Assembly: GCF_014640175.1 (NCBI RefSeq)
Contig: NZ_BMGL01000016.1
Span: 1 to 62,933 of the forward strand
DNA length: 62,933 nt
Source of the DNA: Psychroflexus salis
GTDB lineage: Bacteria; Bacteroidota; Bacteroidia; Flavobacteriales; Flavobacteriaceae
Reading direction: 5' to 3'
Part shown: piece after piece, positions 1-62,933 of the stretch
Layout: every line of letters begins with the position of its first letter
How positions within the stretch are numbered: the first letter of the stretch is position 1
Made by a program: the position numbers and the translations under genes
The notes under the pieces: model-generated
What the model saw: the letters and a program-made list of their open reading frames with translations, nothing else
Told to the model about the DNA's origin: nothing
Databases searched by the model: none

Positions 1-65
1 TCTTCTTTTACCAAGAAGAACTGAGGTTAGAAAAAGAATTAGAACAAGTTAGGCAAAGCTTTTAA
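1..65 (+). CDS. C-terminal end of a small membrane-type protein (partial, paralogue of the gene at 11356)
   Basis: A frame open from the left edge ends at a TAA at 63-65 and encodes about 20 charged residues including EELRLEKELEQVRQ. This aligns with the C-terminus of the small protein at 11356-11517 (EEVRLEKKLELLRI), with about 13 of 20 positions identical, and the DNA is also visibly similar. A strong intrinsic terminator follows 22 bases after the stop, just as a terminator follows the 11356 gene. The start and any membrane segment lie outside the window. The function is not recognised; it is inferred to be the last gene of an upstream copy of the surface module seen at 6.5-11.6 kb. Confidence 0.6.
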   Translation, partial: FFYQEELRLEKELEQVRQSF

Positions 66-87
66 TTAGTTTTATATTCAATTATTT

Positions 88-127
88 AAAAATAACCATG
101 CTTTTCATAAAGCATGGTTATTTTTTT
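88..127 (+). terminator. Intrinsic terminator
   Basis: A perfect 17-bp stem (88-104 with 109-125) closes a 4-base loop (tcat) and runs into a T-tract at 119-127. It ends the transcript of the partial gene at the left edge. Because the stem is A/T-rich at its base it could also act on the opposite strand. Confidence 0.85.
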
Positions 128-573
128 AAATAGCAATTAATAAATTATGGCATTTTGATTATAAGACGTCGCTATTTAATACTCGAATTATTTCTGCCGA
201 TTTACTGCCCGTTAATATAAAACTTGTATATATACAAAACAGATTCATGATAACATGCGTGGTATTATTCAACTTATAGTTGTAAATGTTGAGTTTATGC
301 TGTTAAACTTTAAAAATAATGTACATTATTAATCAGGTTGTAAAGCATTTTACTTAAAAATGTAAATAATTAGTTATAAAATTTTAACTGAACATTCGAT
401 CAATGAGTCAATTAGTTCATCGATTTATAATGTTGGTAAAAAGTTAATAGTATGGATTTTTATGCTAAGGAAGTAATCTGCATTAAAACATATGGTTTAA
501 ATGGTTTAACGCTGTAAATTAAATTATTGCAGTAAATTAAAAGTAGGTTGCCTTTGTTCTGCTTAAAAATGTA
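128..573. other. AT-rich intergenic region with a palindrome
   Basis: About 450 bases without a convincing gene. The only clear structure is a perfect 16-base palindrome at 315-330 (AATAATGTACATTATT). Its 12-base core TAATGTACATTA recurs at 11665-11676, in the gap after the second copy of the small membrane protein. The 3' part is the downstream region of the minus-strand AraC-type gene. No RNA gene was recognised. Confidence 0.5.
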
Positions 574-1662
574 CTATGTGTTTTGTATTTTGTTGCATAC
601 TTTAAAATATTCACTTGGAGTAACTTTACAAAAAGTTTTAAAAGCTCTATTAAAAGATTGTTGTTTTTTAAAACCACACTCTTTCACTAATGCATTTACA
701 GTATATTTATTTAAATACCCATTGCTTATAAGTGAACAAGCATGCTTTATTCTCAAAGAATTAAAATACATTGGTATAGTTAATCCATTAGTTTCTTTCA
801 TAAACTTTCTTAATCTATAATCTGCAATACCTGTATCTATACTCAACCTTGAAATGCTATAATCTGGCTTTAAATAAGCTTCAGTAAGCATTAAATGATT
901 TTCAATTTGTTTAAAAATATTACTATGCTCGGATTTGTCAGAAATTCTGGTATTGCTAATTTCTTTTAAAATGAAAGTTGTTGCAGAAAGAACTAAAAGA
1001 CTTGCTATGGTTATTATTTTTTGTAGCAAAATAAATTCTACTGTAATAAGTTTAAAAAGGATTAGATTAACATGTAAGCTCAAAAAAATGCTGCTTAACA
1101 CGTAAAATAAAACATAGTGGTAGAAAAAACTCAGTAAAGTTGTCCTAACTTTACTTTTTATAGCTGTGTTTATAGTAATTTTTACATAGACAGTAATAAT
1201 ATTTACACTATAATAAATAATTATAATTGTTGATATTATAATTACATCTTCAAATCCATTAAAATAAAATTTACTTAAATCCATTATGCTTCCAGTCATT
1301 GGTATATGGTATTCAAAACTTGTAAGTTTTATACCAAAATGGTTTAAGGTGTTAACAATAATTAAGCATGTAAATAGCAGCTTATCAGTTATGTTAATTT
1401 TCACATATCTTTCTAAATAAACACTTTGCAAGTGTTTAAAGATAAAAATTAGGGCTGCTAACTTTACAACACTTATAAAAAACACAGATAACTTTATTTT
1501 TAAAGTTATGTAAAGACAAATACTAACAATAATAAATAACCTGGCAATGAAATGTAACAGTAAATAAATAAATTGGTATTTGTTTTTTTTATTTATTCTC
1601 TTAAATATTATAATTAAGATATAGACAAGAATAAATACAAGTAAGAAAGCAGGGCTAATCAT
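574..1662 (-). CDS. Membrane-embedded AraC-family transcriptional regulator
   Basis: The N-terminal 230 or so residues are a run of about six to seven hydrophobic segments, starting with ISPAFLLVFILVYILIIIF. The C-terminal 110 residues form an AraC/XylS DNA-binding domain with two helix-turn-helix units, including the second-helix signature ECGFKKQQSFNRAFKTF and PSEYF. Such proteins in Bacteroidota are thought to sense a signal in the membrane and bind DNA directly. The ATG at 1662 puts the first membrane helix at the N-terminus; a TTG at 1698 would add 12 residues. It is divergent from the T9SS protein gene at 1767, which makes that gene a plausible target (inference). The signal is unknown. 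Confidence 0.75.
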   Translation of the reverse strand: MISPAFLLVFILVYILIIIFKRINKKNKYQFIYLLLHFIARLFIIVSICLYITLKIKLSVFFISVVKLAALIFIFKHLQSVYLERYVKINITDKLLFTCLIIVNTLNHFGIKLTSFEYHIPMTGSIMDLSKFYFNGFEDVIIISTIIIIYYSVNIITVYVKITINTAIKSKVRTTLLSFFYHYVLFYVLSSIFLSLHVNLILFKLITVEFILLQKIITIASLLVLSATTFILKEISNTRISDKSEHSNIFKQIENHLMLTEAYLKPDYSISRLSIDTGIADYRLRKFMKETNGLTIPMYFNSLRIKHACSLISNGYLNKYTVNALVKECGFKKQQSFNRAFKTFCKVTPSEYFKVCNKIQNT

Positions 1663-1736
1663 ACGCAATATTACACATTTTTTAAAAACTGAGTGCAACC
1701 AAAAATTAATTGAAAGCGTCTAAGTAGACTTAAATG

Positions 1737-1744
1737 TAAATTTG
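1737..1744 (+). promoter_or_regulatory. Candidate -7 element for the T9SS gene at 1767
   Basis: TAAATTTG matches the Bacteroidota -7 consensus TAnnTTTG and lies 22 bases before the ATG, between two divergent genes. No good -33 TTTG sits at the usual 18-19 base spacing; a TTG at 1710-1712 is 24 bases upstream. This is therefore only a candidate. Confidence 0.4.
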
Positions 1745-1766
1745 AATTTGTTTAAAACCCCTTTAT

Positions 1767-4232
1767 ATGCAAATTAAAATTACACGGTATTTCATTCATT
1801 TTATAGTTTTTTTTGGTATTGGATTGTTATTTGCTCAAACTGTTCCCCAAACATCAAATTTAATAGCTTATTATCCACTTTTTGAAAATGCTAATGATAT
1901 AAGCGGAAATAATTACAATGGTGTTATTTTTAATAATCCAACATTGGTTGCTAACCGATTTGGGACATCTAATTCTGCTTATTTCTTAGATGGCGAAGAT
2001 GATTTCATTTATTTTGGCGATGAAATGTATGCTAGTTTACCTGATACAGATAATGATGGTTTTTACGAAGATAGTTTTTCTATTAGTATTTGGGCTAAAT
2101 CATCTTCAAACTCAACAGAATCGTTTATAGCGTTTGGTGTGAGTGATGGTTTATATACTGGTTTGATTTCTAGAATGGAAAGTAATAATCAAGTTTCTTT
2201 TAATTCTTCTAACTGGGGTTTTAATACGCATACTAGTGGTAGAAGAAGCGATGGTAATTGGCATCATTATGTATTTGTTTATACGGCAGGTAGTTCTAGG
2301 AAAGTTTTTATTGATGGTGATCTTACAGGAGTAAATTCTGATATCTCAAGACGTTTTAGATTTAAAACCTATGGCCTTTCAATTGGTAGAGAACGTTACA
2401 TTCCTAATCAAGATATTACAGATCTTAGCAATAGTACTATTAATTACACCGGCAGTGTAGATGATGTAAGACTATGGAATATTGCTTTATCTGATGCAGA
2501 AGTCGCGAGTTTATTTAATTATGAAAACAATTCGACTAACGATTATAGTCCTGAAACTTCGTGGGATGGAAGCCAATGGGATAAAGGTACACCATCGATA
2601 AATTCAACTGCTGTAATAGCTGTAGATTATTTAGAATCAACCAATTTAATATGCAATAAACTTGTAGTTAATTCTGGTATTAAAATTAATGTTTACAAGA
2701 CTTTAAATGTAGGTTCATCAATACTAAATAATGGACAAATCATTTTTAAAAGTGATGTTACGGGCGATGGTTATTTGGATGAATTTACAGGAACAATTTC
2801 GGGAACAGGAACCGTTATTACAGAAAAATACTACCCCGCCAAACGTGCCTTTAGAATGGTAGCTAGTCCTATAAGTGGTGGCAGTATTTTTGACAATTGG
2901 CAAGATGCCGGAGCTAGTAATACAGGTATTGGAACGCATATTACGGGCGAAGTAGGAACAGTAGGACAACACAATACTACAACAGGGCTAGACTATACCC
3001 AGTCAGGTAATCCTTCTTTGTTTGGGTTTAATGGAAGTTGGCAAATGGTTACTAATACAAAAACCACTAATTTAACAGTTGGAGTACCTTACCGCTTAAT
3101 GGTACGTGGCGATCGAACTCCGAGTTTATTACAATCTAATGATGCAACACCCAATCCTACCACTTTAGTTTCTACAGGTAATTTAGAAGTTGGCACTAAA
3201 AACATTACTTTTCCAAGTGCAACAGCTGGCGGTACAACTTATGCTTTTATAGCTAATCCCTATCAATCTAGAATCGATATGAGTGATGTTCTTTCAGCAA
3301 ATACCAATACAGATAACACTAAACTTTGGGTATGGGATCCGATGGTAAACGATCGAGGGACTTTTATTTTAATCGATGAGTTATCTGGTAATGGAACAGC
3401 TACACCAGCAAGTACAGCTACAAAGTTTATCGAACCTGGACAAGCATTGTTCATTCAAACAACAGAAGAAAGCCCAAGTATAACTTTCACTGAAAGCATG
3501 AAAGATGTAAGTAGTTTAAGCCTATCACCTGAAAGTTTAAGTCAACAACCACAGTTGTTATTCAACCTTCAAGATGAAAACCAAGAAGTGATCGACGCTA
3601 TTCGTCTGCGCTTTACTGAAGATACTGATAACGGAATAGATGCTTTGGATGTAGTTAAAATGGGCAATTTAGATGAAAACCTAGCTTCGGTAAACGAGAA
3701 TAGTTTATTCACTATTCAGCGTAGAAACTTTCCAGAAAATGATGAGGTGATTCCGTTATTTACCAACAACTGGCGTAATGAAAATTACAGTTTTACCGCG
3801 AATTTAAATAACTTGGGAGATACCAATGTGTACTTAGTAGATCACTACTTAGGCACAGAAACTTTAATAACTAATGGTGAAGCTTACAGCTTTAGTGTAG
3901 ATACGAATATAAGTGAATCGGTAAACAGTTTACGCTTTGCGTTGAAGTTTAATACAGAGACCATGAGTATAGAAGAGCAAGAAAACACTTTCTTTAGTCT
4001 CTATCCAAACCCAGCAAGAGATGTAGTCAACATTCAAACGAGTTTAGCCTTAGGTAGTCAAGTAAATATTCAAATCTACAACATGCTAGGTCAGCTAATG
4101 TTAAGTCAGAAGCAAACACTAAAAGCGAGTAGCTTACAAGTAGATGTACATAACTACCCAAGTGGGATATATATGGTAAAACTTACTAACGAAACAGGGA
4201 ATAAACAAGCGCAACAACTTATTAAAGAATAA
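1767..4232 (+). CDS. Secreted LamG-domain surface protein with T9SS type A sorting domain
   Basis: An 821-residue protein with a signal peptide ending near GLLFAQ. A LamG/concanavalin-A-like domain spans roughly residues 30-250 (LIAYYPLFENANDISGNN early, DDVRLWNIALSDAEV late). A short beta-rich linker leads to a long conserved region from about residue 348 (EKYYPAKRAFRMVASP), which is shared with the 1511-aa protein at 6532. The last 80 residues (LYPNPARDVVNI, YNMLGQ, GIYMVKL) are a T9SS type A C-terminal sorting domain, so the protein should be exported by the type IX system and attached to or released from the cell surface. LamG suggests binding of a carbohydrate or protein ligand. The ligand is unknown and the T9SS machinery is not in the window. 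Confidence 0.85.
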   Translation: MQIKITRYFIHFIVFFGIGLLFAQTVPQTSNLIAYYPLFENANDISGNNYNGVIFNNPTLVANRFGTSNSAYFLDGEDDFIYFGDEMYASLPDTDNDGFYEDSFSISIWAKSSSNSTESFIAFGVSDGLYTGLISRMESNNQVSFNSSNWGFNTHTSGRRSDGNWHHYVFVYTAGSSRKVFIDGDLTGVNSDISRRFRFKTYGLSIGRERYIPNQDITDLSNSTINYTGSVDDVRLWNIALSDAEVASLFNYENNSTNDYSPETSWDGSQWDKGTPSINSTAVIAVDYLESTNLICNKLVVNSGIKINVYKTLNVGSSILNNGQIIFKSDVTGDGYLDEFTGTISGTGTVITEKYYPAKRAFRMVASPISGGSIFDNWQDAGASNTGIGTHITGEVGTVGQHNTTTGLDYTQSGNPSLFGFNGSWQMVTNTKTTNLTVGVPYRLMVRGDRTPSLLQSNDATPNPTTLVSTGNLEVGTKNITFPSATAGGTTYAFIANPYQSRIDMSDVLSANTNTDNTKLWVWDPMVNDRGTFILIDELSGNGTATPASTATKFIEPGQALFIQTTEESPSITFTESMKDVSSLSLSPESLSQQPQLLFNLQDENQEVIDAIRLRFTEDTDNGIDALDVVKMGNLDENLASVNENSLFTIQRRNFPENDEVIPLFTNNWRNENYSFTANLNNLGDTNVYLVDHYLGTETLITNGEAYSFSVDTNISESVNSLRFALKFNTETMSIEEQENTFFSLYPNPARDVVNIQTSLALGSQVNIQIYNMLGQLMLSQKQTLKASSLQVDVHNYPSGIYMVKLTNETGNKQAQQLIKE
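3666..3726 (+). repeat. 61-base stretch identical to 10501-10561
   Basis: These 61 bases inside the first T9SS gene are identical, base for base, to 10501-10561 in the second T9SS gene. Flanking sequence is also very similar but carries scattered differences. The two genes are otherwise diverged, so this tract looks like recent recombination or gene conversion between paralogues. Confidence 0.85.
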
Positions 4233-4558
4233 AAAAATAGGATTCGCTAATAATTAATTCTTTTTTTAAATCTAGAGAAGTCTGATAAGTAAAAATTATA
4301 CTTTTATAATGATTACTATTTATAAAACCTATTTAAGTTTAGTAACTAGCTAATTGTCAGCTATATTTTTCTAATTCTGTATTTTCTATAACTACAAAAG
4401 AGTAAAAGTATAAAATAGATACTTGCAGAATATTATACTAAGTTCGTTTTTATTATTTCTGCTAAAAAAATCAAAAATAGTAACAAACACAATTAAATAT
4501 CTGTTATTACTACTAATAGAATTTTTTTTATTATTAATTTGTAGATTAATTTTTACAA
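4233..4558. other. AT-rich intergenic region, weak terminator
   Basis: Just after the stop of the first T9SS gene, a 5-bp stem (4240-4244 with 4256-4260, one G-T pair) runs into a T-tract at 4259-4267: a weak candidate terminator. The rest is very AT-rich and should hold the promoter of the TPR/LuxR-type gene at 4559. A TTG-started frame at 4423-4647 overlaps that gene and has the low-complexity composition of noise. Confidence 0.35.
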
Positions 4559-6166
4559 ATGAAAGTTTTTGTTCATTTTTTGTGTGTTATTTTTTTTTCC
4601 TTTTGTTGTTTAGGAGAAACAGGATTGTATGCTTACAATATATCTAAAAGCAATAACCAGCCAGAAAAAAAAACAATAGATTCTTTAGTCAATCAATCAA
4701 ATTATTATCTAAATAGTGATCTTAATAAATCATTAAATTATGCCTTAAGTGCACTTGAAGTTTCTGTTAAGGGAAATAATAAAAGTGATTTAATGCATGC
4801 TTACAATCAGTTGGGGAGAGTGTATTTTTATGTTGGCATGTTTGAAAACTCTTATGTTAATTGGCATAAAGCACATCAATTAGCTATTGAAACTTCTATA
4901 GAATCAGATGTTTCTAGTACTGCTTTTAATCTTGCTGCTTTATTTATAATTTTAGAAGAATACGACAAAGCCCAAGATTTTCTAAATATTGTAAAGCCTT
5001 ATTATTTTTCATCTACTTCTAAGGATTTTTTATTGAAACAATTAAATGTAATAAATAATCAAGCCTTGATTTACCATAAAACAGGAAAAATAGAAGAAGC
5101 ACGAGAGCACTTTGAAAAAGGCATAATCATTATTGAAAAAATTGAGCATAAAGCTCATGCTCTTTCATTTTTAAATGCCTACGCAAGCTTTTTAATAGAA
5201 CAAAAAGATCATGCTTTGGCATTAAAAATACTTAATAAAATTGGCGAAGTAAACAATGTTGACCTTTATTACAATGCACAAGTTGATGCTACACTACAGT
5301 TGAAGTATGCTAGTATTTATTTTGAATTAAAAAATGAACAAAAGGTAAAATACCACTTAAATAAGGGCATAGCTTTAGCAAAATCAATTAACTCTATTTC
5401 GTTGCTTAAAGAGTATAGTTTATTCTACCATCAAGTTTTTAAAGCTGAAGGCAATGCTGAAAAAGCACTCTTGTTTAAGGAAAGTTCAGATTCACTTTAT
5501 AAACTAGAACAACATAACGAATCAAAAATTGCCATTATTCGAGACGAGTTTGAAGAACAGTTGACTCAATTCAGAGGAAAAATAGATGAAGAAGCTTTAA
5601 AATTTACAAGACAAAAAAGGTTAATATTTATCTTTACCTTTATTACATTAACAGGATTATTGTACCTTATTTTTCTTAAATCCAAAAAACAAAAGTTGCT
5701 TAAAAAATTGAATAAAAAAAACATTAACCACTTAGAAAAAAAAGTAGAAAGTAAACATAAAGAAATTATTTCACTAGAATTAAAACACATACAACAAAAT
5801 TCTATGTTTGAAAAAATAATTTCAGACATAAAGTTTAACACTTCACAAAAAGAAATATTTGTAAACGATAAAAAAGCAATTGCTTCGTTGGTAAAGCAAA
5901 ACAAGTCTTTGTGGGATGAGTTTGAACTAAGGTTTAATCAAATCGATGCTGGTTTTTATACGGCTTTAGAAGCACAAAGCAAACAACTCACAAAAAATGA
6001 AAGACGACTTTGTGCACTTCTGCGCTTAGATTTTAGCACAAAAGAGATTTCGAACATAAATAATCAATCCATTAGATCTGTAGAGATTGCCAGAACACGC
6101 ATTAGAAAAAAATTAAATTTAACCCATACCAATATCAAACTTAATGCGTTCTTGAAACAAATTTAG
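4559..6166 (+). CDS. TPR-containing membrane protein with LuxR-type C-terminal DNA-binding domain
   Basis: A 535-residue protein. The N-terminus looks like a signal peptide or anchor (residues 1-25). Residues about 40-330 are helical TPR-like repeats (ALSALEVSVKGNNKSDLMHA, AYNQLGRVYFYVGMFENS). One membrane helix lies near 355-372 (LIFIFTFITLTGLLYLIFL), followed by a Lys/Glu-rich coiled coil. The last 65 residues form a LuxR/GerE-like helix-turn-helix (LTKNERRLCALLRLDFSTKE, then IRSVEIARTRIRKKLNL). This layout is a common Bacteroidota one-protein regulator with periplasmic TPRs and a cytoplasmic DNA-binding tail. It sits between two T9SS protein genes, so control of the downstream adhesin is likely (inference). 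Imperfect 11-base repeats lie near its 3' end and downstream. Confidence 0.8.
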   Translation: MKVFVHFLCVIFFSFCCLGETGLYAYNISKSNNQPEKKTIDSLVNQSNYYLNSDLNKSLNYALSALEVSVKGNNKSDLMHAYNQLGRVYFYVGMFENSYVNWHKAHQLAIETSIESDVSSTAFNLAALFIILEEYDKAQDFLNIVKPYYFSSTSKDFLLKQLNVINNQALIYHKTGKIEEAREHFEKGIIIIEKIEHKAHALSFLNAYASFLIEQKDHALALKILNKIGEVNNVDLYYNAQVDATLQLKYASIYFELKNEQKVKYHLNKGIALAKSINSISLLKEYSLFYHQVFKAEGNAEKALLFKESSDSLYKLEQHNESKIAIIRDEFEEQLTQFRGKIDEEALKFTRQKRLIFIFTFITLTGLLYLIFLKSKKQKLLKKLNKKNINHLEKKVESKHKEIISLELKHIQQNSMFEKIISDIKFNTSQKEIFVNDKKAIASLVKQNKSLWDEFELRFNQIDAGFYTALEAQSKQLTKNERRLCALLRLDFSTKEISNINNQSIRSVEIARTRIRKKLNLTHTNIKLNAFLKQI

Positions 6167-6531
6167 TGCAAAGTCCTTTTTTTTAGCACAAAAATTTTAC
6201 AGTGTACAAATCAATATTAGCCTTTCCTTTTTTGTAAAAACACTTGCCTGTTGCAATCTAGATAATTGTAGACTACTACAATTTTAATTCCTAATAACCT
6301 AAAAACGATTTTATTTTATACCAATTTTAGCCTACAGCTTCATTATACTTCTACAAACATGGAAAAGGGTTTTCTAAGTGTTAAAAATATTCTTTACGCC
6401 TGTTTTTTAATACAAAAAGCCATTTTGTGATAGTTTTGTGCTAGTAATATGAGATTTTCATGATGTGTTTTGTAAATCAACAAAGCTAAATTGTCATACA
6501 TTTATTTAAGTATAAATTTAACAAACATATA
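6167..6531. other. Intergenic region upstream of the large T9SS gene
   Basis: 365 bases without a gene. They hold the tandem 11-base repeat (6423-6444) and an inverted near-copy at 6183-6193. A TACATTTA at about 6498-6505 is one base off the -7 consensus but has no well-spaced -33. No strong terminator was seen after the upstream regulator. Confidence 0.4.
6423..6444 (+). promoter_or_regulatory. Tandem 11-base direct repeat, possible operator
   Basis: TTTTGTGATAG is followed immediately by TTTTGTGCTAG, two 11-base units differing at one position and phased by about one helical turn. They lie about 90 bases before the 1511-aa T9SS gene. Inverted near-copies (TTAGCACAAAA) occur at 6183-6193 and, inside the regulator gene, at 6033-6043. 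Repeats phased like this often bind a dimeric regulator; the neighbouring LuxR-type protein is the obvious candidate. This is inference. Confidence 0.4.
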
Positions 6532-9500
6532 ATGAATAAGTACTCCATTTTGTTTTTAATGTCTATTCTAGTTAGCATTTGTTACGCACAAACACCTGGT
6601 CTAATTTACAAGCCATCTTCTACCGATTTAGGGAGTAGTATTTTAGACCCTAATGGAGACGGATTTGTATCTCCAACCACCAATGGTTTTTCAGTTACAG
6701 ATTCTGGAGTTGGAAGCGAGTTAAAAATGATTTCATTACCAGTTTTTGAAAGTGAACCATTAAATGACATTTCTACAGGTTCTGGAGGAGGTCACACAGA
6801 TATAGCTTCAGCTGGAGGTTCAGAGTCGTGTTACATTCTTAAGCGTACTGTAAACGGTATTGATTACCTCATTATTCGCTTTAGGCTAGGTGGTGCATCT
6901 ACAGCCAGTAAAGGCTACTCCCTGCTTATTGATTCGGATGGCGTTTTTGGTACGGCATTAAGTTCTTCAAATTTAGGTTTTGATAGAGAGATTGTATATG
7001 AAACAGGTAATAATGGCCGTATTGCAATCTATAAACACGAGCAAGGAGCGGCAGGAACTTTAATTGCTTCATACAACGTAAATGCATACTCACAACGTTC
7101 TGTTGCACTCTCTACTGCAGGAGGAAATCCCGATTATTTTTATGACTTCTTTGTTCCATTAGAAGATATTGATGCGCCTGATCCGGTTCGTTTTACAGCA
7201 GTAACCGTTACAAGTGCAGGTAGTGGGGTGTTAGGAACCATTTCCGATTTTAATGGAATAAACGACAAGCTCTACGGAAACAATCTCTTATTGATTCAAC
7301 AATTACTCATCAATTCATTTCCTGCGGTTTCATTTGAAAATTTAGATGAAAATTTTGAAGCTTCAAACTGGTTGGTAAAAACAAACCATCCTACTATAAA
7401 CGCAGGTGTAACTCCAAGTTCCAATAGTATTTCTGGATTCAGTACCGAAGCAGATGGTACGCTCATTGAAGTTTTTAAGAACGCTATTTCATTAGGAACA
7501 ACTACAGTAAGTAGTAATACATGGTCTATTAGCATAACTGGATTAGAAGCAGGAGATATAATAAATGCTACCGCAAATGCTTCAGGGAAGAATAGTTCAG
7601 ATTTGTCAGCTAATGTTGTTGTTGCTAATGCACAAAGTTGTTTCACATCAAAACCAACGAACCTACAGAGAGGGAATCAACAAACAATAACAGGCGATTG
7701 GAGTCAAGAAGGTGTTGATCCTTCTGGTAATGTTGTGAGCATTCAACTTTATGAGCAAAACATTACTACAAATGCAATTACAATTAGAGATGATTCTCCC
7801 AACCATACCGTATTTGTTCAATCAGATGGTACTTGGAGTATGTCTCTAGCGGATAATCAAAATAACTTCAATAATAAATCTTATCTCTTTAAGGCAATTA
7901 TTATCGCCAACAATTGTACTTCTGCATTTTCTAACGTATCTACTAAAACCAATGGAGGTGCAGGTACTATAACATTTGCACCAGATATAACAACCAGTAC
8001 CCTATCGGATGTTGCTACAGAGCAACAAGTCTCTGTAATTAATCAAGATGCTGCTGCTGCCAATCTATTTTTGTATGTTAATGGTTTAGAAATACAAACA
8101 TCTGCAACCACTGTTGCATCAAATACTTCCTATTCGTTTACAGTTTCTGGACTTGCAGGCGATGATGTAATAACTGCGCGAGCTCAGGTTCCAAGTGAAG
8201 AATATTGGCTTTCAAATGTTTCAAATCAAATTAGTGTAACATTATCTGATCCACAAGCTTCTAGTATTCCCACAATAACGGGTACCTATGTTGCGGGTTC
8301 AGGCATTGGCATTACGGGAACAAGCTTGGAAGCATCAGGCACATTAATTACGGTATTTAAAAATGGTGTAGAAATTGGCACAGCTACTGTTTCTGCTTTT
8401 GGTACTTGGGAGTTAACAGGGCAAACCCTTGTCGCAGGAAACTCGCTTACAGCAACAGCAAAAGCAACGTCTAAGTCTGTTAGCGAATCATCAAATTCAG
8501 TTAGTGTTATTGCTAGTTTGCCAAGCTCGCCAACACTTAATGGTCCAATTAGTGTTGGGGATACCTCAGTTTCAGGCGGAGGAATAGATGGAAATACTAT
8601 TATAATTCTTGTAGATGCCGATCCTATTGGTACTGCAACGGTTGGAGCAGATAATGAATGGTCTTTAGAAAATATAGACTTAAACTACTTGTACAAAGGT
8701 GCAGAAGTTACAGCTATTGTTGTAAATAACAATGTTGAAAGCGAGCCTTCAAATGCAGAAATAGTATCCGGAGTATCTGATTTTTCCTTTACTCTAGCAG
8801 ATGGTAGTGTCATTCCAAGTAATTTAATTTCAGGGGAAACTATTGAAATAAAAATCACTGCTCAAGACTGTGCAAGCACACCTTGTACCACAGCTACTAA
8901 CTTTAATTCTTCAATAAGTCTAGCTTCAAATGCCATTATATCTCCTTTAGGTGAAACAGCCAATTTTAGTAGTGGGGAGTTAACGCTCTCATTAACCATT
9001 GGAGGAAGCGGAACTGTAAGAATATTAGGGACAAATCCTAACGATCCTACTGCAACAGGAGAATTTCAAATAGAAGTTTCTCCAGCAACTTGGGTGGGCG
9101 GTACTTCTACCGACTTTAATACAGCTTCCAACTGGCTTACAAATTCTGTACCTGGTAATGGGGCAGACATTGTATTTGATGCAAATGTTCTGAATAATTG
9201 TGCGTTAAATAATAATATCACTTTAAATACAATTGATTTCAATTCTGGGAGTCACTCGTATTCAATCGATTTAAATGAAAAGGAACTAAGTCTTAGAGGC
9301 ACACTCGTAAACCATACGCAACAAAAGCCTTTATTGGCTTCTGGTGAAGCAAAACTCAATTTACTTAGCAGTAGCCAAACCTTTACTGTTTATTTTGAAG
9401 AAAATTCCAGCCTAGAAAATTTAGTGATTAATGCAAATGCAAGCGAAATAACTCTAGGAAGTGAACTTCGTGTGACCAACACAGTTGAACTAAAACAAGG

Positions 9501-11067
9501 AACATTTAATACGAGTGATTTGTTAGTTTTTGCAGTTACACTTCCCCAAACCGACGATGATGTAGCTAAAGAAGCTTCATTTTTTTACGAAAGTGGAACG
9601 CTAAACGGAGAGGTAATCGTTGAAAAATATTACCCTGTTAAACGTGCTTTTAGAATGGTAGCTAGTCCTGTAAACGGCGCTAGTATCTTTAGTAATTGGC
9701 AAAATGGAGGTAATTATGAACCTGGTTTTCATACCCACATTACTGGGGAAGTAGGCACTGTAGGACATCACAACCCTAGCACAGGTATAGATTATACCAC
9801 ATCAGGAAACAAGTCCTTATATTTATTTGATAATGGTTGGCAAGAAGTTTTAAACACAAAAAATACCAACCTACAAGTAGGATTCCCTTATCGTTTAATG
9901 GTTCGTGGAGACAGATCAACTACTAATATTAGTAGCAATACGGGTTCAAATAATACCATTATTCGCTCTAAAGGAACTCTAGTACTAGGCAACCAATCAC
10001 TTTTTCCGCCAACAGCAACTACCACTACCACTGGTGGAGGTAATCCTAATCACTTTAGTTTATTGGCTAATCCATATCAAGCTACCATAGATGTTTCAAG
10101 CATATTGTTTAGACCTGCTAATTTAGATAAAGCCAATAACAACGCATTTTATGTTTGGGACCCCATGATTAACAATCGTGGAGCTTTTGTTACAGTTGAC
10201 AATCTTGAAAATGGAGGGCAGCCTGTTAATTCAAATTCTTCAGCTTCAAATTTAATCGAACCTGGACAAGCTTTTTTTATTCAAGCAAATACCAACAACC
10301 CAAACATTAACTTTACCGAATCAATGAAGGTAATTCCATCTGCTACTATTGTTGATAAACCAGTTGCCTTTAGTACTAATGAAATGAGTGTGTTATTCGA
10401 GTTACATAACGATGAAGCTCAAATTATCGACGCTATTCGTTTGCGCTTTGCTGAAGATGCTGATAACGGAATAGATGCTTTGGATGCATTTAAAATGGTT
10501 AATTTAGATGAAAACCTAGCTTCGGTAAACGAGAATAGTTTATTCACTATTCAGCGTAGAAGCTTGCCAGAAAACAACGAAGTTATTTCACTATTCACCA
10601 ACAACTGGCGTAATGATAATTACAGCTTTACCGCAAATTTAAATAACTTGGGAGATACCGAAGTCTATTTAGTAGATAATTACTTAGCAACAGAAACTCT
10701 ATTAACAGATGGAGAAGCTTATAGTTTTAGCGTAGATGCCAACATAATTGAATCGGTAAGCAGTTTACGTTTTGCATTAAGGTTTGATAATGAGACTATG
10801 AGTGTAGAAGAGCAAGAAAAGACTTTCTTTCATCTCTATCCAAACCCAGTAACAGATGTAGTCAACATTCAAACCAGTTTAGCCTTAGGAAGCCAAGTAA
10901 AAGTAGAATTATACAATATGTTAGGGCAATTGCTAAGTAGCCAAACAAAAATCATCATGCAGACAAACCTAAGTTTAGGAGTTATGCATTTAGAAGCGGG
11001 AGTGTATTTAGTAAAACTCACAGACCAAGATGGCCATAGCCAAACACAAGAATTAATCAAACAATAA
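6532..11067 (+). CDS. Giant Ig-repeat surface protein with T9SS type A sorting domain
   Basis: A 1511-residue protein. The signal peptide ends at about ICYAQ. Residues 22-270 are a beta-rich N-terminal domain (PGLIYKPSSTDLGSSILDPN). Residues about 300-760 contain at least four bacterial Ig-like repeats, each with a pattern like ITVFKNGVEIGTATVS followed by ...NSLTATA. From about residue 1028 (EKYYPVKRAFRMVASPV) it matches the C-terminal half of the protein at 1767. The final 80 residues (LYPNPVTDVVNI, YNMLGQ, GVYLVKL) are the T9SS type A sorting domain. Repeated Ig domains on a T9SS substrate suggest an extended adhesin or surface-layer protein. The gene is followed 71 bases later by the small sorting-signal protein. 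Confidence 0.85.
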   Translation: MNKYSILFLMSILVSICYAQTPGLIYKPSSTDLGSSILDPNGDGFVSPTTNGFSVTDSGVGSELKMISLPVFESEPLNDISTGSGGGHTDIASAGGSESCYILKRTVNGIDYLIIRFRLGGASTASKGYSLLIDSDGVFGTALSSSNLGFDREIVYETGNNGRIAIYKHEQGAAGTLIASYNVNAYSQRSVALSTAGGNPDYFYDFFVPLEDIDAPDPVRFTAVTVTSAGSGVLGTISDFNGINDKLYGNNLLLIQQLLINSFPAVSFENLDENFEASNWLVKTNHPTINAGVTPSSNSISGFSTEADGTLIEVFKNAISLGTTTVSSNTWSISITGLEAGDIINATANASGKNSSDLSANVVVANAQSCFTSKPTNLQRGNQQTITGDWSQEGVDPSGNVVSIQLYEQNITTNAITIRDDSPNHTVFVQSDGTWSMSLADNQNNFNNKSYLFKAIIIANNCTSAFSNVSTKTNGGAGTITFAPDITTSTLSDVATEQQVSVINQDAAAANLFLYVNGLEIQTSATTVASNTSYSFTVSGLAGDDVITARAQVPSEEYWLSNVSNQISVTLSDPQASSIPTITGTYVAGSGIGITGTSLEASGTLITVFKNGVEIGTATVSAFGTWELTGQTLVAGNSLTATAKATSKSVSESSNSVSVIASLPSSPTLNGPISVGDTSVSGGGIDGNTIIILVDADPIGTATVGADNEWSLENIDLNYLYKGAEVTAIVVNNNVESEPSNAEIVSGVSDFSFTLADGSVIPSNLISGETIEIKITAQDCASTPCTTATNFNSSISLASNAIISPLGETANFSSGELTLSLTIGGSGTVRILGTNPNDPTATGEFQIEVSPATWVGGTSTDFNTASNWLTNSVPGNGADIVFDANVLNNCALNNNITLNTIDFNSGSHSYSIDLNEKELSLRGTLVNHTQQKPLLASGEAKLNLLSSSQTFTVYFEENSSLENLVINANASEITLGSELRVTNTVELKQGTFNTSDLLVFAVTLPQTDDDVAKEASFFYESGTLNGEVIVEKYYPVKRAFRMVASPVNGASIFSNWQNGGNYEPGFHTHITGEVGTVGHHNPSTGIDYTTSGNKSLYLFDNGWQEVLNTKNTNLQVGFPYRLMVRGDRSTTNISSNTGSNNTIIRSKGTLVLGNQSLFPPTATTTTTGGGNPNHFSLLANPYQATIDVSSILFRPANLDKANNNAFYVWDPMINNRGAFVTVDNLENGGQPVNSNSSASNLIEPGQAFFIQANTNNPNINFTESMKVIPSATIVDKPVAFSTNEMSVLFELHNDEAQIIDAIRLRFAEDADNGIDALDAFKMVNLDENLASVNENSLFTIQRRSLPENNEVISLFTNNWRNDNYSFTANLNNLGDTEVYLVDNYLATETLLTDGEAYSFSVDANIIESVSSLRFALRFDNETMSVEEQEKTFFHLYPNPVTDVVNIQTSLALGSQVKVELYNMLGQLLSSQTKIIMQTNLSLGVMHLEAGVYLVKLTDQDGHSQTQELIKQ
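10501..10561 (+). repeat. 61-base stretch identical to 3666-3726
   Basis: Second copy of the identical tract shared by the two T9SS genes. Further blocks nearby are almost identical too, for example around 10840-10900 against about 4000-4060 over the start of the sorting domain. Confidence 0.85.
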
Positions 11068-11138
11068 AAACAAAATGTATAGGCCTGTTTATTTTAAGGT
11101 ACATATAAAATGAACAGGCTATATATAAAACTTAAACG

Positions 11139-11351
11139 ATGAAAAATCCAGTATACATAAAAAAAATAGTAATTGTCTTGCTATTAATAATAGCCTTTAT
11201 TCCCGATATCAATGCACAAAATTTAGAAGACGTCTTTGGCTTTAACGACGATAATGTAAACGATGTACCCGAAGCCCCGATACACTTTTTGGTTGCATTA
11301 GGCTTACTAATAGGTGGATTTATTGGTGTAAAAAAGTTTAAAAAAGAATAG
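11139..11351 (+). CDS. Small exported protein with exosortase-type (PEP/PID-CTERM-like) C-terminal sorting signal
   Basis: Seventy residues with three clear parts. A signal peptide (KKIVIVLLLIIAFIPDINAQ) is followed by a short Asp/Asn-rich spacer. The C-terminus has the tripartite sorting layout: motif VPEAPI, hydrophobic helix HFLVALGLLIGGFIGV, basic tail KKFKKE. This resembles the short C-terminal signals cut by exosortases; flavobacterial versions usually read PIDGG, so this is a variant. After both cuts only about 20 residues would remain. It lies between the giant T9SS gene and a 53-aa membrane protein, 42 kb from xrtF. It could instead simply be a two-helix membrane peptide. Confidence 0.65.
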   Translation: MKNPVYIKKIVIVLLLIIAFIPDINAQNLEDVFGFNDDNVNDVPEAPIHFLVALGLLIGGFIGVKKFKKE

Positions 11352-11355
11352 CATT

Positions 11356-11517
11356 TTGAAATCTTCAAAAAAAAATTTTTGGCTTGATATACTAGTTATA
11401 ATTCTAACAATAGGAATAATTCTAGAACTAATTATAATGTTTTTTTTATATAAAGAAGAAGTGCGATTAGAAAAAAAATTAGAGCTGCTTAGAATAAGTT
11501 TTTCTATTACTTTGTAG
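11356..11517 (+). CDS. 53-aa single-pass membrane protein with charged coiled-coil tail
   Basis: A TTG-started frame of 53 codons begins four bases after the stop of the preceding small gene. No ATG is available in frame because a stop sits just upstream at 11329-11331. It encodes a short basic N-terminus, one membrane helix (ILVIILTIGIILELIIMFFL) and a Glu/Lys-rich amphipathic tail. The tail is clearly homologous to the partial gene at the left window edge, and the same layout recurs at 62497. The conserved position next to surface genes and the following terminator support a real gene. Function unknown. Confidence 0.6.
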   Translation: MKSSKKNFWLDILVIILTIGIILELIIMFFLYKEEVRLEKKLELLRISFSITL

Positions 11518-11537
11518 TTATATTTCTTTTTAAGATT

Positions 11538-11573
11538 AAACACTCTTTACTTTTAGGTAAAGAGTGTTTTTTT
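11538..11573 (+). terminator. Intrinsic terminator
   Basis: A 13-bp perfect stem (11538-11550 with 11557-11569), a 6-base loop and a T-tract to 11573. It ends the transcript carrying the giant T9SS gene and the two small genes. Confidence 0.85.
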
Positions 11574-11880
11574 ATATAATACTATAAACTTAAAAAGTGG
11601 ACTGCCAAAAAAGTTACCTACCAAGAGCTTAAATTTAAAAGTTAATGATGATTAACTTTTAAAATAATGTACATTAATCTATTTAATAATGTGCTATTTT
11701 AGTTATTAATTAAACAGAATTTGTAAATATTGTAAGTATGTAATTAATTATTTGTTTCAAACAAGCTAAAAAGGAGTACATACTAGCCTAGTCTTTAAAG
11801 TATTTCAATATTTAACAAGATAAAAAACAATTAATTTAATTTCAATAAACTGTAATACTTAGTTATAAAATAGAAAACAT
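11574..11880. other. AT-rich intergenic region with the same palindrome as 317-328
   Basis: About 300 bases before aat. The 12-base palindrome TAATGTACATTA at 11665-11676 sits in a similar context to the one at 317-328; both have A/T-rich flanks and AATC on the 3' side. No -7 element with good spacing was found for aat. Confidence 0.45.
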
Positions 11881-12522
11881 ATGGCTAATAAAAGATTACA
11901 ATATCATTTTCCACATCCTAGTACGGCAAATGCAGCTGGACTCTTGTCTATTGGTGGAGATTTGCACCACCAACGCTTAATCCATGCTTATCAAAATGGG
12001 ATTTTTCCTTGGTACAATGAAGGTGAACCTGTATTATGGTGGAGTCCAGACCCAAGAATGGTACTGTTTCCTGAACAATTAAAGATTTCAAAAAGCATGC
12101 AACAACTAATCAAAAAACAAACTTTTAACATTACAGTAAACCAAAATTTTGAAGCTGTTTTAAGCAATTGTGCAAGTATGCTAAGAAAAGACCAAGACGG
12201 AACGTGGATTACAGAACATATGAAAAAAGCCTACATTGATTTACATAAATTGGGTCATGCGCAGTCTGTTGAAGTTTGGAAAGGCTCAGATTTAGTAGGC
12301 GGTTTATATGGTGTTTACTTACAAGAGCAGAAAGTTTTTTGTGGAGAAAGCATGTTTACTAAAGTAAGTAATGCTTCAAAATATGGTTTTATTTGGTGGG
12401 TACAACAACTTCAACAAAAAGGAGTACGGCTTATCGATTGCCAGATTTATACTTCGCATTTGGCTAGTTTAGGAGCCAAAGAAATAAGTAGAGATGCTTT
12501 TTTAAGTTATCTACAAGTCTAA
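11881..12522 (+). CDS. aat: Leucyl/phenylalanyl-tRNA--protein transferase
   Basis: 213 residues, the usual length. It transfers Leu or Phe from tRNA to the N-terminus of proteins starting with Lys or Arg, marking them for ClpS/ClpAP degradation (N-degron pathway, cytoplasm). Family motifs are present: GLLSIGGDLHHQRLIHAYQN near the start, GIFPWYN and WWSPDPRMVL around residues 40-60, and FCGESMF around residue 157. Its 3' end overlaps the convergent tag gene by 12 bases, so the two transcripts could interfere. Confidence 0.95.
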   Translation: MANKRLQYHFPHPSTANAAGLLSIGGDLHHQRLIHAYQNGIFPWYNEGEPVLWWSPDPRMVLFPEQLKISKSMQQLIKKQTFNITVNQNFEAVLSNCASMLRKDQDGTWITEHMKKAYIDLHKLGHAQSVEVWKGSDLVGGLYGVYLQEQKVFCGESMFTKVSNASKYGFIWWVQQLQQKGVRLIDCQIYTSHLASLGAKEISRDAFLSYLQV

Positions 12523-13095
12523 ACCAATTTGCCTAACTTCGTTAAATCGAAAACAGCATGTTAGATGGTCGTTCACCAAACCTGCAGCTTGCATAAATGC
12601 GTAAGTAGTGGTTGGTCCCATAAATTTAAAACCTATTTTCTTTAGGTGTTTACTAAGTTTTCGACTCAAATTAGTTTGTGAAGGAATTTCATTTAAATCT
12701 GAATATTGATTCTGGATTGGTTTAAAGTCTACATATTTCCATAAAAATTCAGAAAAAGAATTTTGGTTTTTTTGAATTTCTAAAACAAGATTGGCATTGT
12801 GTATACATGCTTCAATTTTTCCACGATGCCTAATAATTCCTTTATTTTGAAGTAATTTTAATATATCCTTTTGAGAAAATTCAGCCACAGTATGAATCTC
12901 AAAATTTGCAAAAGACTCACGAAAATTTTCTCGTTTTTTTAGTATTGTTAACCAATTTAGTCCAGCTTGGAAACTTTCTAAAACAAGCAATTCAAATAAA
13001 TCACGATCACCGGTCTTAGGCACTCCCCATTCTTGGTCATGATATTTTGTATATACATCGTTTGTAAGGCACCAGTTGCATCTGTTGAACTCCAT
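12511..13095 (-). CDS. tag: DNA-3-methyladenine glycosylase I
   Basis: About 194 residues. It removes 3-methyladenine from alkylated DNA as the first step of base excision repair. Family marks include RCNWC near the start with a later CC pair (HLTCCFRFN; zinc-binding pattern), YHDQEWGVP around residue 20, and ELLVLESFQAGLNWLTILKKR. The ATG at 13095 gives MEFNRCNWC, in line with the family; a GTG two codons upstream is an alternative. Convergent with aat, with a 12-base overlap at the stops. Confidence 0.93.
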   Translation of the reverse strand: MEFNRCNWCLTNDVYTKYHDQEWGVPKTGDRDLFELLVLESFQAGLNWLTILKKRENFRESFANFEIHTVAEFSQKDILKLLQNKGIIRHRGKIEACIHNANLVLEIQKNQNSFSEFLWKYVDFKPIQNQYSDLNEIPSQTNLSRKLSKHLKKIGFKFMGPTTTYAFMQAAGLVNDHLTCCFRFNEVRQIGLDL

Positions 13096-13363
13096 AAACA
13101 CTATGTTTTAGAAATAATTGTTCATTTTTTAAATCAACGCCTTTTAATCTTTAGGCTCTAGACTTGAAAGAAAAACAAAACTATACTTAAGCTTACACAA
13201 TTAATTAAATGTAAAAATACGCTAAACCAAAATATAAGTAATGAAAACTAAAACGTACAGGGTTTAAAATGCATGAAGTAAAATTTTGAACTCATTAAAT
13301 CCTTTATTGTAAAGTGACTACTATTTTGTTTGCTTTAAAACTTAAAAAAATAAAATAAAAAAT
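13096..13363. other. Intergenic region between tag and tRNA-Val
   Basis: An AT-rich gap which, with the promoter at its 3' end, is just over 300 bases. It must hold the tag promoter on the minus strand, but no match with good -7/-33 spacing was seen. No other structure was found. Confidence 0.4.
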
Positions 13364-13393
13364 TTTGTAGTCTTGAAGTTTGGATTATATTTG
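13364..13393 (+). promoter_or_regulatory. Promoter of tRNA-Val
   Basis: TTTG at 13364-13367 and TATATTTG at 13386-13393, separated by 18 bases, match the Bacteroidota -33/-7 consensus well. The -7 ends 16 bases before the mature tRNA 5' end. This is the best promoter match in the window and sets the spacing used to judge others. Confidence 0.8.
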
Positions 13394-13409
13394 CACTCGC
13401 AATTTAGCA

Positions 13410-13487
13410 GGGCGCATAGCTCAGTTGGTTTAGAGCGTCTGGTTTACACCCAGAAGGTCGGGGGTTCGAATCCCTCTGCGCCCACCA
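13410..13487 (+). tRNA. tRNA-Val, anticodon UAC
   Basis: A full 78-base cloverleaf. The acceptor stem GGGCGCA pairs with TGCGCCC (13477-13483), with discriminator A and an encoded CCA at 13485-13487. The D stem is GCTC/GAGC, and the anticodon stem TCTGG/CCAGA closes loop TTTACAC with anticodon TAC at 13445-13447. The T arm contains GGTTCGAAT. An antisense frame across it gives the familiar spurious peptide containing RDSNPRPSG and is not a gene. Confidence 0.97.
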
Positions 13488-13488
13488 G

Positions 13489-13517
13489 GCTTCAACAGAA
13501 ATGTTGGAGCTTTTTTT
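13489..13517 (+). terminator. Intrinsic terminator of tRNA-Val
   Basis: A 9-bp stem with one G-T pair (13489-13497 with 13502-13510) closes a GAAA tetraloop and runs directly into seven Ts. It begins one base after the tRNA CCA end. Confidence 0.9.
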
Positions 13518-13587
13518 ATGGTTATTTTTTTGATTCGGGGTTGCCGTAAAATGGAGTTTTACGGGCATGCTCGCTGGTTGTGAAAAC

Positions 13588-13609
13588 TGATTTTTCAGTT
13601 TTGCAATCA
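13588..13609 (+). repeat. Left 22-bp direct repeat flanking hipBA
   Basis: A 22-base sequence (TGATTTTTCAG followed by TTTTGCAATCA) identical to 15405-15426. Both copies are followed, after two different bases, by GGCATT, so the imperfect repeat is about 30 bases. The 1.8 kb between them contains the tRNA 3'-end fragment and hipBA. The left copy also forms a hairpin with upstream AAAACTGA, which the right copy cannot. Confidence 0.8.
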
Positions 13610-13620
13610 TCGGCATTGAA

Positions 13621-13638
13621 ATCCCTCTGTGCCCACCA
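13621..13638 (+). repeat. Partial duplicate of the tRNA-Val 3' end, possible attachment-site remnant
   Basis: Eighteen bases match the tRNA 3' end at 13470-13487 with a single C-to-T change (ATCCCTCTGTGCCCACCA). The duplicate is 151 bases downstream, beyond the tRNA terminator. Duplicated tRNA 3' ends are the usual footprint of integration by a tyrosine recombinase. No integrase gene is present. Confidence 0.65.
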
Positions 13639-13650
13639 CTTAACTTAAAA

Positions 13651-13681
13651 ATCTTTAGATCAATGATTTAAAGATGTTTTT
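13651..13681 (+). terminator. Weak terminator-like hairpin
   Basis: A 7-bp stem (13651-13657 with 13669-13675) with an 11-base loop is followed by GTTTTTA. It lies between the duplicated tRNA end and the hipBA promoter. The stem is A/T-rich, so this is weak. Confidence 0.35.
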
Positions 13682-13811
13682 ACTTTTCTTCAAAATTCAT
13701 CAAAGAGTTATTATTCATTGAGTTATAGGTTCGAACTTTTATAGTCGAGAAATTAACGACCTAAAACTATAATTCTTATATTATAATGATGCATATTAAA
13801 TACATAAATAC

Positions 13812-13828
13812 TATATTTGTCGCAAATA
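13812..13828 (+). promoter_or_regulatory. hipBA -7 element overlapped by an inverted-repeat operator candidate
   Basis: TATATTTG at 13812-13819 matches the -7 consensus. Overlapping it is an inverted repeat TATTTG-TCG-CAAATA at 13814-13828. HipB-type antitoxins repress their own operon by binding such palindromes over the promoter, so this is the likely operator (inference). The -7 position also argues against the TTG at 13817 as the hipB start. The -33 region has no clear TTTG. Confidence 0.55.
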
Positions 13829-13837
13829 AGAGACTTA

Positions 13838-14125
13838 ATGAACTCTAAGAAAACAATACTTCTTCCTAAATATCAAAAGATGTTTGAACAAATAGGTGAG
13901 AATATTAAACTTGCCAGGAAACGTAGAAAACTAACTACACAACAAGTAGCAGAACGTGCTGGGATTCATAGAGCCACGCTTTATCGCATAGAAAAAGGTG
14001 ATCCTGCTGTCTCCATAGGTTTATATTTTAATGTCTTCAGAGTCCTTAACCTTCAAGATGACTTTTTAAAATTAGCTAGTGACGATGAGTTCGGCAGAAA
14101 GCTACAAGATCTTGATTTACTATAG
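13838..14125 (+). CDS. hipB: HipB-type antitoxin, XRE-family DNA-binding protein
   Basis: 95 residues from the ATG at 13838. A Xre/Cro helix-turn-helix spans about residues 18-75 (NIKLARKRRKLTTQQVAERA, then IHRATLYRIEKGDPAVSIG). It would bind and neutralise the HipA kinase and repress the operon. It ends five bases before the hipA GTG, the usual antitoxin-first order. A TTG at 13817 would add seven residues but lies inside the predicted -7 box. Confidence 0.85.
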   Translation: MNSKKTILLPKYQKMFEQIGENIKLARKRRKLTTQQVAERAGIHRATLYRIEKGDPAVSIGLYFNVFRVLNLQDDFLKLASDDEFGRKLQDLDLL

Positions 14126-14130
14126 AAACT

Positions 14131-15381
14131 GTGGGAACCGGAAAATTTGACATATTTGTTTATGCTGACTGGATAGAACTGGATTTCCCTACTTTAGTTG
14201 GAGTTTTATCAGCCCATTTTGCTAAAGGTAAAAAAGCGTTCAGTTTTGAATACGATCGCGAGTGGCTTAAAAGTAAATCGCAGCACTTGCTCGATCCACA
14301 TCTTGATTTTTTTTCTGGCGCACAATATCCAACAAATAAAGAGAATTTTGGCATTTTTCTAGACAGCATGCCAGACACCTGGGGAAAAACCTTGTTGAAA
14401 CGTAGAGCAGCTCAAGATGCAAGAGCTAAAAGTGAGAAAGCTACAACACTTTATGATATAGATTATCTATTAGGTGTTTATGATCAGATTAGAATGGGTG
14501 CTTTACGATTTAAAACAGATTTAAATGGATCTTTTCTCGATAATGATGAACACAGTCCTACTCCACCGTGGTCTTCTTTAGGTGATTTACAAGAAGCTGT
14601 GAATCAATTAGAAAATGATGATCATAATGAAACTATTAAAAAATGGATTGCTGTTCTTATTGCACCTGGTTCTTCATTAGGTGGCGCAAGACCTAAGGCT
14701 AATGTATTAGACAAGGATAAAAACTTATGGATTGCAAAATTCCCATCTAAAACAGATACCACTGATAAAGCTGCGTGGGAATATTTAGCCTATAAATTAG
14801 CTTTAAATGCTGGAATAAATATGGCAAAATCTAAGATTGAAAAAATCAGTGGAACTTACCATACTTTTTTAACACGCAGGTTTGACAGAGAAAATAATAA
14901 AAGGATTCATTTTGCATCTGCCATGACTATGACTGGTAATACAGAAGATAGTATTAAAGGAACAACTCCTAGTTATTTAGAAATAGTAGAATTTATTGAA
15001 AATTATGGAGTACATATAGAAAGTAACCTTCACCAAATGTGGCGACGTATTATTTTCAATATAGCAATATCAAATACAGATGATCATTTACGCAATCATG
15101 GCTTTATTTTAACAGAAGAAGGCTGGATTCTATCACCAGCATACGACTTAAATCCTTCCATTGAGAAGGATGGCTTATCCCTAAATATAGACATGGATGA
15201 TAACGCACTGGACTTTGAACTGGCAAAAAATGTCGGCTCTTATTTCCGCTTACGCAAAAGCGAAATGGACACGATCATTCAGGAAGTTTCACAAGCTGTC
15301 AAAGATTGGAAAACAATTGCAAAAAAAATAGGAATTAAAAACTCTGAAATAGAATTAATGTCTGGAGCTTTTAGATATTGA
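14131..15381 (+). CDS. hipA: HipA-type serine/threonine kinase toxin
   Basis: 416 residues from a GTG start, near full length for HipA. In E. coli the homologue phosphorylates glutamyl-tRNA synthetase, stops translation and promotes persistence. Key features are all visible: the Gly-rich loop with the autophosphorylation Ser region SSLGGARPKA (181-190), the kinase Lys in IAKFPS (201-206), the catalytic NTDDHLRNHG (315-324) and YDLNPS (338-343). Nothing suggests inactivation. It is co-transcribed with hipB and flanked by 22-bp direct repeats next to tRNA-Val, which points to horizontal gain. The substrate in this organism is unknown. Confidence 0.9.
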   Translation: MGTGKFDIFVYADWIELDFPTLVGVLSAHFAKGKKAFSFEYDREWLKSKSQHLLDPHLDFFSGAQYPTNKENFGIFLDSMPDTWGKTLLKRRAAQDARAKSEKATTLYDIDYLLGVYDQIRMGALRFKTDLNGSFLDNDEHSPTPPWSSLGDLQEAVNQLENDDHNETIKKWIAVLIAPGSSLGGARPKANVLDKDKNLWIAKFPSKTDTTDKAAWEYLAYKLALNAGINMAKSKIEKISGTYHTFLTRRFDRENNKRIHFASAMTMTGNTEDSIKGTTPSYLEIVEFIENYGVHIESNLHQMWRRIIFNIAISNTDDHLRNHGFILTEEGWILSPAYDLNPSIEKDGLSLNIDMDDNALDFELAKNVGSYFRLRKSEMDTIIQEVSQAVKDWKTIAKKIGIKNSEIELMSGAFRY

Positions 15382-15404
15382 AAATTTCACATCCCGATAC
15401 TAAA

Positions 15405-15426
15405 TGATTTTTCAGTTTTGCAATCA
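15405..15426 (+). repeat. Right 22-bp direct repeat flanking hipBA
   Basis: Identical to 13588-13609; it begins 24 bases after the hipA stop. A possible hipA terminator overlaps its 3' edge: AAAGGCA (15426-15432) can pair with TGCCTTT (15445-15451), but no T-tract follows. Confidence 0.8.
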
Positions 15427-15570
15427 AAGGCATTCGAATACATTTGCCTTTAACAAAGCAAGTTGTTTTTTACCTTCTGTCTTTCAGCCATGAATAATAA
15501 GGCCAAGATTAATTTACAAAAACACGTATTTCGCTTTATTAAAATTGTATTTTTAATTTATATCAACATA

Positions 15571-15602
15571 TTAGTAAGCCTAAATTCCCTTTGCTAACTT
15601 TG
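15571..15602 (+). promoter_or_regulatory. Promoter of bioA, probably giving a leaderless mRNA
   Basis: The -7 TAACTTTG lies at 15595-15602, with a TTAG at 15571-15574 about 20 bases upstream as -33. Transcription should start 5-8 bases after the -7, which is at or next to the bioA ATG (15610). The mRNA is therefore likely leaderless or nearly so. Confidence 0.55.
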
Positions 15603-15609
15603 TGTTTTT

Positions 15610-16917
15610 ATGCTTATGAAAATTCTAGGACAAAACATTCGCTTTGGTAAAAGTCTCTCAGAAAGAGATGAGAAAGTAATTTGGCACCCGCTAACGCAAC
15701 ATAAAACTGCTGCACCTTTAAAAGCTATTAAAAAAGCAAAAGGGGTTTGGTTAGAAGACGAAGATGGAAAGCAGTATATCGATGCTATTTCATCATGGTA
15801 CACCAGTATGTACGGTCATTGTAATTCAAAAATTAGAAAAGCAGTAAGCAAACAAATGGAGAAACTAGACCAAGTAGTGTTTAGTGGTTTTACACACGAA
15901 CCTGCTGTAGAATTAGCAGAAAAACTCTTGGAAATTTTACCACAAAATCAAGCCAAGCTTTTTTTTAATGATAATGGATCGACAGCTACCGAAATCGGAA
16001 TAAAAATGGCTTTGCAGTATCATCATAACCAAGGTCATAAACGCCATGTAATGTTAGCCTTAGAAGAAGGTTTTCATGGCGACACTTTTGGAGCTATGTC
16101 TGTTTCAGGACTTTCAGTGTATAATGGCGCTTTCGAAAAACATTTTATTGAAGTAATAAGACTACCCAAACCCGTCGGTTACAATAACGACGAAGTAATC
16201 AATCTTTTACAACAATGGATTGAAACTTACGAAATTGCAGGTTTTATTTATGAACCTTTAGTACAAGGTGCGGCAGGAATGAAAACCTATTCTAAAGCTG
16301 GTTTAGAAGATATTTTGAAACTATGTAAACTCAACGATATTATCTGCATTGCCGATGAGGTAATGACTGGTTTTGGAAAAACTGGAAAAACCTTTGCATC
16401 GCAATACATGCAAACTTCGCCCGATGTAATTTGTTTAAGCAAAGCCCTTTCAGCTGGAATGGTACCGATGGGAATTACTAGCTGCTCACAAAAAATATAC
16501 GATGCCTTTTACGATGATGAGCTTTCAAAAGGCTTGTTTCATGGCCACACATATACCGGAAATCCGTTGGCTTGTGCAGCTGCCTTAGCATCAATTAAAT
16601 TACTACAATCTGAAGAAATTCAACAACAAATTAAAAATATAATGAGTTGGCATCAATCCTTTGCTATTCAATTAAAACAGCATCCTAAAATTGCAGAAGT
16701 ACGGCAAATAGGCATGATTTTAGCATTCGATTTATCGGTTAAAATGGAACGTTACGGAAGCTTAAGAAATGAATTGTACGATTATTTTATGCAAAAAGGA
16801 ATTTTTTTACGACCTTTAGGAAACACCATCTACATTTTAACCCCTTTTGTAATTAAAAAGGAAGAGATGCAACAAGTATACGACAGCATTTTGAGTTGTG
16901 TAGAAGAAGTAATTTAA
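15610..16917 (+). CDS. bioA: Adenosylmethionine-8-amino-7-oxononanoate aminotransferase
   Basis: 435 residues. This PLP enzyme uses S-adenosylmethionine as amino donor to make 7,8-diaminopelargonate from KAPA in biotin synthesis. Visible features are WHPLTQHKTAAP near residue 20, ISSWYTSMYGH, the PLP-contacting IADEVMTGFGKTGK and the Schiff-base Lys in CLSKALSAGMVPMGI. No other bio gene is next to it. A second ATG at 15616 would shorten it by two residues. The GFHGDTFGAMS block and the W-x-H-x-T start favour BioA over other class III aminotransferases. Confidence 0.93.
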   Translation: MLMKILGQNIRFGKSLSERDEKVIWHPLTQHKTAAPLKAIKKAKGVWLEDEDGKQYIDAISSWYTSMYGHCNSKIRKAVSKQMEKLDQVVFSGFTHEPAVELAEKLLEILPQNQAKLFFNDNGSTATEIGIKMALQYHHNQGHKRHVMLALEEGFHGDTFGAMSVSGLSVYNGAFEKHFIEVIRLPKPVGYNNDEVINLLQQWIETYEIAGFIYEPLVQGAAGMKTYSKAGLEDILKLCKLNDIICIADEVMTGFGKTGKTFASQYMQTSPDVICLSKALSAGMVPMGITSCSQKIYDAFYDDELSKGLFHGHTYTGNPLACAAALASIKLLQSEEIQQQIKNIMSWHQSFAIQLKQHPKIAEVRQIGMILAFDLSVKMERYGSLRNELYDYFMQKGIFLRPLGNTIYILTPFVIKKEEMQQVYDSILSCVEEVI

Positions 16918-16922
16918 AAACT

Positions 16923-17453
16923 ATGAAAGCATTTATTCTTGTAATATTAATATGTATGAGTACACCGAAAACCAATTTATTCAATTTTAATACGAGTACC
17001 AATTCATCATCTTGGCAAATTATAAACGATGGTGTTATGGGTGGAGTTTCTAAGAGTACTTTGCAAATAACTAACGATGGACACGGTCTATTTTCTGGTC
17101 ATGTTTCCTTAGCCAATAATGGTGGATTTGCTTCTATTCGACACCAACCTAATTTTAAAGATTTAGATCAATTTACGCATGTAATTCTTAAGCTAAAAGG
17201 CGATCAAAAAAACTATCAATTTCGATTAAAAGCATCTACACAACAACGCCAATCTTATGTGCAAGAATTTAAAACCAATGGCAAGTGGCAAGAGATTGAA
17301 TTAAAAATCAGTGATTTTTATCCGCAGTTCCGCGGCCAACAACTAGACATGTCTAATTTCAATTTTAATGAAATACAAGAAATGGCTTTTTTAATTGCCA
17401 ATAAAAAGGAAGAAGATTTTAGTTTACTTATCGACCAAATTATGCTTAGATAA
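16923..17453 (+). CDS. CIA30-domain protein, probably exported
   Basis: 176 residues from the ATG five bases after the bioA stop. A hydrophobic N-terminus (MKAFILVILICMSTPKTNLF) looks like a signal peptide. The rest is a CIA30/NDUFAF1-like beta-sandwich: WQIINDGVMGGVSKSTLQI, then GGFASIRHQP and FRLKASTQQRQSYVQEF. In bacteria the family is of unknown function and related to carbohydrate-binding folds; the mitochondrial role in complex I assembly should not be carried over. Probably co-transcribed with bioA. Confidence 0.8.
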   Translation: MKAFILVILICMSTPKTNLFNFNTSTNSSSWQIINDGVMGGVSKSTLQITNDGHGLFSGHVSLANNGGFASIRHQPNFKDLDQFTHVILKLKGDQKNYQFRLKASTQQRQSYVQEFKTNGKWQEIELKISDFYPQFRGQQLDMSNFNFNEIQEMAFLIANKKEEDFSLLIDQIMLR

Positions 17454-17726
17454 ATGAAGAATAACGATCAAAAATTTATAGAAAATTGGCGAAAAACCAA
17501 GTCCGCTGGTTTTAAAAAATATGCACTAACCCATGGATTAGGATTTGGGATCATTATAACTATATTCAATTTAATTTGGCTTAATTATGACAATGAACAA
17601 TCCGTTGAAGTAGACAAATTCATTATAGCTGGTATAGTGATGATTCTTGTTGGTGGTTTTAGCTACGCAGGAGTTTCTTGGCTTTTAAATAATTATATTT
17701 ATAAGAAGAAAGTGGGGAAGCAGTAA
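17454..17726 (+). CDS. Small two-helix membrane protein of unknown function
   Basis: 90 residues, starting directly after the stop of the CIA30 gene with no gap. Two membrane helices are visible (GLGFGIIITIFNLIWLNY and FIIAGIVMILVGGFSYAGVS) with a basic N-terminal segment and a basic C-terminus. No family was recognised. The zero-base junction suggests translational coupling with the upstream gene. Confidence 0.7.
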   Translation: MKNNDQKFIENWRKTKSAGFKKYALTHGLGFGIIITIFNLIWLNYDNEQSVEVDKFIIAGIVMILVGGFSYAGVSWLLNNYIYKKKVGKQ

Positions 17727-18047
17727 AACATATTTGATTATTAACTACACCCAATATGTTTTTTTAAGCAAAACTTTTTTAGAATTATTATACCCATTTC
17801 AAATATACCATAAGTAACATCCAGGCATTTCTTAAGCATCTCATAAGGATTTGATTTCAATTTATTATAACAATTTTAATTTTAAAAGTTTCGTTAAGGG
17901 TACGAAATTGCTTTTACAACCTAAGTACACAGAGTATTTTAGCTAGAATTCACAGGATTGGTGATGTTGTTGTTTTTAAACATTTGGTTGTGTATTGCTT
18001 CCAGAAAATTTGATGTAAAACTAAAATGTAAGGCTGCTGAGTAAAAA
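17727..18047. other. Intergenic region between convergent genes
   Basis: About 320 bases with no gene on either strand and no recognisable RNA. The ahcY terminator follows at its right edge. Confidence 0.5.
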
Positions 18048-18080
18048 CAAAAAAGCTCCCAAAAGGAGCTTTTTTGTTTT
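18048..18080 (-). terminator. Terminator of ahcY, usable on both strands
   Basis: GCTCC and GGAGC (18055-18059 with 18065-18069), extended by flanking A and T runs to a stem of about 11 bp. The minus strand then has a T-rich tract (from the A-run at 18044-18053). It lies 20 bases after the ahcY stop. Confidence 0.85.
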
Positions 18081-18099
18081 TGTACCGAAGCACCGATTT

Positions 18100-19416
18100 T
18101 TAGTACCGATAATACGCTGGTTTAAATGGTCCTTCTACTTCCACGCCAATATATTCGGCTTGGTCTTGTTTTAGTTTAGTAAGTTCTGCACCAACACGGC
18201 TTAAGTGTAATTCGGCAACTTTTTCATCCAAATGTTTGGGCAGCATATAAACTTTGTTTTCGTATTTTTCGTTGTTGTTCCATAATTCCATTTGCGCCAA
18301 AGTTTGGTTAGTAAACGAGTTACTCATTACAAAACTCGGGTGTCCAGTAGCACAGCCTAAATTTACCAATCTGCCTTGCGCTAATAAAATTATATCTTTT
18401 CCGTCGATGTTATATTTATCAACTTGTGGTTTAATTTCTACGTGGGTATCGCTATAATTTTCTTTTAGCCAAACCACATCAATTTCGTTATCAAAATGCC
18501 CAATGTTACAAACAATTACTTTATCGCGCATAGCCTTAAAATGTTCTCCACGCACAATGTCGCGGTTACCTGTAGTAGTGATAACGATATCTGCATTGGC
18601 AACTACGCTTTCTAAACGTTTCACTTCAAAACCGTCCATAGCAGCTTGTAGGGCACAAATTGGATCGATTTCAGTTACGGTAACAATCGAACCTGCTCCA
18701 CGAAAAGAAGCCGCTGTACCTTTGCCTACATCACCATAACCACAAACTACCACGCGTTTTCCAGCCAACATGGTATCGGTGGCACGTCTAATGGCATCTA
18801 CTGCGCTTTCTCTACAACCGTATTTATTATCGAATTTAGATTTGGTAACCGAATCGTTTACATTAATGGCCGGCATCACCAAAGTTCCTTTTTTCATGCG
18901 TTCGTACAAACGGTGAACGCCAGTTGTGGTTTCTTCTGAAAGGCCACGAATGCCTTCCGCTAATTCGGGATATTCATCAAAAACCATATTGGTTAAATCG
19001 CCACCATCATCTAAAATCATGTTTAATGGTTTACGGTCTTCACCAAAAAATAAAGTTTGCTCTATACACCAATTGAATTCTTCTTCCGTCATGCCTTTCC
19101 ACGCATACACAGGAACTCCAGCAGCAGCAATAGCAGCCGCAGCCTGATCTTGAGTAGAATAGATGTTACATGAACTCCAAGTTACATCAGCACCTAATGC
19201 TACTAAAGTTTCAATTAAAACCGCAGTTTGAATAGTCATGTGCAAGCAGCCGGCAATTCGAGCTCCTTTTAGTGGTTTTTCTTTTCCATATTGTTCACGA
19301 AGCGCCATTAATCCTGGCATTTCTGCTTCCGCTAATTCAATTTCTTTTCTTCCCCAATCAGCTAAAGAAATATCTTTTACTTTGTAAGGCACATAAGGTA
19401 CGGTATCTTTACTCAT
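18100..19416 (-). CDS. ahcY: S-adenosyl-L-homocysteine hydrolase
   Basis: 438 residues. It splits S-adenosylhomocysteine into adenosine and homocysteine, relieving product inhibition of methyltransferases (cytoplasm, NAD-bound tetramer). Visible features are [27 protein letters not shown], the NAD-binding [45 protein letters not shown] and the C-terminal FKPAYYRY tail that closes the active site. The neighbours do not suggest a methyl-cycle operon. The promoter overlaps that of the divergent phosphopantetheinyl transferase gene. Confidence 0.97.
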
Positions 19417-19432
19417 AGTCTGTATTTTTGTC

Positions 19433-19440
19433 TAAATTTG
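19433..19440 (+). promoter_or_regulatory. -7 element for the phosphopantetheinyl transferase gene
   Basis: TAAATTTG matches TAnnTTTG, 31 bases before the ATG at 19472. A TTTA about 21 bases upstream may serve as -33, within the ahcY coding start. It faces and nearly touches the minus-strand -7 at 19444-19451. Confidence 0.5.
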
Positions 19441-19443
19441 CTG

Positions 19444-19451
19444 CAAAACTA
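19444..19451 (-). promoter_or_regulatory. -7 element for ahcY
   Basis: On the minus strand TAGTTTTG matches TAnnTTTG, 27 bases before the ahcY ATG. It is three bases from the divergent plus-strand -7, so RNA polymerase could hardly occupy both at once. Confidence 0.5.
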
Positions 19452-19471
19452 AGCATAAACCTACTATTTTA

Positions 19472-20104
19472 ATGCCTGTTTATAAAACAATAACAGTTAA
19501 TGAACATACCAAAGTCTTGATTTGGAAGGTAGAAGAATCTTTTGATGAATTGGCTAAAGGAATACGCTTGTCGGCCAATTCGCAAAACCGAATCAATAAT
19601 ATGAAATCAGACCTTCACCGCCGTGGTTTTATGAGTATTCGGCATTTGTTGAAGAAGTTTGGCTACAAAGACGAAGACGTAGTTTACGACCAAAACGGAA
19701 AACCCCATTTAAACGATGGTAAACACATTTCAATTTCGCACTCATTCGAATTTACATGTGTAATCGTGAGCGATGTGGTCGTGGGAATTGATGTTGAAAA
19801 ACAGCGCAATAAAATTAAAAAAATTGCGGCCAAATTTACGCCTATTAAAGAATACCGCGCATTGGGTAATGGAGAAGATTTGGTAAGAAAACTCACCATT
19901 GTCTGGGGTGCAAAAGAATCGCTTTACAAATTGTACGGTAAACAAGGTTTATTGTTTTTACACGATATTTTTGTGAAAGACTTCAATTTTGAAGCTGGAG
20001 AAACTACCGCAGAAGTGACTTACAATAGCCTTAAAAAAGAATATGTGCTTCATTTTTTAGAATTTGAAGGCTTTACATGTGTTTATGCTTATAAAGATGA
20101 ATAG
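19472..20104 (+). CDS. 4'-phosphopantetheinyl transferase superfamily protein
   Basis: 210 residues. It should move the phosphopantetheine arm from CoA to a carrier protein. Family motifs are present: ISISHSFEFTCVIVS before the Mg-binding VVGIDVEKQRNKI (residues about 105-117) and WGAKESLYKLYGKQG (residues about 147-161). The size suits the Sfp-like class rather than the short AcpS class. Its last codons overlap the next gene by eight bases (ATGAATAG), implying coupled translation with the GGGP-synthase-like gene. Whether it serves fatty-acid ACP or another carrier cannot be told. Confidence 0.85.
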   Translation: MPVYKTITVNEHTKVLIWKVEESFDELAKGIRLSANSQNRINNMKSDLHRRGFMSIRHLLKKFGYKDEDVVYDQNGKPHLNDGKHISISHSFEFTCVIVSDVVVGIDVEKQRNKIKKIAAKFTPIKEYRALGNGEDLVRKLTIVWGAKESLYKLYGKQGLLFLHDIFVKDFNFEAGETTAEVTYNSLKKEYVLHFLEFEGFTCVYAYKDE

Positions 20105-20798
20105 AAAATCTACTGTAAAATCCATAGCTTTATTGAAGCATTTTCAGCAAGCCAACAACCAGTTAGCGGTTTTAATCGACCCCGAAGATTTTAGAGAGAG
20201 CCCAGTTGATTTTTTAAAGAAAATACCCGAAGAAACTTCTATTTTGCTCGTAGGCGGAAGCCAAGTATCGGCAGGAAAAACAGAAGAAGTGGTAAGTAAA
20301 TTAAAGGCTTTTACACATTTACCTATTATTTTGTTTCCAGGAGATTACTCGCAATTAACGCATAAAGCCGATGCAGTTTTGTTTTTGAGTTTGCTCTCGG
20401 GTCGAAATCCAGAATATTTAATTAACCAACACGTAAAAGCTGTTCCATTTTTGCAAACTAGTAATTTAGAAGTTATCTCTACAGCATATATTTTAATCGA
20501 TGGTGGTTGCGAAACTGCAGTAGTAAACATTAGCGAAACCCAACCCATTGCAGCAACCGATGTACAGCAAATTGTTAATACGGCCTTGGCAGGCCAATTT
20601 ATGGGCAAACAACTTATATACTTAGAAGCGGGAAGTGGAGCTAAAAATCCAATTCCTGTTGAAGTGATTTCTGCAGTTAAAAAAGCCATTCAAATTCCGT
20701 TAATTGTTGGTGGCGGAATTAAAACGCAAGCACAAAAGCAAGCTGCATTTATAGCTGGAGCTAACTTGGTAGTTATGGGAACAGCTTTCGAAAATTAA
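20097..20798 (+). CDS. Geranylgeranylglyceryl phosphate synthase family protein (PcrB-like TIM barrel)
   Basis: 233 residues from the ATG that overlaps the previous stop. The family joins a polyprenyl diphosphate to sn-glycerol-1-phosphate, the first archaeal-type ether-lipid step. Bacteroidota carry members whose lipid product is poorly understood. Visible features are LAVLIDPEDF at residues about 25-34, LLVGGSQVS, LFPGDYSQL, the glycerol-phosphate site YLEAGSGAKNP and LIVGGGIKTQAQKQAAFIAGA near the end. An earlier ATG at 20064 would add 11 residues inside the upstream gene and is less likely. Confidence 0.88.
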   Translation: MNRKSTVKSIALLKHFQQANNQLAVLIDPEDFRESPVDFLKKIPEETSILLVGGSQVSAGKTEEVVSKLKAFTHLPIILFPGDYSQLTHKADAVLFLSLLSGRNPEYLINQHVKAVPFLQTSNLEVISTAYILIDGGCETAVVNISETQPIAATDVQQIVNTALAGQFMGKQLIYLEAGSGAKNPIPVEVISAVKKAIQIPLIVGGGIKTQAQKQAAFIAGANLVVMGTAFEN

Positions 20799-20816
20799 AG
20801 CTTTATATGTAAATAT

Positions 20817-21482
20817 CTAAGCCCAATTCGGTTTTCCACATTCTTCGTAAAACTGATTTAAAAACTGAAGCATAAATTCATGGCGTTGTTGGGCAAGTTG
20901 TTTTCCTGTTTTTGTATTCATCTGGTCTTTTAGCAAAAGTAGTTTTTCGTAAAAATGATTAATTGTGGGTGCGTTTGAAGCTTTATATTCAGCTTTAGAT
21001 TGTTTGGTTTTCGGGGGAATTTCAGCATTAAAAATAGCTCTGTTTTTGTATCCACCATAATTAAAAGTACGCGCTATTCCAATTGCACCCAAAGCATCCA
21101 AACGATCGGCATCTTGTACAATTTGAAATTCAATTGATTTTTCTGCAATGGAAATCGTATCCGATTTAAATGAACTGTGTTTTACTATGTAAACTACTTC
21201 GTCTATTACAGATTTTTCTAGATGTAGTGCTGTTAAAAATGAAGCCGTTTGCTTAGGGCCTAATTTTTCATTTCCATCATGAAATTTTGCATCGGCAATA
21301 TCGTGCAATAAACAACCTAATTTTACGATAAAAGTATCTGCTTGTTCGTAATTTAAGAGTTCTTCAGCATTTTTTAAAACCCGCTGAATATGTTGCCAAT
21401 CGTGTCCGGCTTCAGCATCAGCTACCTGCCTTTTTACAAAATTCGTAGTTTTTAAAAGTATTTCAGTTTGTTTAGCATTCAC
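20817..21482 (-). CDS. HD-domain metal-dependent phosphohydrolase (YedJ-like)
   Basis: 221 residues. The HD metal site is complete: H in GHDWQHIQRV (residues about 23-32), HD in GCLLHDIADAKFHDG (about 52-66) and the distal D in VQDADRLDALGAIGIARTF (about 111-129). Members act on nucleotides or phosphate esters; the substrate is unknown here. It is the last gene of a minus-strand run after the desaturase, nine bases downstream. Confidence 0.85.
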   Translation of the reverse strand: MNAKQTEILLKTTNFVKRQVADAEAGHDWQHIQRVLKNAEELLNYEQADTFIVKLGCLLHDIADAKFHDGNEKLGPKQTASFLTALHLEKSVIDEVVYIVKHSSFKSDTISIAEKSIEFQIVQDADRLDALGAIGIARTFNYGGYKNRAIFNAEIPPKTKQSKAEYKASNAPTINHFYEKLLLLKDQMNTKTGKQLAQQRHEFMLQFLNQFYEECGKPNWA

Positions 21483-21491
21483 AACAAAAGT

Positions 21492-22490
21492 TTATTTTAC
21501 TAAAGCTGGTTTTACCCATGCAAAAGTAGTTTGTTCTTGTGGAATACGAATACGCTGATTAATGCGTTGCATACGGTCGGGCAACTTCATTAAATAGTCT
21601 CTTGCTTTTTCGGCTTCAGGTGTTAATCCGTTCAACTTTTCAATGTCCCATTGTTTAATTAAGTTGCGCATTATATCAATATAATCTTGGCCTGTGTAAA
21701 CACCAATGCGTTGTGCACAATTCGAGAAATCTTCAAAAGCAGTACCAATTCCTTTACCCGATTCGCGTAAAAAATGTGCAGGCATAACAATTTTACTCAC
21801 CATCATTTCTTTAAAAGCAATCATCATTTGCGATGGGTCTACGGCAAAAATTTCTTTTACAAATGTGCTGTAAGCACGGTGATGCCGCATCTCGTCTCCA
21901 GAAATTATTTTACACATTCTAGCTAAAGACTTATTGGCATATTGCTTAGCAATTTTAGCTACACGATTGTGCGAAATATAGGTAGCTAATTCTTGAAAAC
22001 TGGTATACACAAAATTTTTGTATGGGTCACGATCGGTTTCAATAGAAAATCCATCGTTAATTAAGTGTTGTGTTGTAATTTCAACCTGGCGCATATCTAC
22101 TCGTCCCGATAAATACAAATATTTGTTTAGCACATCGCCATGGCGGTTTTCTTCTCCTGTCCATTGGCGAACCCATTTTGCCCATGGGTTTCCTGCATTT
22201 CCATCGTGTTGATTTATACCTTCTACGTCCATTAACCAAGATTCGTAGGTAGGTAAGGCTTCTTCAGTAATTGTGTCGCCTACTAAAACAACCCAAAAAT
22301 CGTAAGGTAATTCTTTAGCTAATTCCCGAATTTCTTTTATTTCATCAAAAAAACTATCGCTTTCAGAATTGGGTAAATAGTCGGTAGGTTGCCAAATTTT
22401 TTCAACAGGAATTAAGTATTCTTGAATTAATCCATCTACTTTTTCTTCCAATTGCTTCATTACTTCTAATCGTACATTGAATGCTGACAT
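21492..22490 (-). CDS. Acyl-ACP desaturase (diiron, soluble)
   Basis: 332 residues from the ATG at 22490; a TTG at 22499 is an alternative. It introduces a double bond into an acyl chain on ACP and so tunes membrane fluidity. The two ferritin-like iron-binding motifs are clear: EENRHGD (residues about 116-122) and DEMRHH (about 204-209). It lies directly after the acyltransferase gene plsC on the minus strand, and the two probably form a phospholipid-making unit. Confidence 0.92.
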   Translation of the reverse strand: MSAFNVRLEVMKQLEEKVDGLIQEYLIPVEKIWQPTDYLPNSESDSFFDEIKEIRELAKELPYDFWVVLVGDTITEEALPTYESWLMDVEGINQHDGNAGNPWAKWVRQWTGEENRHGDVLNKYLYLSGRVDMRQVEITTQHLINDGFSIETDRDPYKNFVYTSFQELATYISHNRVAKIAKQYANKSLARMCKIISGDEMRHHRAYSTFVKEIFAVDPSQMMIAFKEMMVSKIVMPAHFLRESGKGIGTAFEDFSNCAQRIGVYTGQDYIDIMRNLIKQWDIEKLNGLTPEAEKARDYLMKLPDRMQRINQRIRIPQEQTTFAWVKPALVK

Positions 22491-22500
22491 ATCTTTCAAT

Positions 22501-23241
22501 TTATATTATAAGGTCGTTAGTGACGCTTTGTTCTACTTTTTGTATTAATTCTTTTGGATCGAAGTTTTTTACAGGAATGGGTTGTTGCACAGTAATTTTT
22601 AAATGTACACCCAAATCTAAAGGAAACATTCCGAAACGCTGCAATTTCCACGAGTTATTTATACTTACAGGCACCACAACTGCATCCGGGCAATATTTAA
22701 ATAACATTAATAAGCCATTTGTAGAAAACTTTTTAGGCACACCTGTTTTGCTTCGTGTACCTTCTGGAAATATGACTGCAGCATGCTTGGTTTGGTTTAA
22801 ATAGTCAGTAAATTTTTTTATTTCGGTTAAGGCTTGTCTAGAGTCTTTTCTGTCGATTAATATAGAGCCTCCATGACGTAGATTGTACGATATACTAGGT
22901 ATTCCCTTGCCTAATTCTTTTTTGCTGATAAATTTTGGATGTAATTCTCGTAAAAACCAAATTAAAGGGGGAATGTCGTTCATAGATTGGTGGTTGCTTA
23001 CAATAATATGGGGTTTACCTTTCTGAAATTGGTCGGCAAACTTGTTTTCGAATGTAATTTTTGTACCTAATATATGTAAGGTTTTTAATAAAAACCAATT
23101 AAAAACATCGACACTTTTTTTATGAGCTCTATAGCCGAAAAGGTTAAAACACAACCATTGAATAGGATGAAATACGATTAGCCAGAGTCCAAAAAACAAG
23201 TAGTATACGGCGCTTAAAATGTAATTGAATAATTGTTTCAT
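22501..23241 (-). CDS. plsC: 1-acyl-sn-glycerol-3-phosphate acyltransferase
   Basis: 246 residues. It adds the second acyl chain to lysophosphatidic acid to make phosphatidic acid at the inner membrane. The acyltransferase blocks are present: SNHQSMNDIPPL (block I, NHxxxxD), the GSILIDRKDSRQAL region, VIFPEGTRSKTG (block III) and VVVPVSINNS (block IV). An N-terminal membrane segment covers residues 5-35. It is followed by the desaturase gene with no room for a terminator. Confidence 0.9.
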   Translation of the reverse strand: MKQLFNYILSAVYYLFFGLWLIVFHPIQWLCFNLFGYRAHKKSVDVFNWFLLKTLHILGTKITFENKFADQFQKGKPHIIVSNHQSMNDIPPLIWFLRELHPKFISKKELGKGIPSISYNLRHGGSILIDRKDSRQALTEIKKFTDYLNQTKHAAVIFPEGTRSKTGVPKKFSTNGLLMLFKYCPDAVVVPVSINNSWKLQRFGMFPLDLGVHLKITVQQPIPVKNFDPKELIQKVEQSVTNDLII

Positions 23242-23291
23242 GTGTGAAAATGAAAAAAATAAATGCTAAATTATATATGCGTGCATAATAA

Positions 23292-23319
23292 AAAAGCTGC
23301 CTGTTTAAAGGCAGCTTTT
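23292..23319 (-). terminator. Terminator of the bacilliredoxin gene
   Basis: An 11-bp perfect stem (23292-23302 with 23309-23319) with a 6-base loop. On the minus strand it is followed by a T-rich tract. It lies about 20 bases after the stop at 23341 and upstream of plsC. Confidence 0.85.
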
Positions 23320-23340
23320 AAATTTATAAATGGTATTGAA

Positions 23341-23754
23341 TTAAGCGCAATGCTCATCGTAAGCTTGCTTTAAGTTGTCAGCAATCATTTCGGCGGGTCT
23401 ACCTTCTATATGGTGGCGCTCTAACATGTGTACTAATTCTCCGTCTTTAAACAAAGCCATAGAAGGAGAGCTTGGTGGAAAAGGCATCATTTGTGCACGA
23501 GCCACATCGGTTGCTTCTCGGTCTACGCCTGCAAATACAGTAAATAAATGTTCTGGTTTTTTTGCATTAGCTAAAGACATTTTTGCGCCTGGTCTTGCAT
23601 TAGCTGCAGCACAACCACAAACTGAATTTACTAAGACTAAAGCAGTTCCTTTTTGTTGTAATGCATTTTCTACATCTTGTGCAGATAATAATTCTTTGAA
23701 ACCAACGGTAGTTAGTTCTTCTTTCATCGGTTTTACTAGCTCTGGTGGATACAT
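23341..23754 (-). CDS. BrxA/BrxB-family bacilliredoxin
   Basis: 137 residues from the ATG giving [10 protein letters not shown], the typical family start; an upstream TTG would lie at the edge of the -7 box. The CGC motif in [20 protein letters not shown] replaces the CXXC of thioredoxins. The family reduces mixed disulfides with bacillithiol or a similar low-molecular-weight thiol. Other family marks are [32 protein letters not shown] and [10 protein letters not shown]. Confidence 0.92.
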
Positions 23755-24071
23755 ATATTTTCTACTTTTATTTAAACTTAATTTAGATTGCAAATATACA
23801 TAAAAAGCAAGAGTTGTTTAATTTTTAATCTTAATGCTTTGATAAGAATTTTTTATGTTGAATAGGCTTTTGCTTACAACTAATATCATTTTAAATTTTA
23901 AATCTTCTACTAAATTGAGCTTTGCTTAGCCTATGTTTTTATTTACCTTCCTTTATATGCTTATTTAAAAAGGAAAATAACTTTGTGTGTTTTTCCTTCC
24001 AATATTTTATAAATCTTAAAAATGAATTTGTTTTTAAGCTATTTTTGTAAGCTTGATTTTAGAAAAAGAAA
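23755..24071. other. Divergent intergenic region
   Basis: 317 bases between the bacilliredoxin and oxygenase genes. Besides the minus-strand -7, plus-strand matches TAACTTTG (23978-23985) and TATTTTTG (24040-24047) could drive the oxygenase gene. No other structure was seen. Confidence 0.4.
23791..23798 (-). promoter_or_regulatory. -7 element for the bacilliredoxin gene
   Basis: On the minus strand TATATTTG, a full match to TAnnTTTG, lies 36 bases before the ATG. No -33 TTTG was found at the right spacing. Confidence 0.5.
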
Positions 24072-24722
24072 ATGCACAACAACCAAACTTTACAAACTAC
24101 CGGAGTTGAATTAAATTTAACTTACGAAAAAATTATTGAAGATATTGGTCGACAACATTGGTCTATTATAGACCATTTTTTACCCCAACAGCTTGTAACT
24201 AATTTACGGGCTAATTTGCAAGTAAAACATAAAGAAGATAATTTAAAGAAAGCCGCTATCGGCAACCGAACTAACGAATATATTGTAAAAAATATACGAG
24301 GCGATTTTATTCAATGGATGGATGAAAAAAAAGCAGGGCCTATCGAAAATCTATTTTTTAAAGAAGTTCAGCTTTTAATACAATACCTTAACCGAACTTG
24401 TTTTATGGGAATTTTACATAAGGAATTTCATTATGCACTTTATCCCCAAGGTACATTTTATAAGCGTCATTTAGATACGTTTCAAAACGATGACCGCCGA
24501 GTGCTTTCTATGGTTTTTTACTTAAATGAAGCCAATTGGGACATAACTAATGGGGGCGATTTAGTTATTTATCAACCCATTAAAGATGGAGAAAACCCAA
24601 TACATATTCACCCATTACCTGGTAGATTAGTAATATTTGAAAGCCAAGTTCTAGAACACGAAGTGCTACCTGTATTAGCAGGAGAACGATACAGTATTAC
24701 GGGTTGGCTTAAAACTAGGTAA
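24072..24722 (+). CDS. 2-oxoglutarate/Fe(II)-dependent oxygenase (prolyl 4-hydroxylase-like)
   Basis: 216 residues. The double-stranded beta-helix carries the iron ligands H and D in FYKRHLDTF (residues about 136-144), the distal H in LEHEVLPVLAGERYSITGW and the 2-oxoglutarate-binding Arg in the same segment. Bacterial relatives hydroxylate prolines, in some cases on elongation factor Tu; the substrate is not known here. It stands alone, with its own promoter region. Confidence 0.85.
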   Translation: MHNNQTLQTTGVELNLTYEKIIEDIGRQHWSIIDHFLPQQLVTNLRANLQVKHKEDNLKKAAIGNRTNEYIVKNIRGDFIQWMDEKKAGPIENLFFKEVQLLIQYLNRTCFMGILHKEFHYALYPQGTFYKRHLDTFQNDDRRVLSMVFYLNEANWDITNGGDLVIYQPIKDGENPIHIHPLPGRLVIFESQVLEHEVLPVLAGERYSITGWLKTR

Positions 24723-24799
24723 AAGAATTTTGTGAAATCTAACTGAAATAAAGGCTTAACTTTTTGGCTTAACCTATATTTGCAACAACTTTTAAGTTT

Positions 24800-25537
24800 A
24801 TGTTTAAATTAGTTGGAATTGTAGCAGGGTTTTTAGTATTCAAAGGTTTTTTTGGTGCTTTTATAGGTTTTTTTATTGGTAGTGCAATAGACCGTTTATT
24901 GGGTACAAAAGTGCAATTTCAAACAAGTAGTTTTGGCGATCGTAGCAGAAATGTAAGCCCTGGCGATTTTGAACTTAATTTACTCTCCTTAGCTTCAATA
25001 GTTATTAAAGCAGATGGAAAAACCACCCAACAAGAACTCGATTTTGTACGCCAATATTTTGTGCAAGCTTACGGAAAGGAACGGGCTAATGCTACTTTTA
25101 GAACTTTTAACCAAGTAGTTAAAAAGCGAGAAGTTTCTGCAGAACGAATTTGCGATTTTATTCGTCCAAGATTAAGTTACGAAGTGCGTCTTCAAGTCTT
25201 GCATTTCCTTTTTAATATAGGTCAGGCAGACGGTCGTGTGTCTGATGCTGAATTAAATGTTATCATGCGTATTGCCAGAAATTTACGCATTAACAAATAC
25301 GATTTTGAAAGCATTAAAGCAATGTTCTTTAAATCGGCAGATAATGCTTATAAAATTCTAGAAATCGATAAGTCCGCTTCTAACGACGAAGTAAAAAAAG
25401 CTTATCGGAAAATGGCCAAAAAGTATCATCCCGATAAATTACAACATATGGATGAAGCTTACCAAAAAGGCGCGCAAGAAAAGTTTACTAAAGTACAAGA
25501 AGCTTACGAGCAAATACAAAAAGAACGCGGTATATAA
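24800..25537 (+). CDS. TerB-like / DnaJ-domain protein (DjlA-like)
   Basis: 245 residues. A Gly/Phe-rich hydrophobic N-terminus ([20 protein letters not shown]) probably inserts in the membrane. Residues about 50-170 form a TerB-like helical domain ([35 protein letters not shown]), and the last 65 residues form a J-domain with HPD in KKYHPDKLQ. The layout matches DjlA, a membrane DnaK co-chaperone. A -7 match TATATTTG lies at 24775-24782. Confidence 0.88.
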
Positions 25538-25576
25538 TAACAGTTTTTTAAGCATTTACTAGCTTAAAATTCAACA

Positions 25577-26602
25577 TTAATTTTTTTTGGTAGGATGCTC
25601 AATTTTACCATTGGCATATTGAGCAAAACGCCCTGTGTTTTTATCGTGTACATTTTCGTACACATCATGCGGCCATCCACCAAATTGAGAATGTTGATAG
25701 GTGTTAATTACCTCCATCATTTCTGTTCTAGAGTTTGCCACAAAAGGGCCTTGTTGTACAACAGGCTCGTTAATCGGCATTCCTTCTAAAAGTAGAAATT
25801 CAGCTTTAGTGGTTGCATTTTTTAACAACAGCTCTTCGGTAGGATTTAAAACAAGCGAATGCTTTTCTTGTATGGTAAATCCATCTGCTTCAATTTGACT
25901 ACCACTATAAAAAAACAACATTTTATTAGTGTTTGCTTTCGATGCAGGAAGCACCCATTCTGCATGAGCATCCATCGTTATTCGCCATATTTGCACATGG
26001 TTTTCTTCCTTTGCTGCAAACGAATCTGGTGTGGGAGCAATTGCTTTTTGGTTACATAGTTTACCTGCAATTAGTTTTACACTAATGCCATTACCATTTG
26101 CATCGTTTATTTTTTCAACAGGAATATCTTCATTCCAAAACATTTTAAAATGTGGATTCACTTTTTTTGAACGAGCCGGTAAGTTTAACCACAACTGAAA
26201 TAAAACCAAGGGATTTTTTTGGTCTTGGTGTACTAGCGGAAACATTTCGGAATGTAAAATGCCTTTACCAGCCGTCATCCATTGTACATCGCCATTTCCA
26301 AATCTCCCTTTTGCACCTAAAGAATCAGAATGATCTGCAAAACCTTCTTCAACTAAAGTTATGGTTTCAAAACCAGCATGTGGATGTCCAGGAAATCCAG
26401 GCACTTTTTGGCCGTGATACATTCTAAAACCATCTTTTTTGGTAAAATCATTACCTGGAATTCTTCCGCTTAGATACGATGGGTCTGGGCCTAGATTTTC
26501 ATTTCCTTTAGGAAAATCGTCTTGATGATATGCACAAAATAGAAACGGGTCTAAAGTTTCCCAGTGAAAACCCAGTTCGCGTATTTTTAATATTTTAGGC
26601 AT
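25577..26602 (-). CDS. Pirin family protein
   Basis: 341 residues, bicupin. Metal ligands of the N-terminal cupin are visible in PGFPGHPHAGFETITLVEEG and TAGKGILHSEMF. Some bacterial pirins have quercetin dioxygenase activity and others bind partner enzymes; the role cannot be told from sequence. The C-terminal cupin and tail (RFAQYANGKIEHP) make it longer than the E. coli YhhW type. The lipoprotein gene starts upstream on the same strand with a two-base gap. Confidence 0.9.
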   Translation of the reverse strand: MPKILKIRELGFHWETLDPFLFCAYHQDDFPKGNENLGPDPSYLSGRIPGNDFTKKDGFRMYHGQKVPGFPGHPHAGFETITLVEEGFADHSDSLGAKGRFGNGDVQWMTAGKGILHSEMFPLVHQDQKNPLVLFQLWLNLPARSKKVNPHFKMFWNEDIPVEKINDANGNGISVKLIAGKLCNQKAIAPTPDSFAAKEENHVQIWRITMDAHAEWVLPASKANTNKMLFFYSGSQIEADGFTIQEKHSLVLNPTEELLLKNATTKAEFLLLEGMPINEPVVQQGPFVANSRTEMMEVINTYQHSQFGGWPHDVYENVHDKNTGRFAQYANGKIEHPTKKN

Positions 26603-26604
26603 GT

Positions 26605-27414
26605 TTAAAAGTAAATAATAAATTCACCATTGGTTATACTACTTCCTTCATCGGTAGTAAAGTTAAATGTACCCGCTACACTATTTAATGTTTCATTAAA
26701 TGAAATAACATCTATGTTTCCGTCTGTAGCAAACTCGATTCCTTCGGGTGTTTGGTAGGAAGCTTCAAAACCTTCATCTTGTCCAAAAACATATTCACCA
26801 ACTTCCGTAGGATTAGGTATTGAAATAGCAATAGAAGTTTGTGAAGCAGTTGTGCCACTAAACAAAATTGAATTTCCTTGCTGCATTCCAATTACAATAA
26901 GAATGTTAAGGTTGCTTCCATTTACAGTAGCTTCTAGCACATTTTCTACGTCTGGATTTTCGTCATTAATAGGTATGTCTGCATTGCTAAACGGGACACG
27001 CCAAATTGTACCTTTAGAAAAGTTTAGCCGTTCGCCAACACCGTTTCTTCTAGCTTCAAAATAAAAGTTACCTGTTACATAAGCATTGGTTATTTCTTCA
27101 ATTTCAATCATTCCCCCAGAATTTGGTCCGGCTGTAATAAAAGTATTACCATCGCTTACAAAAGAAGCAGAATTACCAGAATTCGGTGAAATTTCATAAA
27201 GACCAACAGCGCTTGCATTGGTTTTTAATCTTACAGCATCTACATTAGAGCCTTGAATAATAAGTTCTCCAGCTTCGTTAATAAAAGCAGTTTCGGAGTT
27301 CGATCTAAACAAAGTTTCGTTTACTTCACCCTGTATAATAGAGCTAGGTTCAACAACATCTTCACAGGCAGAAAAAAGAATAACAAAGACAAATAAATAC
27401 AGGATATTACGCAT
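26605..27414 (-). CDS. Lipoprotein of unknown function (DUF6252-like)
   Basis: 269 residues from the ATG at 27414. An upstream extension of the frame would run into the rpsP promoter and has no signal peptide at its start. A lipoprotein signal with lipobox-like FSACED sits around residues 15-20. The rest is beta-rich with two similar ends: NAYVTGNFYFEARR in the middle and NSVAGTFNFTTDEGSSITNG at the C-terminus. This resembles DUF6252 lipoproteins of Bacteroidota, but the family call is from memory and tentative. Divergent from rpsP. Confidence 0.65.
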   Translation of the reverse strand: MRNILYLFVFVILFSACEDVVEPSSIIQGEVNETLFRSNSETAFINEAGELIIQGSNVDAVRLKTNASAVGLYEISPNSGNSASFVSDGNTFITAGPNSGGMIEIEEITNAYVTGNFYFEARRNGVGERLNFSKGTIWRVPFSNADIPINDENPDVENVLEATVNGSNLNILIVIGMQQGNSILFSGTTASQTSIAISIPNPTEVGEYVFGQDEGFEASYQTPEGIEFATDGNIDVISFNETLNSVAGTFNFTTDEGSSITNGEFIIYF

Positions 27415-27491
27415 AATAAGTTTAAAATTTAAGAAACAAATGTAAAATAAAATATTCAATCTATTTAATGCAAGTCTTAAAATAATTAGCT

Positions 27492-27499
27492 TATCTTTG
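27492..27499 (+). promoter_or_regulatory. -7 element for rpsP
   Basis: TATCTTTG matches TAnnTTTG, 56 bases before the rpsP ATG. A TTTA at 27464-27467 is 24 bases upstream, further than the ideal -33. Confidence 0.5.
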
Positions 27500-27526
27500 C
27501 GCGCAATTTTAATAGTATTAATAATC

Positions 27527-27541
27527 GGAGTCGCGAACTCC
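27527..27541 (+). promoter_or_regulatory. Short hairpin in the rpsP leader
   Basis: GGAGT-CGCGA-ACTCC, a 5-bp perfect stem 14 bases before the rpsP ATG. Ribosomal protein leaders often hold such hairpins for feedback by the protein, so this is a candidate S16 leader element. No downstream terminator is present, so any control would act on translation. Confidence 0.4.
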
Positions 27542-27555
27542 AAAATTTAATTTTT

Positions 27556-28119
27556 ATGCCAGTAAAAATCAGATTACAAAGACACGGTAAAAAAGGAAAA
27601 CCTTTTTACTGGGTAGTAGCCGCCGACGCGCGCGCTAAGAGAGATGGTAAATTCTTAGAAAAATTAGGAATTTACAATCCAACCACTAATCCTGCAACGG
27701 TTGAGCTAGATGTAGATGCATCTGTAAAATGGCTTCGTAATGGAGCACAACCAACCGATACTGCAAGAAGAATTCTTTCTTACAAAGGAGCAATGCTTAA
27801 AAAACACTTGCTAGCCGGAGTAGATAAAGGTGCACTTACCCAAGAGCAAGCTAACGAAAAAATGGAAGCTTGGTTAAAGGAAAAAGAAGACCAAGTTTTC
27901 GCTAAAAGCCAAGAAGTAACTCAAACTGCAGCCGAAGCTAAACAAAAAGCTTTAGACGCAGAAAAAGAGAAAAATGCTAAGCGTGAAGCTGATGCTAAAG
28001 CTGCTAAAGATGAAGCTGATGCTGAAGCAAAAGCTGCTGCAGAAGCAGAAGCTAAAACGGAAGAAGCTACAGAAGAAACAGCAACCGAAGAAGCTAGCGA
28101 TGACAAAAAGGAAGCTTAA
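27556..28119 (+). CDS. rpsP: 30S ribosomal protein S16 with long acidic/Ala-rich C-terminal tail
   Basis: 187 residues, about twice the usual S16. Residues 1-85 are typical S16: VKIRLQRHGKKGKPFYWVV, ADARAKRDGKFLEKLGIYNP and WLRNGAQPTDTARRILS. From about residue 115 it runs into an Ala/Glu/Lys-rich, highly charged segment, likely helical or disordered. Similar tails are found in other Bacteroidota S16 proteins; their role is unknown. It is followed 12 bases later by rimM, which matures the 30S subunit, so the two form a ribosome-assembly operon. Confidence 0.95.
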   Translation: MPVKIRLQRHGKKGKPFYWVVAADARAKRDGKFLEKLGIYNPTTNPATVELDVDASVKWLRNGAQPTDTARRILSYKGAMLKKHLLAGVDKGALTQEQANEKMEAWLKEKEDQVFAKSQEVTQTAAEAKQKALDAEKEKNAKREADAKAAKDEADAEAKAAAEAEAKTEEATEETATEEASDDKKEA

Positions 28120-28131
28120 TATTGTTTAACG

Positions 28132-28662
28132 ATGACCAAAGATGAATGCTTTTATCTCGGTAAAATCGTTAGCAAATATAGCTTTAAGGGAGAGTTACTG
28201 ATTAAATTAGATACAGACGAACCCGAAACTTACCTTACAACGGAATCGATTTTGGTAGAATTAAACCAAAAATTGATTCCGTTTTTTATTGAAGAATCCA
28301 GCCTTCATAAATCTAGCTTGCTCCGCGTTCGAATCGAAGATATAGCTAACGAAGAAGATGCCGACGAGCTTGTTGGCTTATCAGTATTTCTTCCTATAAA
28401 AGAATTGCCTGAGTTGGCTGAAGACCAATTTTATTATCACGAAATTATTGGCTTTACCGCTTTCGATAAAAATTCAGGGAAAATAGGAAGCATATCTGGA
28501 GTAAACGACTCCACACCACAAGCCCTGTTCGAAATTAAACACCCAAGCGGTAAAGAAATTTTGATTCCTGTAAACGATTCGTTTATTGAAAAAATCGATA
28601 AGCTTAACCAAGAATTTTATTTTCAAACTCCCGAAGGATTAATTGAGATGTACTTAGATTAA
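28132..28662 (+). CDS. rimM: 16S rRNA processing protein
   Basis: 176 residues. It helps assemble the 30S head around S19. The N-terminal RimM domain has YLGKIVSKYSFKGELLIKL and the C-terminal PRC barrel has FYYHEIIGFTAFD and EILIPVNDSFIEKID. It is coupled to rpsP, a conserved order. Confidence 0.93.
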   Translation: MTKDECFYLGKIVSKYSFKGELLIKLDTDEPETYLTTESILVELNQKLIPFFIEESSLHKSSLLRVRIEDIANEEDADELVGLSVFLPIKELPELAEDQFYYHEIIGFTAFDKNSGKIGSISGVNDSTPQALFEIKHPSGKEILIPVNDSFIEKIDKLNQEFYFQTPEGLIEMYLD

Positions 28663-28864
28663 GTCGTTTTTTGTATTTATAAGCTAAAAACAGTATTTCA
28701 AAAAATAGACTCTGCAATGTATAAATATCTTGTATTGTGCATCTTGTAACATCTTACATTTGTAATCAGTAAAAGTTTTTTATATATATTAAAATGAACT
28801 AATCAATGTTGTGGATGAAAGTCCTTAAATCGAAAGATTTTGTGGCTTTTTTTGTAGAAAACAT
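28663..28864. other. Intergenic region before the aromatic operon leader
   Basis: About 200 bases without a gene; with the promoter, leader peptide and attenuator the distance from rimM to pheA is 368 bases. A TACATTTG at 28755-28762 is a further -7 match, with ATTG at 28734-28737 17 bases upstream as a weak -33, so a second start is possible. Confidence 0.4.
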
Positions 28865-28894
28865 TTTGCCATTAAAATCTTTGTTTTACTTTAG
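28865..28894 (+). promoter_or_regulatory. Promoter of the aromatic amino acid operon
   Basis: TTTG at 28865-28868 and TACTTTAG at 28887-28894 (one base off TAnnTTTG) are 18 bases apart, the same spacing as the tRNA-Val promoter. Transcription would start near 28900, just before the leader peptide ATG at 28913. Confidence 0.5.
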
Positions 28895-28912
28895 CAATAT
28901 ATTACAAACCAA

Positions 28913-28981
28913 ATGCTAAACAAAGTTTATTTCTGGAACTATTTTTATTTTGCTTTTTCAAGCGAAACAGGGGAGTTCTAA
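28913..28981 (+). CDS. Aromatic leader peptide (22 aa) of the pheA operon attenuator
   Basis: The ATG-to-TAA frame encodes 22 residues with the core VYFWNYFYFAF. Residues 6-15 contain eight aromatic residues in ten (four Phe, three Tyr, one Trp), with another Phe at the end. This is the hallmark of a regulatory leader peptide whose translation measures charged tRNA-Phe, tRNA-Tyr and tRNA-Trp. The stop codon at 28979-28981 lies inside the segment that pairs with the 5' arm of the terminator stem. The frame is far too short to be found by ordinary gene callers. Confidence 0.85.
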   Translation: MLNKVYFWNYFYFAFSSETGEF

Positions 28982-29030
28982 ATAAATGTGAACATAAATT
29001 TATAGAAGCCCCAAATATGGGGCTTTTTTT
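28926..29030 (+). promoter_or_regulatory. Transcription attenuator of the aromatic operon (1:2, 2:3 and 3:4 pairings)
   Basis: Four segments pair in alternative ways. Segment 1 (28926-28940, in the leader peptide codons) pairs with segment 2 (28974-28986): 7 + 5 bp around a small internal loop. Segment 2 (28970-28980) can instead pair with segment 3 (29003-29012): GGGG with CCCC and TTCTA with TAGAA. Segment 3 (29006-29012) pairs with segment 4 (29019-29025) as the terminator, a 7-bp AAGCCCC/GGGGCTT stem with a 6-base loop and a T-tract to 29030. Stalling on aromatic codons blocks segment 1 and frees segment 2 for the antiterminator; normal translation to the stop covers segment 2 and lets the terminator form. 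The pheA ATG follows the T-tract with no gap. Confidence 0.85.
29006..29030 (+). terminator. Regulated intrinsic terminator directly before pheA
   Basis: The 3:4 hairpin of the attenuator: a perfect 7-bp GC-rich stem followed by seven Ts ending at 29030. Read-through is needed to express the whole four-gene operon. Confidence 0.9.
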
Positions 29031-29864
29031 ATGCCTATGAGTTTTTCAAAAATTGCTATACAAGGAATTGAAGGTTCTAATCATTATAAAGTGATTACGG
29101 ATTATTTTAATGCACAAACGCAAATAAAAGCATGTTCAACTTTTAGAGAAGTTGTAGATGCTTTGGTTCATAACCAAGTAGATGCAGCTTTAATGGCCAT
29201 AGAAAATTCTATTGCGGGAAGTATTTTGCCCAATTACCGATTACTCATCGATGCTAATTTGCAAATTACCCAAGAGTTTTATTTAAACATCTGTCATAAT
29301 TTAGTCGCTTTACCTAACCAAAGTATAGAAGATATTACCCAAGTAAAATCTCACCAAATGGCACTACATCAGTGTGGCGAATTTTTTAATGCACACCCAC
29401 ATATTCGCTTAATTGAAGATGAAGATACTGCTCTACCCGCTAAAGTTATTGCAGAAAATAAACAAAAAAATGTGGCTGCTTTGGTGCCAACTGGCACAGC
29501 CGAATTGTTTGGCTTAACTGTTATTCAGCCCAATATACAAGATGTCGACTCCAACGAAACCCGTTTTGTATTATTAGAAAAGTCGGCTAAAACAGGAATA
29601 GAAAATGCCAACAAAGCCACTTTGCATTTTGAATTAAAGCATGAGCGTGGAAGTTTAGCAGTGCTCTTAGCTGTAATGCATCAATACCAAATGAATCTCA
29701 CTAAAATACAAAGCATTCCCATTGCTCATAAAAAATGGACTTACGCTTTTATTGTTGATGTGCGATTTACAGATGCAGAGAATTTTAAAAAAATGAGCCA
29801 AGAGCTAACTTCTACTACAGAAGTATTTCAAGTACTTGGTCTATACAAAAGCGGAAGAATATGA
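29031..29864 (+). CDS. pheA: Prephenate dehydratase
   Basis: 277 residues. It converts prephenate to phenylpyruvate, the committed step to phenylalanine. The catalytic TRF motif is in SNETRFVLLEK (residues about 180-190), and DAALMAIENSIAGS marks the N-terminal domain. The C-terminal 80 residues form an ACT domain, but the Phe-binding motifs are altered: GALV reads GSLA and ESRP reads QSIP. There is no chorismate mutase domain; that activity is fused to the DAHP synthase at the end of the operon. The first ATG (29031) touches the terminator T-tract; a second ATG at 29037 is possible. Confidence 0.92.
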   Translation: MPMSFSKIAIQGIEGSNHYKVITDYFNAQTQIKACSTFREVVDALVHNQVDAALMAIENSIAGSILPNYRLLIDANLQITQEFYLNICHNLVALPNQSIEDITQVKSHQMALHQCGEFFNAHPHIRLIEDEDTALPAKVIAENKQKNVAALVPTGTAELFGLTVIQPNIQDVDSNETRFVLLEKSAKTGIENANKATLHFELKHERGSLAVLLAVMHQYQMNLTKIQSIPIAHKKWTYAFIVDVRFTDAENFKKMSQELTSTTEVFQVLGLYKSGRI

Positions 29865-31027
29865 TTCGATTTTCAACGCGATTAGCGCAAACAGAAGAAT
29901 ACTACTTTAGCAAAAAGTTAAAAGAAGTAAAAGCTTTAAAAGAAGCAGGAAAACCAATTATAAACTTAGGGATTGGCAGCCCAGATTTAGCTCCGCCCAA
30001 CTCGGTTTTTCAAGCTATTGAAGATGCTTTGCACGAAAAAAATGCTTTTCAATATCAGGCATATCGCGGTATTGACGAATTGCGAAATGCATTGGCTTTT
30101 TTTTATAAACAACACTACAATCTTAGCATTGATCCTGAAGAAGAAATTCTGCCGTTAATGGGTTCTAAGGAAGGAATTATGCTCACTTCTATGGCATTTT
30201 TAAATGAAGGCGACCAAGTTTTAATTCCCAATCCAGGTTATCCAACTTATGCTGCGGTAACTAAATTGTTAAATGCAGTACCCAAGTTTTATAATTTAGA
30301 TGAAGAAAATAAATGGCATCCTAATTTAGAAATGCTTCAACAAATGGATCTATCTAAAGTAAAAATCATGTGGATTAACTATCCGAACATGCCAACAGGT
30401 GCAGATGCCGACCGACAAAAAATTCAAAAAATTATCAACTTTGCCATTCAACATGAAATTTTGTTGGTAAACGACAATCCTTACAGCATGATTTTAACCG
30501 AAAATCCATTTTCTGTTTTTCAGCTACCTAATGCCAATCAAGTTGCTCTAGAGTTAAACTCCATGAGTAAAAGCTTTAACTTAGCTGGTTTTAGAACAGG
30601 GTTTTTAGTCGGAAACGCTTCATTTGTAAATGCGGTAATTAAAGTGAAAAGCAATATGGATAGTGGGATGTTTTTACCCATTCAGCAAACCGCAGCAAAA
30701 GTACTTCAGTTAGAAAAAAATTGGTTTACTGAATTAAATGAAGTTTATAAAAAACGCCGGCAATGGATTTGGAAAATTGCAGACGAGCTCGATTTAAGTT
30801 ACGATGAAAATACCACAGGCTTATTTGTTTGGGCACAATTAAAAAATAAAGAAAAAGCAGAAAAATTAGCTGATCGATTACTCTATGAAGCCGACTTATT
30901 TGTTACGCCAGGAAAAATATTTGGAAGCCAAGGAGAAACATATCTGCGATTTTCCTTATGTGTTGATATAGCAGACTTACAAGTTTGTTTAGAACGGGTT
31001 CAAAAATTCAAAAAAACGAACTTATGA
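29861..31027 (+). CDS. Class I/II PLP aminotransferase, probably aromatic/prephenate-linked
   Basis: 388 residues. Its ATG overlaps the pheA stop by four bases (ATGA). The fold-type I features are INLGIGSPDLAPP near the start, YQAYRGIDELRNALA, the PLP-binding NPGYPTYAA region, VNDNPYSMI and the Schiff-base Lys in NSMSKSFNLAGFRTGF (residues about 228-243). From its place between pheA and tyrA it most likely transaminates phenylpyruvate and 4-hydroxyphenylpyruvate to Phe and Tyr (inference). An LL-diaminopimelate-type activity is a sequence-level alternative. Confidence 0.85.
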   Translation: MIRFSTRLAQTEEYYFSKKLKEVKALKEAGKPIINLGIGSPDLAPPNSVFQAIEDALHEKNAFQYQAYRGIDELRNALAFFYKQHYNLSIDPEEEILPLMGSKEGIMLTSMAFLNEGDQVLIPNPGYPTYAAVTKLLNAVPKFYNLDEENKWHPNLEMLQQMDLSKVKIMWINYPNMPTGADADRQKIQKIINFAIQHEILLVNDNPYSMILTENPFSVFQLPNANQVALELNSMSKSFNLAGFRTGFLVGNASFVNAVIKVKSNMDSGMFLPIQQTAAKVLQLEKNWFTELNEVYKKRRQWIWKIADELDLSYDENTTGLFVWAQLKNKEKAEKLADRLLYEADLFVTPGKIFGSQGETYLRFSLCVDIADLQVCLERVQKFKKTNL

Positions 31028-31869
31028 AAGTAGCCAGCATAGGTTTAGGTTTAATCGGTGGTTCTTTTGCGTTGGCCTTGCAAGAACATGTTCTTGAAGT
31101 AGAAATTTGGGGAATAGACCACAATCAAGCACATATTGAAGCGGCTTTGGCTCGGAAAATTATTCACCATAAAGGAAGTATAGACGATTTAAAAAACTTC
31201 GATTTAATTGTTTTGAGTATTCCGGTTGATGCAGCAAGTGCATTGTTACCCGAAATTTTACATCAAGCAGAAAAAGAATGTTTAGTAATCGATATGGGTT
31301 CTACAAAAAATGATGTTTGCGAAGCGGTAAAAAATCATGTAAAACGCAATCAATTTTTAGCCTTGCATCCCATTGCAGGAACAGAATTTTCGGGACCAAA
31401 GGCCGCTTTTGCTAGTTTGTTTAACAACGCGATGATGATTGTTTGCGAAGCTGAAAAAACCGATGAAAATTTAAAGAAAAAGGCCTACCAAATTTTACAG
31501 AAACTCAAAATGCAGCTTCATTTTATGTCGCCCAAAGAACACGATAAACATTTAGCGTATGTTTCGCATTTATCGCATGTAAGTTCATTTATGTTAGGAA
31601 AAACAGTATTGGATTTAGAAAAAAATGAAGGTGAAATTTTCAATTTAGCAGGCAGTGGCTTCGAATCTACGGTGCGTTTAGCTAAATCGAATTCTAAAAC
31701 TTGGATAGCCATATTTAAGCAAAATAAAGCTGAGGTACTAACTAGCCTAAAAGAGTATCAACAAAATTTAAAAGAATTTGAAAAACTTTTAGAAACCAAC
31801 CAATTTTCTGAACTTGAAAATTTATTGAATTCAACAAGTAGAATTAAAGAGATATTAGCCAAAAAATAA
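31024..31869 (+). CDS. tyrA: Prephenate dehydrogenase
   Basis: 281 residues from the ATG overlapping the previous stop by four bases. It oxidatively decarboxylates prephenate to 4-hydroxyphenylpyruvate on the way to tyrosine. Visible features are the Rossmann start VASIGLGLIGGSFALAL, VIDMGSTKNDVCE, HPIAGTEFSGPKAA and the catalytic-region AYVSHLSHVSSFML. No ACT domain follows, so feedback by Tyr would have to act elsewhere. Together with pheA it splits the prephenate branch point within one transcript. Confidence 0.93.
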   Translation: MKVASIGLGLIGGSFALALQEHVLEVEIWGIDHNQAHIEAALARKIIHHKGSIDDLKNFDLIVLSIPVDAASALLPEILHQAEKECLVIDMGSTKNDVCEAVKNHVKRNQFLALHPIAGTEFSGPKAAFASLFNNAMMIVCEAEKTDENLKKKAYQILQKLKMQLHFMSPKEHDKHLAYVSHLSHVSSFMLGKTVLDLEKNEGEIFNLAGSGFESTVRLAKSNSKTWIAIFKQNKAEVLTSLKEYQQNLKEFEKLLETNQFSELENLLNSTSRIKEILAKK

Positions 31870-31877
31870 AAGAAAGC

Positions 31878-32960
31878 ATGGAAAATAGAAAAGAGATGAA
31901 AACCTGGTTAAATAACCTAGGCCTGAACCATCCATTGGTTATTGCTGGGCCTTGTAGCGCAGAAACAGAAGACCAAGTAGTAAAAATAGCGCATCAGTTA
32001 AAAGAAACAGATACCAGTATTTTACGTGCAGGTATTTGGAAGCCAAGAACTCGCCCAGGCAATTTTGAAGGAATTGGAGCCATTGGCTTAAAATGGTTAC
32101 AACGCGCTAAAGAAGAAACCGGTTTAAAAATCGCCACCGAAGTAGCTAATAAAAACCATGTTGAGCTCGCATTAAAAGCAGATGTAGATGTGCTTTGGAT
32201 CGGTGCCAGAAGTACGGTAAGTCCTTTTATTGTACAAGATATTGCCGATGCTTTACAAGGCACCGACAAAATTGTATTGGTAAAAAACCCAGTAAATCCA
32301 GATTTGCCTTTGTGGCTTGGTGCTGTAGAACGTTTGCATGATGCCAATATTAAAAATTTAGGCGTAATTCACCGTGGATTTTCTACTTACGAAAAGACTA
32401 AATACCGAAATAATCCCGAATGGCAAATTGCTATCGATTTACAAAATGAATTTCCAGATCTGCCTTTAATTTTAGATCCTTCGCATATTGCTGGAAGAAG
32501 AGATTTAATTTTTGATTTATGCCAAACAAGCTTAGATTTAAATTACAACGGAATTATGGTAGAAACGCATTTTGACCCCAATAATGCATGGAGCGATGCC
32601 AAGCAACAAATTACGCCAAGTAGTTTAGACCAAATAACGGTAGATTTAAAAATTAGAAAAGAAACCACTAAAGCAAGTGACTACCAGGAATGTTTACAGA
32701 ACTTAAGAGTAAAAATAGATGTCTTAGATCAACAAATTCTCGATGCTTTAGGAAAACGAATGCGTATTGCAGACGAAATAGGCTTGTTAAAAAAGAAGAA
32801 TAATGTAGCCATTTTACAATCTAAACGATGGAACAGCATCTTAGGCAAAATGATTCATTTAGGAAAAGAACAAAGCTTAAGCGAAGATTTTATTTTAAAA
32901 TTTTTAAAAGCTATTCATGAAGAATCCATCAAACATCAGCATGAAATTATTAGCGATTAA
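31878..32960 (+). CDS. Bifunctional DAHP synthase (type I beta) / chorismate mutase
   Basis: 360 residues. Residues 1-255 are a type I beta 3-deoxy-7-phosphoheptulonate synthase: VIAGPCSAETEDQV, RAGIWKPRTRPGNFEG, WIGARSTVSPF, LVKNPVNPDLPLWLGAVERL and LDPSHIAGRRDLI. Residues about 268-360 are a type II chorismate mutase (LRVKIDVLDQQILDALGKRM, RIADEIGLLKKK). One protein thus starts the shikimate pathway and makes prephenate from chorismate. In the related fusion of Prevotella nigrescens the mutase domain lets prephenate inhibit DAHP synthesis; the same is likely here. It starts eight bases after tyrA. Confidence 0.93.
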   Translation: MENRKEMKTWLNNLGLNHPLVIAGPCSAETEDQVVKIAHQLKETDTSILRAGIWKPRTRPGNFEGIGAIGLKWLQRAKEETGLKIATEVANKNHVELALKADVDVLWIGARSTVSPFIVQDIADALQGTDKIVLVKNPVNPDLPLWLGAVERLHDANIKNLGVIHRGFSTYEKTKYRNNPEWQIAIDLQNEFPDLPLILDPSHIAGRRDLIFDLCQTSLDLNYNGIMVETHFDPNNAWSDAKQQITPSSLDQITVDLKIRKETTKASDYQECLQNLRVKIDVLDQQILDALGKRMRIADEIGLLKKKNNVAILQSKRWNSILGKMIHLGKEQSLSEDFILKFLKAIHEESIKHQHEIISD

Positions 32961-32997
32961 TTTCTGACTATTTATTAAATTACAATTGCTTCTATAC

Positions 32998-33034
32998 AAA
33001 ACAAGCCCTTACTTTTGGCTTGTTTTGTGTTTTT
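32998..33034 (+). terminator. Terminator of the aromatic operon
   Basis: A 10-bp perfect stem (32998-33007 with 33017-33026), a 9-base loop and a following T-rich tract. It lies about 38 bases after the last gene of the operon. Confidence 0.85.
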
Positions 33035-33175
33035 ATATGAAAGCTTAAGCCCTATGTAAGGAAGAACAAACAAAACCTTTACATAAAAACTATTTATGTA
33101 TTATATATAACATATAAATAAAAACTTATGAATTAATCTTTGCATATTTGCAAGCATAACTTAAAACCATTAATC

Positions 33176-34678
33176 ATGAGTACATTAGAAGCAAATAAGC
33201 AAATTAAAAGCAACAAGCTTTATAAGCCAGTAAAAATTGCTGTGGCAAAAGGCGATGGTATCGGTCCGGAAATTATGAATGCTACCCTGCGAATTTTGAG
33301 TGCAGCAGGTGCGCATATTGAACCTGAATTTATTGAATTGGGTGAAAAGGTATATTTATCGGGAAATACTTCTGGCATTGATGATGCATCTTGGGAAGCT
33401 GTAAATAATAATAAAGTAATTTTTAAAGCTCCAATAACAACTCCACAAGGTAAAGGTTATAAAAGTTTAAATGTAACCTTGAGAAAATCTCTGGGTTTAT
33501 TCGCAAACATTAGACCGGTACAAGCTCTTACTCCGTATGTGCCTAGTCATTTTCCAGCTATGGATGTAGTAGTGATTAGAGAAAACGAAGAAGATTTGTA
33601 TGCAGGAATCGAGCATAGGCAAACACAAGATGTATACCAATGTTTAAAATTAATTACACGTCCAGGCTGCGAGCGCATTGTTCGCTATGCATTTGAATAT
33701 GCAAAAGCTTATGGAAGAAAAAAGGTAACCTGTATGTTGAAAGACAATATTATGAAAATAACGGACGGATTATTTCATAAAGTGTTCGATGAGATTGCTG
33801 TAGAATACCCAGAAATACAAAATGAAACTCAAATTATAGACATAGGTTCGGCGCGCTTAGCAAATCAACCAGAAAACTACGATGTAATTGTTACAGCCAA
33901 TTTATATGGAGATATTATATCTGATATTGCTGCAGAAATTGGTGGATCTGTAGGAATGTGCGGCTCTGCTAACATTGGTAAAAATGTAGCCATGTTTGAA
34001 GCCATCCACGGTTCTGCTCCAGATATTGCAGGCAAAAACATAGCAAATCCTTCCGGACTTATTAATGCTGCAGTTTCTATGTTGGCTCACATTGGGCAGC
34101 CAGAAATTGGCGACAAAGTTAAAAATGCATGGTTAGTAACCTTAGAACAAGGTTATCATACTGCCGATATTTATCGCGAGGGTGTTAGTAAAGAAAGATT
34201 GGGAACCAAAGAATTTGCAGACCATGTAATTACTAACTTAGATAAAACACCAACTCACTTATCTACAAGCGATTTGTCTAAGGGAAGCGGAACTATAAAA
34301 GTGCCAGATTACATAAGAAAAGAAGAGAAAAAAGAATTGGTTGGGGTAGATGTTTTTATAGATTGGAAAGGCAAAAACCCTAATAAAATTGGAAATGAAC
34401 TTGCAGACATTAAAGCTTATAAGCTCGAATTGAAAATGATTACCAATCGTGGAGTAAAAGTTTTTCCTAATGGTTTAAAAGAAACCTACTGCACGGATCA
34501 TTGGCGTTGTAGATTTGTAGGGGTAGATCATGAAAATTCTGCTTATGCTCCAATTGAATTTGATCATGTGCTTGCACTACTTTCAAAATTATCGGCTATA
34601 GATTTTGATATTATCAAAACAGAAAACCTGTATAATTTTAACAATCAGCGCGGATTTTCATTAGGACAAGGAGAATAA
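33176..34678 (+). CDS. icd: Isocitrate dehydrogenase, Thermus-like long type, probably NADP-dependent
   Basis: 500 residues from the ATG giving MSTLEANKQIK; an upstream start at 33140 lacks conservation. It oxidises isocitrate to 2-oxoglutarate in the TCA cycle. Substrate-site features are KGYKSLNVTLRKSLGLFANI and VVVIRENEEDLYAGIEHRQT; the metal Asp is in ANLYGDIISDIAAEIGG, and the coenzyme region is IHGSAPDIAGKNIANPSGLI. A C-terminal extension of about 130 residues beyond the core is typical of the Thermus/Bacteroidota form. The NADP preference is inferred from family, not proved. Confidence 0.9.
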   Translation: MSTLEANKQIKSNKLYKPVKIAVAKGDGIGPEIMNATLRILSAAGAHIEPEFIELGEKVYLSGNTSGIDDASWEAVNNNKVIFKAPITTPQGKGYKSLNVTLRKSLGLFANIRPVQALTPYVPSHFPAMDVVVIRENEEDLYAGIEHRQTQDVYQCLKLITRPGCERIVRYAFEYAKAYGRKKVTCMLKDNIMKITDGLFHKVFDEIAVEYPEIQNETQIIDIGSARLANQPENYDVIVTANLYGDIISDIAAEIGGSVGMCGSANIGKNVAMFEAIHGSAPDIAGKNIANPSGLINAAVSMLAHIGQPEIGDKVKNAWLVTLEQGYHTADIYREGVSKERLGTKEFADHVITNLDKTPTHLSTSDLSKGSGTIKVPDYIRKEEKKELVGVDVFIDWKGKNPNKIGNELADIKAYKLELKMITNRGVKVFPNGLKETYCTDHWRCRFVGVDHENSAYAPIEFDHVLALLSKLSAIDFDIIKTENLYNFNNQRGFSLGQGE

Positions 34679-34706
34679 TGTTTTCTTGAATCTGTATTTC
34701 ATTTTA

Positions 34707-34743
34707 AAACGCCTTAGGTAGTAACTTAGGGCGTTTCTTTTTT
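34707..34743 (+). terminator. Terminator of icd
   Basis: AAACGCC (34707-34713) pairs with GGCGTTT (34730-34736), a 7-bp stem around a 16-base loop, followed by CTTTTTTT. Confidence 0.75.
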
Positions 34744-34864
34744 GTCTGTTAAACCTTCGCTAATTAAATAAACCTTATATCTTAAAAAGAAGCTACACTT
34801 AAACTAGGTTTCTTAAATTTGCATTACTTATTCTTTACTAATTATATAGTTCAATTCGGCTGCT

Positions 34865-35539
34865 ATGCTTAAATTCTTCTCTAAATATAAATCCTTTGCC
34901 ATCTTTATGTTTATACTTTCGGCAATTATAATTAGCTTAATTTATAATGCGCTAAAAGTAGATCCAAAGCTACCTATTTATCAGCCAGATATGGTAAATA
35001 AAGAATTAGCAGACACCAGTGTTCAATATGTGAGAAAGTTTCATAAAATTGGCAACTTCAATCTAATTAATCAAAATGGTGATAGCATAACACCCAAAGA
35101 TTTTGAAAATAAAATTTATGTAGCAGACTTCTTTTTTACTACCTGCATGAGTATTTGCATTCCTATGACCGAAAACATGCGGGTTATTCAAGATAAGTTT
35201 ATTAAAGATGATGAAATTAAACTTTTATCGCACACCGTAACCCCCGAAATTGACGATGTAAAACAACTCCGTAAACATGCTGATAAAATGGGATTAGTCG
35301 ATGGTAAATGGCACATGGTCACCGGCGATAAAAAACACATTTACGATTTAGCTAGAAAACATTATGTTGCTTCTAAAACCGATGGCGATGGTGGGCCTTA
35401 TGATTTGGTTCACACCGAAAATTTTGTATTGGTCGACAAAGAAAAAAGAATTCGTGGTTTTTACGACGGAACCAAAGATGATGAAATTGAAAAACTAATA
35501 AAAGATATCGGTATTTTGAAGCTGGAATATCAAGAGTAA
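34865..35539 (+). CDS. SCO1/SenC family protein
   Basis: 224 residues. It is anchored by an N-terminal helix (FAIFMFILSAIIISLIYNAL) with the thioredoxin-like domain outside the membrane. The copper-binding CxxxC is in FFTTCMSICIPM (residues about 94-105) and the third ligand His in LVHTENFVLVDKEKRIRGFY. SCO proteins deliver copper to the CuA site of cytochrome c oxidase or act as thiol-disulfide reductases. No oxidase gene is nearby. A -7 match TAAATTTG lies at 34814-34821. Confidence 0.9.
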   Translation: MLKFFSKYKSFAIFMFILSAIIISLIYNALKVDPKLPIYQPDMVNKELADTSVQYVRKFHKIGNFNLINQNGDSITPKDFENKIYVADFFFTTCMSICIPMTENMRVIQDKFIKDDEIKLLSHTVTPEIDDVKQLRKHADKMGLVDGKWHMVTGDKKHIYDLARKHYVASKTDGDGGPYDLVHTENFVLVDKEKRIRGFYDGTKDDEIEKLIKDIGILKLEYQE

Positions 35540-35566
35540 ATTATGTTAGATAGCTCTGAAATAAAA

Positions 35567-35600
35567 ACTCAGCGTTCTCTGCGACTCTTCGGTGAAAAAA
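35567..35600. repeat. Single copy of a CTCTGCG-type intergenic element
   Basis: An intergenic stretch of about 34 bases contains CAGCGTTCTCTGCGACTC and then TTCGGTGAAAAA. It differs sharply in composition from the AT-rich surroundings. Short sequences of this kind are scattered between genes in many bacterial genomes, by recollection rather than search. Only one copy is in the window, so its repeat nature cannot be shown here. Confidence 0.4.
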
Positions 35601-35726
35601 ATTCATTTACGAAAAACTAACCGCAAAAACATAAACAAGACACTACAAGCAATCCATTACAAACAATTTATAACTACATATTTTCAAAATCCATCTAAAT
35701 ATGTACATTTACTGAAAATCATTTGA

Positions 35727-36884
35727 ATGAAAACCATTGCCAAAATTCTTAAATGGATAATTGGAATTCTAATTCTTATTGTTCTTGGACTCTATATAAC
35801 AGGTTACGATTACATTTTTAAAGGAATTCGTGTAGTTTATATGACAGGTCACGACACCGCATTTATAGACGATTATACCTATTTCGATAATCGAAGTATC
35901 GAAAATAACCAAGCAACACCACTCAAAAAACACAAAGATTACAATACCGCATATATTCCGCAACAATTAGGTGAAGCCAACCATACGTATGGAACCATAG
36001 CCTTTCTGATTTTTAAAGACGGAAAATTATGGCACGAAAATTATGCGGATGGATACGGGCCAGACTCTTTTACCAATTCCTTTTCTATGGCCAAAAGCAT
36101 TACCACTTTATTGTTAGGCAAAGCTATTGAAGACGGATTTATAGAAAGCTTAGACCAAAAAGTAATTGATTTTTTTCCAGAATTACAAGGCGAATATGCC
36201 GACCAAGTAACTGTTGGCGATTTGGCTTCAATGGCATCTGGACTAAATTGGAACGAAAATTATTATTCCCCTTTTTCAATTACTGCTCAGGCTTATTACG
36301 ATGAAAATATACGCGATTTAATATTAGGCTTATCCGTTAATGAACAACCAGGCCAATCTTTTAATTATTTAAGCGGAAATACACAATTATTAGGAATGGT
36401 TATAGAAAAAGCCATAGGCAAAAACCTTTCGGTTTATTTAAGCGAAAATTTTTGGAAACCCATGGGTATGGAAAACCGCGCATTTTGGCAATTGGATAGT
36501 CAAGAAAGTGGAATGGAAAAAACCTATTGTTGTATTTCTTCTAATGCAAGAGATTTTGCAAGAATTGGTTTATTGATGATGAACAATGGGCAATGGAATG
36601 GAAAACAAATTTTAAATGAAGCATTTGTTCAACAATGCATTCAACCGCGATTCGACGATTATCCTAATTACGGTTACGGTTTTTGGCTAGAAGAAATTGG
36701 TGGCAGAAACTTTTTTGTAATGCAAGGTATTTTAGGTCAATATGTAATTGGCGATCCCGAGAAAAATATTTTAATTGTACGTTTAGGTCATGAACGCGAA
36801 GAAAAAGGCAATAATGCAGTTTTTCCATCCGACTTTTATGAGTATTTAAATGGAGCCTACGAAATGATGCGAGATGCCAAATAA
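35727..36884 (+). CDS. Serine hydrolase, class C beta-lactamase-like, membrane anchored
   Basis: 385 residues with an N-terminal hydrophobic anchor (ILKWIIGILILIVLGLYITG). The catalytic SxxK is SMAKSITTLL (residues about 128-137) and the YxS-type second motif is in FNYLSGNTQLLG. The KTG position appears replaced by a GILGQYV-like segment, as in esterase-like members. It probably hydrolyses an ester or D-amino acid peptide outside the cell. An antibiotic-resistance role is not supported. Confidence 0.85.
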   Translation: MKTIAKILKWIIGILILIVLGLYITGYDYIFKGIRVVYMTGHDTAFIDDYTYFDNRSIENNQATPLKKHKDYNTAYIPQQLGEANHTYGTIAFLIFKDGKLWHENYADGYGPDSFTNSFSMAKSITTLLLGKAIEDGFIESLDQKVIDFFPELQGEYADQVTVGDLASMASGLNWNENYYSPFSITAQAYYDENIRDLILGLSVNEQPGQSFNYLSGNTQLLGMVIEKAIGKNLSVYLSENFWKPMGMENRAFWQLDSQESGMEKTYCCISSNARDFARIGLLMMNNGQWNGKQILNEAFVQQCIQPRFDDYPNYGYGFWLEEIGGRNFFVMQGILGQYVIGDPEKNILIVRLGHEREEKGNNAVFPSDFYEYLNGAYEMMRDAK

Positions 36885-36896
36885 AAACTAAGAATT

Positions 36897-37610
36897 ATGT
36901 TACATAAAATTCACTTAGAAAACATCCTGTTTTTAGATATTGAAACTGTTCCTGAAGAACAAAAATTCAATCAACTTTCTGCTAACAAACAAAAGTTATT
37001 TGCAGATAAAACATCCTATCAACGCAAAGATGAATTTACACCCGAAGAATTTTATGAACGCGCAGGAATTTGGGCAGAATTTGGAAAAATTGTTTGTATT
37101 TCAGTAGGATTTTTTAACCCTAAAGGAAGTGAGCGTAACTTTAGATTGAAAAGCTTTTATGGTGAAGAAAATGAAATTTTAATCGAATTTAAACACCTAT
37201 TAGAAGATTATTTCTTTAAACCACAGCATTTGCTTTGCGCACATAATGGTAAGGAATTCGATTTTCCTTACATTGCTAGACGCATGTTAATTCATGGAAT
37301 TGCACTGCCCGAAAAACTCAATCTTTTTGGAAAAAAACCTTGGGAAGTTCCACATCTCGATACCCTAGAATTATGGAAGTTTGGCGATTATAAACACTAT
37401 ACATCTTTAAAATTACTTACCGAAATTTTACAAATTCCATCGCCTAAAGACGATATCGATGGTAGCCAAGTAGCAGCTGTGTTTTATGAAGAAAACAACA
37501 TTGACCGCATTATTGTGTATTGTGAAAAAGATGTAATTGCCATTGCACAAGTTTTTTTAAGATTAAGACAAGAAGAATTGCTAGAAGACCACGAAATAAC
37601 AACTACATAA
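36897..37610 (+). CDS. DEDDy 3'-5' exonuclease, PolB-exonuclease-like
   Basis: 237 residues. The four acidic residues can be placed: D and E in FLDIETVPEE (residues about 11-20), D in HNGKEFDFPYIARRM and the YxxxD motif in VYCEKDVIAIA near the C-terminus. There is no polymerase domain. Such stand-alone proteins probably trim nucleic-acid ends in repair. It lies 12 bases after the serine hydrolase and 12 before the ABC gene, so it is in a plus-strand transcription unit of unrelated functions. Confidence 0.85.
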   Translation: MLHKIHLENILFLDIETVPEEQKFNQLSANKQKLFADKTSYQRKDEFTPEEFYERAGIWAEFGKIVCISVGFFNPKGSERNFRLKSFYGEENEILIEFKHLLEDYFFKPQHLLCAHNGKEFDFPYIARRMLIHGIALPEKLNLFGKKPWEVPHLDTLELWKFGDYKHYTSLKLLTEILQIPSPKDDIDGSQVAAVFYEENNIDRIIVYCEKDVIAIAQVFLRLRQEELLEDHEITTT

Positions 37611-37622
37611 CCCAAGCTGAGC

Positions 37623-39302
37623 ATGACCGAAAAATCAGCATTACTTAAAGTTGAAAATTTATCGATAAGTTTTCCGAATGATGCCGAATTAACTCAGGTT
37701 GTACATGGAATTTCATACGAAGTTTTTCCAAATGAAATTGTTGGCATTGTAGGCGAATCAGGTTCGGGTAAATCGGTTTCTAGTTTAGCTGCCATGGGTT
37801 TGCTTGGTAAAAATGCAAAAATTGAAGGAGAATTAACTTTCGAAAACAAAAATTTACTTGCACTATCGGATACTGAATGGCAGAAAATTCGTGGTAACAA
37901 AATCAGCATGATTTTTCAAGAACCCATGAGTTCCTTAAATCCTTCGATGAAGTGTGGACAACAAGTAATTGAGGTGCTTCAACAACATAAAAAGCAGTCT
38001 AAACAAGAAGCTAGATTTGAAGTGCTTCGCTTATTTGAAAAAGTAAAATTACCACGACCTGAATCTATATTTTCTGCTTATCCGCATCAAATTAGTGGTG
38101 GCCAAAAACAACGGGTAATGATAGCCATGGCCATTGCTTGTAAACCCAAACTGCTCATTGCAGACGAACCCACAACTGCTTTAGATGTAAGCGTTCAAAA
38201 AGAAATCTTGTTGTTGTTAAAAGAGCTTCAGCAAGAAACCCAAATGAGTGTGTTGTTTATATCGCATGATTTAGAAGTTATAGCCCAACTTTGTCAGCGT
38301 GTTTTGGTCATGCATCAAGGCAATTTAGTAGAGCAAAATACCACAGAAGCCATTTTTGAAACCCCCAAAGAACTTTATACAAAAGCTTTAATTGCTTCCC
38401 GTCCTTCAACCAAAAATCGCGTTTTTCCCTTGCCAACTGTTAGCGATTTTTTAAACAATAGTGTTTCTACTGAAGCAGAATTAATTTCAGAAAGACAAAA
38501 AAAACATGAGAAAATATATGCCAATCCACCTTTGCTTGAAGTAAAAGGATTGGTAAAAAAATTCATCGATCAAAAAAACTGGTGGAGTAAAAAAGTAGAA
38601 TTCCAGGCGGTAAAACAAGTCGATTTACAAATTTTTGAAGGCGAAACTCTAGGTTTAGTAGGCGAATCGGGTTGTGGTAAATCTACCTTGGGAAATTTAA
38701 TTTTACGCTTAGATCAACCCAATGCTGGGCAAATTTTTTATAAAGGTAAAGACATTACGCACTTAAAAGGCGAAGAATTGCGGAAGTTGAGAAGAGAAAT
38801 TCAGTTGATTTTTCAAGATCCTTTTTCATCTTTAAACCCCCGAATTCCAGTTGGTGAAGCCATTATGGAACCCATGAAAGTGCATGCTTTATATAATTCT
38901 AACCAAGAGCGCAAAGAAAAAGCTTTACAACTCTTGAAGCGCGTAGGCTTAGAAGAAATACATTTTACTCGGTATCCGCATGAATTTAGTGGCGGTCAGC
39001 GCCAACGTATTGGCATTGCTCGCACCATTGCCGTTCAGCCTAAACTCATTGTCTGCGACGAGTCAGTTTCGGCTTTAGATATTTCGGTACAAGCACAAGT
39101 TTTGAATTTATTAAACGAATTAAAAGAAGACTTTGGCTTTACTTATCTTTTTATTTCTCACGATTTAGCCGTTGTAAAATACATGGCCGACCAATTATTG
39201 GTTATGAAAGAAGGCCAAATTGTAGAACGTGGAGAAGCCGATGAGGTGTATGCTTCGCCAAAGCACGCATACACTAAAATGTTGTTGGAAGCAAGGCTTT
39301 AA
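37623..39302 (+). CDS. ABC transporter ATP-binding protein with two nucleotide-binding domains (OppD-OppF-like fusion)
   Basis: 559 residues. Two complete ATPase domains lie in tandem. First: Walker A GIVGESGSGKS (residues about 40-50), signature ISGGQKQRV, Walker B LLIADEPTTALD. Second, from about residue 300: GLVGESGCGKST, FSGGQRQRIGIA, LIVCDESVSALD. Both carry the peptide/nickel family insertions (EPMSSLNPSM, DPFSSLNPRI). It should energise a dipeptide- or oligopeptide-type importer, but no permease or binding protein is adjacent. The fused form is common in Bacteroidota. Confidence 0.92.
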   Translation: MTEKSALLKVENLSISFPNDAELTQVVHGISYEVFPNEIVGIVGESGSGKSVSSLAAMGLLGKNAKIEGELTFENKNLLALSDTEWQKIRGNKISMIFQEPMSSLNPSMKCGQQVIEVLQQHKKQSKQEARFEVLRLFEKVKLPRPESIFSAYPHQISGGQKQRVMIAMAIACKPKLLIADEPTTALDVSVQKEILLLLKELQQETQMSVLFISHDLEVIAQLCQRVLVMHQGNLVEQNTTEAIFETPKELYTKALIASRPSTKNRVFPLPTVSDFLNNSVSTEAELISERQKKHEKIYANPPLLEVKGLVKKFIDQKNWWSKKVEFQAVKQVDLQIFEGETLGLVGESGCGKSTLGNLILRLDQPNAGQIFYKGKDITHLKGEELRKLRREIQLIFQDPFSSLNPRIPVGEAIMEPMKVHALYNSNQERKEKALQLLKRVGLEEIHFTRYPHEFSGGQRQRIGIARTIAVQPKLIVCDESVSALDISVQAQVLNLLNELKEDFGFTYLFISHDLAVVKYMADQLLVMKEGQIVERGEADEVYASPKHAYTKMLLEARL

Positions 39303-39407
39303 AATTTAAAACAGATTGCTTGTTGAATAATACAGTTTTTTACCCAAAATTCTCTTTCACTTTGCATCAAAAAAAACTACTTTCGCACAAGCAAAAAATT
39401 CAACATC

Positions 39408-40940
39408 ATGCAAGCGCAACATAAAATTAAATCGGCCTTAATTTCTGTATTTCACAAAGATGGATTAACTCCAGTGGTAAAAGCTTTGGCGCAACAAGGC
39501 GTACAAATTTACTCTACTGGCGGCACCCAAAAATTTATTGAAGAACAAGGTGTAAAAGTTACTCCTGTAGAAGATATTACTTCGTATCCGTCGATTTTGG
39601 GCGGTAGAGTTAAAACTTTACATCCCAAAGTTTTTGGTGGTATTTTAAATAGAGCAGAAAACCAATCGGATCAAAATGAATTATCAGAATTTGAAATTCC
39701 GCAAATCGATTTAGTAATTGTTGACTTATATCCCTTTGAAAAAACACTGGCATCTGGCGCAAGCGAACAAGATATTATCGAAAAAATAGACATTGGTGGC
39801 ATTTCTTTAATTCGTGCAGCCGCTAAAAATTACAAAGATGTACTTTGTGTTTCTAACCAAACGCAATACCAAGAATTGTTGCATTTAATTGAAAATCAAG
39901 AAGCTTCAACTTCGCTTCAACAGCGTAAAAAAATGGCTATGGAAGCTTTTCAAGTTTCATCGCATTACGACACAGCCATTTTTAATTACTTCAGCAAAGA
40001 CGAAGAACAAGCTAGATTTAAAAGTAGTTTTCAGCCCCAAAAAAAATTACGTTATGGCGAAAATCCACACCAAGAAGCAAGTTTTTATGGCGATTTTGAT
40101 GAAGTTTTCGAAAAGTTACACGGTAAGGAACTTTCTTACAATAATTTATTAGATGTAGATGCAGCTGTACAACTCATGCACGAATTTAAAGGTGAAGCAC
40201 CTACTTTTGCCATTTTAAAGCACAACAACGCCTGTGGTTTAGCACAACGTGAAACTATTGCTCAAGCCTATACCGATGCCTTAGCAGGTGATCCTGTTTC
40301 TGCATTTGGTGGAATCTTAATTGCAAACACCGAAATTGACGCAGCTACAGCAGAAGAAATTCATAAATTATTTTGCGAAGTAGTTATTGCTCCAAGCTTT
40401 TCAGTTGAAGCACTAGAAATTTTAAGAGGAAAGAAAAACAGAGTTTTATTGATCCTTAAAAACTTTGAACCTGCTAATAAAATTGTGCGCAGCTGCTTAA
40501 ATGGAATCTTAGTACAAGGCAGAGACCATATCACCGACGATGCAGCTATGTTAAAAACAGCAACAGAAAAAGAAGCTTCAGCAAGAGAAGTAAGCGATTT
40601 GTTGTTTGCTTCTAAAATCTGTAAGCATACCAAATCCAATACCATTGTGTTAGCTAAAAACAATCAGTTATTGGCTAGTGGAACAGGGCAAACTTCTAGA
40701 GTAGATGCGCTAAATCAAGCCGTAGCTAAAGCTAAAGCCTTTGGTTTCGATTTAAACGAAGCAGTAATGGCGAGCGATGCGTTTTTTCCATTTCCAGATT
40801 GTGTAGAAATTGCATACAATGCAGGAATTAGTAGTGTAATTCAGCCTGGCGGTTCGATAAAAGATCAACTAAGTATTGATTTTTGCAATGAAAAAAATAT
40901 ATCAATGTTAATGACCGGCACACGACATTTTAAGCATTAA
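39408..40940 (+). CDS. purH: Bifunctional AICAR formyltransferase / IMP cyclohydrolase
   Basis: 510 residues. It carries out the last two steps of IMP synthesis. The N-terminal IMP cyclohydrolase (MGS-like) domain has ALISVFHKDGLTPVV, STGGTQKFIEEQ, GGRVKTLHPKVFGGIL and DLYPFEKT. The AICAR transformylase domain starts near residue 190, with LRYGENPHQEASFYG, ILKHNNACGLAQ and SDAFFPFPDCVEIA, ending in GTRHFKH. It stands upstream of mreB with a 54-base gap. No purine riboswitch was seen in its leader. Confidence 0.96.
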   Translation: MQAQHKIKSALISVFHKDGLTPVVKALAQQGVQIYSTGGTQKFIEEQGVKVTPVEDITSYPSILGGRVKTLHPKVFGGILNRAENQSDQNELSEFEIPQIDLVIVDLYPFEKTLASGASEQDIIEKIDIGGISLIRAAAKNYKDVLCVSNQTQYQELLHLIENQEASTSLQQRKKMAMEAFQVSSHYDTAIFNYFSKDEEQARFKSSFQPQKKLRYGENPHQEASFYGDFDEVFEKLHGKELSYNNLLDVDAAVQLMHEFKGEAPTFAILKHNNACGLAQRETIAQAYTDALAGDPVSAFGGILIANTEIDAATAEEIHKLFCEVVIAPSFSVEALEILRGKKNRVLLILKNFEPANKIVRSCLNGILVQGRDHITDDAAMLKTATEKEASAREVSDLLFASKICKHTKSNTIVLAKNNQLLASGTGQTSRVDALNQAVAKAKAFGFDLNEAVMASDAFFPFPDCVEIAYNAGISSVIQPGGSIKDQLSIDFCNEKNISMLMTGTRHFKH

Positions 40941-40994
40941 TTTTATTACTTTTAGCAATTGTTAGTTTAATACCCTTTTTACCACATTTATATT

Positions 40995-42023
40995 ATGGGA
41001 TTTTTTGATTTTCTTACCGAAGAAATTGCTATAGACTTAGGAACAGCAAACACCTTAATTATTCACAATGATAAAGTTGTGGTAGATAGTCCGTCGATTG
41101 TTGCAAAAGACCGCATTTCTGGAAAAATTATAGCTGCTGGAAAAGAAGCAGCGATGATGCAGGGTAAAACCCACGAAAACATTAAAACTATTCGACCTTT
41201 AAAAGACGGTGTTATTGCTGATTTTGAAGCCAGCGAACAAATGATCAGTATGTTTATTCGTGAAATTCCGGCCTTAAAAAAACGTATGTTTACGCCATCT
41301 TTGCGGATGGTAATTTGTATACCAAGTGGAATTACAGAAGTAGAAATGCGAGCCGTAAAAGATTCAGCTGAACGTGTAAATGGTAAAGAAGTGTATTTAA
41401 TTCACGAACCCATGGCAGCTGCAATTGGTATTGGTGTAGATATTATGCAGCCCAAAGGAAACATGATTGTAGATATAGGTGGAGGTACTACCGAAATTGC
41501 TGTAATTGCGCTTGGCGGAATTGTGTGTGATAAATCGGTTAAAATTGCTGGAGATGTCTTTACCAACGACATTATTTATTACATGCGTACGCAGCATAAC
41601 TTATTTGTTGGAGAACGCACTGCAGAGAAAATTAAAATTCAATTAGGCGCTGCTACAGAAGAGCTAGAAACGGTTCCAGACGATATGAACGTGCAAGGAA
41701 GAGATTTGCTTACAGGAAAGCCTAAACAAGTAGAAATTTCTTCAAGAGAAATTGCAAAAGCTTTAGATAAATCAATTTTACGAATTGAAGATGCAGTGAT
41801 GGAAACTTTATCGCAAACCCCACCAGAATTAGCAGCAGATATTTATAACACCGGAATTTATTTAGCGGGTGGAGGTTCTATGTTACGCGGTTTAGATAAG
41901 CGTCTATCTCAAAAAACAGATTTACCGGTTTATATTGCCGAAGACCCTTTACGCGCCATTGTTCGTGGCACCGGAATTACGTTAAAAGATATTGAACGCT
42001 ACAAGCCAGTTCTCATAAAATAA
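40995..42023 (+). CDS. mreB: Rod shape-determining actin-like protein
   Basis: 342 residues. It polymerises along the inner membrane and guides lateral wall synthesis. The nucleotide-binding motifs are clear: EIAIDLGTANTLI (phosphate 1), MIVDIGGGTTEIAVIALGG (phosphate 2) and IYLAGGGSMLRGLD (adenosine), with IHEPMAAAIGIG. First gene of the elongasome cluster mreB-mreC-mreD-mrdA-rodA, all on the plus strand with tiny gaps or overlaps. Confidence 0.97.
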   Translation: MGFFDFLTEEIAIDLGTANTLIIHNDKVVVDSPSIVAKDRISGKIIAAGKEAAMMQGKTHENIKTIRPLKDGVIADFEASEQMISMFIREIPALKKRMFTPSLRMVICIPSGITEVEMRAVKDSAERVNGKEVYLIHEPMAAAIGIGVDIMQPKGNMIVDIGGGTTEIAVIALGGIVCDKSVKIAGDVFTNDIIYYMRTQHNLFVGERTAEKIKIQLGAATEELETVPDDMNVQGRDLLTGKPKQVEISSREIAKALDKSILRIEDAVMETLSQTPPELAADIYNTGIYLAGGGSMLRGLDKRLSQKTDLPVYIAEDPLRAIVRGTGITLKDIERYKPVLIK

Positions 42024-42035
42024 GCAACTTGATGT

Positions 42036-42863
42036 ATGCAGCAAATCTTCAACTTTTTAGTCAGGTTTAAAACCGGATTAACCTTTTTCTTGTTGTTTTT
42101 TGTTGCAATTGCTTTAATTATTGAGGCACACTCTTATCATTCATCTAAATGGGTTTCATCTACTAATTTTATAAGTGGTTCAATTTATGAAGCTTCGTAT
42201 AATGTGAGCGAGTATTTCAATTTAAAATCGGAAAACAAAAAACTTAGCGAAGAAAATGCAGATTTAAGAAATGCACTGATTAATCTACAACATAACATTG
42301 ATTTTCCTTCTGATTCTTTAATAACGCAAAATACTAGTTTTAAGTCATTTCCAGCTAAAATTTTAGCAAATTCGTATGCTAAAAAAGATAATTATTTGTT
42401 GTTGAACAAAGGAAGTAAAGATACAGTTGCCGAGAATATGGGAGTAATTTCGAGTAAAGGAATTGTGGGTGTTATTGAAGAAACCAGCGAAAGTTATGCT
42501 CGAATAATTTCTATTTTAAACTCAAATATCTCAATTAATGCAAAATTGAAAAAATCCAATCATTTTGGTTCCCTTGTATGGGATGGTAAAAATCCAAACC
42601 TTACACAACTAATCGATGTGCCTCGTTCAGCAACTATTCAAAAAGGCGACACTATTGTTACGGGTGGAAATTCATTAATCTTTCCTGCTAATATTCCTAT
42701 TGGTTATGTTTCAAATTTTGATTTGAATGAAAATCAAGGGTACTACACCATTCAGGTAAGTTTGTTTAATGATATGACGAGTGTAGAAAATGTATATGTA
42801 ATACAGTTTAATAAACAAGAAGAAGCTAGTTTGCTTTTTCAAAATAATGCATCCGATGAATAA
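42036..42863 (+). CDS. mreC: Rod shape-determining protein
   Basis: 275 residues. One N-terminal membrane helix (TGLTFFLLFFVAIALIIEA) is followed by a short coiled coil (LKSENKKLSEENADLRNAL). The periplasmic beta-barrel domains include YLLLNKGSKDTVAENMGVIS and KGIVGVIEETSESYARIISI. It links MreB inside with penicillin-binding proteins outside. It ends eight bases into mreD. Confidence 0.93.
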   Translation: MQQIFNFLVRFKTGLTFFLLFFVAIALIIEAHSYHSSKWVSSTNFISGSIYEASYNVSEYFNLKSENKKLSEENADLRNALINLQHNIDFPSDSLITQNTSFKSFPAKILANSYAKKDNYLLLNKGSKDTVAENMGVISSKGIVGVIEETSESYARIISILNSNISINAKLKKSNHFGSLVWDGKNPNLTQLIDVPRSATIQKGDTIVTGGNSLIFPANIPIGYVSNFDLNENQGYYTIQVSLFNDMTSVENVYVIQFNKQEEASLLFQNNASDE

Positions 42864-43356
42864 TTATGCTGTTCATGGTATTCGGTTTATAATCTTGTTA
42901 TTACTACAAGTTTTAATACTCAATAATATGTTGTTTATGGGTTTTTTAAAGCCCTATGTTTATCCATTATTTGTTATTTTATTACCTTTAAATATCAATA
43001 AAATTCAAGCTTTATTTTTAGCTTTTGTTATGGGTTTAAGTGTCGATTTTTTTGAAAACACAGGTGGTGTTCATGCGGCAGCTTGTTTAGTAATTGCTTT
43101 CGTAAGACCTTTGGTTTTGAGATTTTCGTTTGGTATAAATTACGATTACCAAACTTTAAAATTTTATAATGAAGGCTTTAAGCAGCGTTTTAATTATTTG
43201 GCTATCATGGTTTTTACTCACCATCTAGTCATGTTTGCACTAGAAGCATTTTCGTTAAAACATTCACTTTATATTGTAAAAAGCACCTTGTTATCTGGTC
43301 TGTTTTCGTTATTTTTAATGTTGTTGTTTGTACAATTAATACGTAATAGAAAATGA
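42856..43356 (+). CDS. mreD: Rod shape-determining protein, membrane subunit
   Basis: About 166 residues with five or so membrane segments (FIILLLLQVLILNNMLFMGF, PLFVILLPLNINKIQALFLA) and the DFFENTGGVHAAACLVIAF region typical of MreD in Bacteroidota. The ATG at 42856 overlaps the mreC stop by eight bases (ATGAATAA); an ATG at 42847 is an alternative. It ends with a four-base ATGA overlap with mrdA. Confidence 0.88.
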   Translation: MNNYAVHGIRFIILLLLQVLILNNMLFMGFLKPYVYPLFVILLPLNINKIQALFLAFVMGLSVDFFENTGGVHAAACLVIAFVRPLVLRFSFGINYDYQTLKFYNEGFKQRFNYLAIMVFTHHLVMFALEAFSLKHSLYIVKSTLLSGLFSLFLMLLFVQLIRNRK

Positions 43357-45212
43357 GAAAATTACTTCCTTTCCTTCTCATAAGTCTAGTTGCTTTTATT
43401 TTTTTAGGTAGGTTAGTGTATTTACAACTCATCGATGATTCTTACAAAGAAGTGGCTTTAGAGTTTTCTACCAAAAAAGTATACGACTATCCACAACGGG
43501 GCTATATTTTTGATCGAAATGGAGAGTTGTTGGTTGCTAACCAACCCGCTTACGATGTTATGGCTGTACCTTTAGATGTAGAGCCTTTCGATACAATTGC
43601 ATTTGCAGAGATTTTGAATATTAGTCCAGAACGCCTTAAAAATCAATTGAGAAAAGCTTGGGTATACTCACCTAGGCTTCCTTATATTATTACTCCGCAG
43701 CTTACCAAAAAAGAATATGCTTATTTACAAGAACAACTGCATAAATACGATGGTTTTTATATTCAAAAACGCCAACTTCGAGACTACCAAACCAATAGCG
43801 GGGCCAATTTTTTAGGGTATATAGCCGAAGTAAATCAGCGAGATTTAGACAGAAACCCATATTACCAATCTGGAGAATTAATTGGAAGGCAAGGAGTTGA
43901 AAGTCAATATGAAGAAATATTACGCGGAACGCGAGGGGTTAAATATTACCAAAGAGATAATTTTAACCGAAACATAGGGAGTTACGAAAATGGTGTTTTC
44001 GATACCATTCCCAAAAAAGGAAAAGATTTAACCTTAACCATTGACTTAGCTTTGCAAGCTTACGGCGAAAAGTTGATGCAAAATAAATGGGGAGGCATTG
44101 TTGCTTTAGAACCTGAAACAGGAGAGATCTTAGCTCTTGTGAGTGCTCCAAGCTACGATCCAGACGATTTAGTGGGTAGAAAACGCTCTAGGAATTATAC
44201 CAAAATGTGGTATGACTCAATCTCTAAACCACTATTCGATCGTGGTTTACAGGCCATGTATCCACCAGGTTCGCCTTTTAAAGTGTTTACAGGTTTGGCT
44301 GCTCTACAAGAAGGAGTGGTTGGCCTTAACGAAAAATTTTCTTGTTATGGTGGTTATTCCTATGGTCGTAGCGACAGGATGGGATGTCATGCACATGCAA
44401 GTCCGGTAGAAATGATTTCTGGTATTGCTTATTCGTGTAATTCATATTTTGCACAAGTTTATCGCCGAACTATTGAAAAATTTGAAACTGCTCCAATTGG
44501 AATTGAAGCATGGAGTAAACACATGAAAAGTTTTGGCTTTGGGAATTTCCTTGGGTATGATTTAAAAGTAGGGAGAAAAGGAAGAATTCCAGATTCAACC
44601 TATTACAATTCGGCTTATAAATTTAAATGGTATGCTACAGCAACATTGTCCAACGCCATCGGCCAAGGCGAAATTGAAACAACACCTATTCAACTAGCTA
44701 ATGCCATTGCTGCAGTTGCTAATCGTGGTTGGTTTTATAGACCACATATTTTGAAGGAAATTGATGGAAGTGCAATTAAAGATTCAGTTTATACGGTAAA
44801 AAACAAAACCACCATCGATGAAAAGTATTTTGAACCCGTAATAGATGGTATGCACGATGTCTACAAGTATGGAACAGCAAGATATTTACAAGTTGAAGGC
44901 ATTGAAATTTGTGGAAAAACAGGTACGGCAGAAAATTTTACAAGAATAGATGGTGAACGGAAACAATTAACCGACCATTCTATTTTTGTAGCTTTCGCGC
45001 CTAAAGATAATCCTAAAATTGCTTTAGCTGTTTTTGTAGAAAATGGCGGATTTGGAGCAAGATATGCTGGAAAAATAGCCAGTTTAATGGTAGAAAAATA
45101 CTTGAAAGGAAATATAAGTAGAACTGACCTAGAAAATTGGATTTTAACGCATAGTTTAGAAGAAGAATATGCAAAACCATATAGCGGTGAAGAATTCAAA
45201 ATAAATCAGTAA
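43353..45212 (+). CDS. mrdA: Penicillin-binding protein 2 (elongasome transpeptidase)
   Basis: 619 residues. One N-terminal membrane helix, a pedestal/dimerisation domain (PQRGYIFDRNGELLVANQPAY) and the transpeptidase. Active-site motifs are SPFK in YPPGSPFKVFTG (SxxK), SCN in AYSCNSYFAQV (SxN) and KTGTAEN. It cross-links lateral peptidoglycan together with RodA, whose gene starts one base later. An Arg/Tyr-rich block near residues 260-285 lies just ahead of the active site. Confidence 0.95.
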   Translation: MRKLLPFLLISLVAFIFLGRLVYLQLIDDSYKEVALEFSTKKVYDYPQRGYIFDRNGELLVANQPAYDVMAVPLDVEPFDTIAFAEILNISPERLKNQLRKAWVYSPRLPYIITPQLTKKEYAYLQEQLHKYDGFYIQKRQLRDYQTNSGANFLGYIAEVNQRDLDRNPYYQSGELIGRQGVESQYEEILRGTRGVKYYQRDNFNRNIGSYENGVFDTIPKKGKDLTLTIDLALQAYGEKLMQNKWGGIVALEPETGEILALVSAPSYDPDDLVGRKRSRNYTKMWYDSISKPLFDRGLQAMYPPGSPFKVFTGLAALQEGVVGLNEKFSCYGGYSYGRSDRMGCHAHASPVEMISGIAYSCNSYFAQVYRRTIEKFETAPIGIEAWSKHMKSFGFGNFLGYDLKVGRKGRIPDSTYYNSAYKFKWYATATLSNAIGQGEIETTPIQLANAIAAVANRGWFYRPHILKEIDGSAIKDSVYTVKNKTTIDEKYFEPVIDGMHDVYKYGTARYLQVEGIEICGKTGTAENFTRIDGERKQLTDHSIFVAFAPKDNPKIALAVFVENGGFGARYAGKIASLMVEKYLKGNISRTDLENWILTHSLEEEYAKPYSGEEFKINQ

Positions 45213-45213
45213 T

Positions 45214-46458
45214 TTGAAGACACTTTTAAAAATAGATTGGTTAAGTATCCTTATTGTACTCCTGTTAATTGCAATGGGATGGGCTACCATCTATTCTACA
45301 ACACTTGCTGAAGAACAACCTAATGTTTTTGACACGTCTAAACTCTACGGAAAACAGTTGCTTTGGATTGGAATGAGCTTTTTCTTGGTTATTATAATCC
45401 TATCTGTAGAAGCGAAGTTTTACCAACGTTTTGCAAGTGTAATTTATATACTGGCTTTATTGGTATTATTGGGTTTACCTTTTTTTGGTAAAACCATTGC
45501 TGGTCAAACTGCTTGGTATTCTTTTGGAAGTTTTAGTATCCAACCAGCAGAATTTGTTAAAGCTGCTGCGGCCTTAGCTATCGCTAAATATTTAACTGGC
45601 ATAAACGTAAGCTTAAAAAACTTTAAAAATCAATTACAAGTACTCTTGTTAATGCTTTTGCCAATGGCATTAATTATGCTTCAACCCGATGCGGGAAGTG
45701 CATTAATGTATGTAGCATTTATTATTCCTTTATACAGAGAAGGATTACCAGGAATTTATTTAATAATAGGTGCTTTAATTATTTCTATTTTTTTAACTAC
45801 GATAAAGTTTGGGGCCATTTATGTAAGTCTTGCTATTTTGCTTTTAAGTATCATTATGCTATATTTTAAACGCAAATCGAAACCAAACTATGCATTACCT
45901 TTTTTGGTGGTTGCTTTGTGCATTGGTTTTTCGTTTGCTTCTAATTTTATTTTTGATAAAGTTTTGCAACCCCATCATCAAGATCGATTTGAACTGATTT
46001 TAGGAATGAAATCCGACCCGCTAGGAGCAGAATACAACACCTACCATAGTAAGGTTGCCATTGGTAGTGGTGGTTTAACAGGAAAAGGCTGGTTGCAAGG
46101 AACACAAACAACAGGAAAGTACGTGCCAGAGCAACACACTGATTATATTTTTAGTGCAGTTGGAGAAGAATGGGGTTTTGTAGGAAGTAGTTTAGTTGTG
46201 CTTTTGTTTTGTAGTCTTATGTTTCGTTTTTGGTTTTTAGCTGAACGCCAAAAATCTCCATTTAACCGCATTTATGGTTACAGTGTATTAAGTATTTTAT
46301 TTTTTCATTTTGCAGTTAATATTGGGATGGTCATCGGTATTTTTCCAACTGTAGGTATTCCTTTACCTTTCTTTAGTTATGGCGGATCTGGTTTATGGGG
46401 AACTTTAATTTTAATTTTTATATTTTTAAAGCTCGATGCCAAAAGAATGGATTTATAA
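45214..46458 (+). CDS. rodA: Rod shape-determining SEDS glycosyltransferase
   Basis: 414 residues from a TTG start one base after the mrdA stop. About ten membrane helices. SEDS marks are FSIQPAEFVKAAAALAIAKY, LQPDAGSALMYVAFIIPLY, the extracytoplasmic YVPEQHTDYIFSAVGEEWGF and FPTVGIPLPFFSYGGSGLWG. It polymerises glycan strands for MrdA. The TTG start may lower its output relative to MrdA. Confidence 0.95.
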   Translation: MKTLLKIDWLSILIVLLLIAMGWATIYSTTLAEEQPNVFDTSKLYGKQLLWIGMSFFLVIIILSVEAKFYQRFASVIYILALLVLLGLPFFGKTIAGQTAWYSFGSFSIQPAEFVKAAAALAIAKYLTGINVSLKNFKNQLQVLLLMLLPMALIMLQPDAGSALMYVAFIIPLYREGLPGIYLIIGALIISIFLTTIKFGAIYVSLAILLLSIIMLYFKRKSKPNYALPFLVVALCIGFSFASNFIFDKVLQPHHQDRFELILGMKSDPLGAEYNTYHSKVAIGSGGLTGKGWLQGTQTTGKYVPEQHTDYIFSAVGEEWGFVGSSLVVLLFCSLMFRFWFLAERQKSPFNRIYGYSVLSILFFHFAVNIGMVIGIFPTVGIPLPFFSYGGSGLWGTLILIFIFLKLDAKRMDL

Positions 46459-46932
46459 ATGGAAACTACATTTTTAGAAATTCAGTTTTTAACCAATCAA
46501 AAATTGGTAAAATTGATTTTTAAAATAACTTTTGTTGCCTTTGTAGTTGGAGCTATTCTTGGGTTAATTCAAGATAGTAGTATGTTTGAAATTTTTACCA
46601 CTTTTTTCCTTTTTACTTTGGCTTTATATGTTTCCTTTTCCAAAATTGGTATGAAAACTAAAGTAGATACAACCACACTATATATTAAACATCCGTTTGT
46701 TGGAAACATGAAAGTTCTTTTATCTGAAATTGTTTCAGTAGAAAAAACCAATTTTAAATTTCCACCTAACCGAAAAAGCTATCACAAAAAATTCGGCACA
46801 TTATATAGAATGTATGGAAACAATGGGCTATTAATTAAAATGAAAAATAAAAACTCCGTTTATTTAGGAAGCCAAAAAGTTGAAAATTTAGAAGATGCCA
46901 TTCAGTCTAAATTGAATAAAAAGATGGATTGA
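46459..46932 (+). CDS. Membrane protein with PH-like domain, unknown function
   Basis: 157 residues, starting at the base after the rodA stop. Two membrane helices in the first 60 residues (IFKITFVAFVVGAILGLI, FFLFTLALYVSFSKI), then a small beta-rich domain (TLYIKHPFVGNMKVLLSEIV, GLLIKMKNKNSVYLGSQKVE) resembling bacterial PH (bPH) domains. Its zero-gap junction makes it part of the rod-shape transcript. A role in wall growth is only suggested by place. Confidence 0.65.
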   Translation: METTFLEIQFLTNQKLVKLIFKITFVAFVVGAILGLIQDSSMFEIFTTFFLFTLALYVSFSKIGMKTKVDTTTLYIKHPFVGNMKVLLSEIVSVEKTNFKFPPNRKSYHKKFGTLYRMYGNNGLLIKMKNKNSVYLGSQKVENLEDAIQSKLNKKMD

Positions 46933-46996
46933 ACAATTGAAGGCGTTTTAAGTAGCGATTCTGTATCTTTGAAAACCATTGTTTGATTTTATACTT

Positions 46997-47542
46997 ATGG
47001 AATATCTATACATTAAATCCCTTCATTTAATATTTGTGGTTACCTGGTTTGCTGGCTTATTTTATATGCCAAGGTTATTTATTTACCATATTGAAGCTTC
47101 AGAAAGACCCAAAAATGAAGCTGAAATTTTAACCGAGCAATTTAAATTAATGAGTAGGCGTTTGTGGAATATCATTACTTGGCCATCAGCTATTTTAGCA
47201 AGCTTATTTGCTGTTTGGCTGCTCCTGCTTCAACCTGGGTGGTTGCAAAGCCCATGGATGCATATTAAGCTGGCTTTTGTTGTGTTGTTGTTTGCCTACC
47301 ACATTAAAACACATTTTATATTTAAGCAATTTCAACAAGATATTATAAAATGGACATCTAACCAAATGCGTTTATGGAATGAAGGAGCTACTTTAATTTT
47401 GTTTGCTGTTGTGTTTTTAGCCATCACAAAAACAGCAACCAACTGGCTTTTTGGCATGGGTGGATTAATAGGCTTAGCATTACTTTTAATGCTAGGCATC
47501 AAAATATATAAAAACTACCGAATTAAAAAAGGCGAACAATAA
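46997..47542 (+). CDS. hemJ: Protoporphyrinogen IX oxidase, HemJ family
   Basis: 181 residues from the ATG at 46997; a TTG at 46979 would add six. Four membrane helices. The conserved His is in LYIKSLHLIFVVTWFAGLFY and the family Arg/Tyr pattern follows in MPRLFIYH; also WMHIKLAFVVLLFAYH and RLWNEGATLILFAVVF. It oxidises protoporphyrinogen to protoporphyrin in haem synthesis. Another haem gene, hemB, lies 9 kb away on the other strand, not in one operon. Confidence 0.9.
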   Translation: MEYLYIKSLHLIFVVTWFAGLFYMPRLFIYHIEASERPKNEAEILTEQFKLMSRRLWNIITWPSAILASLFAVWLLLLQPGWLQSPWMHIKLAFVVLLFAYHIKTHFIFKQFQQDIIKWTSNQMRLWNEGATLILFAVVFLAITKTATNWLFGMGGLIGLALLLMLGIKIYKNYRIKKGEQ

Positions 47543-47547
47543 ATTAG

Positions 47548-48993
47548 ATGAAAACTTCTTTACGTATACGTATTTTTTTATCGATGCTTCTGCTCGTACT
47601 AGCAGCTTCAGTTTTAATTGCTGCTGTAACCATTTATCAGTATCGAGAAGAAGCCAAAGCCTTGCATATTGATAAATTAGAACGTAAAGAAAAAGCCATT
47701 AAATCTAATATTCAATATATTTTCAGAAAAACTTACTACCCTGTAAACACCGAAAGTTTAGATTTAATTTTTAAAGAACGTATTTATGAAATTCAAGAAA
47801 TACATAACGAAGAAATTGATATTTACGATTTAAAAGGAAATATTATAAAATCTTCTTATGCATCAAATTTGCATCAAGACACAGTTAATTTGAGCATAAA
47901 TCCTTCCATTTTAGAACAGTTAGAAAACGCGCCAGACAAACGAGTTGTAGTAGATTTTAAGCTCGATGGGCAACGTTACCAATCTTTGTATACATTAATT
48001 ACCGACGCGTATTTTAAACCCATTGGCATTGTTAACATTCCGTTTATAGAAGACGATGGGTTTTTAGATGCCAACTTAAAAGAATTTTTTAAGTTGCTTT
48101 TACAGGTTTACGTATTAATGTTTTTAGCAGCTATTGCAATTGCCTACTTGCTATCTAACTACATTACTAAATCCTTAAAATTAGTTGGACAACGAATAAC
48201 CCAAACTAAATTTCACCAAAGCAACGAAAAAATTAGTACAGATAAGTTAAGTGTTGAGTTAAAACCGATTATAAATGCATACAATCAAGTAATAGATGAA
48301 CTTGAAGAAAGTGCCGTAAAATTAGCCAAATCTGAACGTGAACAAGCATGGCGAGAAATGGCAAGACAAGTAGCCCACGAAATTAAAAATCCGTTAACCC
48401 CAATGCGATTAACGGTTCAAGATTTTGACCGCAGATTTAAGCCTAACGATGATGCAGCTATTGCAAAACTGCACGAATTTACTCAAAAAATAATTCAACA
48501 AATCGATACTTTAAGCTCAATTGCTTCTGCGTTTTCTAGTTTTGCAAAAATGCCAGCGCAGCAAAATGAATTAATCGATGCTTGCGAAACCATTAAATTA
48601 GCAACAGGAATTTTTTCTGAAGAAAACATACAGGTTTTAACCCCTGAAGAAAACATTTATATCAAGTTCGATAAAACTCAGTTAATACGAGTAATTACTA
48701 ACTTGTTAAAAAATGCCATTCAAGCAACTGCAGAAAAAGAAAGTCCGAAAGTAGTGGTTCAAATTCATCAAGATCATAATTATGTGTATGTAAGTGTTTC
48801 AGACAATGGTGTAGGAATTAAAAACGAGCATCAAGACAAAATATTTGAGCCTAAATTTACTACTAAAACAAGTGGAATGGGCTTGGGTTTAGGAATGGTA
48901 AAAAACATCGTAGAAAACTATAAAGGAAACATTCGTTTTGTTACCAAACCCAATAAGGGAACAACCTTTACAATAGAATTACCTAAAAAATAA
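47548..48993 (+). CDS. Sensor histidine kinase (orphan, NtrY-like kinase core)
   Basis: 481 residues. Membrane helices at residues about 7-30 and 185-205 flank an extracytoplasmic sensor of about 150 residues. The phospho-acceptor box is VAHEIKNPLTPMRLTVQD, as in NtrY-like kinases. The ATPase domain has NLLKNAIQAT (N box), SDNGVGI (G1) and TSGMGLGLGMVKNIVE (G2). No response regulator gene is adjacent, so it is an orphan. It lies five bases after hemJ and five before the enoyl-CoA hydratase gene. Confidence 0.92.
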   Translation: MKTSLRIRIFLSMLLLVLAASVLIAAVTIYQYREEAKALHIDKLERKEKAIKSNIQYIFRKTYYPVNTESLDLIFKERIYEIQEIHNEEIDIYDLKGNIIKSSYASNLHQDTVNLSINPSILEQLENAPDKRVVVDFKLDGQRYQSLYTLITDAYFKPIGIVNIPFIEDDGFLDANLKEFFKLLLQVYVLMFLAAIAIAYLLSNYITKSLKLVGQRITQTKFHQSNEKISTDKLSVELKPIINAYNQVIDELEESAVKLAKSEREQAWREMARQVAHEIKNPLTPMRLTVQDFDRRFKPNDDAAIAKLHEFTQKIIQQIDTLSSIASAFSSFAKMPAQQNELIDACETIKLATGIFSEENIQVLTPEENIYIKFDKTQLIRVITNLLKNAIQATAEKESPKVVVQIHQDHNYVYVSVSDNGVGIKNEHQDKIFEPKFTTKTSGMGLGLGMVKNIVENYKGNIRFVTKPNKGTTFTIELPKK

Positions 48994-48998
48994 GATAT

Positions 48999-49775
48999 AT
49001 GAATTACCAAAACATTAGTTTACAAGTAGAAAATAAAGTAGCAAAATTAAGCATTAATCGACCTAAAAAATTAAATGCTTTAAACCGAGCAACCTTACAA
49101 GAAATCCATGAAGCTTTAACCGATTTAAAAGCAGACGAAAGTGTAAAAATAATTGTGTTAACCGGAACGGGAGAAAAAGCTTTTGTGGCTGGAGCAGATA
49201 TTGCCGAGTTTGCCAATTACAGTGAAAAAGAAGGAGAAGATTTAGCCGCTAAAGGGCAAGAATTAGTGTTCGATTATATTGCTAATTTCCCAAAACCTGT
49301 AATTGCTGCCGTAAATGGTTTTGCATTGGGTGGTGGTTTAGAATTGGCTATGGCAGCACATTTTAGAATTGCTAGTAAGAATGCAAAATTAGGTTTGCCA
49401 GAAACTTCGCTGGGTGTAATTCCTGGTTATGGTGGCACTCAACGATTGCCACAACTCGTAGGGAAGGGAAGAGCTATGGAAATGATCATGACGGCTAAAA
49501 TGATTTCTGCTGAAGAAGCTTTACAATACGGCTTGGTAAACCACGTTTGTGAGTTAGAAGAGCTAGATGAAAAAGTAAATGCTGTTGTTCAAAAAATACT
49601 AGGAAATTCATTACAAGCTATCGAAGCTGCTATTAAGGCAATTAACGATGGATATATAGATGGAGTAAATGGTTTTGAAAGTGAAATTAAGGCTTTTGGT
49701 GAAGCTTTTGGAACCGAAGATTTTACAGAAGGAACAACTGCTTTTTTAAATAAACAAAAAGCCAATTTTAAATAA
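48999..49775 (+). CDS. Enoyl-CoA hydratase/isomerase family protein
   Basis: 258 residues, crotonase fold. The oxyanion-hole regions AFVAGADIAEFAN and NGFALGGGLELAMAAHFRIA are intact. Both catalytic glutamates of true hydratases are present: Glu in GGGLE and Glu in LPETSLGVIPGYGGTQRL. It should hydrate trans-2-enoyl-CoA in fatty-acid breakdown or a related route. No other beta-oxidation gene is near. Confidence 0.92.
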   Translation: MNYQNISLQVENKVAKLSINRPKKLNALNRATLQEIHEALTDLKADESVKIIVLTGTGEKAFVAGADIAEFANYSEKEGEDLAAKGQELVFDYIANFPKPVIAAVNGFALGGGLELAMAAHFRIASKNAKLGLPETSLGVIPGYGGTQRLPQLVGKGRAMEMIMTAKMISAEEALQYGLVNHVCELEELDEKVNAVVQKILGNSLQAIEAAIKAINDGYIDGVNGFESEIKAFGEAFGTEDFTEGTTAFLNKQKANFK

Positions 49776-49783
49776 TACAATAG

Positions 49784-49829
49784 GCATAGCAAGCAAAATG
49801 TTATTTTACTATTCCCATGCTTGCTATGC
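49784..49829. repeat. 12-bp perfect inverted repeat between convergent genes
   Basis: GCATAGCAAGCA at 49784-49795 is mirrored by TGCTTGCTATGC at 49818-49829, with a 22-base spacer. The right arm lies inside the last codons of comF. There is no T-tract, so it is not a standard terminator, but it could act as a two-way terminator or mRNA-end stabiliser for both convergent transcripts. Confidence 0.6.
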
Positions 49830-50484
49830 TTAACTTTACGTTGTTTAGTTTAAGTAACTCATGGCTACAGGCTTGTAAAGTAGCTCCAGTGGTAATAATA
49901 TCGTCTACCAATAAGATGTGTTTGGGGCTTTTTAGCAAGCTGTTATCTACTAAGTAAAAATCTTTTATATTTAATTTACCCCTAGATAATCTGTTTTTAA
50001 AAACCTGAGTTTTGCTTACAGCTTTTCTCTGCAAAATATTCTTTTTACAGCTTGCGCCTAAAATTTTAGCGAAAGCATCAGCATATAAATCTACTTGATT
50101 ATAACCACGTTCGCGTAGGCGTTTTTTATGTATAGGAACTGGCACTACCCAATCAAATGTATTGTACCATCCAGCTTCTTTTAAAAGTGAAGCATGCCAT
50201 TTACCTAAAACTTCTGCTACTTGTGTGTTGCCTCGGTATTTTAAATCGTGTACTATGTTTTGAACGCTGCTTGCTTTTTCAAAATAAAAAAGCGATGATG
50301 CTTTTTCTAAAGGAATTCTGCCATAAAAGGTTTTTTTTGTTTCATTTTCTTCAGATTTATAATCCAATGTTAAAGGAAGCTGACTCCTGCATTGCGTGCA
50401 AATACAAACTTCATTTTTTAGTAAAGCAGCATCACAAGCTGCACATATTTTCGGAAAAAGTAAGTCGATAAAATCGGAAATCAT
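49801..50484 (-). CDS. ComF family protein (phosphoribosyltransferase-like)
   Basis: 227 residues. An N-terminal zinc-binding set of cysteines is visible (CAACDAALLKNEVCICTQC). The C-terminal phosphoribosyltransferase-type domain has VVPVPIHKKRLRERGYNQVD and the PRPP loop ILLVDDIITTGATLQAC. ComF is needed for DNA uptake in naturally competent bacteria, where it probably helps import single-stranded DNA. No other competence gene is near. The end of the gene is part of the 12-bp inverted repeat. Confidence 0.92.
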   Translation of the reverse strand: MISDFIDLLFPKICAACDAALLKNEVCICTQCRSQLPLTLDYKSEENETKKTFYGRIPLEKASSLFYFEKASSVQNIVHDLKYRGNTQVAEVLGKWHASLLKEAGWYNTFDWVVPVPIHKKRLRERGYNQVDLYADAFAKILGASCKKNILQRKAVSKTQVFKNRLSRGKLNIKDFYLVDNSLLKSPKHILLVDDIITTGATLQACSHELLKLNNVKLSIASMGIVK

Positions 50485-50666
50485 AAGATAAAATTTTAAA
50501 ACATTATTGTTTTCAAATAATGATAGTAGAATATATTAAGATCATAAAATATTCATGTTTAGTAAGTTAAAATTAACATATTTTTTGTATACTAAGTTTT
50601 TTTTTCGATTTTTGTAGAGAAAATTATCCGAATTTTTTCGACAAAAACTAACTATAGTAATCCATT

Positions 50667-52577
50667 TTGAGAAAAATTAAATTATTGGTGTTACAGATTT
50701 TTAGGAAGCTGTCTCAAAACTATGTTCCTAGATCAGTAATTCTACTTATCGATTCATCCATTGTATTTTTAGCTTTACAGCTAACTTTCTTATTAATTGG
50801 TAGTGCTCAACCTCATGCTGAAACTTTGTATTTTCTAAATTTCTCTAAGGAGTTATTTATCATTTTTGGAATTCAATTTTTTTATTTTTTTATTTTCAAT
50901 TCCTACGCTGGTATTGTGCGTTACACAGGTTTTAAAGATGCATTTAGACAATTGCAAACCACTTTATTTACAGTAATTACGGCTTTAATAATCAATCAAA
51001 TTATATTTAAAATTTACAACATTAAGCTTATTGTAGATGCAGGTGTAATCGTCTATGGTTTTATAGCTTTTTCATCTTTATATTTTTTTAGAATCGTTGT
51101 AAAGCGTGCGTACCAAATTATTCAATCTTCAAAAAGTACTTCTAGTGCTTATATTTTAGGAACAGAATTAACCGATGTTGCCATAGCAGAAAGCATTATT
51201 TCGGACACACAGAAAAAATTTGAAATAATTGGTTTTATTTCTGAAAATGATAAGCCTAAAAAAACAAAAATATTTACGCTACCTATTCACAGTTTAAAAG
51301 AGCTTCAAGATAAAGCAAAAAAAGGCACTTGTGTAATTGTATCTGCCGAAAAGCTTCAAGAGTTAAGCCTTTCGGGCAACAATATTATCAATGAACTTTT
51401 AGAGCTCAGCTTGAAAATTTACAAACTCCCCGAACTTCAAGATTGGGATGATAAATCGATTTCTACTGGAATTAAAAAAGTAAATTTAGAAGATTTACTA
51501 CAGCGAAATCCAATTAAGTTAAGCAAAGAAAATCTAAAGAGTTTATACGAGTCGAGGGTGATTCTAGTAACCGGTGCAGGCGGATCTATAGGAAGTGATA
51601 TTGTTAGACAGCTTATTCCATTCAAGCCTAAAAAAATTATTATGTTGGATCAAGCTGAAACGCCATTGCACCACATGAGTGTTTGCTTAGATAAAGAGTA
51701 TCCAGATGTAAATTACGAAAAAGTAATTGCAGATGTAACCAATTTAACTCGTTTAAAGCATGTTTTTGAGAGTTATGCTCCCGAAGTGGTTTTTCATGGT
51801 GCTGCTTACAAACATGTCCCTATGATGGAAGCCAATCCTATTGAAGCTTTAATGGTAAATTACTTGGGGACTAAAAACTTAGTAGATTTATCGCAACAAT
51901 ACAAAGTAAATCGCTTTGTGTTTGTTTCGACAGATAAAGCTGTAAATCCAACTAATATTATGGGTGCGTCTAAACGGAGTGCTGAAATTTATGTACAATC
52001 AGCAAGTCGAAATAAACTTAACTCTACACGGTTTATTACAACACGTTTTGGAAATGTCCTAGGCTCTAATGGTTCGGTAATACCACTTTTTAAAAAGCAA
52101 ATTGAAGCTGGTGGCCCGGTTACAGTTACACATCCAGAAATTACACGTTATTTTATGACTATCGACGAAGCTTGCCAATTGGTACTAGAAGCAGGTGCTA
52201 TGGGTAAAGGTGGCGAAATATTTGTGTTTGATATGGGTAACCCAATTAAAATTATAGAACTAGCCAAACAAATGATTCGTTTATCGGGTTATGTGCCAAA
52301 TGAAGAAATTGAAATTGTTTTTAGTGGGCTACGCCCAGGCGAAAAATTATATGAAGAATTATTGGCTGATAAAGAAAATACACAACCAACTCATCATCAA
52401 AAAATATTAATTGCTAAATCATCTTTTAAATTTGATACCGAAAACTATCAATTAATTGAAGATTTAACCGAAAGTATAAAGTCCTGCGAAACTAAACTAG
52501 CTATTCAGGTATTAAAAACCATCGTACCCGAATACAAGCCAACAGTGTTGAATGTAACTTCAAAAAATGTTAGTTAA
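50667..52577 (+). CDS. Membrane-bound nucleoside-diphosphate-sugar 4,6-dehydratase (CapD/WbpM type)
   Basis: 636 residues from a TTG start. Four N-terminal membrane helices (SVILLIDSSIVFLALQLTFL first) are followed by a Rossmann-like CoA-binding/FlaA1 domain. The dehydratase domain starts near residue 290: VILVTGAGGSIGSDIVRQL, AAYKHVPMMEANP, VSTDKAVNPTNIMGASKRSA. The usual YxxxK is MxxxK, the SMK triad known for WbpM-like long enzymes. It probably makes UDP-4-keto-6-deoxy-HexNAc for surface polysaccharide. The tail overlaps the convergent GAF gene by eight bases. Confidence 0.9.
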   Translation: MRKIKLLVLQIFRKLSQNYVPRSVILLIDSSIVFLALQLTFLLIGSAQPHAETLYFLNFSKELFIIFGIQFFYFFIFNSYAGIVRYTGFKDAFRQLQTTLFTVITALIINQIIFKIYNIKLIVDAGVIVYGFIAFSSLYFFRIVVKRAYQIIQSSKSTSSAYILGTELTDVAIAESIISDTQKKFEIIGFISENDKPKKTKIFTLPIHSLKELQDKAKKGTCVIVSAEKLQELSLSGNNIINELLELSLKIYKLPELQDWDDKSISTGIKKVNLEDLLQRNPIKLSKENLKSLYESRVILVTGAGGSIGSDIVRQLIPFKPKKIIMLDQAETPLHHMSVCLDKEYPDVNYEKVIADVTNLTRLKHVFESYAPEVVFHGAAYKHVPMMEANPIEALMVNYLGTKNLVDLSQQYKVNRFVFVSTDKAVNPTNIMGASKRSAEIYVQSASRNKLNSTRFITTRFGNVLGSNGSVIPLFKKQIEAGGPVTVTHPEITRYFMTIDEACQLVLEAGAMGKGGEIFVFDMGNPIKIIELAKQMIRLSGYVPNEEIEIVFSGLRPGEKLYEELLADKENTQPTHHQKILIAKSSFKFDTENYQLIEDLTESIKSCETKLAIQVLKTIVPEYKPTVLNVTSKNVS

Positions 52578-53061
52578 ATATAGGATAGGTATTTTTGGCT
52601 TTAATGTAGTTGCTTACTTTTTTATTTACATAAGTTAACAGTTCTTCATCTGCTTTGGTAAATGCATTTAAGGTATTCGAGTCTATATCTATCTGACCAA
52701 TATTTTCTTCGTTATAAAAAAGCGGAATTACAATTTCAGACTTTACATTAATGTTACAAGCTATGTAATTGTCTTGCGCATGTACATTATCTACAATAAA
52801 ATTTTGATGGCTTTCTGCAACTTGACCACATATGCCTTTTCCAAAAGGAATTATTTCGTGGTCGGTGGGCAAGCCTGCAAATGCCTTTAATTTTAGTTCT
52901 TTTTTATTGCCATTTTTAAAATAAAAACCGACCCAATCGTAATGCTCAACTTCTTTTTTTAAGGTTTCGCAAATACGAGTTAGTAGCTCGTTAAAATTTA
53001 AATTGCTTTCAAAAAGCTTATTTAGAGTTGTATATAATTTTTCCAATTTTTTTTTTTGCAA
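52570..53061 (-). CDS. GAF-domain protein resembling free methionine-(R)-sulfoxide reductase
   Basis: 163 residues. The single GAF domain has WVGFYFKNGNKKELKLKAF, IPFGKGICGQVAESHQ, YIACNINVKSEIVIPLFYN and IGQIDIDSNTLNAFT, as in fRMsr (YebR). Two of the three Cys of that enzyme can be placed (GICG and IAC). The third, normally about ten residues before GICG, is not there. It may use a different resolving thiol. Its start faces xrtF, with the gap holding both promoters. Confidence 0.85.
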   Translation of the reverse strand: MQKKKLEKLYTTLNKLFESNLNFNELLTRICETLKKEVEHYDWVGFYFKNGNKKELKLKAFAGLPTDHEIIPFGKGICGQVAESHQNFIVDNVHAQDNYIACNINVKSEIVIPLFYNEENIGQIDIDSNTLNAFTKADEELLTYVNKKVSNYIKAKNTYPIFN

Positions 53062-53134
53062 AAGTATTGATATTTCACCCGAAGTAGTTTTTTTTAATTC
53101 CCTATTTTTGTTAAACTATTTTAAATCTATTCAA

Positions 53135-53701
53135 TTGAAGTTTTCATTTATTCAAAAAAATAAAGCTGTTCTTAAATTTCTTGCAATTTTTTTTGGGAGC
53201 TATCTTATGCTGGCTGGTGTTTACAAATTATACTTGCATTTAAGTGAATCTAGTGCCTATTTTCCAGATTATATTACAGCTTTAGTTGCCGAACAAACCA
53301 AAAGCACACTGCAAGGTTTTGGTTACGAAACATTTAGTTTGGATTATCCTAAAAATAAATCGATTAGAATAGGTATTAAAGATCGTACAGTTATACAGGT
53401 TATTGAAGGCTGTAATGCGGTTAGCGTAATTATTTTGTTTTTATCTTTTGTATTGGCTTTTTTTTCAGGATGGAAAAAAACATTACTTTTTATTTTTGGT
53501 GGAAGTGTATTAATTTATACGCTAAACGTTTTGCGGATTGCCCTTATTACTTTGGGTATTTATTATTACCCAGCTTATACCGATTTTCTTCACGAAATCT
53601 TATTTCCAATTTTTATTTATGGTGTTGTATTTTTACTTTGGATTTTTTGGGTAAAGCAATACCAAAACCCAGAACCTAGCCCAAATGAACAAATCGCTTA
53701 A
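53135..53701 (+). CDS. xrtF: Exosortase family protein XrtF
   Basis: 188 residues from a TTG start. A frame open from 53003 would overlap the divergent GAF gene and adds a non-conserved N-terminus. It is a multi-pass membrane transpeptidase-like enzyme that cuts C-terminal sorting signals. The catalytic triad can be read: Cys93 in VIEGCNAVSVI, Arg134 in NVLRIALITLGIY and His153 in FLHEILFPIFIYG. Helices surround each. The partner gene overlaps the 3' end by 17 bases. The neighbouring sugar dehydratase fits the usual link of exosortases with extracellular polysaccharide. Confidence 0.9.
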   Translation: MKFSFIQKNKAVLKFLAIFFGSYLMLAGVYKLYLHLSESSAYFPDYITALVAEQTKSTLQGFGYETFSLDYPKNKSIRIGIKDRTVIQVIEGCNAVSVIILFLSFVLAFFSGWKKTLLFIFGGSVLIYTLNVLRIALITLGIYYYPAYTDFLHEILFPIFIYGVVFLLWIFWVKQYQNPEPSPNEQIA

Positions 53702-54125
53702 AATAGGTTTAATTATAGTTTGTTTTATATTGCTAGCATTGATTAGAATGTTTCAATCCGAACTATTTAACGATCCGTTTATTGATTTTTATAAAGAAAA
53801 TTACCTGCAAAAACAACCCCCAGAAATTCAACAATTCAGCTTATATTTAAATACGGCTTTTCGGTATTTTTTAAATACTATAATTAGCTTATTTGCTATT
53901 TACATTGCATTTCCCAAAAAGTCTGTTATTAAGTTTTCTGTATTTTTTTATACAGTTGCCTTTGTTTTATTAATGTTGATGAAAATAGTTGTGGTCAATC
54001 AACTTCAACCTGAATTATATAGCCTGCTTTTTTATATTCGACGTTTTTTAATTCAACCGATATTTGTAATTGTTTTGTTGCCTGCTTTTTATTACCAGCA
54101 TAAAATTCAAAAACAGAAAGCATAA
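53685..54125 (+). CDS. Exosortase F system-associated membrane protein
   Basis: 146 residues. It overlaps xrtF by 17 bases. About four membrane helices (IGLIIVCFILLALIRMF first), an extracytoplasmic FNDPFIDFYKENYLQKQPPE region and a late YIRRFLIQPIFVIVLLPAFY block. This matches the small membrane protein that regularly follows XrtF in Flavobacteria. Its role is not established; it may assist substrate recognition. Confidence 0.85.
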   Translation: MNKSLKIGLIIVCFILLALIRMFQSELFNDPFIDFYKENYLQKQPPEIQQFSLYLNTAFRYFLNTIISLFAIYIAFPKKSVIKFSVFFYTVAFVLLMLMKIVVVNQLQPELYSLLFYIRRFLIQPIFVIVLLPAFYYQHKIQKQKA

Positions 54126-54152
54126 AAAAAGCTTGATAATTTTATCAAGCTT
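54124..54152 (-). terminator. Terminator of greA (also usable for the xrtF transcript)
   Basis: A near-palindrome AAGCTTGATAA / TTATCAAGCTT (54129-54139 with 54142-54152; the innermost bases form the loop). The minus strand continues in seven Ts. It serves greA on the minus strand; on the plus strand no T-tract follows. Confidence 0.8.
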
Positions 54153-54174
54153 ATGAAGAATTTAGAGCAGAGAA

Positions 54175-54648
54175 TTACCGATTAACTTCTAAAATTTCGA
54201 AGCTAATTTTTCCATTTGGAACAACAATATCTGCCGTATCGCCTGCTTTTTTGCCCAACAGACCTTTGCCAATAGGGGAGTCTACAGAGATTTTCCCAGA
54301 TTTTAAATCGGCTTCACTTTGTGCAACTAATTTGTAGGTTACGGTTTGTTGATTAGCCATATTTTTAAGTTTAACACTAGAGTGAATAAGCACCTTAGAA
54401 GTATCCAATTGCGACTCATCGATTACACGGGCATTGGCCACTACTTCTTCTAATTTAGAAATACGCATTTCTAGCATGCCTTGTGCTTCTTTAGCTGCAT
54501 CGTATTCAGCATTTTCACTTAAATCTCCTTTATCTCTAGCTTCAGCAATTGCTTGCGAAGCTTTTGGGCGCTCTACGTCGCGAAGTTGGTCTAATTCAGC
54601 TCTTAATTTTTTAAGGCCTTCTTCTGTATAATAAGATACTTTACTCAT
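54175..54648 (-). CDS. greA: Transcription elongation factor GreA
   Basis: 157 residues from the ATG giving MSKVSYYTEEGL; an upstream ATG at 54690 lies within the leader hairpin. It rescues backtracked RNA polymerase by stimulating RNA cleavage. The coiled-coil finger carries the acidic tip DKGDLSENAEYDAAKEAQ (residues about 40-57). The C-terminal domain has VTYKLVAQSEADLKSGKISV and GKGLLGKKAGDTADIVVP. Confidence 0.96.
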   Translation of the reverse strand: MSKVSYYTEEGLKKLRAELDQLRDVERPKASQAIAEARDKGDLSENAEYDAAKEAQGMLEMRISKLEEVVANARVIDESQLDTSKVLIHSSVKLKNMANQQTVTYKLVAQSEADLKSGKISVDSPIGKGLLGKKAGDTADIVVPNGKISFEILEVNR

Positions 54649-54666
54649 AACTTCATCGTTTAATAT

Positions 54667-54700
54667 ATAAAAAATAAAGAATCCCGCCAAAGCAGGATTC
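54667..54700 (-). promoter_or_regulatory. Hairpin plus U-rich tract at the 5' end of the greA mRNA
   Basis: On the minus strand GAATCCTGC pairs with GCGGGATTC (9 bp, one G-U) around a TTTG loop at 54679-54700, followed by TTTATTTTTTAT. The predicted transcription start is near 54700, so the mRNA would begin with this hairpin. It looks like a weak intrinsic terminator placed ahead of greA, or a 5' stability hairpin. Confidence 0.5.
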
Positions 54701-54706
54701 CAATTA

Positions 54707-54714
54707 CAAATGTA
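54707..54714 (-). promoter_or_regulatory. -7 element for greA
   Basis: On the minus strand TACATTTG matches TAnnTTTG, seven bases before the leader hairpin and about 60 before the greA ATG. No clean -33 was seen. Confidence 0.5.
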
Positions 54715-54805
54715 GTAATTTTGTTTTTAATATTCATTTTTACCGCTGAAAGCTTAATGTAATATAAGCTTGTAATTTGGTCGGTATATATTTAATTATT
54801 GGTTT

Positions 54806-55234
54806 ATGAAGAAAATGCTTTTACTTTTTTCAATTATGGTCTTATGTTTTGGCTGTGCAGATGATGATGTTCGTAGAGAAAACCCTTTTTTACTAGACTT
54901 AAGAATTGATGTTACGATCAATACCAACCTGCCACAATACAACAGTTTAAATTTTCCGGGTAATGCTATTTATTTTGGTGGCCAAGGTAACGATGGTATT
55001 ATTGTGGTCAATGCTGGGCCAAACATTTTAGCCTGGGATGCATCTGACCCCAACGAAATACCAAGGGGTTGTACTCGCCTACAAATACAGGGTTTAGTTG
55101 GGCAAAGTACCTGCGAAACACCGAATGCTTACAGTTTAATAGATGGGCAACCTTTAGAAGATGGAAATTTACAATTTGGTTTGTTTAATTACCGCGTTGA
55201 AGAAAACGGAAATGTAATTCGTATATTTAACTAA
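54806..55234 (+). CDS. Small lipoprotein with Rieske-like fold but missing iron-sulfur ligands
   Basis: 142 residues. A lipoprotein signal with lipobox-like CFGCAD spans residues 1-20. The C-terminal half shows the order typical of small Rieske-like proteins: IIVVNAGPNILAWDASDP, then GCTRLQIQ, STCETPNAYSLIDGQPLEDG and YRVEENGNVIRI. The histidine ligands of the CxH and CxxH clusters are absent, so it should not bind a [2Fe-2S] centre. The fold call is from pattern memory. Divergent from greA. Confidence 0.6.
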   Translation: MKKMLLLFSIMVLCFGCADDDVRRENPFLLDLRIDVTINTNLPQYNSLNFPGNAIYFGGQGNDGIIVVNAGPNILAWDASDPNEIPRGCTRLQIQGLVGQSTCETPNAYSLIDGQPLEDGNLQFGLFNYRVEENGNVIRIFN

Positions 55235-55286
55235 AATGAATTTTTAGTTTAAAGCTTTGCTTAGTATTGGTTTTTGTGTATTTAGC

Positions 55287-56273
55287 TTATTTCTGAATAG
55301 GCGTAATTTTACGCTTTTCCCAATTTTCTACTGAAAAATTAATGGCTATTTTTTTACCAACGGAAATGGGTTTATTATGATAAGCAAATACCCTAAGGTT
55401 TTGTAATTCGAGTTCAATTAAATACCGATCGGCTAAAAAATATAAATTTTTCACTTTAGCTTCTAAGTTTTTGTTTGAAGCATTAAGCTTGATTTCGTGT
55501 GGATAAACCACATAATTTTCCGTTGAGTTTCCTCCCATTAATTGGCCGGGAATTAAATTGGTTTCTTCAAACAAAGAAGCTACTTTTAAAGATTTAGGCT
55601 GTTCGTAAAGTGCTTCTGGCGAGCGGTAATCTATCAATCTTCCTTTATACATAACCAAGGTTTGATCTGAAAAGGATAGCATGTCTTTTACATCGTGTGT
55701 TGCAAATAAGCAGGTAATTTTTTCTTTTTTAAGATAGGCAAACAAATCTCTTCTCAGTTTGTTTTTTTTGTATTGGTCAATGTGGCTAAATGGTTCATCT
55801 AAAAGCAATAACTTTGGTTTTTTGGCCAAGGCTTGTGCCAAAGCAACACGTTGTTTTTGTCCACCACTCAAAAACTTCACTTTTGTAGTTGCCAATGCGC
55901 TTAAATCTACGGTATTTAATAAATCTTTACAAATGGCATCATTTTTTTCAGGATACATCCTAGATAAATGTTTTTTTACATTTTCTTCAACACTTGTAAA
56001 AGGCATTAAATCGAATTCTTGAGTTAGTAATTTTACATCATCCAAACCAGGAATTAAATTAAAAGCTGGGCCGAGCACTTTTGTATTGTTCCAATAAATT
56101 TCACCTTCATTTGCATCTAAATTTCCAAAAAGCAAGTGTAACAAGGTGCTTTTTCCACAACCGCTTTCGCCTATTATGGCTACATGTTGACCTTGTTCAA
56201 CTTGAAAACTAATGTTGCTTAGGGTAGATTTTTCTTGAGTGTAAGCAAAGCCAATTTGGTTAACTTGAAGCAT
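55287..56273 (-). CDS. ABC transporter ATP-binding protein, PotA-like, orphan
   Basis: 328 residues. The ATPase domain has Walker A IIGESGCGKSTLL, a Q-loop near KLLTQEFDLMPFTS, signature LSGGQKQRVALAQ and Walker B LLLLDEPFSHID. After residue 230 a TOBE-like domain follows (VVYPHEIKLNASNKNLEAKV). The combination is that of spermidine/putrescine or other polyamine/anion importers. No permease or binding protein is next to it. It starts four bases after the stop of hemB. Confidence 0.88.
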   Translation of the reverse strand: MLQVNQIGFAYTQEKSTLSNISFQVEQGQHVAIIGESGCGKSTLLHLLFGNLDANEGEIYWNNTKVLGPAFNLIPGLDDVKLLTQEFDLMPFTSVEENVKKHLSRMYPEKNDAICKDLLNTVDLSALATTKVKFLSGGQKQRVALAQALAKKPKLLLLDEPFSHIDQYKKNKLRRDLFAYLKKEKITCLFATHDVKDMLSFSDQTLVMYKGRLIDYRSPEALYEQPKSLKVASLFEETNLIPGQLMGGNSTENYVVYPHEIKLNASNKNLEAKVKNLYFLADRYLIELELQNLRVFAYHNKPISVGKKIAINFSVENWEKRKITPIQK

Positions 56274-56277
56274 AAAA

Positions 56278-57264
56278 TTAAAGTAATTTTACAGCATCTT
56301 TAGCAAAATAACTAGCTATTAAACTTGCTCCTGAGCGTTTTATGGCTAATAATTGTTCGAGCATAACGGCATCATGGTCTAACCAAGCTTTTTCTGAAGC
56401 TGCTTTTAGCATTGCATACTCACCACTAACTTGGTATGCCGCTACAGGAACATCTACTGTATTGGCTATATCGCGTACAATATCTAAATAGCATAGACCA
56501 GGTTTTACCATAACTATATCCGCGCCTTCTTCAATGTCGGCTAGGGTTTCTTTAATGGCTTCTTTGCGATTAGCAGGATTCATTTGGTAGGTTTTTTTAT
56601 CTTTTGGAATATTTTTCACATCTACTGGAGCCGAATCTAAAGCATCTCGAAATGGGCCATAAAAAGCCGATGCATATTTGGCTGAATAACTCATAATTCC
56701 GGTATGGTGAAAGCCTTCTTTTTCTAAACGATTACGCATAATTTTAATTCGGCCATCCATCATATCGCTTGGAGCTACAAAATCTGCACCTGCTTTGGCG
56801 TGGCTTAAAGCCATCTCTGCTAAAAAGGAATTGGTTAAATCATTGTCAATTACTCCGTTGTTTACAATTCCGTCATGACCATACATAGAGTAAGGATCTA
56901 ATGCCACATCGGTCATAACTAGCATTTCGGGTACAGTTTGTTTAATGGTGTCTATGGCGCGTTGCATTAAGCCTTTGGGGTTAACAGCTTCTATACCTTT
57001 GTTATCTTTGTATTTCTCTTCTACTTTTACAAATACTAAAACCGATTTTAGACCCATGTTCCAAATCAATTTAATTTCTTTGCTTAAAATATCTAAGCTC
57101 ATTCGGTAATAATCGGGCATAGAAGGAATTTCTTCTTTTATATTTTCGCCTTCAACAACAAACAAAGGCACGATAAAATCGTTTGGACTTATGCTTGTTT
57201 CACTTACTAAATCTCGAATAGCTTGATTGGTTCTTAATCTTCTAAAACGCTGATTAGGATACAT
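56278..57264 (-). CDS. hemB: Delta-aminolevulinic acid dehydratase (porphobilinogen synthase)
   Basis: 328 residues. It joins two 5-aminolevulinates to porphobilinogen in haem synthesis. The Schiff-base lysines are in IMSYSAKYASAFYGPFRDA and VMVKPGLCYLDI. The metal region reads TDVALDPYSMYGHDG, without the three cysteines of the zinc type, so it is the Mg/other-metal class. QMNPANRKEAIKETLADIEE is also typical. It starts three bases after rfbB. Confidence 0.95.
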   Translation of the reverse strand: MYPNQRFRRLRTNQAIRDLVSETSISPNDFIVPLFVVEGENIKEEIPSMPDYYRMSLDILSKEIKLIWNMGLKSVLVFVKVEEKYKDNKGIEAVNPKGLMQRAIDTIKQTVPEMLVMTDVALDPYSMYGHDGIVNNGVIDNDLTNSFLAEMALSHAKAGADFVAPSDMMDGRIKIMRNRLEKEGFHHTGIMSYSAKYASAFYGPFRDALDSAPVDVKNIPKDKKTYQMNPANRKEAIKETLADIEEGADIVMVKPGLCYLDIVRDIANTVDVPVAAYQVSGEYAMLKAASEKAWLDHDAVMLEQLLAIKRSGASLIASYFAKDAVKLL

Positions 57265-57266
57265 AT

Positions 57267-58283
57267 TTATTGTTTTTTCTTGAATACTTCTATATAAAAA
57301 TCTACAGTTTTTTCTATACCAGATTCAAAATTCTCTGCGGCTTTCCAGCCTAAATTATGTTCTAATTTAGATGCATCGATGGCATATCTAAAATCATGGC
57401 CAGGTCTGTCTTTTACGTAGGTAATTAAATCGGTATAGGATTGTTGGTCTGCTCTGGCTTGCTTTACATCTAGCAATTCACATATTTTTTGAGCTATGTA
57501 AATATTGGTTCGCTCATTGCGTCCACCAATATTGTAAGTTTGGCCTAATTTACCAGTATTCATGGTAAGTTCAATTCCTTTACAGTGGTCTAGTACATAC
57601 AACCAATCTCGAATGTTTTTGCCATCGCCATAAATAGGAATAGGCTCTTTAGCCAAAGCTTTTCGAATAATAGTAGGAATTAACTTCTCTTCATGTTGAT
57701 GTGGGCCATAATTATTGGAGCAGTTGGTGGTAACTACAGGCATTCCGTAGGTGTGAAAATAACTTCTTACTAAAAAGTCTGAAGAAGCTTTTGATGCACT
57801 ATACGGACTGTTAGGTGCGTAGGGTGTTTCTTCTGTAAATAAACCAGTTTCACCTAAAGTTCCATAAACTTCATCGGTAGAAACATGAAGGAAACGCGCA
57901 TTTTTAAATTGTTCTTTTAGTTGAAACGGACCATTCATCCATAAACTAAAGGCTTTATGCAATAGGTTGAAGGTTCCTGTAATGTTAGTTTCTATAAAGG
58001 CTTCTGGATTTTTTATGGAATTATCCACATGCGATTCAGCAGCAAAATGAAAGACTTTCTCAAATTGGTATTTTTCAAATAATTTTTCTACTAAATTTTT
58101 ATCGCAAATATCACCTTGTACAAAAGTGTAGTTTTCTGCATCACTTACTAAAACATTTTCTAAATTCCCGGCATAGGTTAATTTGTCTAGGTTTACGTAG
58201 TGAAATTCTTGTTTGGGAACCAGATAGTTTAAAAAGTTAGCGCCAATAAAGCCTGCGCCACCCGTTACTAATGCATATTTCAT
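57267..58283 (-). CDS. rfbB: dTDP-glucose 4,6-dehydratase
   Basis: 338 residues, extended short-chain dehydrogenase. Visible features are VTGGAGFIGANFLNYLV, FHFAAESHVDNSIKNPEAFI, HVSTDEVYGTLGETGLF, the catalytic YSASKASSDFLVRSYF and NIRDWLYVLDHC. It makes dTDP-4-keto-6-deoxyglucose for surface sugars such as rhamnose. The other dTDP-rhamnose genes (rmlA, rmlC, rmlD) are not in the window. Confidence 0.93.
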   Translation of the reverse strand: MKYALVTGGAGFIGANFLNYLVPKQEFHYVNLDKLTYAGNLENVLVSDAENYTFVQGDICDKNLVEKLFEKYQFEKVFHFAAESHVDNSIKNPEAFIETNITGTFNLLHKAFSLWMNGPFQLKEQFKNARFLHVSTDEVYGTLGETGLFTEETPYAPNSPYSASKASSDFLVRSYFHTYGMPVVTTNCSNNYGPHQHEEKLIPTIIRKALAKEPIPIYGDGKNIRDWLYVLDHCKGIELTMNTGKLGQTYNIGGRNERTNIYIAQKICELLDVKQARADQQSYTDLITYVKDRPGHDFRYAIDASKLEHNLGWKAAENFESGIEKTVDFYIEVFKKKQ

Positions 58284-58295
58284 AATTGTAGTTTG

Positions 58296-59972
58296 TTAGT
58301 TAATAATTTGAGCTAATATTTTTTCAGTAATTAGGTAAGTAGGTTTTACACCAGTTGTACCTAAACCGCCCGAGGCTAAGGTGCTTCCCGTTTCTAAAGG
58401 ATTATCGCTAGCATAATAAGCATATCTTACTTTTACATTTTTGCTGATATTGTAGCGCAGCATAGCAGAAGCTTGAATAGCTTTTTGGTAATGCGCACCT
58501 TCCATTTCGAGGCCAATTACGCGCCAAGAAGATTTATGAAAAAATTCTAAAATATCTTTATTTTGTAAGGAAGTACCCAAGACGGTTACCATTGCTCCAT
58601 CGAAAACCTGTAAACCTTGACCTTCAAAATCTTCTTTTTTTAGCTCATTTGTAAAAGGGTAGTTATCGGCTGTGCCTTCAAATAAGTGCGCATTTGGAAT
58701 CATTAAATCGCCTTTTCCTCCTTGCAGAATGCCTGCTTTTCCCATAATTGAAACAGAATCTACATTCATAAAATTACGTTCACTGTCTAATTTTATAGGT
58801 TTCAATAATTCATCTATAGTTTCGTAGGCTTGTTCGCCAAAAGCATAATCCATAACAATAAGCACATCTTCTTGGTTGTCTTCAATTTGAAATTGCGAAT
58901 TTTTGTTTTTCAAATTCTTTAAATCGAATATCTGCACATCAATATTAGTCCCGCTTTCATCTTTAATATAAATCATACCTTGGTTTACTGCATACTGCTC
59001 TACTTTTTTACGCTTGGCATTATTCTCGGGCTTGCTTAAGGCTTCAAATGTAGAGAGCATATTATTTTCATCCACTTCTTTACCTAAAGCTCCTTTTGCG
59101 TATAAGGTATTCATTACCGAATGCATATTTGCACTAATAATGTGTAGTTTTCGATTTAAAAGTTGATGTTTAGCTAAGGTTTTTTTAATGGTTTCTGCCC
59201 AAACTTCGCCATGTATGTGGTGTCCTAAACGCTCTCTTAATACAGGGCTAAAGGTAATTACACGTTTTTTGTTTTTTACTTCTTCATCTATAGCGAGCTT
59301 TCCTAAACTGTAAATAATGTTTAAAAACTGATTTGGATTATCTTTGGTAGCAAACTTGTTATATACTTGTTTGATTTCAAAAAAAGTTCTACCTAAAATG
59401 TTAGCGGTATGTGTAATGGCAATTTCTATTTGTTGTTGATTTAGTTTTTTACTAGACTGAATTGCTTCTTCTAGCTTTTGCCAATCTCTGTTTACATGTC
59501 CGGCTTCATTTATAATTACCCGTTTCATTATTTTATGCGACTCTATAAACAAGAAGGTTAAGTGCGTAAGGATGTCGTAAATTTCAGACCGACCTCGGGT
59601 AATTTCAATATTCATTTGTTCTTCGTCTATGCGGTAACAATTTCTTCTTCGTTTAGGTGGAACAATGGCTTTAAAATGCGAATCTGAATAGCCTTCGTCG
59701 CTAGTTAAGTTAATAAATCTACATTCTTCTATACCTATAGGGAGTCGTTCTATAATGTACAATAAGCCATTAAGTTCTACTTTTTCTTCGGCAATAGACC
59801 CGTAAATCTCTGGCCTTAAGGTAAGCAAAGACTGGCGTAGGGTTTCGCCAGAAACCCCCATGGGTTTATAAAAGCCACGAATAAATAAATGCCGCATGGT
59901 AATGTAAATACGTTCTATTGCATTGGTACTTTCTCTTGCTCTGCTTCTAGTTATATCTGGTAAACTTTTCAT
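58296..59972 (-). CDS. Conserved Bacteroidota protein (DUF6909-like) with AMP-nucleosidase-like C-terminal domain
   Basis: 558 residues. The N-terminal 350 residues are helical and start with a basic, conserved block (DITRSRARESTNAIERIY, then LFIRGFYKPMGVSGETLRQS); no enzyme family was recognised there. Residues about 405-530 resemble nucleoside phosphorylase-fold enzymes, most like AMP nucleosidase: IMGKAGILQGGKGDLMIPNA, HLFEGTADNYPF (431-440), VIGLEMEGAHYQ (the E-M-E nucleoside-site signature) and YYASDNPL (521-526, where AMP nucleosidase has SDLPL). The likeness is by eye. It lies between rfbB and the GH3 gene with gaps of 12-14 bases. Confidence 0.6.
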   Translation of the reverse strand: MKSLPDITRSRARESTNAIERIYITMRHLFIRGFYKPMGVSGETLRQSLLTLRPEIYGSIAEEKVELNGLLYIIERLPIGIEECRFINLTSDEGYSDSHFKAIVPPKRRRNCYRIDEEQMNIEITRGRSEIYDILTHLTFLFIESHKIMKRVIINEAGHVNRDWQKLEEAIQSSKKLNQQQIEIAITHTANILGRTFFEIKQVYNKFATKDNPNQFLNIIYSLGKLAIDEEVKNKKRVITFSPVLRERLGHHIHGEVWAETIKKTLAKHQLLNRKLHIISANMHSVMNTLYAKGALGKEVDENNMLSTFEALSKPENNAKRKKVEQYAVNQGMIYIKDESGTNIDVQIFDLKNLKNKNSQFQIEDNQEDVLIVMDYAFGEQAYETIDELLKPIKLDSERNFMNVDSVSIMGKAGILQGGKGDLMIPNAHLFEGTADNYPFTNELKKEDFEGQGLQVFDGAMVTVLGTSLQNKDILEFFHKSSWRVIGLEMEGAHYQKAIQASAMLRYNISKNVKVRYAYYASDNPLETGSTLASGGLGTTGVKPTYLITEKILAQIIN

Positions 59973-59986
59973 ATTTCTTGGGTATT

Positions 59987-61489
59987 TTAGGTTGATTTTA
60001 AGCTAAATTCTTCTAATTGGTCGGCTATTTTTCTATCGTTAGATAGTCGTGGAATTTTATTTTGTCCGCCGAGTTTTCCTCGAGCCTTCATAAATTTTTG
60101 AAAACCATCTTTTTCTACTTTAGTAATGACCAATTTACGAAGAATATTGCCTGTAATTAAATCTTTATAATAGCTATTTTGGTCTTGTACAGACTGGTCT
60201 AGGCTATCAATAAAGGCTTGCATGTGTTGCGGTTCTTTTTGAAACTCAATAAACCATTCGTGGTAAGGTAATCCTTGTGTTGGTTCAACTTGTGGAGCCA
60301 CGGTGAACTCACTTATTTCTGCTTCGTGTTTTTGGCTGGCTTCTTGTATAGCTTGCTCCACTTCTTTAGCAATAACATGCTCTCCAAATGCTGAGGTAAA
60401 ATGTTTAATTCTCCCCGAAACAACAACTCGGTAAGGCTTCGTATCGGTAAACATGATGGTATCTCCTACATTGTATCTCCAAAGGCCTGCGTTGGTTGAA
60501 ATTATCATTACATAATTTACATCAATTTCTACATCGGCAATGGTATATACCTTAGGATTATCTTCAAAAAATTCATCTGCTTTTATAAATTCATAAAAAA
60601 TTCCTGCATTTAGCAAAAGAAGCATTCCGCGAACATCCTGTTGATCTTGGTATGCAAAAAAGCCTTCAGAAGCTGGATACAATTCTATACTATCTATTTT
60701 TTTACCTACCAGTTTTTCAAATTTGGAGCGGTAAGGTTCGTAGTTTACCCCTCCATAAATAAACAAGCTAAAATTCGGAAAAATTTCACCTACCGGTTTT
60801 TGATGTTTATTTACAAGTATTTCGAAATAGGTTTGCACCCAAGATGGAATACCACTAATGAGCGTCATGTTTTCTACTTCGGTTTCTTCTACAATTTTAT
60901 TGATTTTCTGGTTCCAATCCGGTATACAATTGGTTTCCCAACTCGGCATTCTGTTGGCTTGTAAATAGGCTGGTATAAAATGAGCTACTATTCCTGAAAG
61001 TCTACCAAAGTGAATTCCATTTTTTTGTTCTAACTCTGGGCTTCCTTGTAAAAAAATCATTTTCCCATCTACAAAGCTAGCATTTCCTGTTTCGGCAATA
61101 TAGCTTAAAATGGCATTTCTAGCTGCATTGATGTGGTTAGGCATAGAGTCTTTTGTAAGCGGAATGTATTTTGCACCGCTAGTTGTACCCGAAGTTTTAG
61201 CAAAATACAAAGGTTTTCCTGGCCAAAGAACATCAGGCTTACCGGCTACGGCTTCATCTACGTAGGCACGTAAGCCTTCGTAGTCTGTAATGGCTATTTT
61301 TTGCTGAAAATCTTTATAATGCTGAATGCTGTCGAAATCATGGTCTTTGCCAAATTTGGTTTTTTTGGCTTGGGCTATTAAATAGGCAAAGGTTTTTTCT
61401 TGGCTTTTAACAGGATTATTTGCCCAAGCCGCTGTTTTATAAGCGCTGATTTTAGCGTAAAGCTTAGCTCCAAGTTGTTTTAACGACAT
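59987..61489 (-). CDS. GH3-family acyl-adenylate-forming protein
   Basis: 500 residues from the ATG giving MSLKQLGAKLY; a frame open to 61549 would overlap the M23 gene. It belongs to the ANL (adenylating) superfamily. Motif 1 is FAKTSGTTSGAKYIPLT, motif 2 IELYPASEGFFAYQD and motif 3 LWRYNVGDTIMF. GH3 enzymes in plants conjugate amino acids to acyl hormones; the bacterial substrates are unknown. The M23 gene ends one base upstream of its start, so the two are closely coupled. Confidence 0.85.
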   Translation of the reverse strand: MSLKQLGAKLYAKISAYKTAAWANNPVKSQEKTFAYLIAQAKKTKFGKDHDFDSIQHYKDFQQKIAITDYEGLRAYVDEAVAGKPDVLWPGKPLYFAKTSGTTSGAKYIPLTKDSMPNHINAARNAILSYIAETGNASFVDGKMIFLQGSPELEQKNGIHFGRLSGIVAHFIPAYLQANRMPSWETNCIPDWNQKINKIVEETEVENMTLISGIPSWVQTYFEILVNKHQKPVGEIFPNFSLFIYGGVNYEPYRSKFEKLVGKKIDSIELYPASEGFFAYQDQQDVRGMLLLLNAGIFYEFIKADEFFEDNPKVYTIADVEIDVNYVMIISTNAGLWRYNVGDTIMFTDTKPYRVVVSGRIKHFTSAFGEHVIAKEVEQAIQEASQKHEAEISEFTVAPQVEPTQGLPYHEWFIEFQKEPQHMQAFIDSLDQSVQDQNSYYKDLITGNILRKLVITKVEKDGFQKFMKARGKLGGQNKIPRLSNDRKIADQLEEFSLKST

Positions 61490-61490
61490 A

Positions 61491-62363
61491 TTATTCAAAA
61501 CTAATAAATTCAGTTGGGTCGATGGGGTTTCCGTCAATCCATAATTCAAAGTGTAAATGCGTACCCGAACTTAGCTCTCCTGTATCGCCAGTAGTTGCTA
61601 TTACTTGTCCAGCTTCTACTAAATCGCCTTGTTGGGTTAATAAGGATGCATTGTGTTTATACACCGAAATTAAACCAAATTGGTGTTCGATAATAACAAC
61701 GTAACCTGTTTCGACCGACCATTCTGCAAAAATAACGGTACCATCTGCAGTAGCTTTAACAGGTTCGTTTTTAGACGTAGCAATATCTACCGCATAATGT
61801 TTTTCTTGTATAGCATAGGTAGCAGTTATGATGCCTTTTACTGGGGCATAAAAACTAAAATTAGATTGGAAAACAGCTTCTTCCATTACATTGTACTTGT
61901 CTTCTTCTTCTACTTCTTCCCTTAGAGCTAAATCTTCTTGGCTAGGCGAAAAATCTATGTCAGTAGGTTTAATGGTTTGTATTGCAGGAGCAGAAGCAGT
62001 ATCGTTTTGTTCTGTAAAATTTTGCTCTCCACGTAGCGCTGCCCGAATAGATTTTAAATACTGGTCGTTTTCGAGCATCTTTATTTCTAAAGAGTCAACT
62101 TTGTAGGCCATTTCTGTAGCTTTTTGCCGCAATGCGGTAGATGAATATCCTGGAATATATTCACGTAATGGCGTAAAAGCAATAAAAACACTAGTTAATC
62201 CAATTAATAAAATTGAAGAAAGAATAATAATTATAATAACGTTTAATCGATTTACCTGAAAAGAAATACGTTCTTCGAATGTGTCTTCATTTAAAATTAC
62301 CAAGCGGTAACGATGAAGCATTTTTTTTAAAAGTTGATCTTTTTTAGGTTTTCGCTTACTCAT
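61491..62363 (-). CDS. M23-family peptidoglycan endopeptidase, membrane anchored
   Basis: 290 residues. An N-terminal cytoplasmic segment is followed by one membrane helix (VIIIIILSSILLIGLTSVFI) and a coiled-coil/acidic stalk. The C-terminal LytM/M23 domain has the zinc ligands H and D in EKHYAVDIATSKNEP and the HxH in SSGTHLHFELW, both intact. It should cut peptidoglycan cross-links outside the membrane. The promoter lies at 62381-62388. Confidence 0.92.
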   Translation of the reverse strand: MSKRKPKKDQLLKKMLHRYRLVILNEDTFEERISFQVNRLNVIIIIILSSILLIGLTSVFIAFTPLREYIPGYSSTALRQKATEMAYKVDSLEIKMLENDQYLKSIRAALRGEQNFTEQNDTASAPAIQTIKPTDIDFSPSQEDLALREEVEEEDKYNVMEEAVFQSNFSFYAPVKGIITATYAIQEKHYAVDIATSKNEPVKATADGTVIFAEWSVETGYVVIIEHQFGLISVYKHNASLLTQQGDLVEAGQVIATTGDTGELSSGTHLHFELWIDGNPIDPTEFISFE

Positions 62364-62380
62364 TTAACAATACTATCTCG

Positions 62381-62388
62381 CAAATATA
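62381..62388 (-). promoter_or_regulatory. -7 element for the M23 gene
   Basis: On the minus strand TATATTTG, a full consensus match, is 17 bases before the M23 ATG. CTTT about 18 bases upstream may be the -33. The leader would be very short. Confidence 0.55.
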
Positions 62389-62437
62389 CATTTTAACGTT
62401 TACATGAAAGTTAATTAATTGAGAAGGCTAATACGAA

Positions 62438-62479
62438 GCTTCACTAATTTATTTTAAAAATAAAGCCAATTAGTGAAGC
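62438..62479 (-). terminator. Inverted repeat after the small membrane protein gene
   Basis: GCTTCACTAATT (62438-62449) and AATTAGTGAAGC (62468-62479) form a 12-bp stem whose 18-base loop can pair further (TTTATTTT with AAAATAAA-like bases). No T-tract follows on the minus strand, so it is a weak candidate terminator of the gene at 62497. Confidence 0.5.
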
Positions 62480-62496
62480 CACATATACGCTAATGT

Positions 62497-62691
62497 TTAA
62501 ATAAGCCTAATTGCAAGCATATATTTTACGCTTTGTTTAAGCACTTTTAATTCAGCTTCAAGTTCTTTTATTTCTCCTAAAAGTTGAATTATTTCAAAGC
62601 TTATAATTATTATGAATACAATTATTATAATGTATAGAAATATTTGATAAAGCTTTGCATTTTGTAGAATTTTAAGTAAATCAGATTTCAT
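62497..62691 (-). CDS. Small single-pass membrane protein with charged tail, third family-like copy
   Basis: 64 residues. A basic N-terminus, one membrane helix (IFLYIIIIVFIIIISFEII) and an amphipathic Glu/Lys-rich segment (LLGEIKELEAELKVLKQS). The order and the tail pattern resemble the proteins at 11356 and at the left edge, although this copy is more diverged. Function unknown; it may be the third member of the same small family, again next to an intergenic gap. Confidence 0.55.
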   Translation of the reverse strand: MKSDLLKILQNAKLYQIFLYIIIIVFIIIISFEIIQLLGEIKELEAELKVLKQSVKYMLAIRLI

Positions 62692-62933
62692 AATTAAAAA
62701 GATTTGTGTTTTCTTGATTCCTATAAAACATCTTGGGGTTTAAGTTTAGGCTAAAAAGTTGTAAGCATTTAATTGTTTTTATCTTTTAATCAATGGTATA
62801 GTTTGTAAATAACCTGAGTTCGATTAATCGAATATAGTTATTTGATTAGTATTCAATGCGTATTGGAAGTTAAGTGATGGTTTTTTGTCAAAAAATGAAT
62901 ACGCAATAAGCCCTGATAAAAGATTTGTAATAA
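62692..62933. other. Right-edge region, no confident gene
   Basis: 242 AT-rich bases upstream of the small minus-strand gene. A minus-strand frame from the edge stays open for about 35 codons to a stop at 62824-62826 and might be the tail of an upstream gene, but nothing in it is recognisable. Confidence 0.3.

Follow-up and report, generated by a model that had tools for sequence, protein, structure and literature searches.

In Bacteroides thetaiotaomicron, a putative attenuator has been listed ahead of the gene set pheA > hisHb > aroA-aroQ > tyrA (Merino database; PMC1173090, Table 7), and short open reading frames (ORFs) reminiscent of leader peptides have been described in 5' untranslated regions of the same species (PMC7366714). 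In Flavobacterium psychrophilum, a structured 5' element lies before pheA, recurs in other genera of the Flavobacteriaceae and has no Rfam match (PMC9723704); section 19 of that paper reports strong indications that leader peptides attenuate amino acid operons in this species. A 2010 survey counted no leader-peptide system as shown outside the Proteobacteria and Actinobacteria, except for the atypical ermC leader and its own case from Firmicutes (PMC2965389), while the 2010 comparative attenuation survey by Lopatovskaya, Seliverstov and Lyubetsky (cited in PMC4833913) may already list the pheA case. Transcript maps apart, none of the titles listed in searches of the open-licence literature is an experimental study of a Bacteroidota leader-peptide attenuator. 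The first-pass annotation of the DNA considered here had said that little experimental work exists in this phylum, which seems fair as far as experiments go, although computational and transcriptomic hints were already in print (PMC1173090, PMC9723704).

Here we describe an attenuator-like leader ahead of an aromatic amino acid operon in a 62,933-nt stretch of Psychroflexus salis DNA, which we call the window. The operon consists of four genes:

29031..29864, + strand: pheA, prephenate dehydratase, the first gene of the operon (PF00800, E 4.1e-51)
29861..31027, + strand: class I/II aminotransferase, overlapping pheA by 4 nt (PF00155, E 1.3e-61)
31024..31869, + strand: tyrA, prephenate dehydrogenase (PF02153, E 8.7e-36; PF20463, E 4.3e-22)
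31878..32960, + strand: DAHP synthase-chorismate mutase fusion (PF00793, E 5.1e-39; PF01817, E 1.2e-21)

Neighbouring genes are joined by 4-nt overlaps, that between the aminotransferase gene and tyrA included, or by an 8-nt gap; the tyrA start was set at the ATG of MKVASIG, within an ORF listed from 30985. The gap between rimM and pheA holds the following elements:

28865..28894, + strand: possible Bacteroidota promoter (TTTG at 28865-28868, an 18-nt spacer and TACTTTAG at 28887-28894)
28913..28981, + strand: leader peptide ORF MLNKVYFWNYFYFAFSSETGEF, 22 codons, its frame kept in relatives
28921..28990, + strand: helix 1:2, the protector (28921-28955 with 28960-28990, -17.1 kcal/mol)
28970..29012, + strand: helix 2:3, the antiterminator (28970-28987 with 28998-29012, -11.6 kcal/mol)
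29004..29030, + strand: helix 3:4, the intrinsic terminator (29004-29013 with 29018-29027, -15.0 kcal/mol, U run 29024-29030)

The leader ORF runs from an ATG at 28913 to a TAA at 28979-28981, and its codons 6-15 read YFWNYFYFAF, so that the 22-codon leader with eight aromatic codons in ten that the first-pass annotation had reported is borne out by the sequence and its translation. Frames this short are easily missed by gene callers. When the rimM-pheA gap was shuffled 5,000 times with dinucleotide content preserved, chance ORFs with at least 7 aromatic residues in 12 appeared in 57 shuffles and with at least 8 in 11. Among 942 short ATG ORFs of the window (8-40 aa, both strands, nested starts counted separately), four reach 7 in 12 and the pheA leader alone reaches 8.

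Folding recovered all three mutually exclusive helices that had been drawn by hand. The 1:2 pairing proposed at 28926-28940 and 28974-28986 is contained in the longer helix listed above, and the 3:4 pairing proposed at 29006-29012 and 29019-29025 forms the core of the terminator stem. As had also been noted, the leader stop codon lies inside segment 2, and seven Us contact the pheA ATG at 29031. Helix 2:3, composed of 28970-28973, 28976-28980 and 28983-28987 paired with 28998-29007 and 29009-29012, excludes both 1:2 and 3:4. The fold of 28890-29035 is more stable than those of all 200 shuffles (z = -4.19). Before segment 4 exists and without a ribosome, the lowest-energy fold contains 2:3 and not 1:2 (-19.1 vs -17.1 kcal/mol), a departure from the textbook picture of an attenuator; termination of an untranslated transcript would therefore depend on 1:2 forming first. 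From sequence alone, a chance origin of leader and fold together is unlikely, and conservation is decisive.

We read this element, with a probability of about 0.9, as a classical ribosome-mediated attenuator of a Phe/Tyr operon that operates on the same principle as E. coli trpL and pheL. What happens in the cell, from the start of transcription through leader translation and ribosome stalling to termination and the response to amino acids, we infer as follows. A ribosome would closely follow RNA polymerase along the leader. Whenever either Phe-tRNA or Tyr-tRNA was scarce, the ribosome would stall in the aromatic block (28928-28957) and mask segment 1, whereupon 2:3 would pair, the terminator would fail to form, and pheA and the genes downstream would be transcribed. 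With the tRNAs charged, the ribosome would reach the stop codon and cover segment 2, 3:4 would form, and transcription would end at about 29027-29030. Were the leader left untranslated, 1:2 would hold segment 2 and the terminator would likewise be permitted. Operon expression would thus depend on how fully tRNA-Phe and tRNA-Tyr are charged, and tRNA-Trp could contribute as an optional further input.

Conservation was assessed at several levels. We scanned 134 loci (48 + 86), of which 15 had no leader at threshold; from the remaining 119 we dropped one at which a different hairpin had been found (L111) and one doubtful case (L124), leaving 117 loci, 109 from the window's own family, the Flavobacteriaceae, and eight from other families of the order. 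The family loci were taken from the better-scoring pheA matches, and among these an aromatic leader (an ATG ORF with at least 7 aromatic residues in 12) is present in 110 of 111, the window included. The sole exception, L021, is cut by a contig end, and an RNA covariance model finds the remainder of the element there.

Since the loci read were mostly better-scoring pheA matches, the model search gives the fairer count for the family. A protein search found pheA in 268 of 299 family genomes, and the covariance model matched 254 of these 268 (14 gave no match) against 3 of the 31 genomes without pheA, the lists being compared by eye and matches being counted per genome wherever they lay. Of the 81 sequences used to build the model, 62 came from these family genomes, which leaves about 190 matched genomes independent of it. 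Within the genus, where 20 of 27 genomes have pheA, all 20 carry a single match adjoining pheA, and none of the seven genomes lacking pheA carries one; 15 of the 20 had contributed to the model, the other five and the seven absences being independent. Six genus genomes (G299, G302, G306, G309, G315 and G319) yielded neither pheA, tyrA nor leader in our searches, which suggests, from gene content, that they are auxotrophic for Phe and Tyr. In a further one (G318) tyrA lies at a contig start, so the missing pheA may be an assembly gap.

A contig search with a PheA alignment gave 80 named loci, 77 of them with the leader (L234, L271 and L275 lack it); the same search with a single PheA sequence as query had returned no relative. 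The nearest named relatives of this PheA belong to Psychroflexus and Mesohalobacter, which by itself points to the genus of the window and to Flavobacteriaceae as its family. Beyond the family, 8 of the 23 loci read elsewhere in the order have the leader (L124 being additionally doubtful). At class level, pheA matches were found in 89 of 296 genomes; we read 60 of the 76 matches outside the order, from 22 other families, and found a leader with at least 7 aromatic residues in 12 at 39 of the 60, in 14 families. Segment 2 and segment 3 pass a shuffle test in 36 of these 39 leaders. No leader was found at four loci of f16, a family whose genomes measure about 0.6 Mb, or at eight of f5 (divergent pheA), and two class-level families were poor in it (f27, 0/7; f30, 1/5).

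Signals for starting the leader transcript and its translation are fainter. Bacteroidota are said to lack Shine-Dalgarno sequences (PMC6847099). The kept reading frame hints indirectly that the leader is translated, as does the favoured A at position -3 in 85 of the 117 loci, although the window has C there. The candidate promoter element TACTTTAG differs by one mismatch from TANNTTTG, the consensus taken from the same source (PMC6847099), and would place the transcription start at about 28899. In only 17 of the 117 loci does an exact TANNTTTG occur in the 70 nt preceding the leader ATG, compared with a mean of 6.9 in shuffles, which weakly suggests a promoter before the leader.

Across the 117 loci, the leader ATG lies 89-114 nt before the terminator start, and the pheA match follows that start at a distance of 25-270 nt (median 53). 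The first distance being nearly fixed and the second variable, leader and terminator behave as one unit. This spacing bears on the proposal that the leader mainly controls pheA translation, with 3:4 hiding the start site in read-through RNA and 2:3 freeing it. The pheA gene has two in-frame ATGs, at 29031 and 29037, and the first directly follows the terminator U run, as it nearly does in the nearest relative (L031); because of that contact, translation of pheA might be influenced by the leader too in P. salis. A translational switch would be expected to keep its spacing, which the variable distance to pheA counts against, and a U run is present at each counted hairpin (a U run having been a requirement for counting). 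We consider mainly translational control unlikely, while translational control could add to attenuation in P. salis.

Variation in the helices supports the attenuation reading. Removal of near-identical sequences reduced the 117 loci to 89, and leaving out the eight other-family sequences gave 81 aligned leaders. In these, 97.5% of terminator stem cells are paired, both sides have changed at six of the eight pairs, and double-changed cells number 42 against 11.7 in shuffles; further pair types number 12, no excess over shuffles (11.3). The 5' arm of the terminator occurs in 13 six-base types, and segment 2, located in the last part of the leader ORF or immediately after it, tracks the type of segment 3 (GGGACU with AGUCCC, GAGAC with GUCUC, CAGGAUU with AAUCCUG, CGAGG with CCUCG). 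With one sequence per type, the mean energy of segment 2 with its own segment 3 is -11.1 kcal/mol against -6.8 kcal/mol when permuted, and none of 20,000 type-level permutations did as well. When segments 3 were swapped among the 13 types, the own segment 3 ranked first in only six, second in five, third in one and sixth in one. The segment 2 zone beats 95% of its own shuffles in 111 of the 117 loci, falls below the 5th percentile of swapped cores in only 47, and pairs upstream beyond shuffled leaders in 112.

In eight of the 117 loci the longest exact match between segments 2 and 3 ends 3-12 nt beyond the leader stop; the antiterminator strand is kept there although it lies past the stop codon, as expected of a constraint on RNA and not on peptide. 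Conserved peptide tails such as NETLYV, GTGLL and QDCAMVI are, by the same token, probably constrained as RNA. Column-wise counts on the MAFFT alignment (A1) were modest for 2:3: shuffles had 67.8% of cells paired and 9.0 double-changed cells, the real alignment 69.5% and 26; sliding the alignment by one column gave 63.9% paired, yet 35 double-changed cells. The modest result reflects a one-column displacement of one clade, and we judged conservation of 2:3 by the swap and shuffle tests instead. RNAalifold on the same alignment returned the terminator stem only. Altogether, comparison across the Flavobacteriaceae found leader frame, terminator and alternative pairing all conserved and covarying, with the leader in other families as well.

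A rival view takes the hairpin for an intrinsic terminator that acts constitutively on the upstream rimM transcript, next to an aromatic ORF without function. The window does have a strong terminator between rimM and pheA, and AT-rich DNA occasionally yields Phe/Tyr-rich frames, as the 57 shuffles reaching 7 in 12 illustrate. A plain terminator needs no leader frame, no fixed spacing and no covariation between segments, whereas the frame is kept in all but one of the family loci among better-scoring pheA matches, the distance from leader to terminator is nearly fixed, and segment 2 varies with segment 3; we regard a constitutive terminator as very improbable. T-boxes, riboswitches and RNA-binding-protein devices also use terminator/antiterminator pairs, and on that shared feature one of them might control the terminator without leader translation, but this is the least probable reading of all, given that an Rfam scan found no family at gathering score at the leader site and that what is conserved apart from the terminator is a reading frame: it abounds in cognate codons, and the antiterminator strand is encoded at its 3' end.

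Elsewhere in the window, a tRNA gene (13410-13484) and an S16-Flavobacteria ribosomal protein leader (RF03138, 50.3 bits, 27517-27551, directly 5' of an ORF at 27556) were the only elements to reach Rfam gathering score, and a phage search gave no matches.

We modelled by folding how segment 3 responds to ribosome position. Before segment 4 exists, the mean probability over the 117 loci that segment 3 is held upstream is 0.74 with a stalled ribosome and 0.06 with a ribosome at the stop codon, and the stalled value exceeds the stop value by more than 0.1 in all 117. Shuffling the upstream stretch lowered the stalled value from 0.74 to 0.43, the real sequence lying above the shuffled one in every locus. 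The window's entry among the 117 carried a wrong hairpin; folded separately with the right one, the window gave 0.73 stalled and 0.01 at stop. The same test gave 0.62 and 0.04 for E. coli trpL and 0.87 and 0.00 for E. coli pheL, so on this measure the window behaves like the two textbook attenuators.

The state without a ribosome is less clear-cut. The mean over the 117 loci is then 0.55, lying below the stalled value by about 0.1 or more in only 53, and in the window 1:2 does not dominate 2:3. Helix 1:2 may act as a protector, as the upstream pairing of segment 2 beyond shuffled leaders in 112 loci weakly suggests, but this is the least certain part of the scheme. With segment 4 in place, the equilibrium favours the terminator in all ribosome states tested for the window (0.90-0.93) and in most loci, and the terminator is clearly weaker stalled than at stop in only 51 of the 117 loci. 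For E. coli trpL with segment 4, the terminator likewise dominates at equilibrium in all states. Given this dominance, the switch must be kinetic and decided during transcription.

As to which amino acids are sensed, Phe codons are present in all 117 leaders, Tyr in 116 and Trp in 66. The first-pass annotation had tied the operon to the charging of all three aromatic tRNAs; Phe and Tyr are indeed conserved, but Trp is not, and trpE has a separate leader. In the P. salis genome, a leader with Trp-Trp-Trp, MKILNNNWWWSKLRLRS, lies upstream of trpE with a hairpin and U run after it (G000:C9, locus L312, 1336-1389). Among the genus trpE loci read, 23 of 24, this one included, have a Trp-Trp-Trp leader with hairpin and U run, the 24th (L318) having been read at the wrong offset; the six weakest of 30 fetched loci were left out of this family search. 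In the P. salis trpE leader, segments 2 and 3 did not pass the shuffle test (187 of 500 shuffles as good). A His-rich leader, MKKFWHIHHFHTSLKTALNK, with hairpin and U run, likewise lies upstream of hisG in this genome (G000:C5, locus L280, 1209-1271 of the reversed locus); it passed the same test (13 of 500 shuffles as good), and His-His leaders occur in 18 of 21 genus hisG loci, that of P. salis among them (L277 was read at the wrong offset). Upstream of ilvD, no convincing leader was seen in nine loci, two of them read at the wrong offset, and the P. salis genome has no ilvD match. With Phe and Tyr codons near-universal in the pheA leaders and a separate Trp leader at trpE, the codon content indicates that Phe and Tyr are probably the primary signals read by the pheA leader, with Trp added where its codon is present.

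Three family genomes without detectable pheA also match the model. Two of them, of one genus (G033 and G259), lack tyrA as well and have the match before the DAHP synthase-chorismate mutase gene. Their leaders, MTNNNTWWSNSKFYLKR and MIYNNTWWSYSKFYPNR (L351, 1513-1566, and L350, reversed, 1513-1566), carry tandem Trp codons and a matching terminator, and in each 21 of 500 shuffles pair as well. Either the pheA-type leader has been re-aimed at Trp here, or these may be distinct leaders of the trp type. In the third genome (G116) the match sits at the edge of its contig, past which pheA may be located. Second, weak model matches in G056, G171 and G176 are not accompanied by an aromatic leader and resemble terminators that match by chance.

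Taken more broadly, the data can be read as an old, Bacteroidota-wide class of leader in which the charging of Phe and Tyr tRNAs is read in one peptide (Trp being optional), initiation is independent of Shine-Dalgarno sequences, and codons are re-aimed when the pathway changes; the last element comes from the two genomes without pheA and tyrA whose tandem-Trp leader precedes the DAHP synthase-chorismate mutase gene. We offer this wider reading tentatively and rate it somewhat below even odds. A conserved Phe/Tyr leader, beside Trp and His leaders, would extend classical attenuation to a phylum that is said to be devoid of Shine-Dalgarno sequences. Attenuation under such initiation implies close coupling of transcription and translation; if the reading is true, ribosomes follow RNA polymerase closely in Bacteroidota, which can be tested.

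The attenuation of pheA, the aminotransferase gene, tyrA and the fusion gene by a translating ribosome, as originally proposed for this locus, is thus the best explanation, with anatomy, conservation and covariation in its support. The pheA attenuator is well supported, of a known kind, and hinted at in print before. Like the B. thetaiotaomicron case, it is a predicted attenuator ahead of a corresponding gene set; that case is a table entry, in which leader peptide, sensed amino acid and conservation are not described (PMC1173090). Like the F. psychrophilum pheA element, it is conserved, structured and without an Rfam family; section 19 of that study does not call the element a leader-peptide attenuator (PMC9723704). 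With E. coli pheL and trpL it shares a short leader of product codons, alternative helices and an intrinsic terminator before the first structural gene, together with the same folding response to ribosome position. It differs from them in phylum and in its operon of pheA, aminotransferase, tyrA and DAHP synthase-chorismate mutase genes, in a leader class that mixes Phe with Tyr and adds Trp in 66 of 117 loci, and in how strongly segment 3 is held upstream without a ribosome, at 0.68 in the window compared with 0.24 in trpL and 0.05 in pheL.
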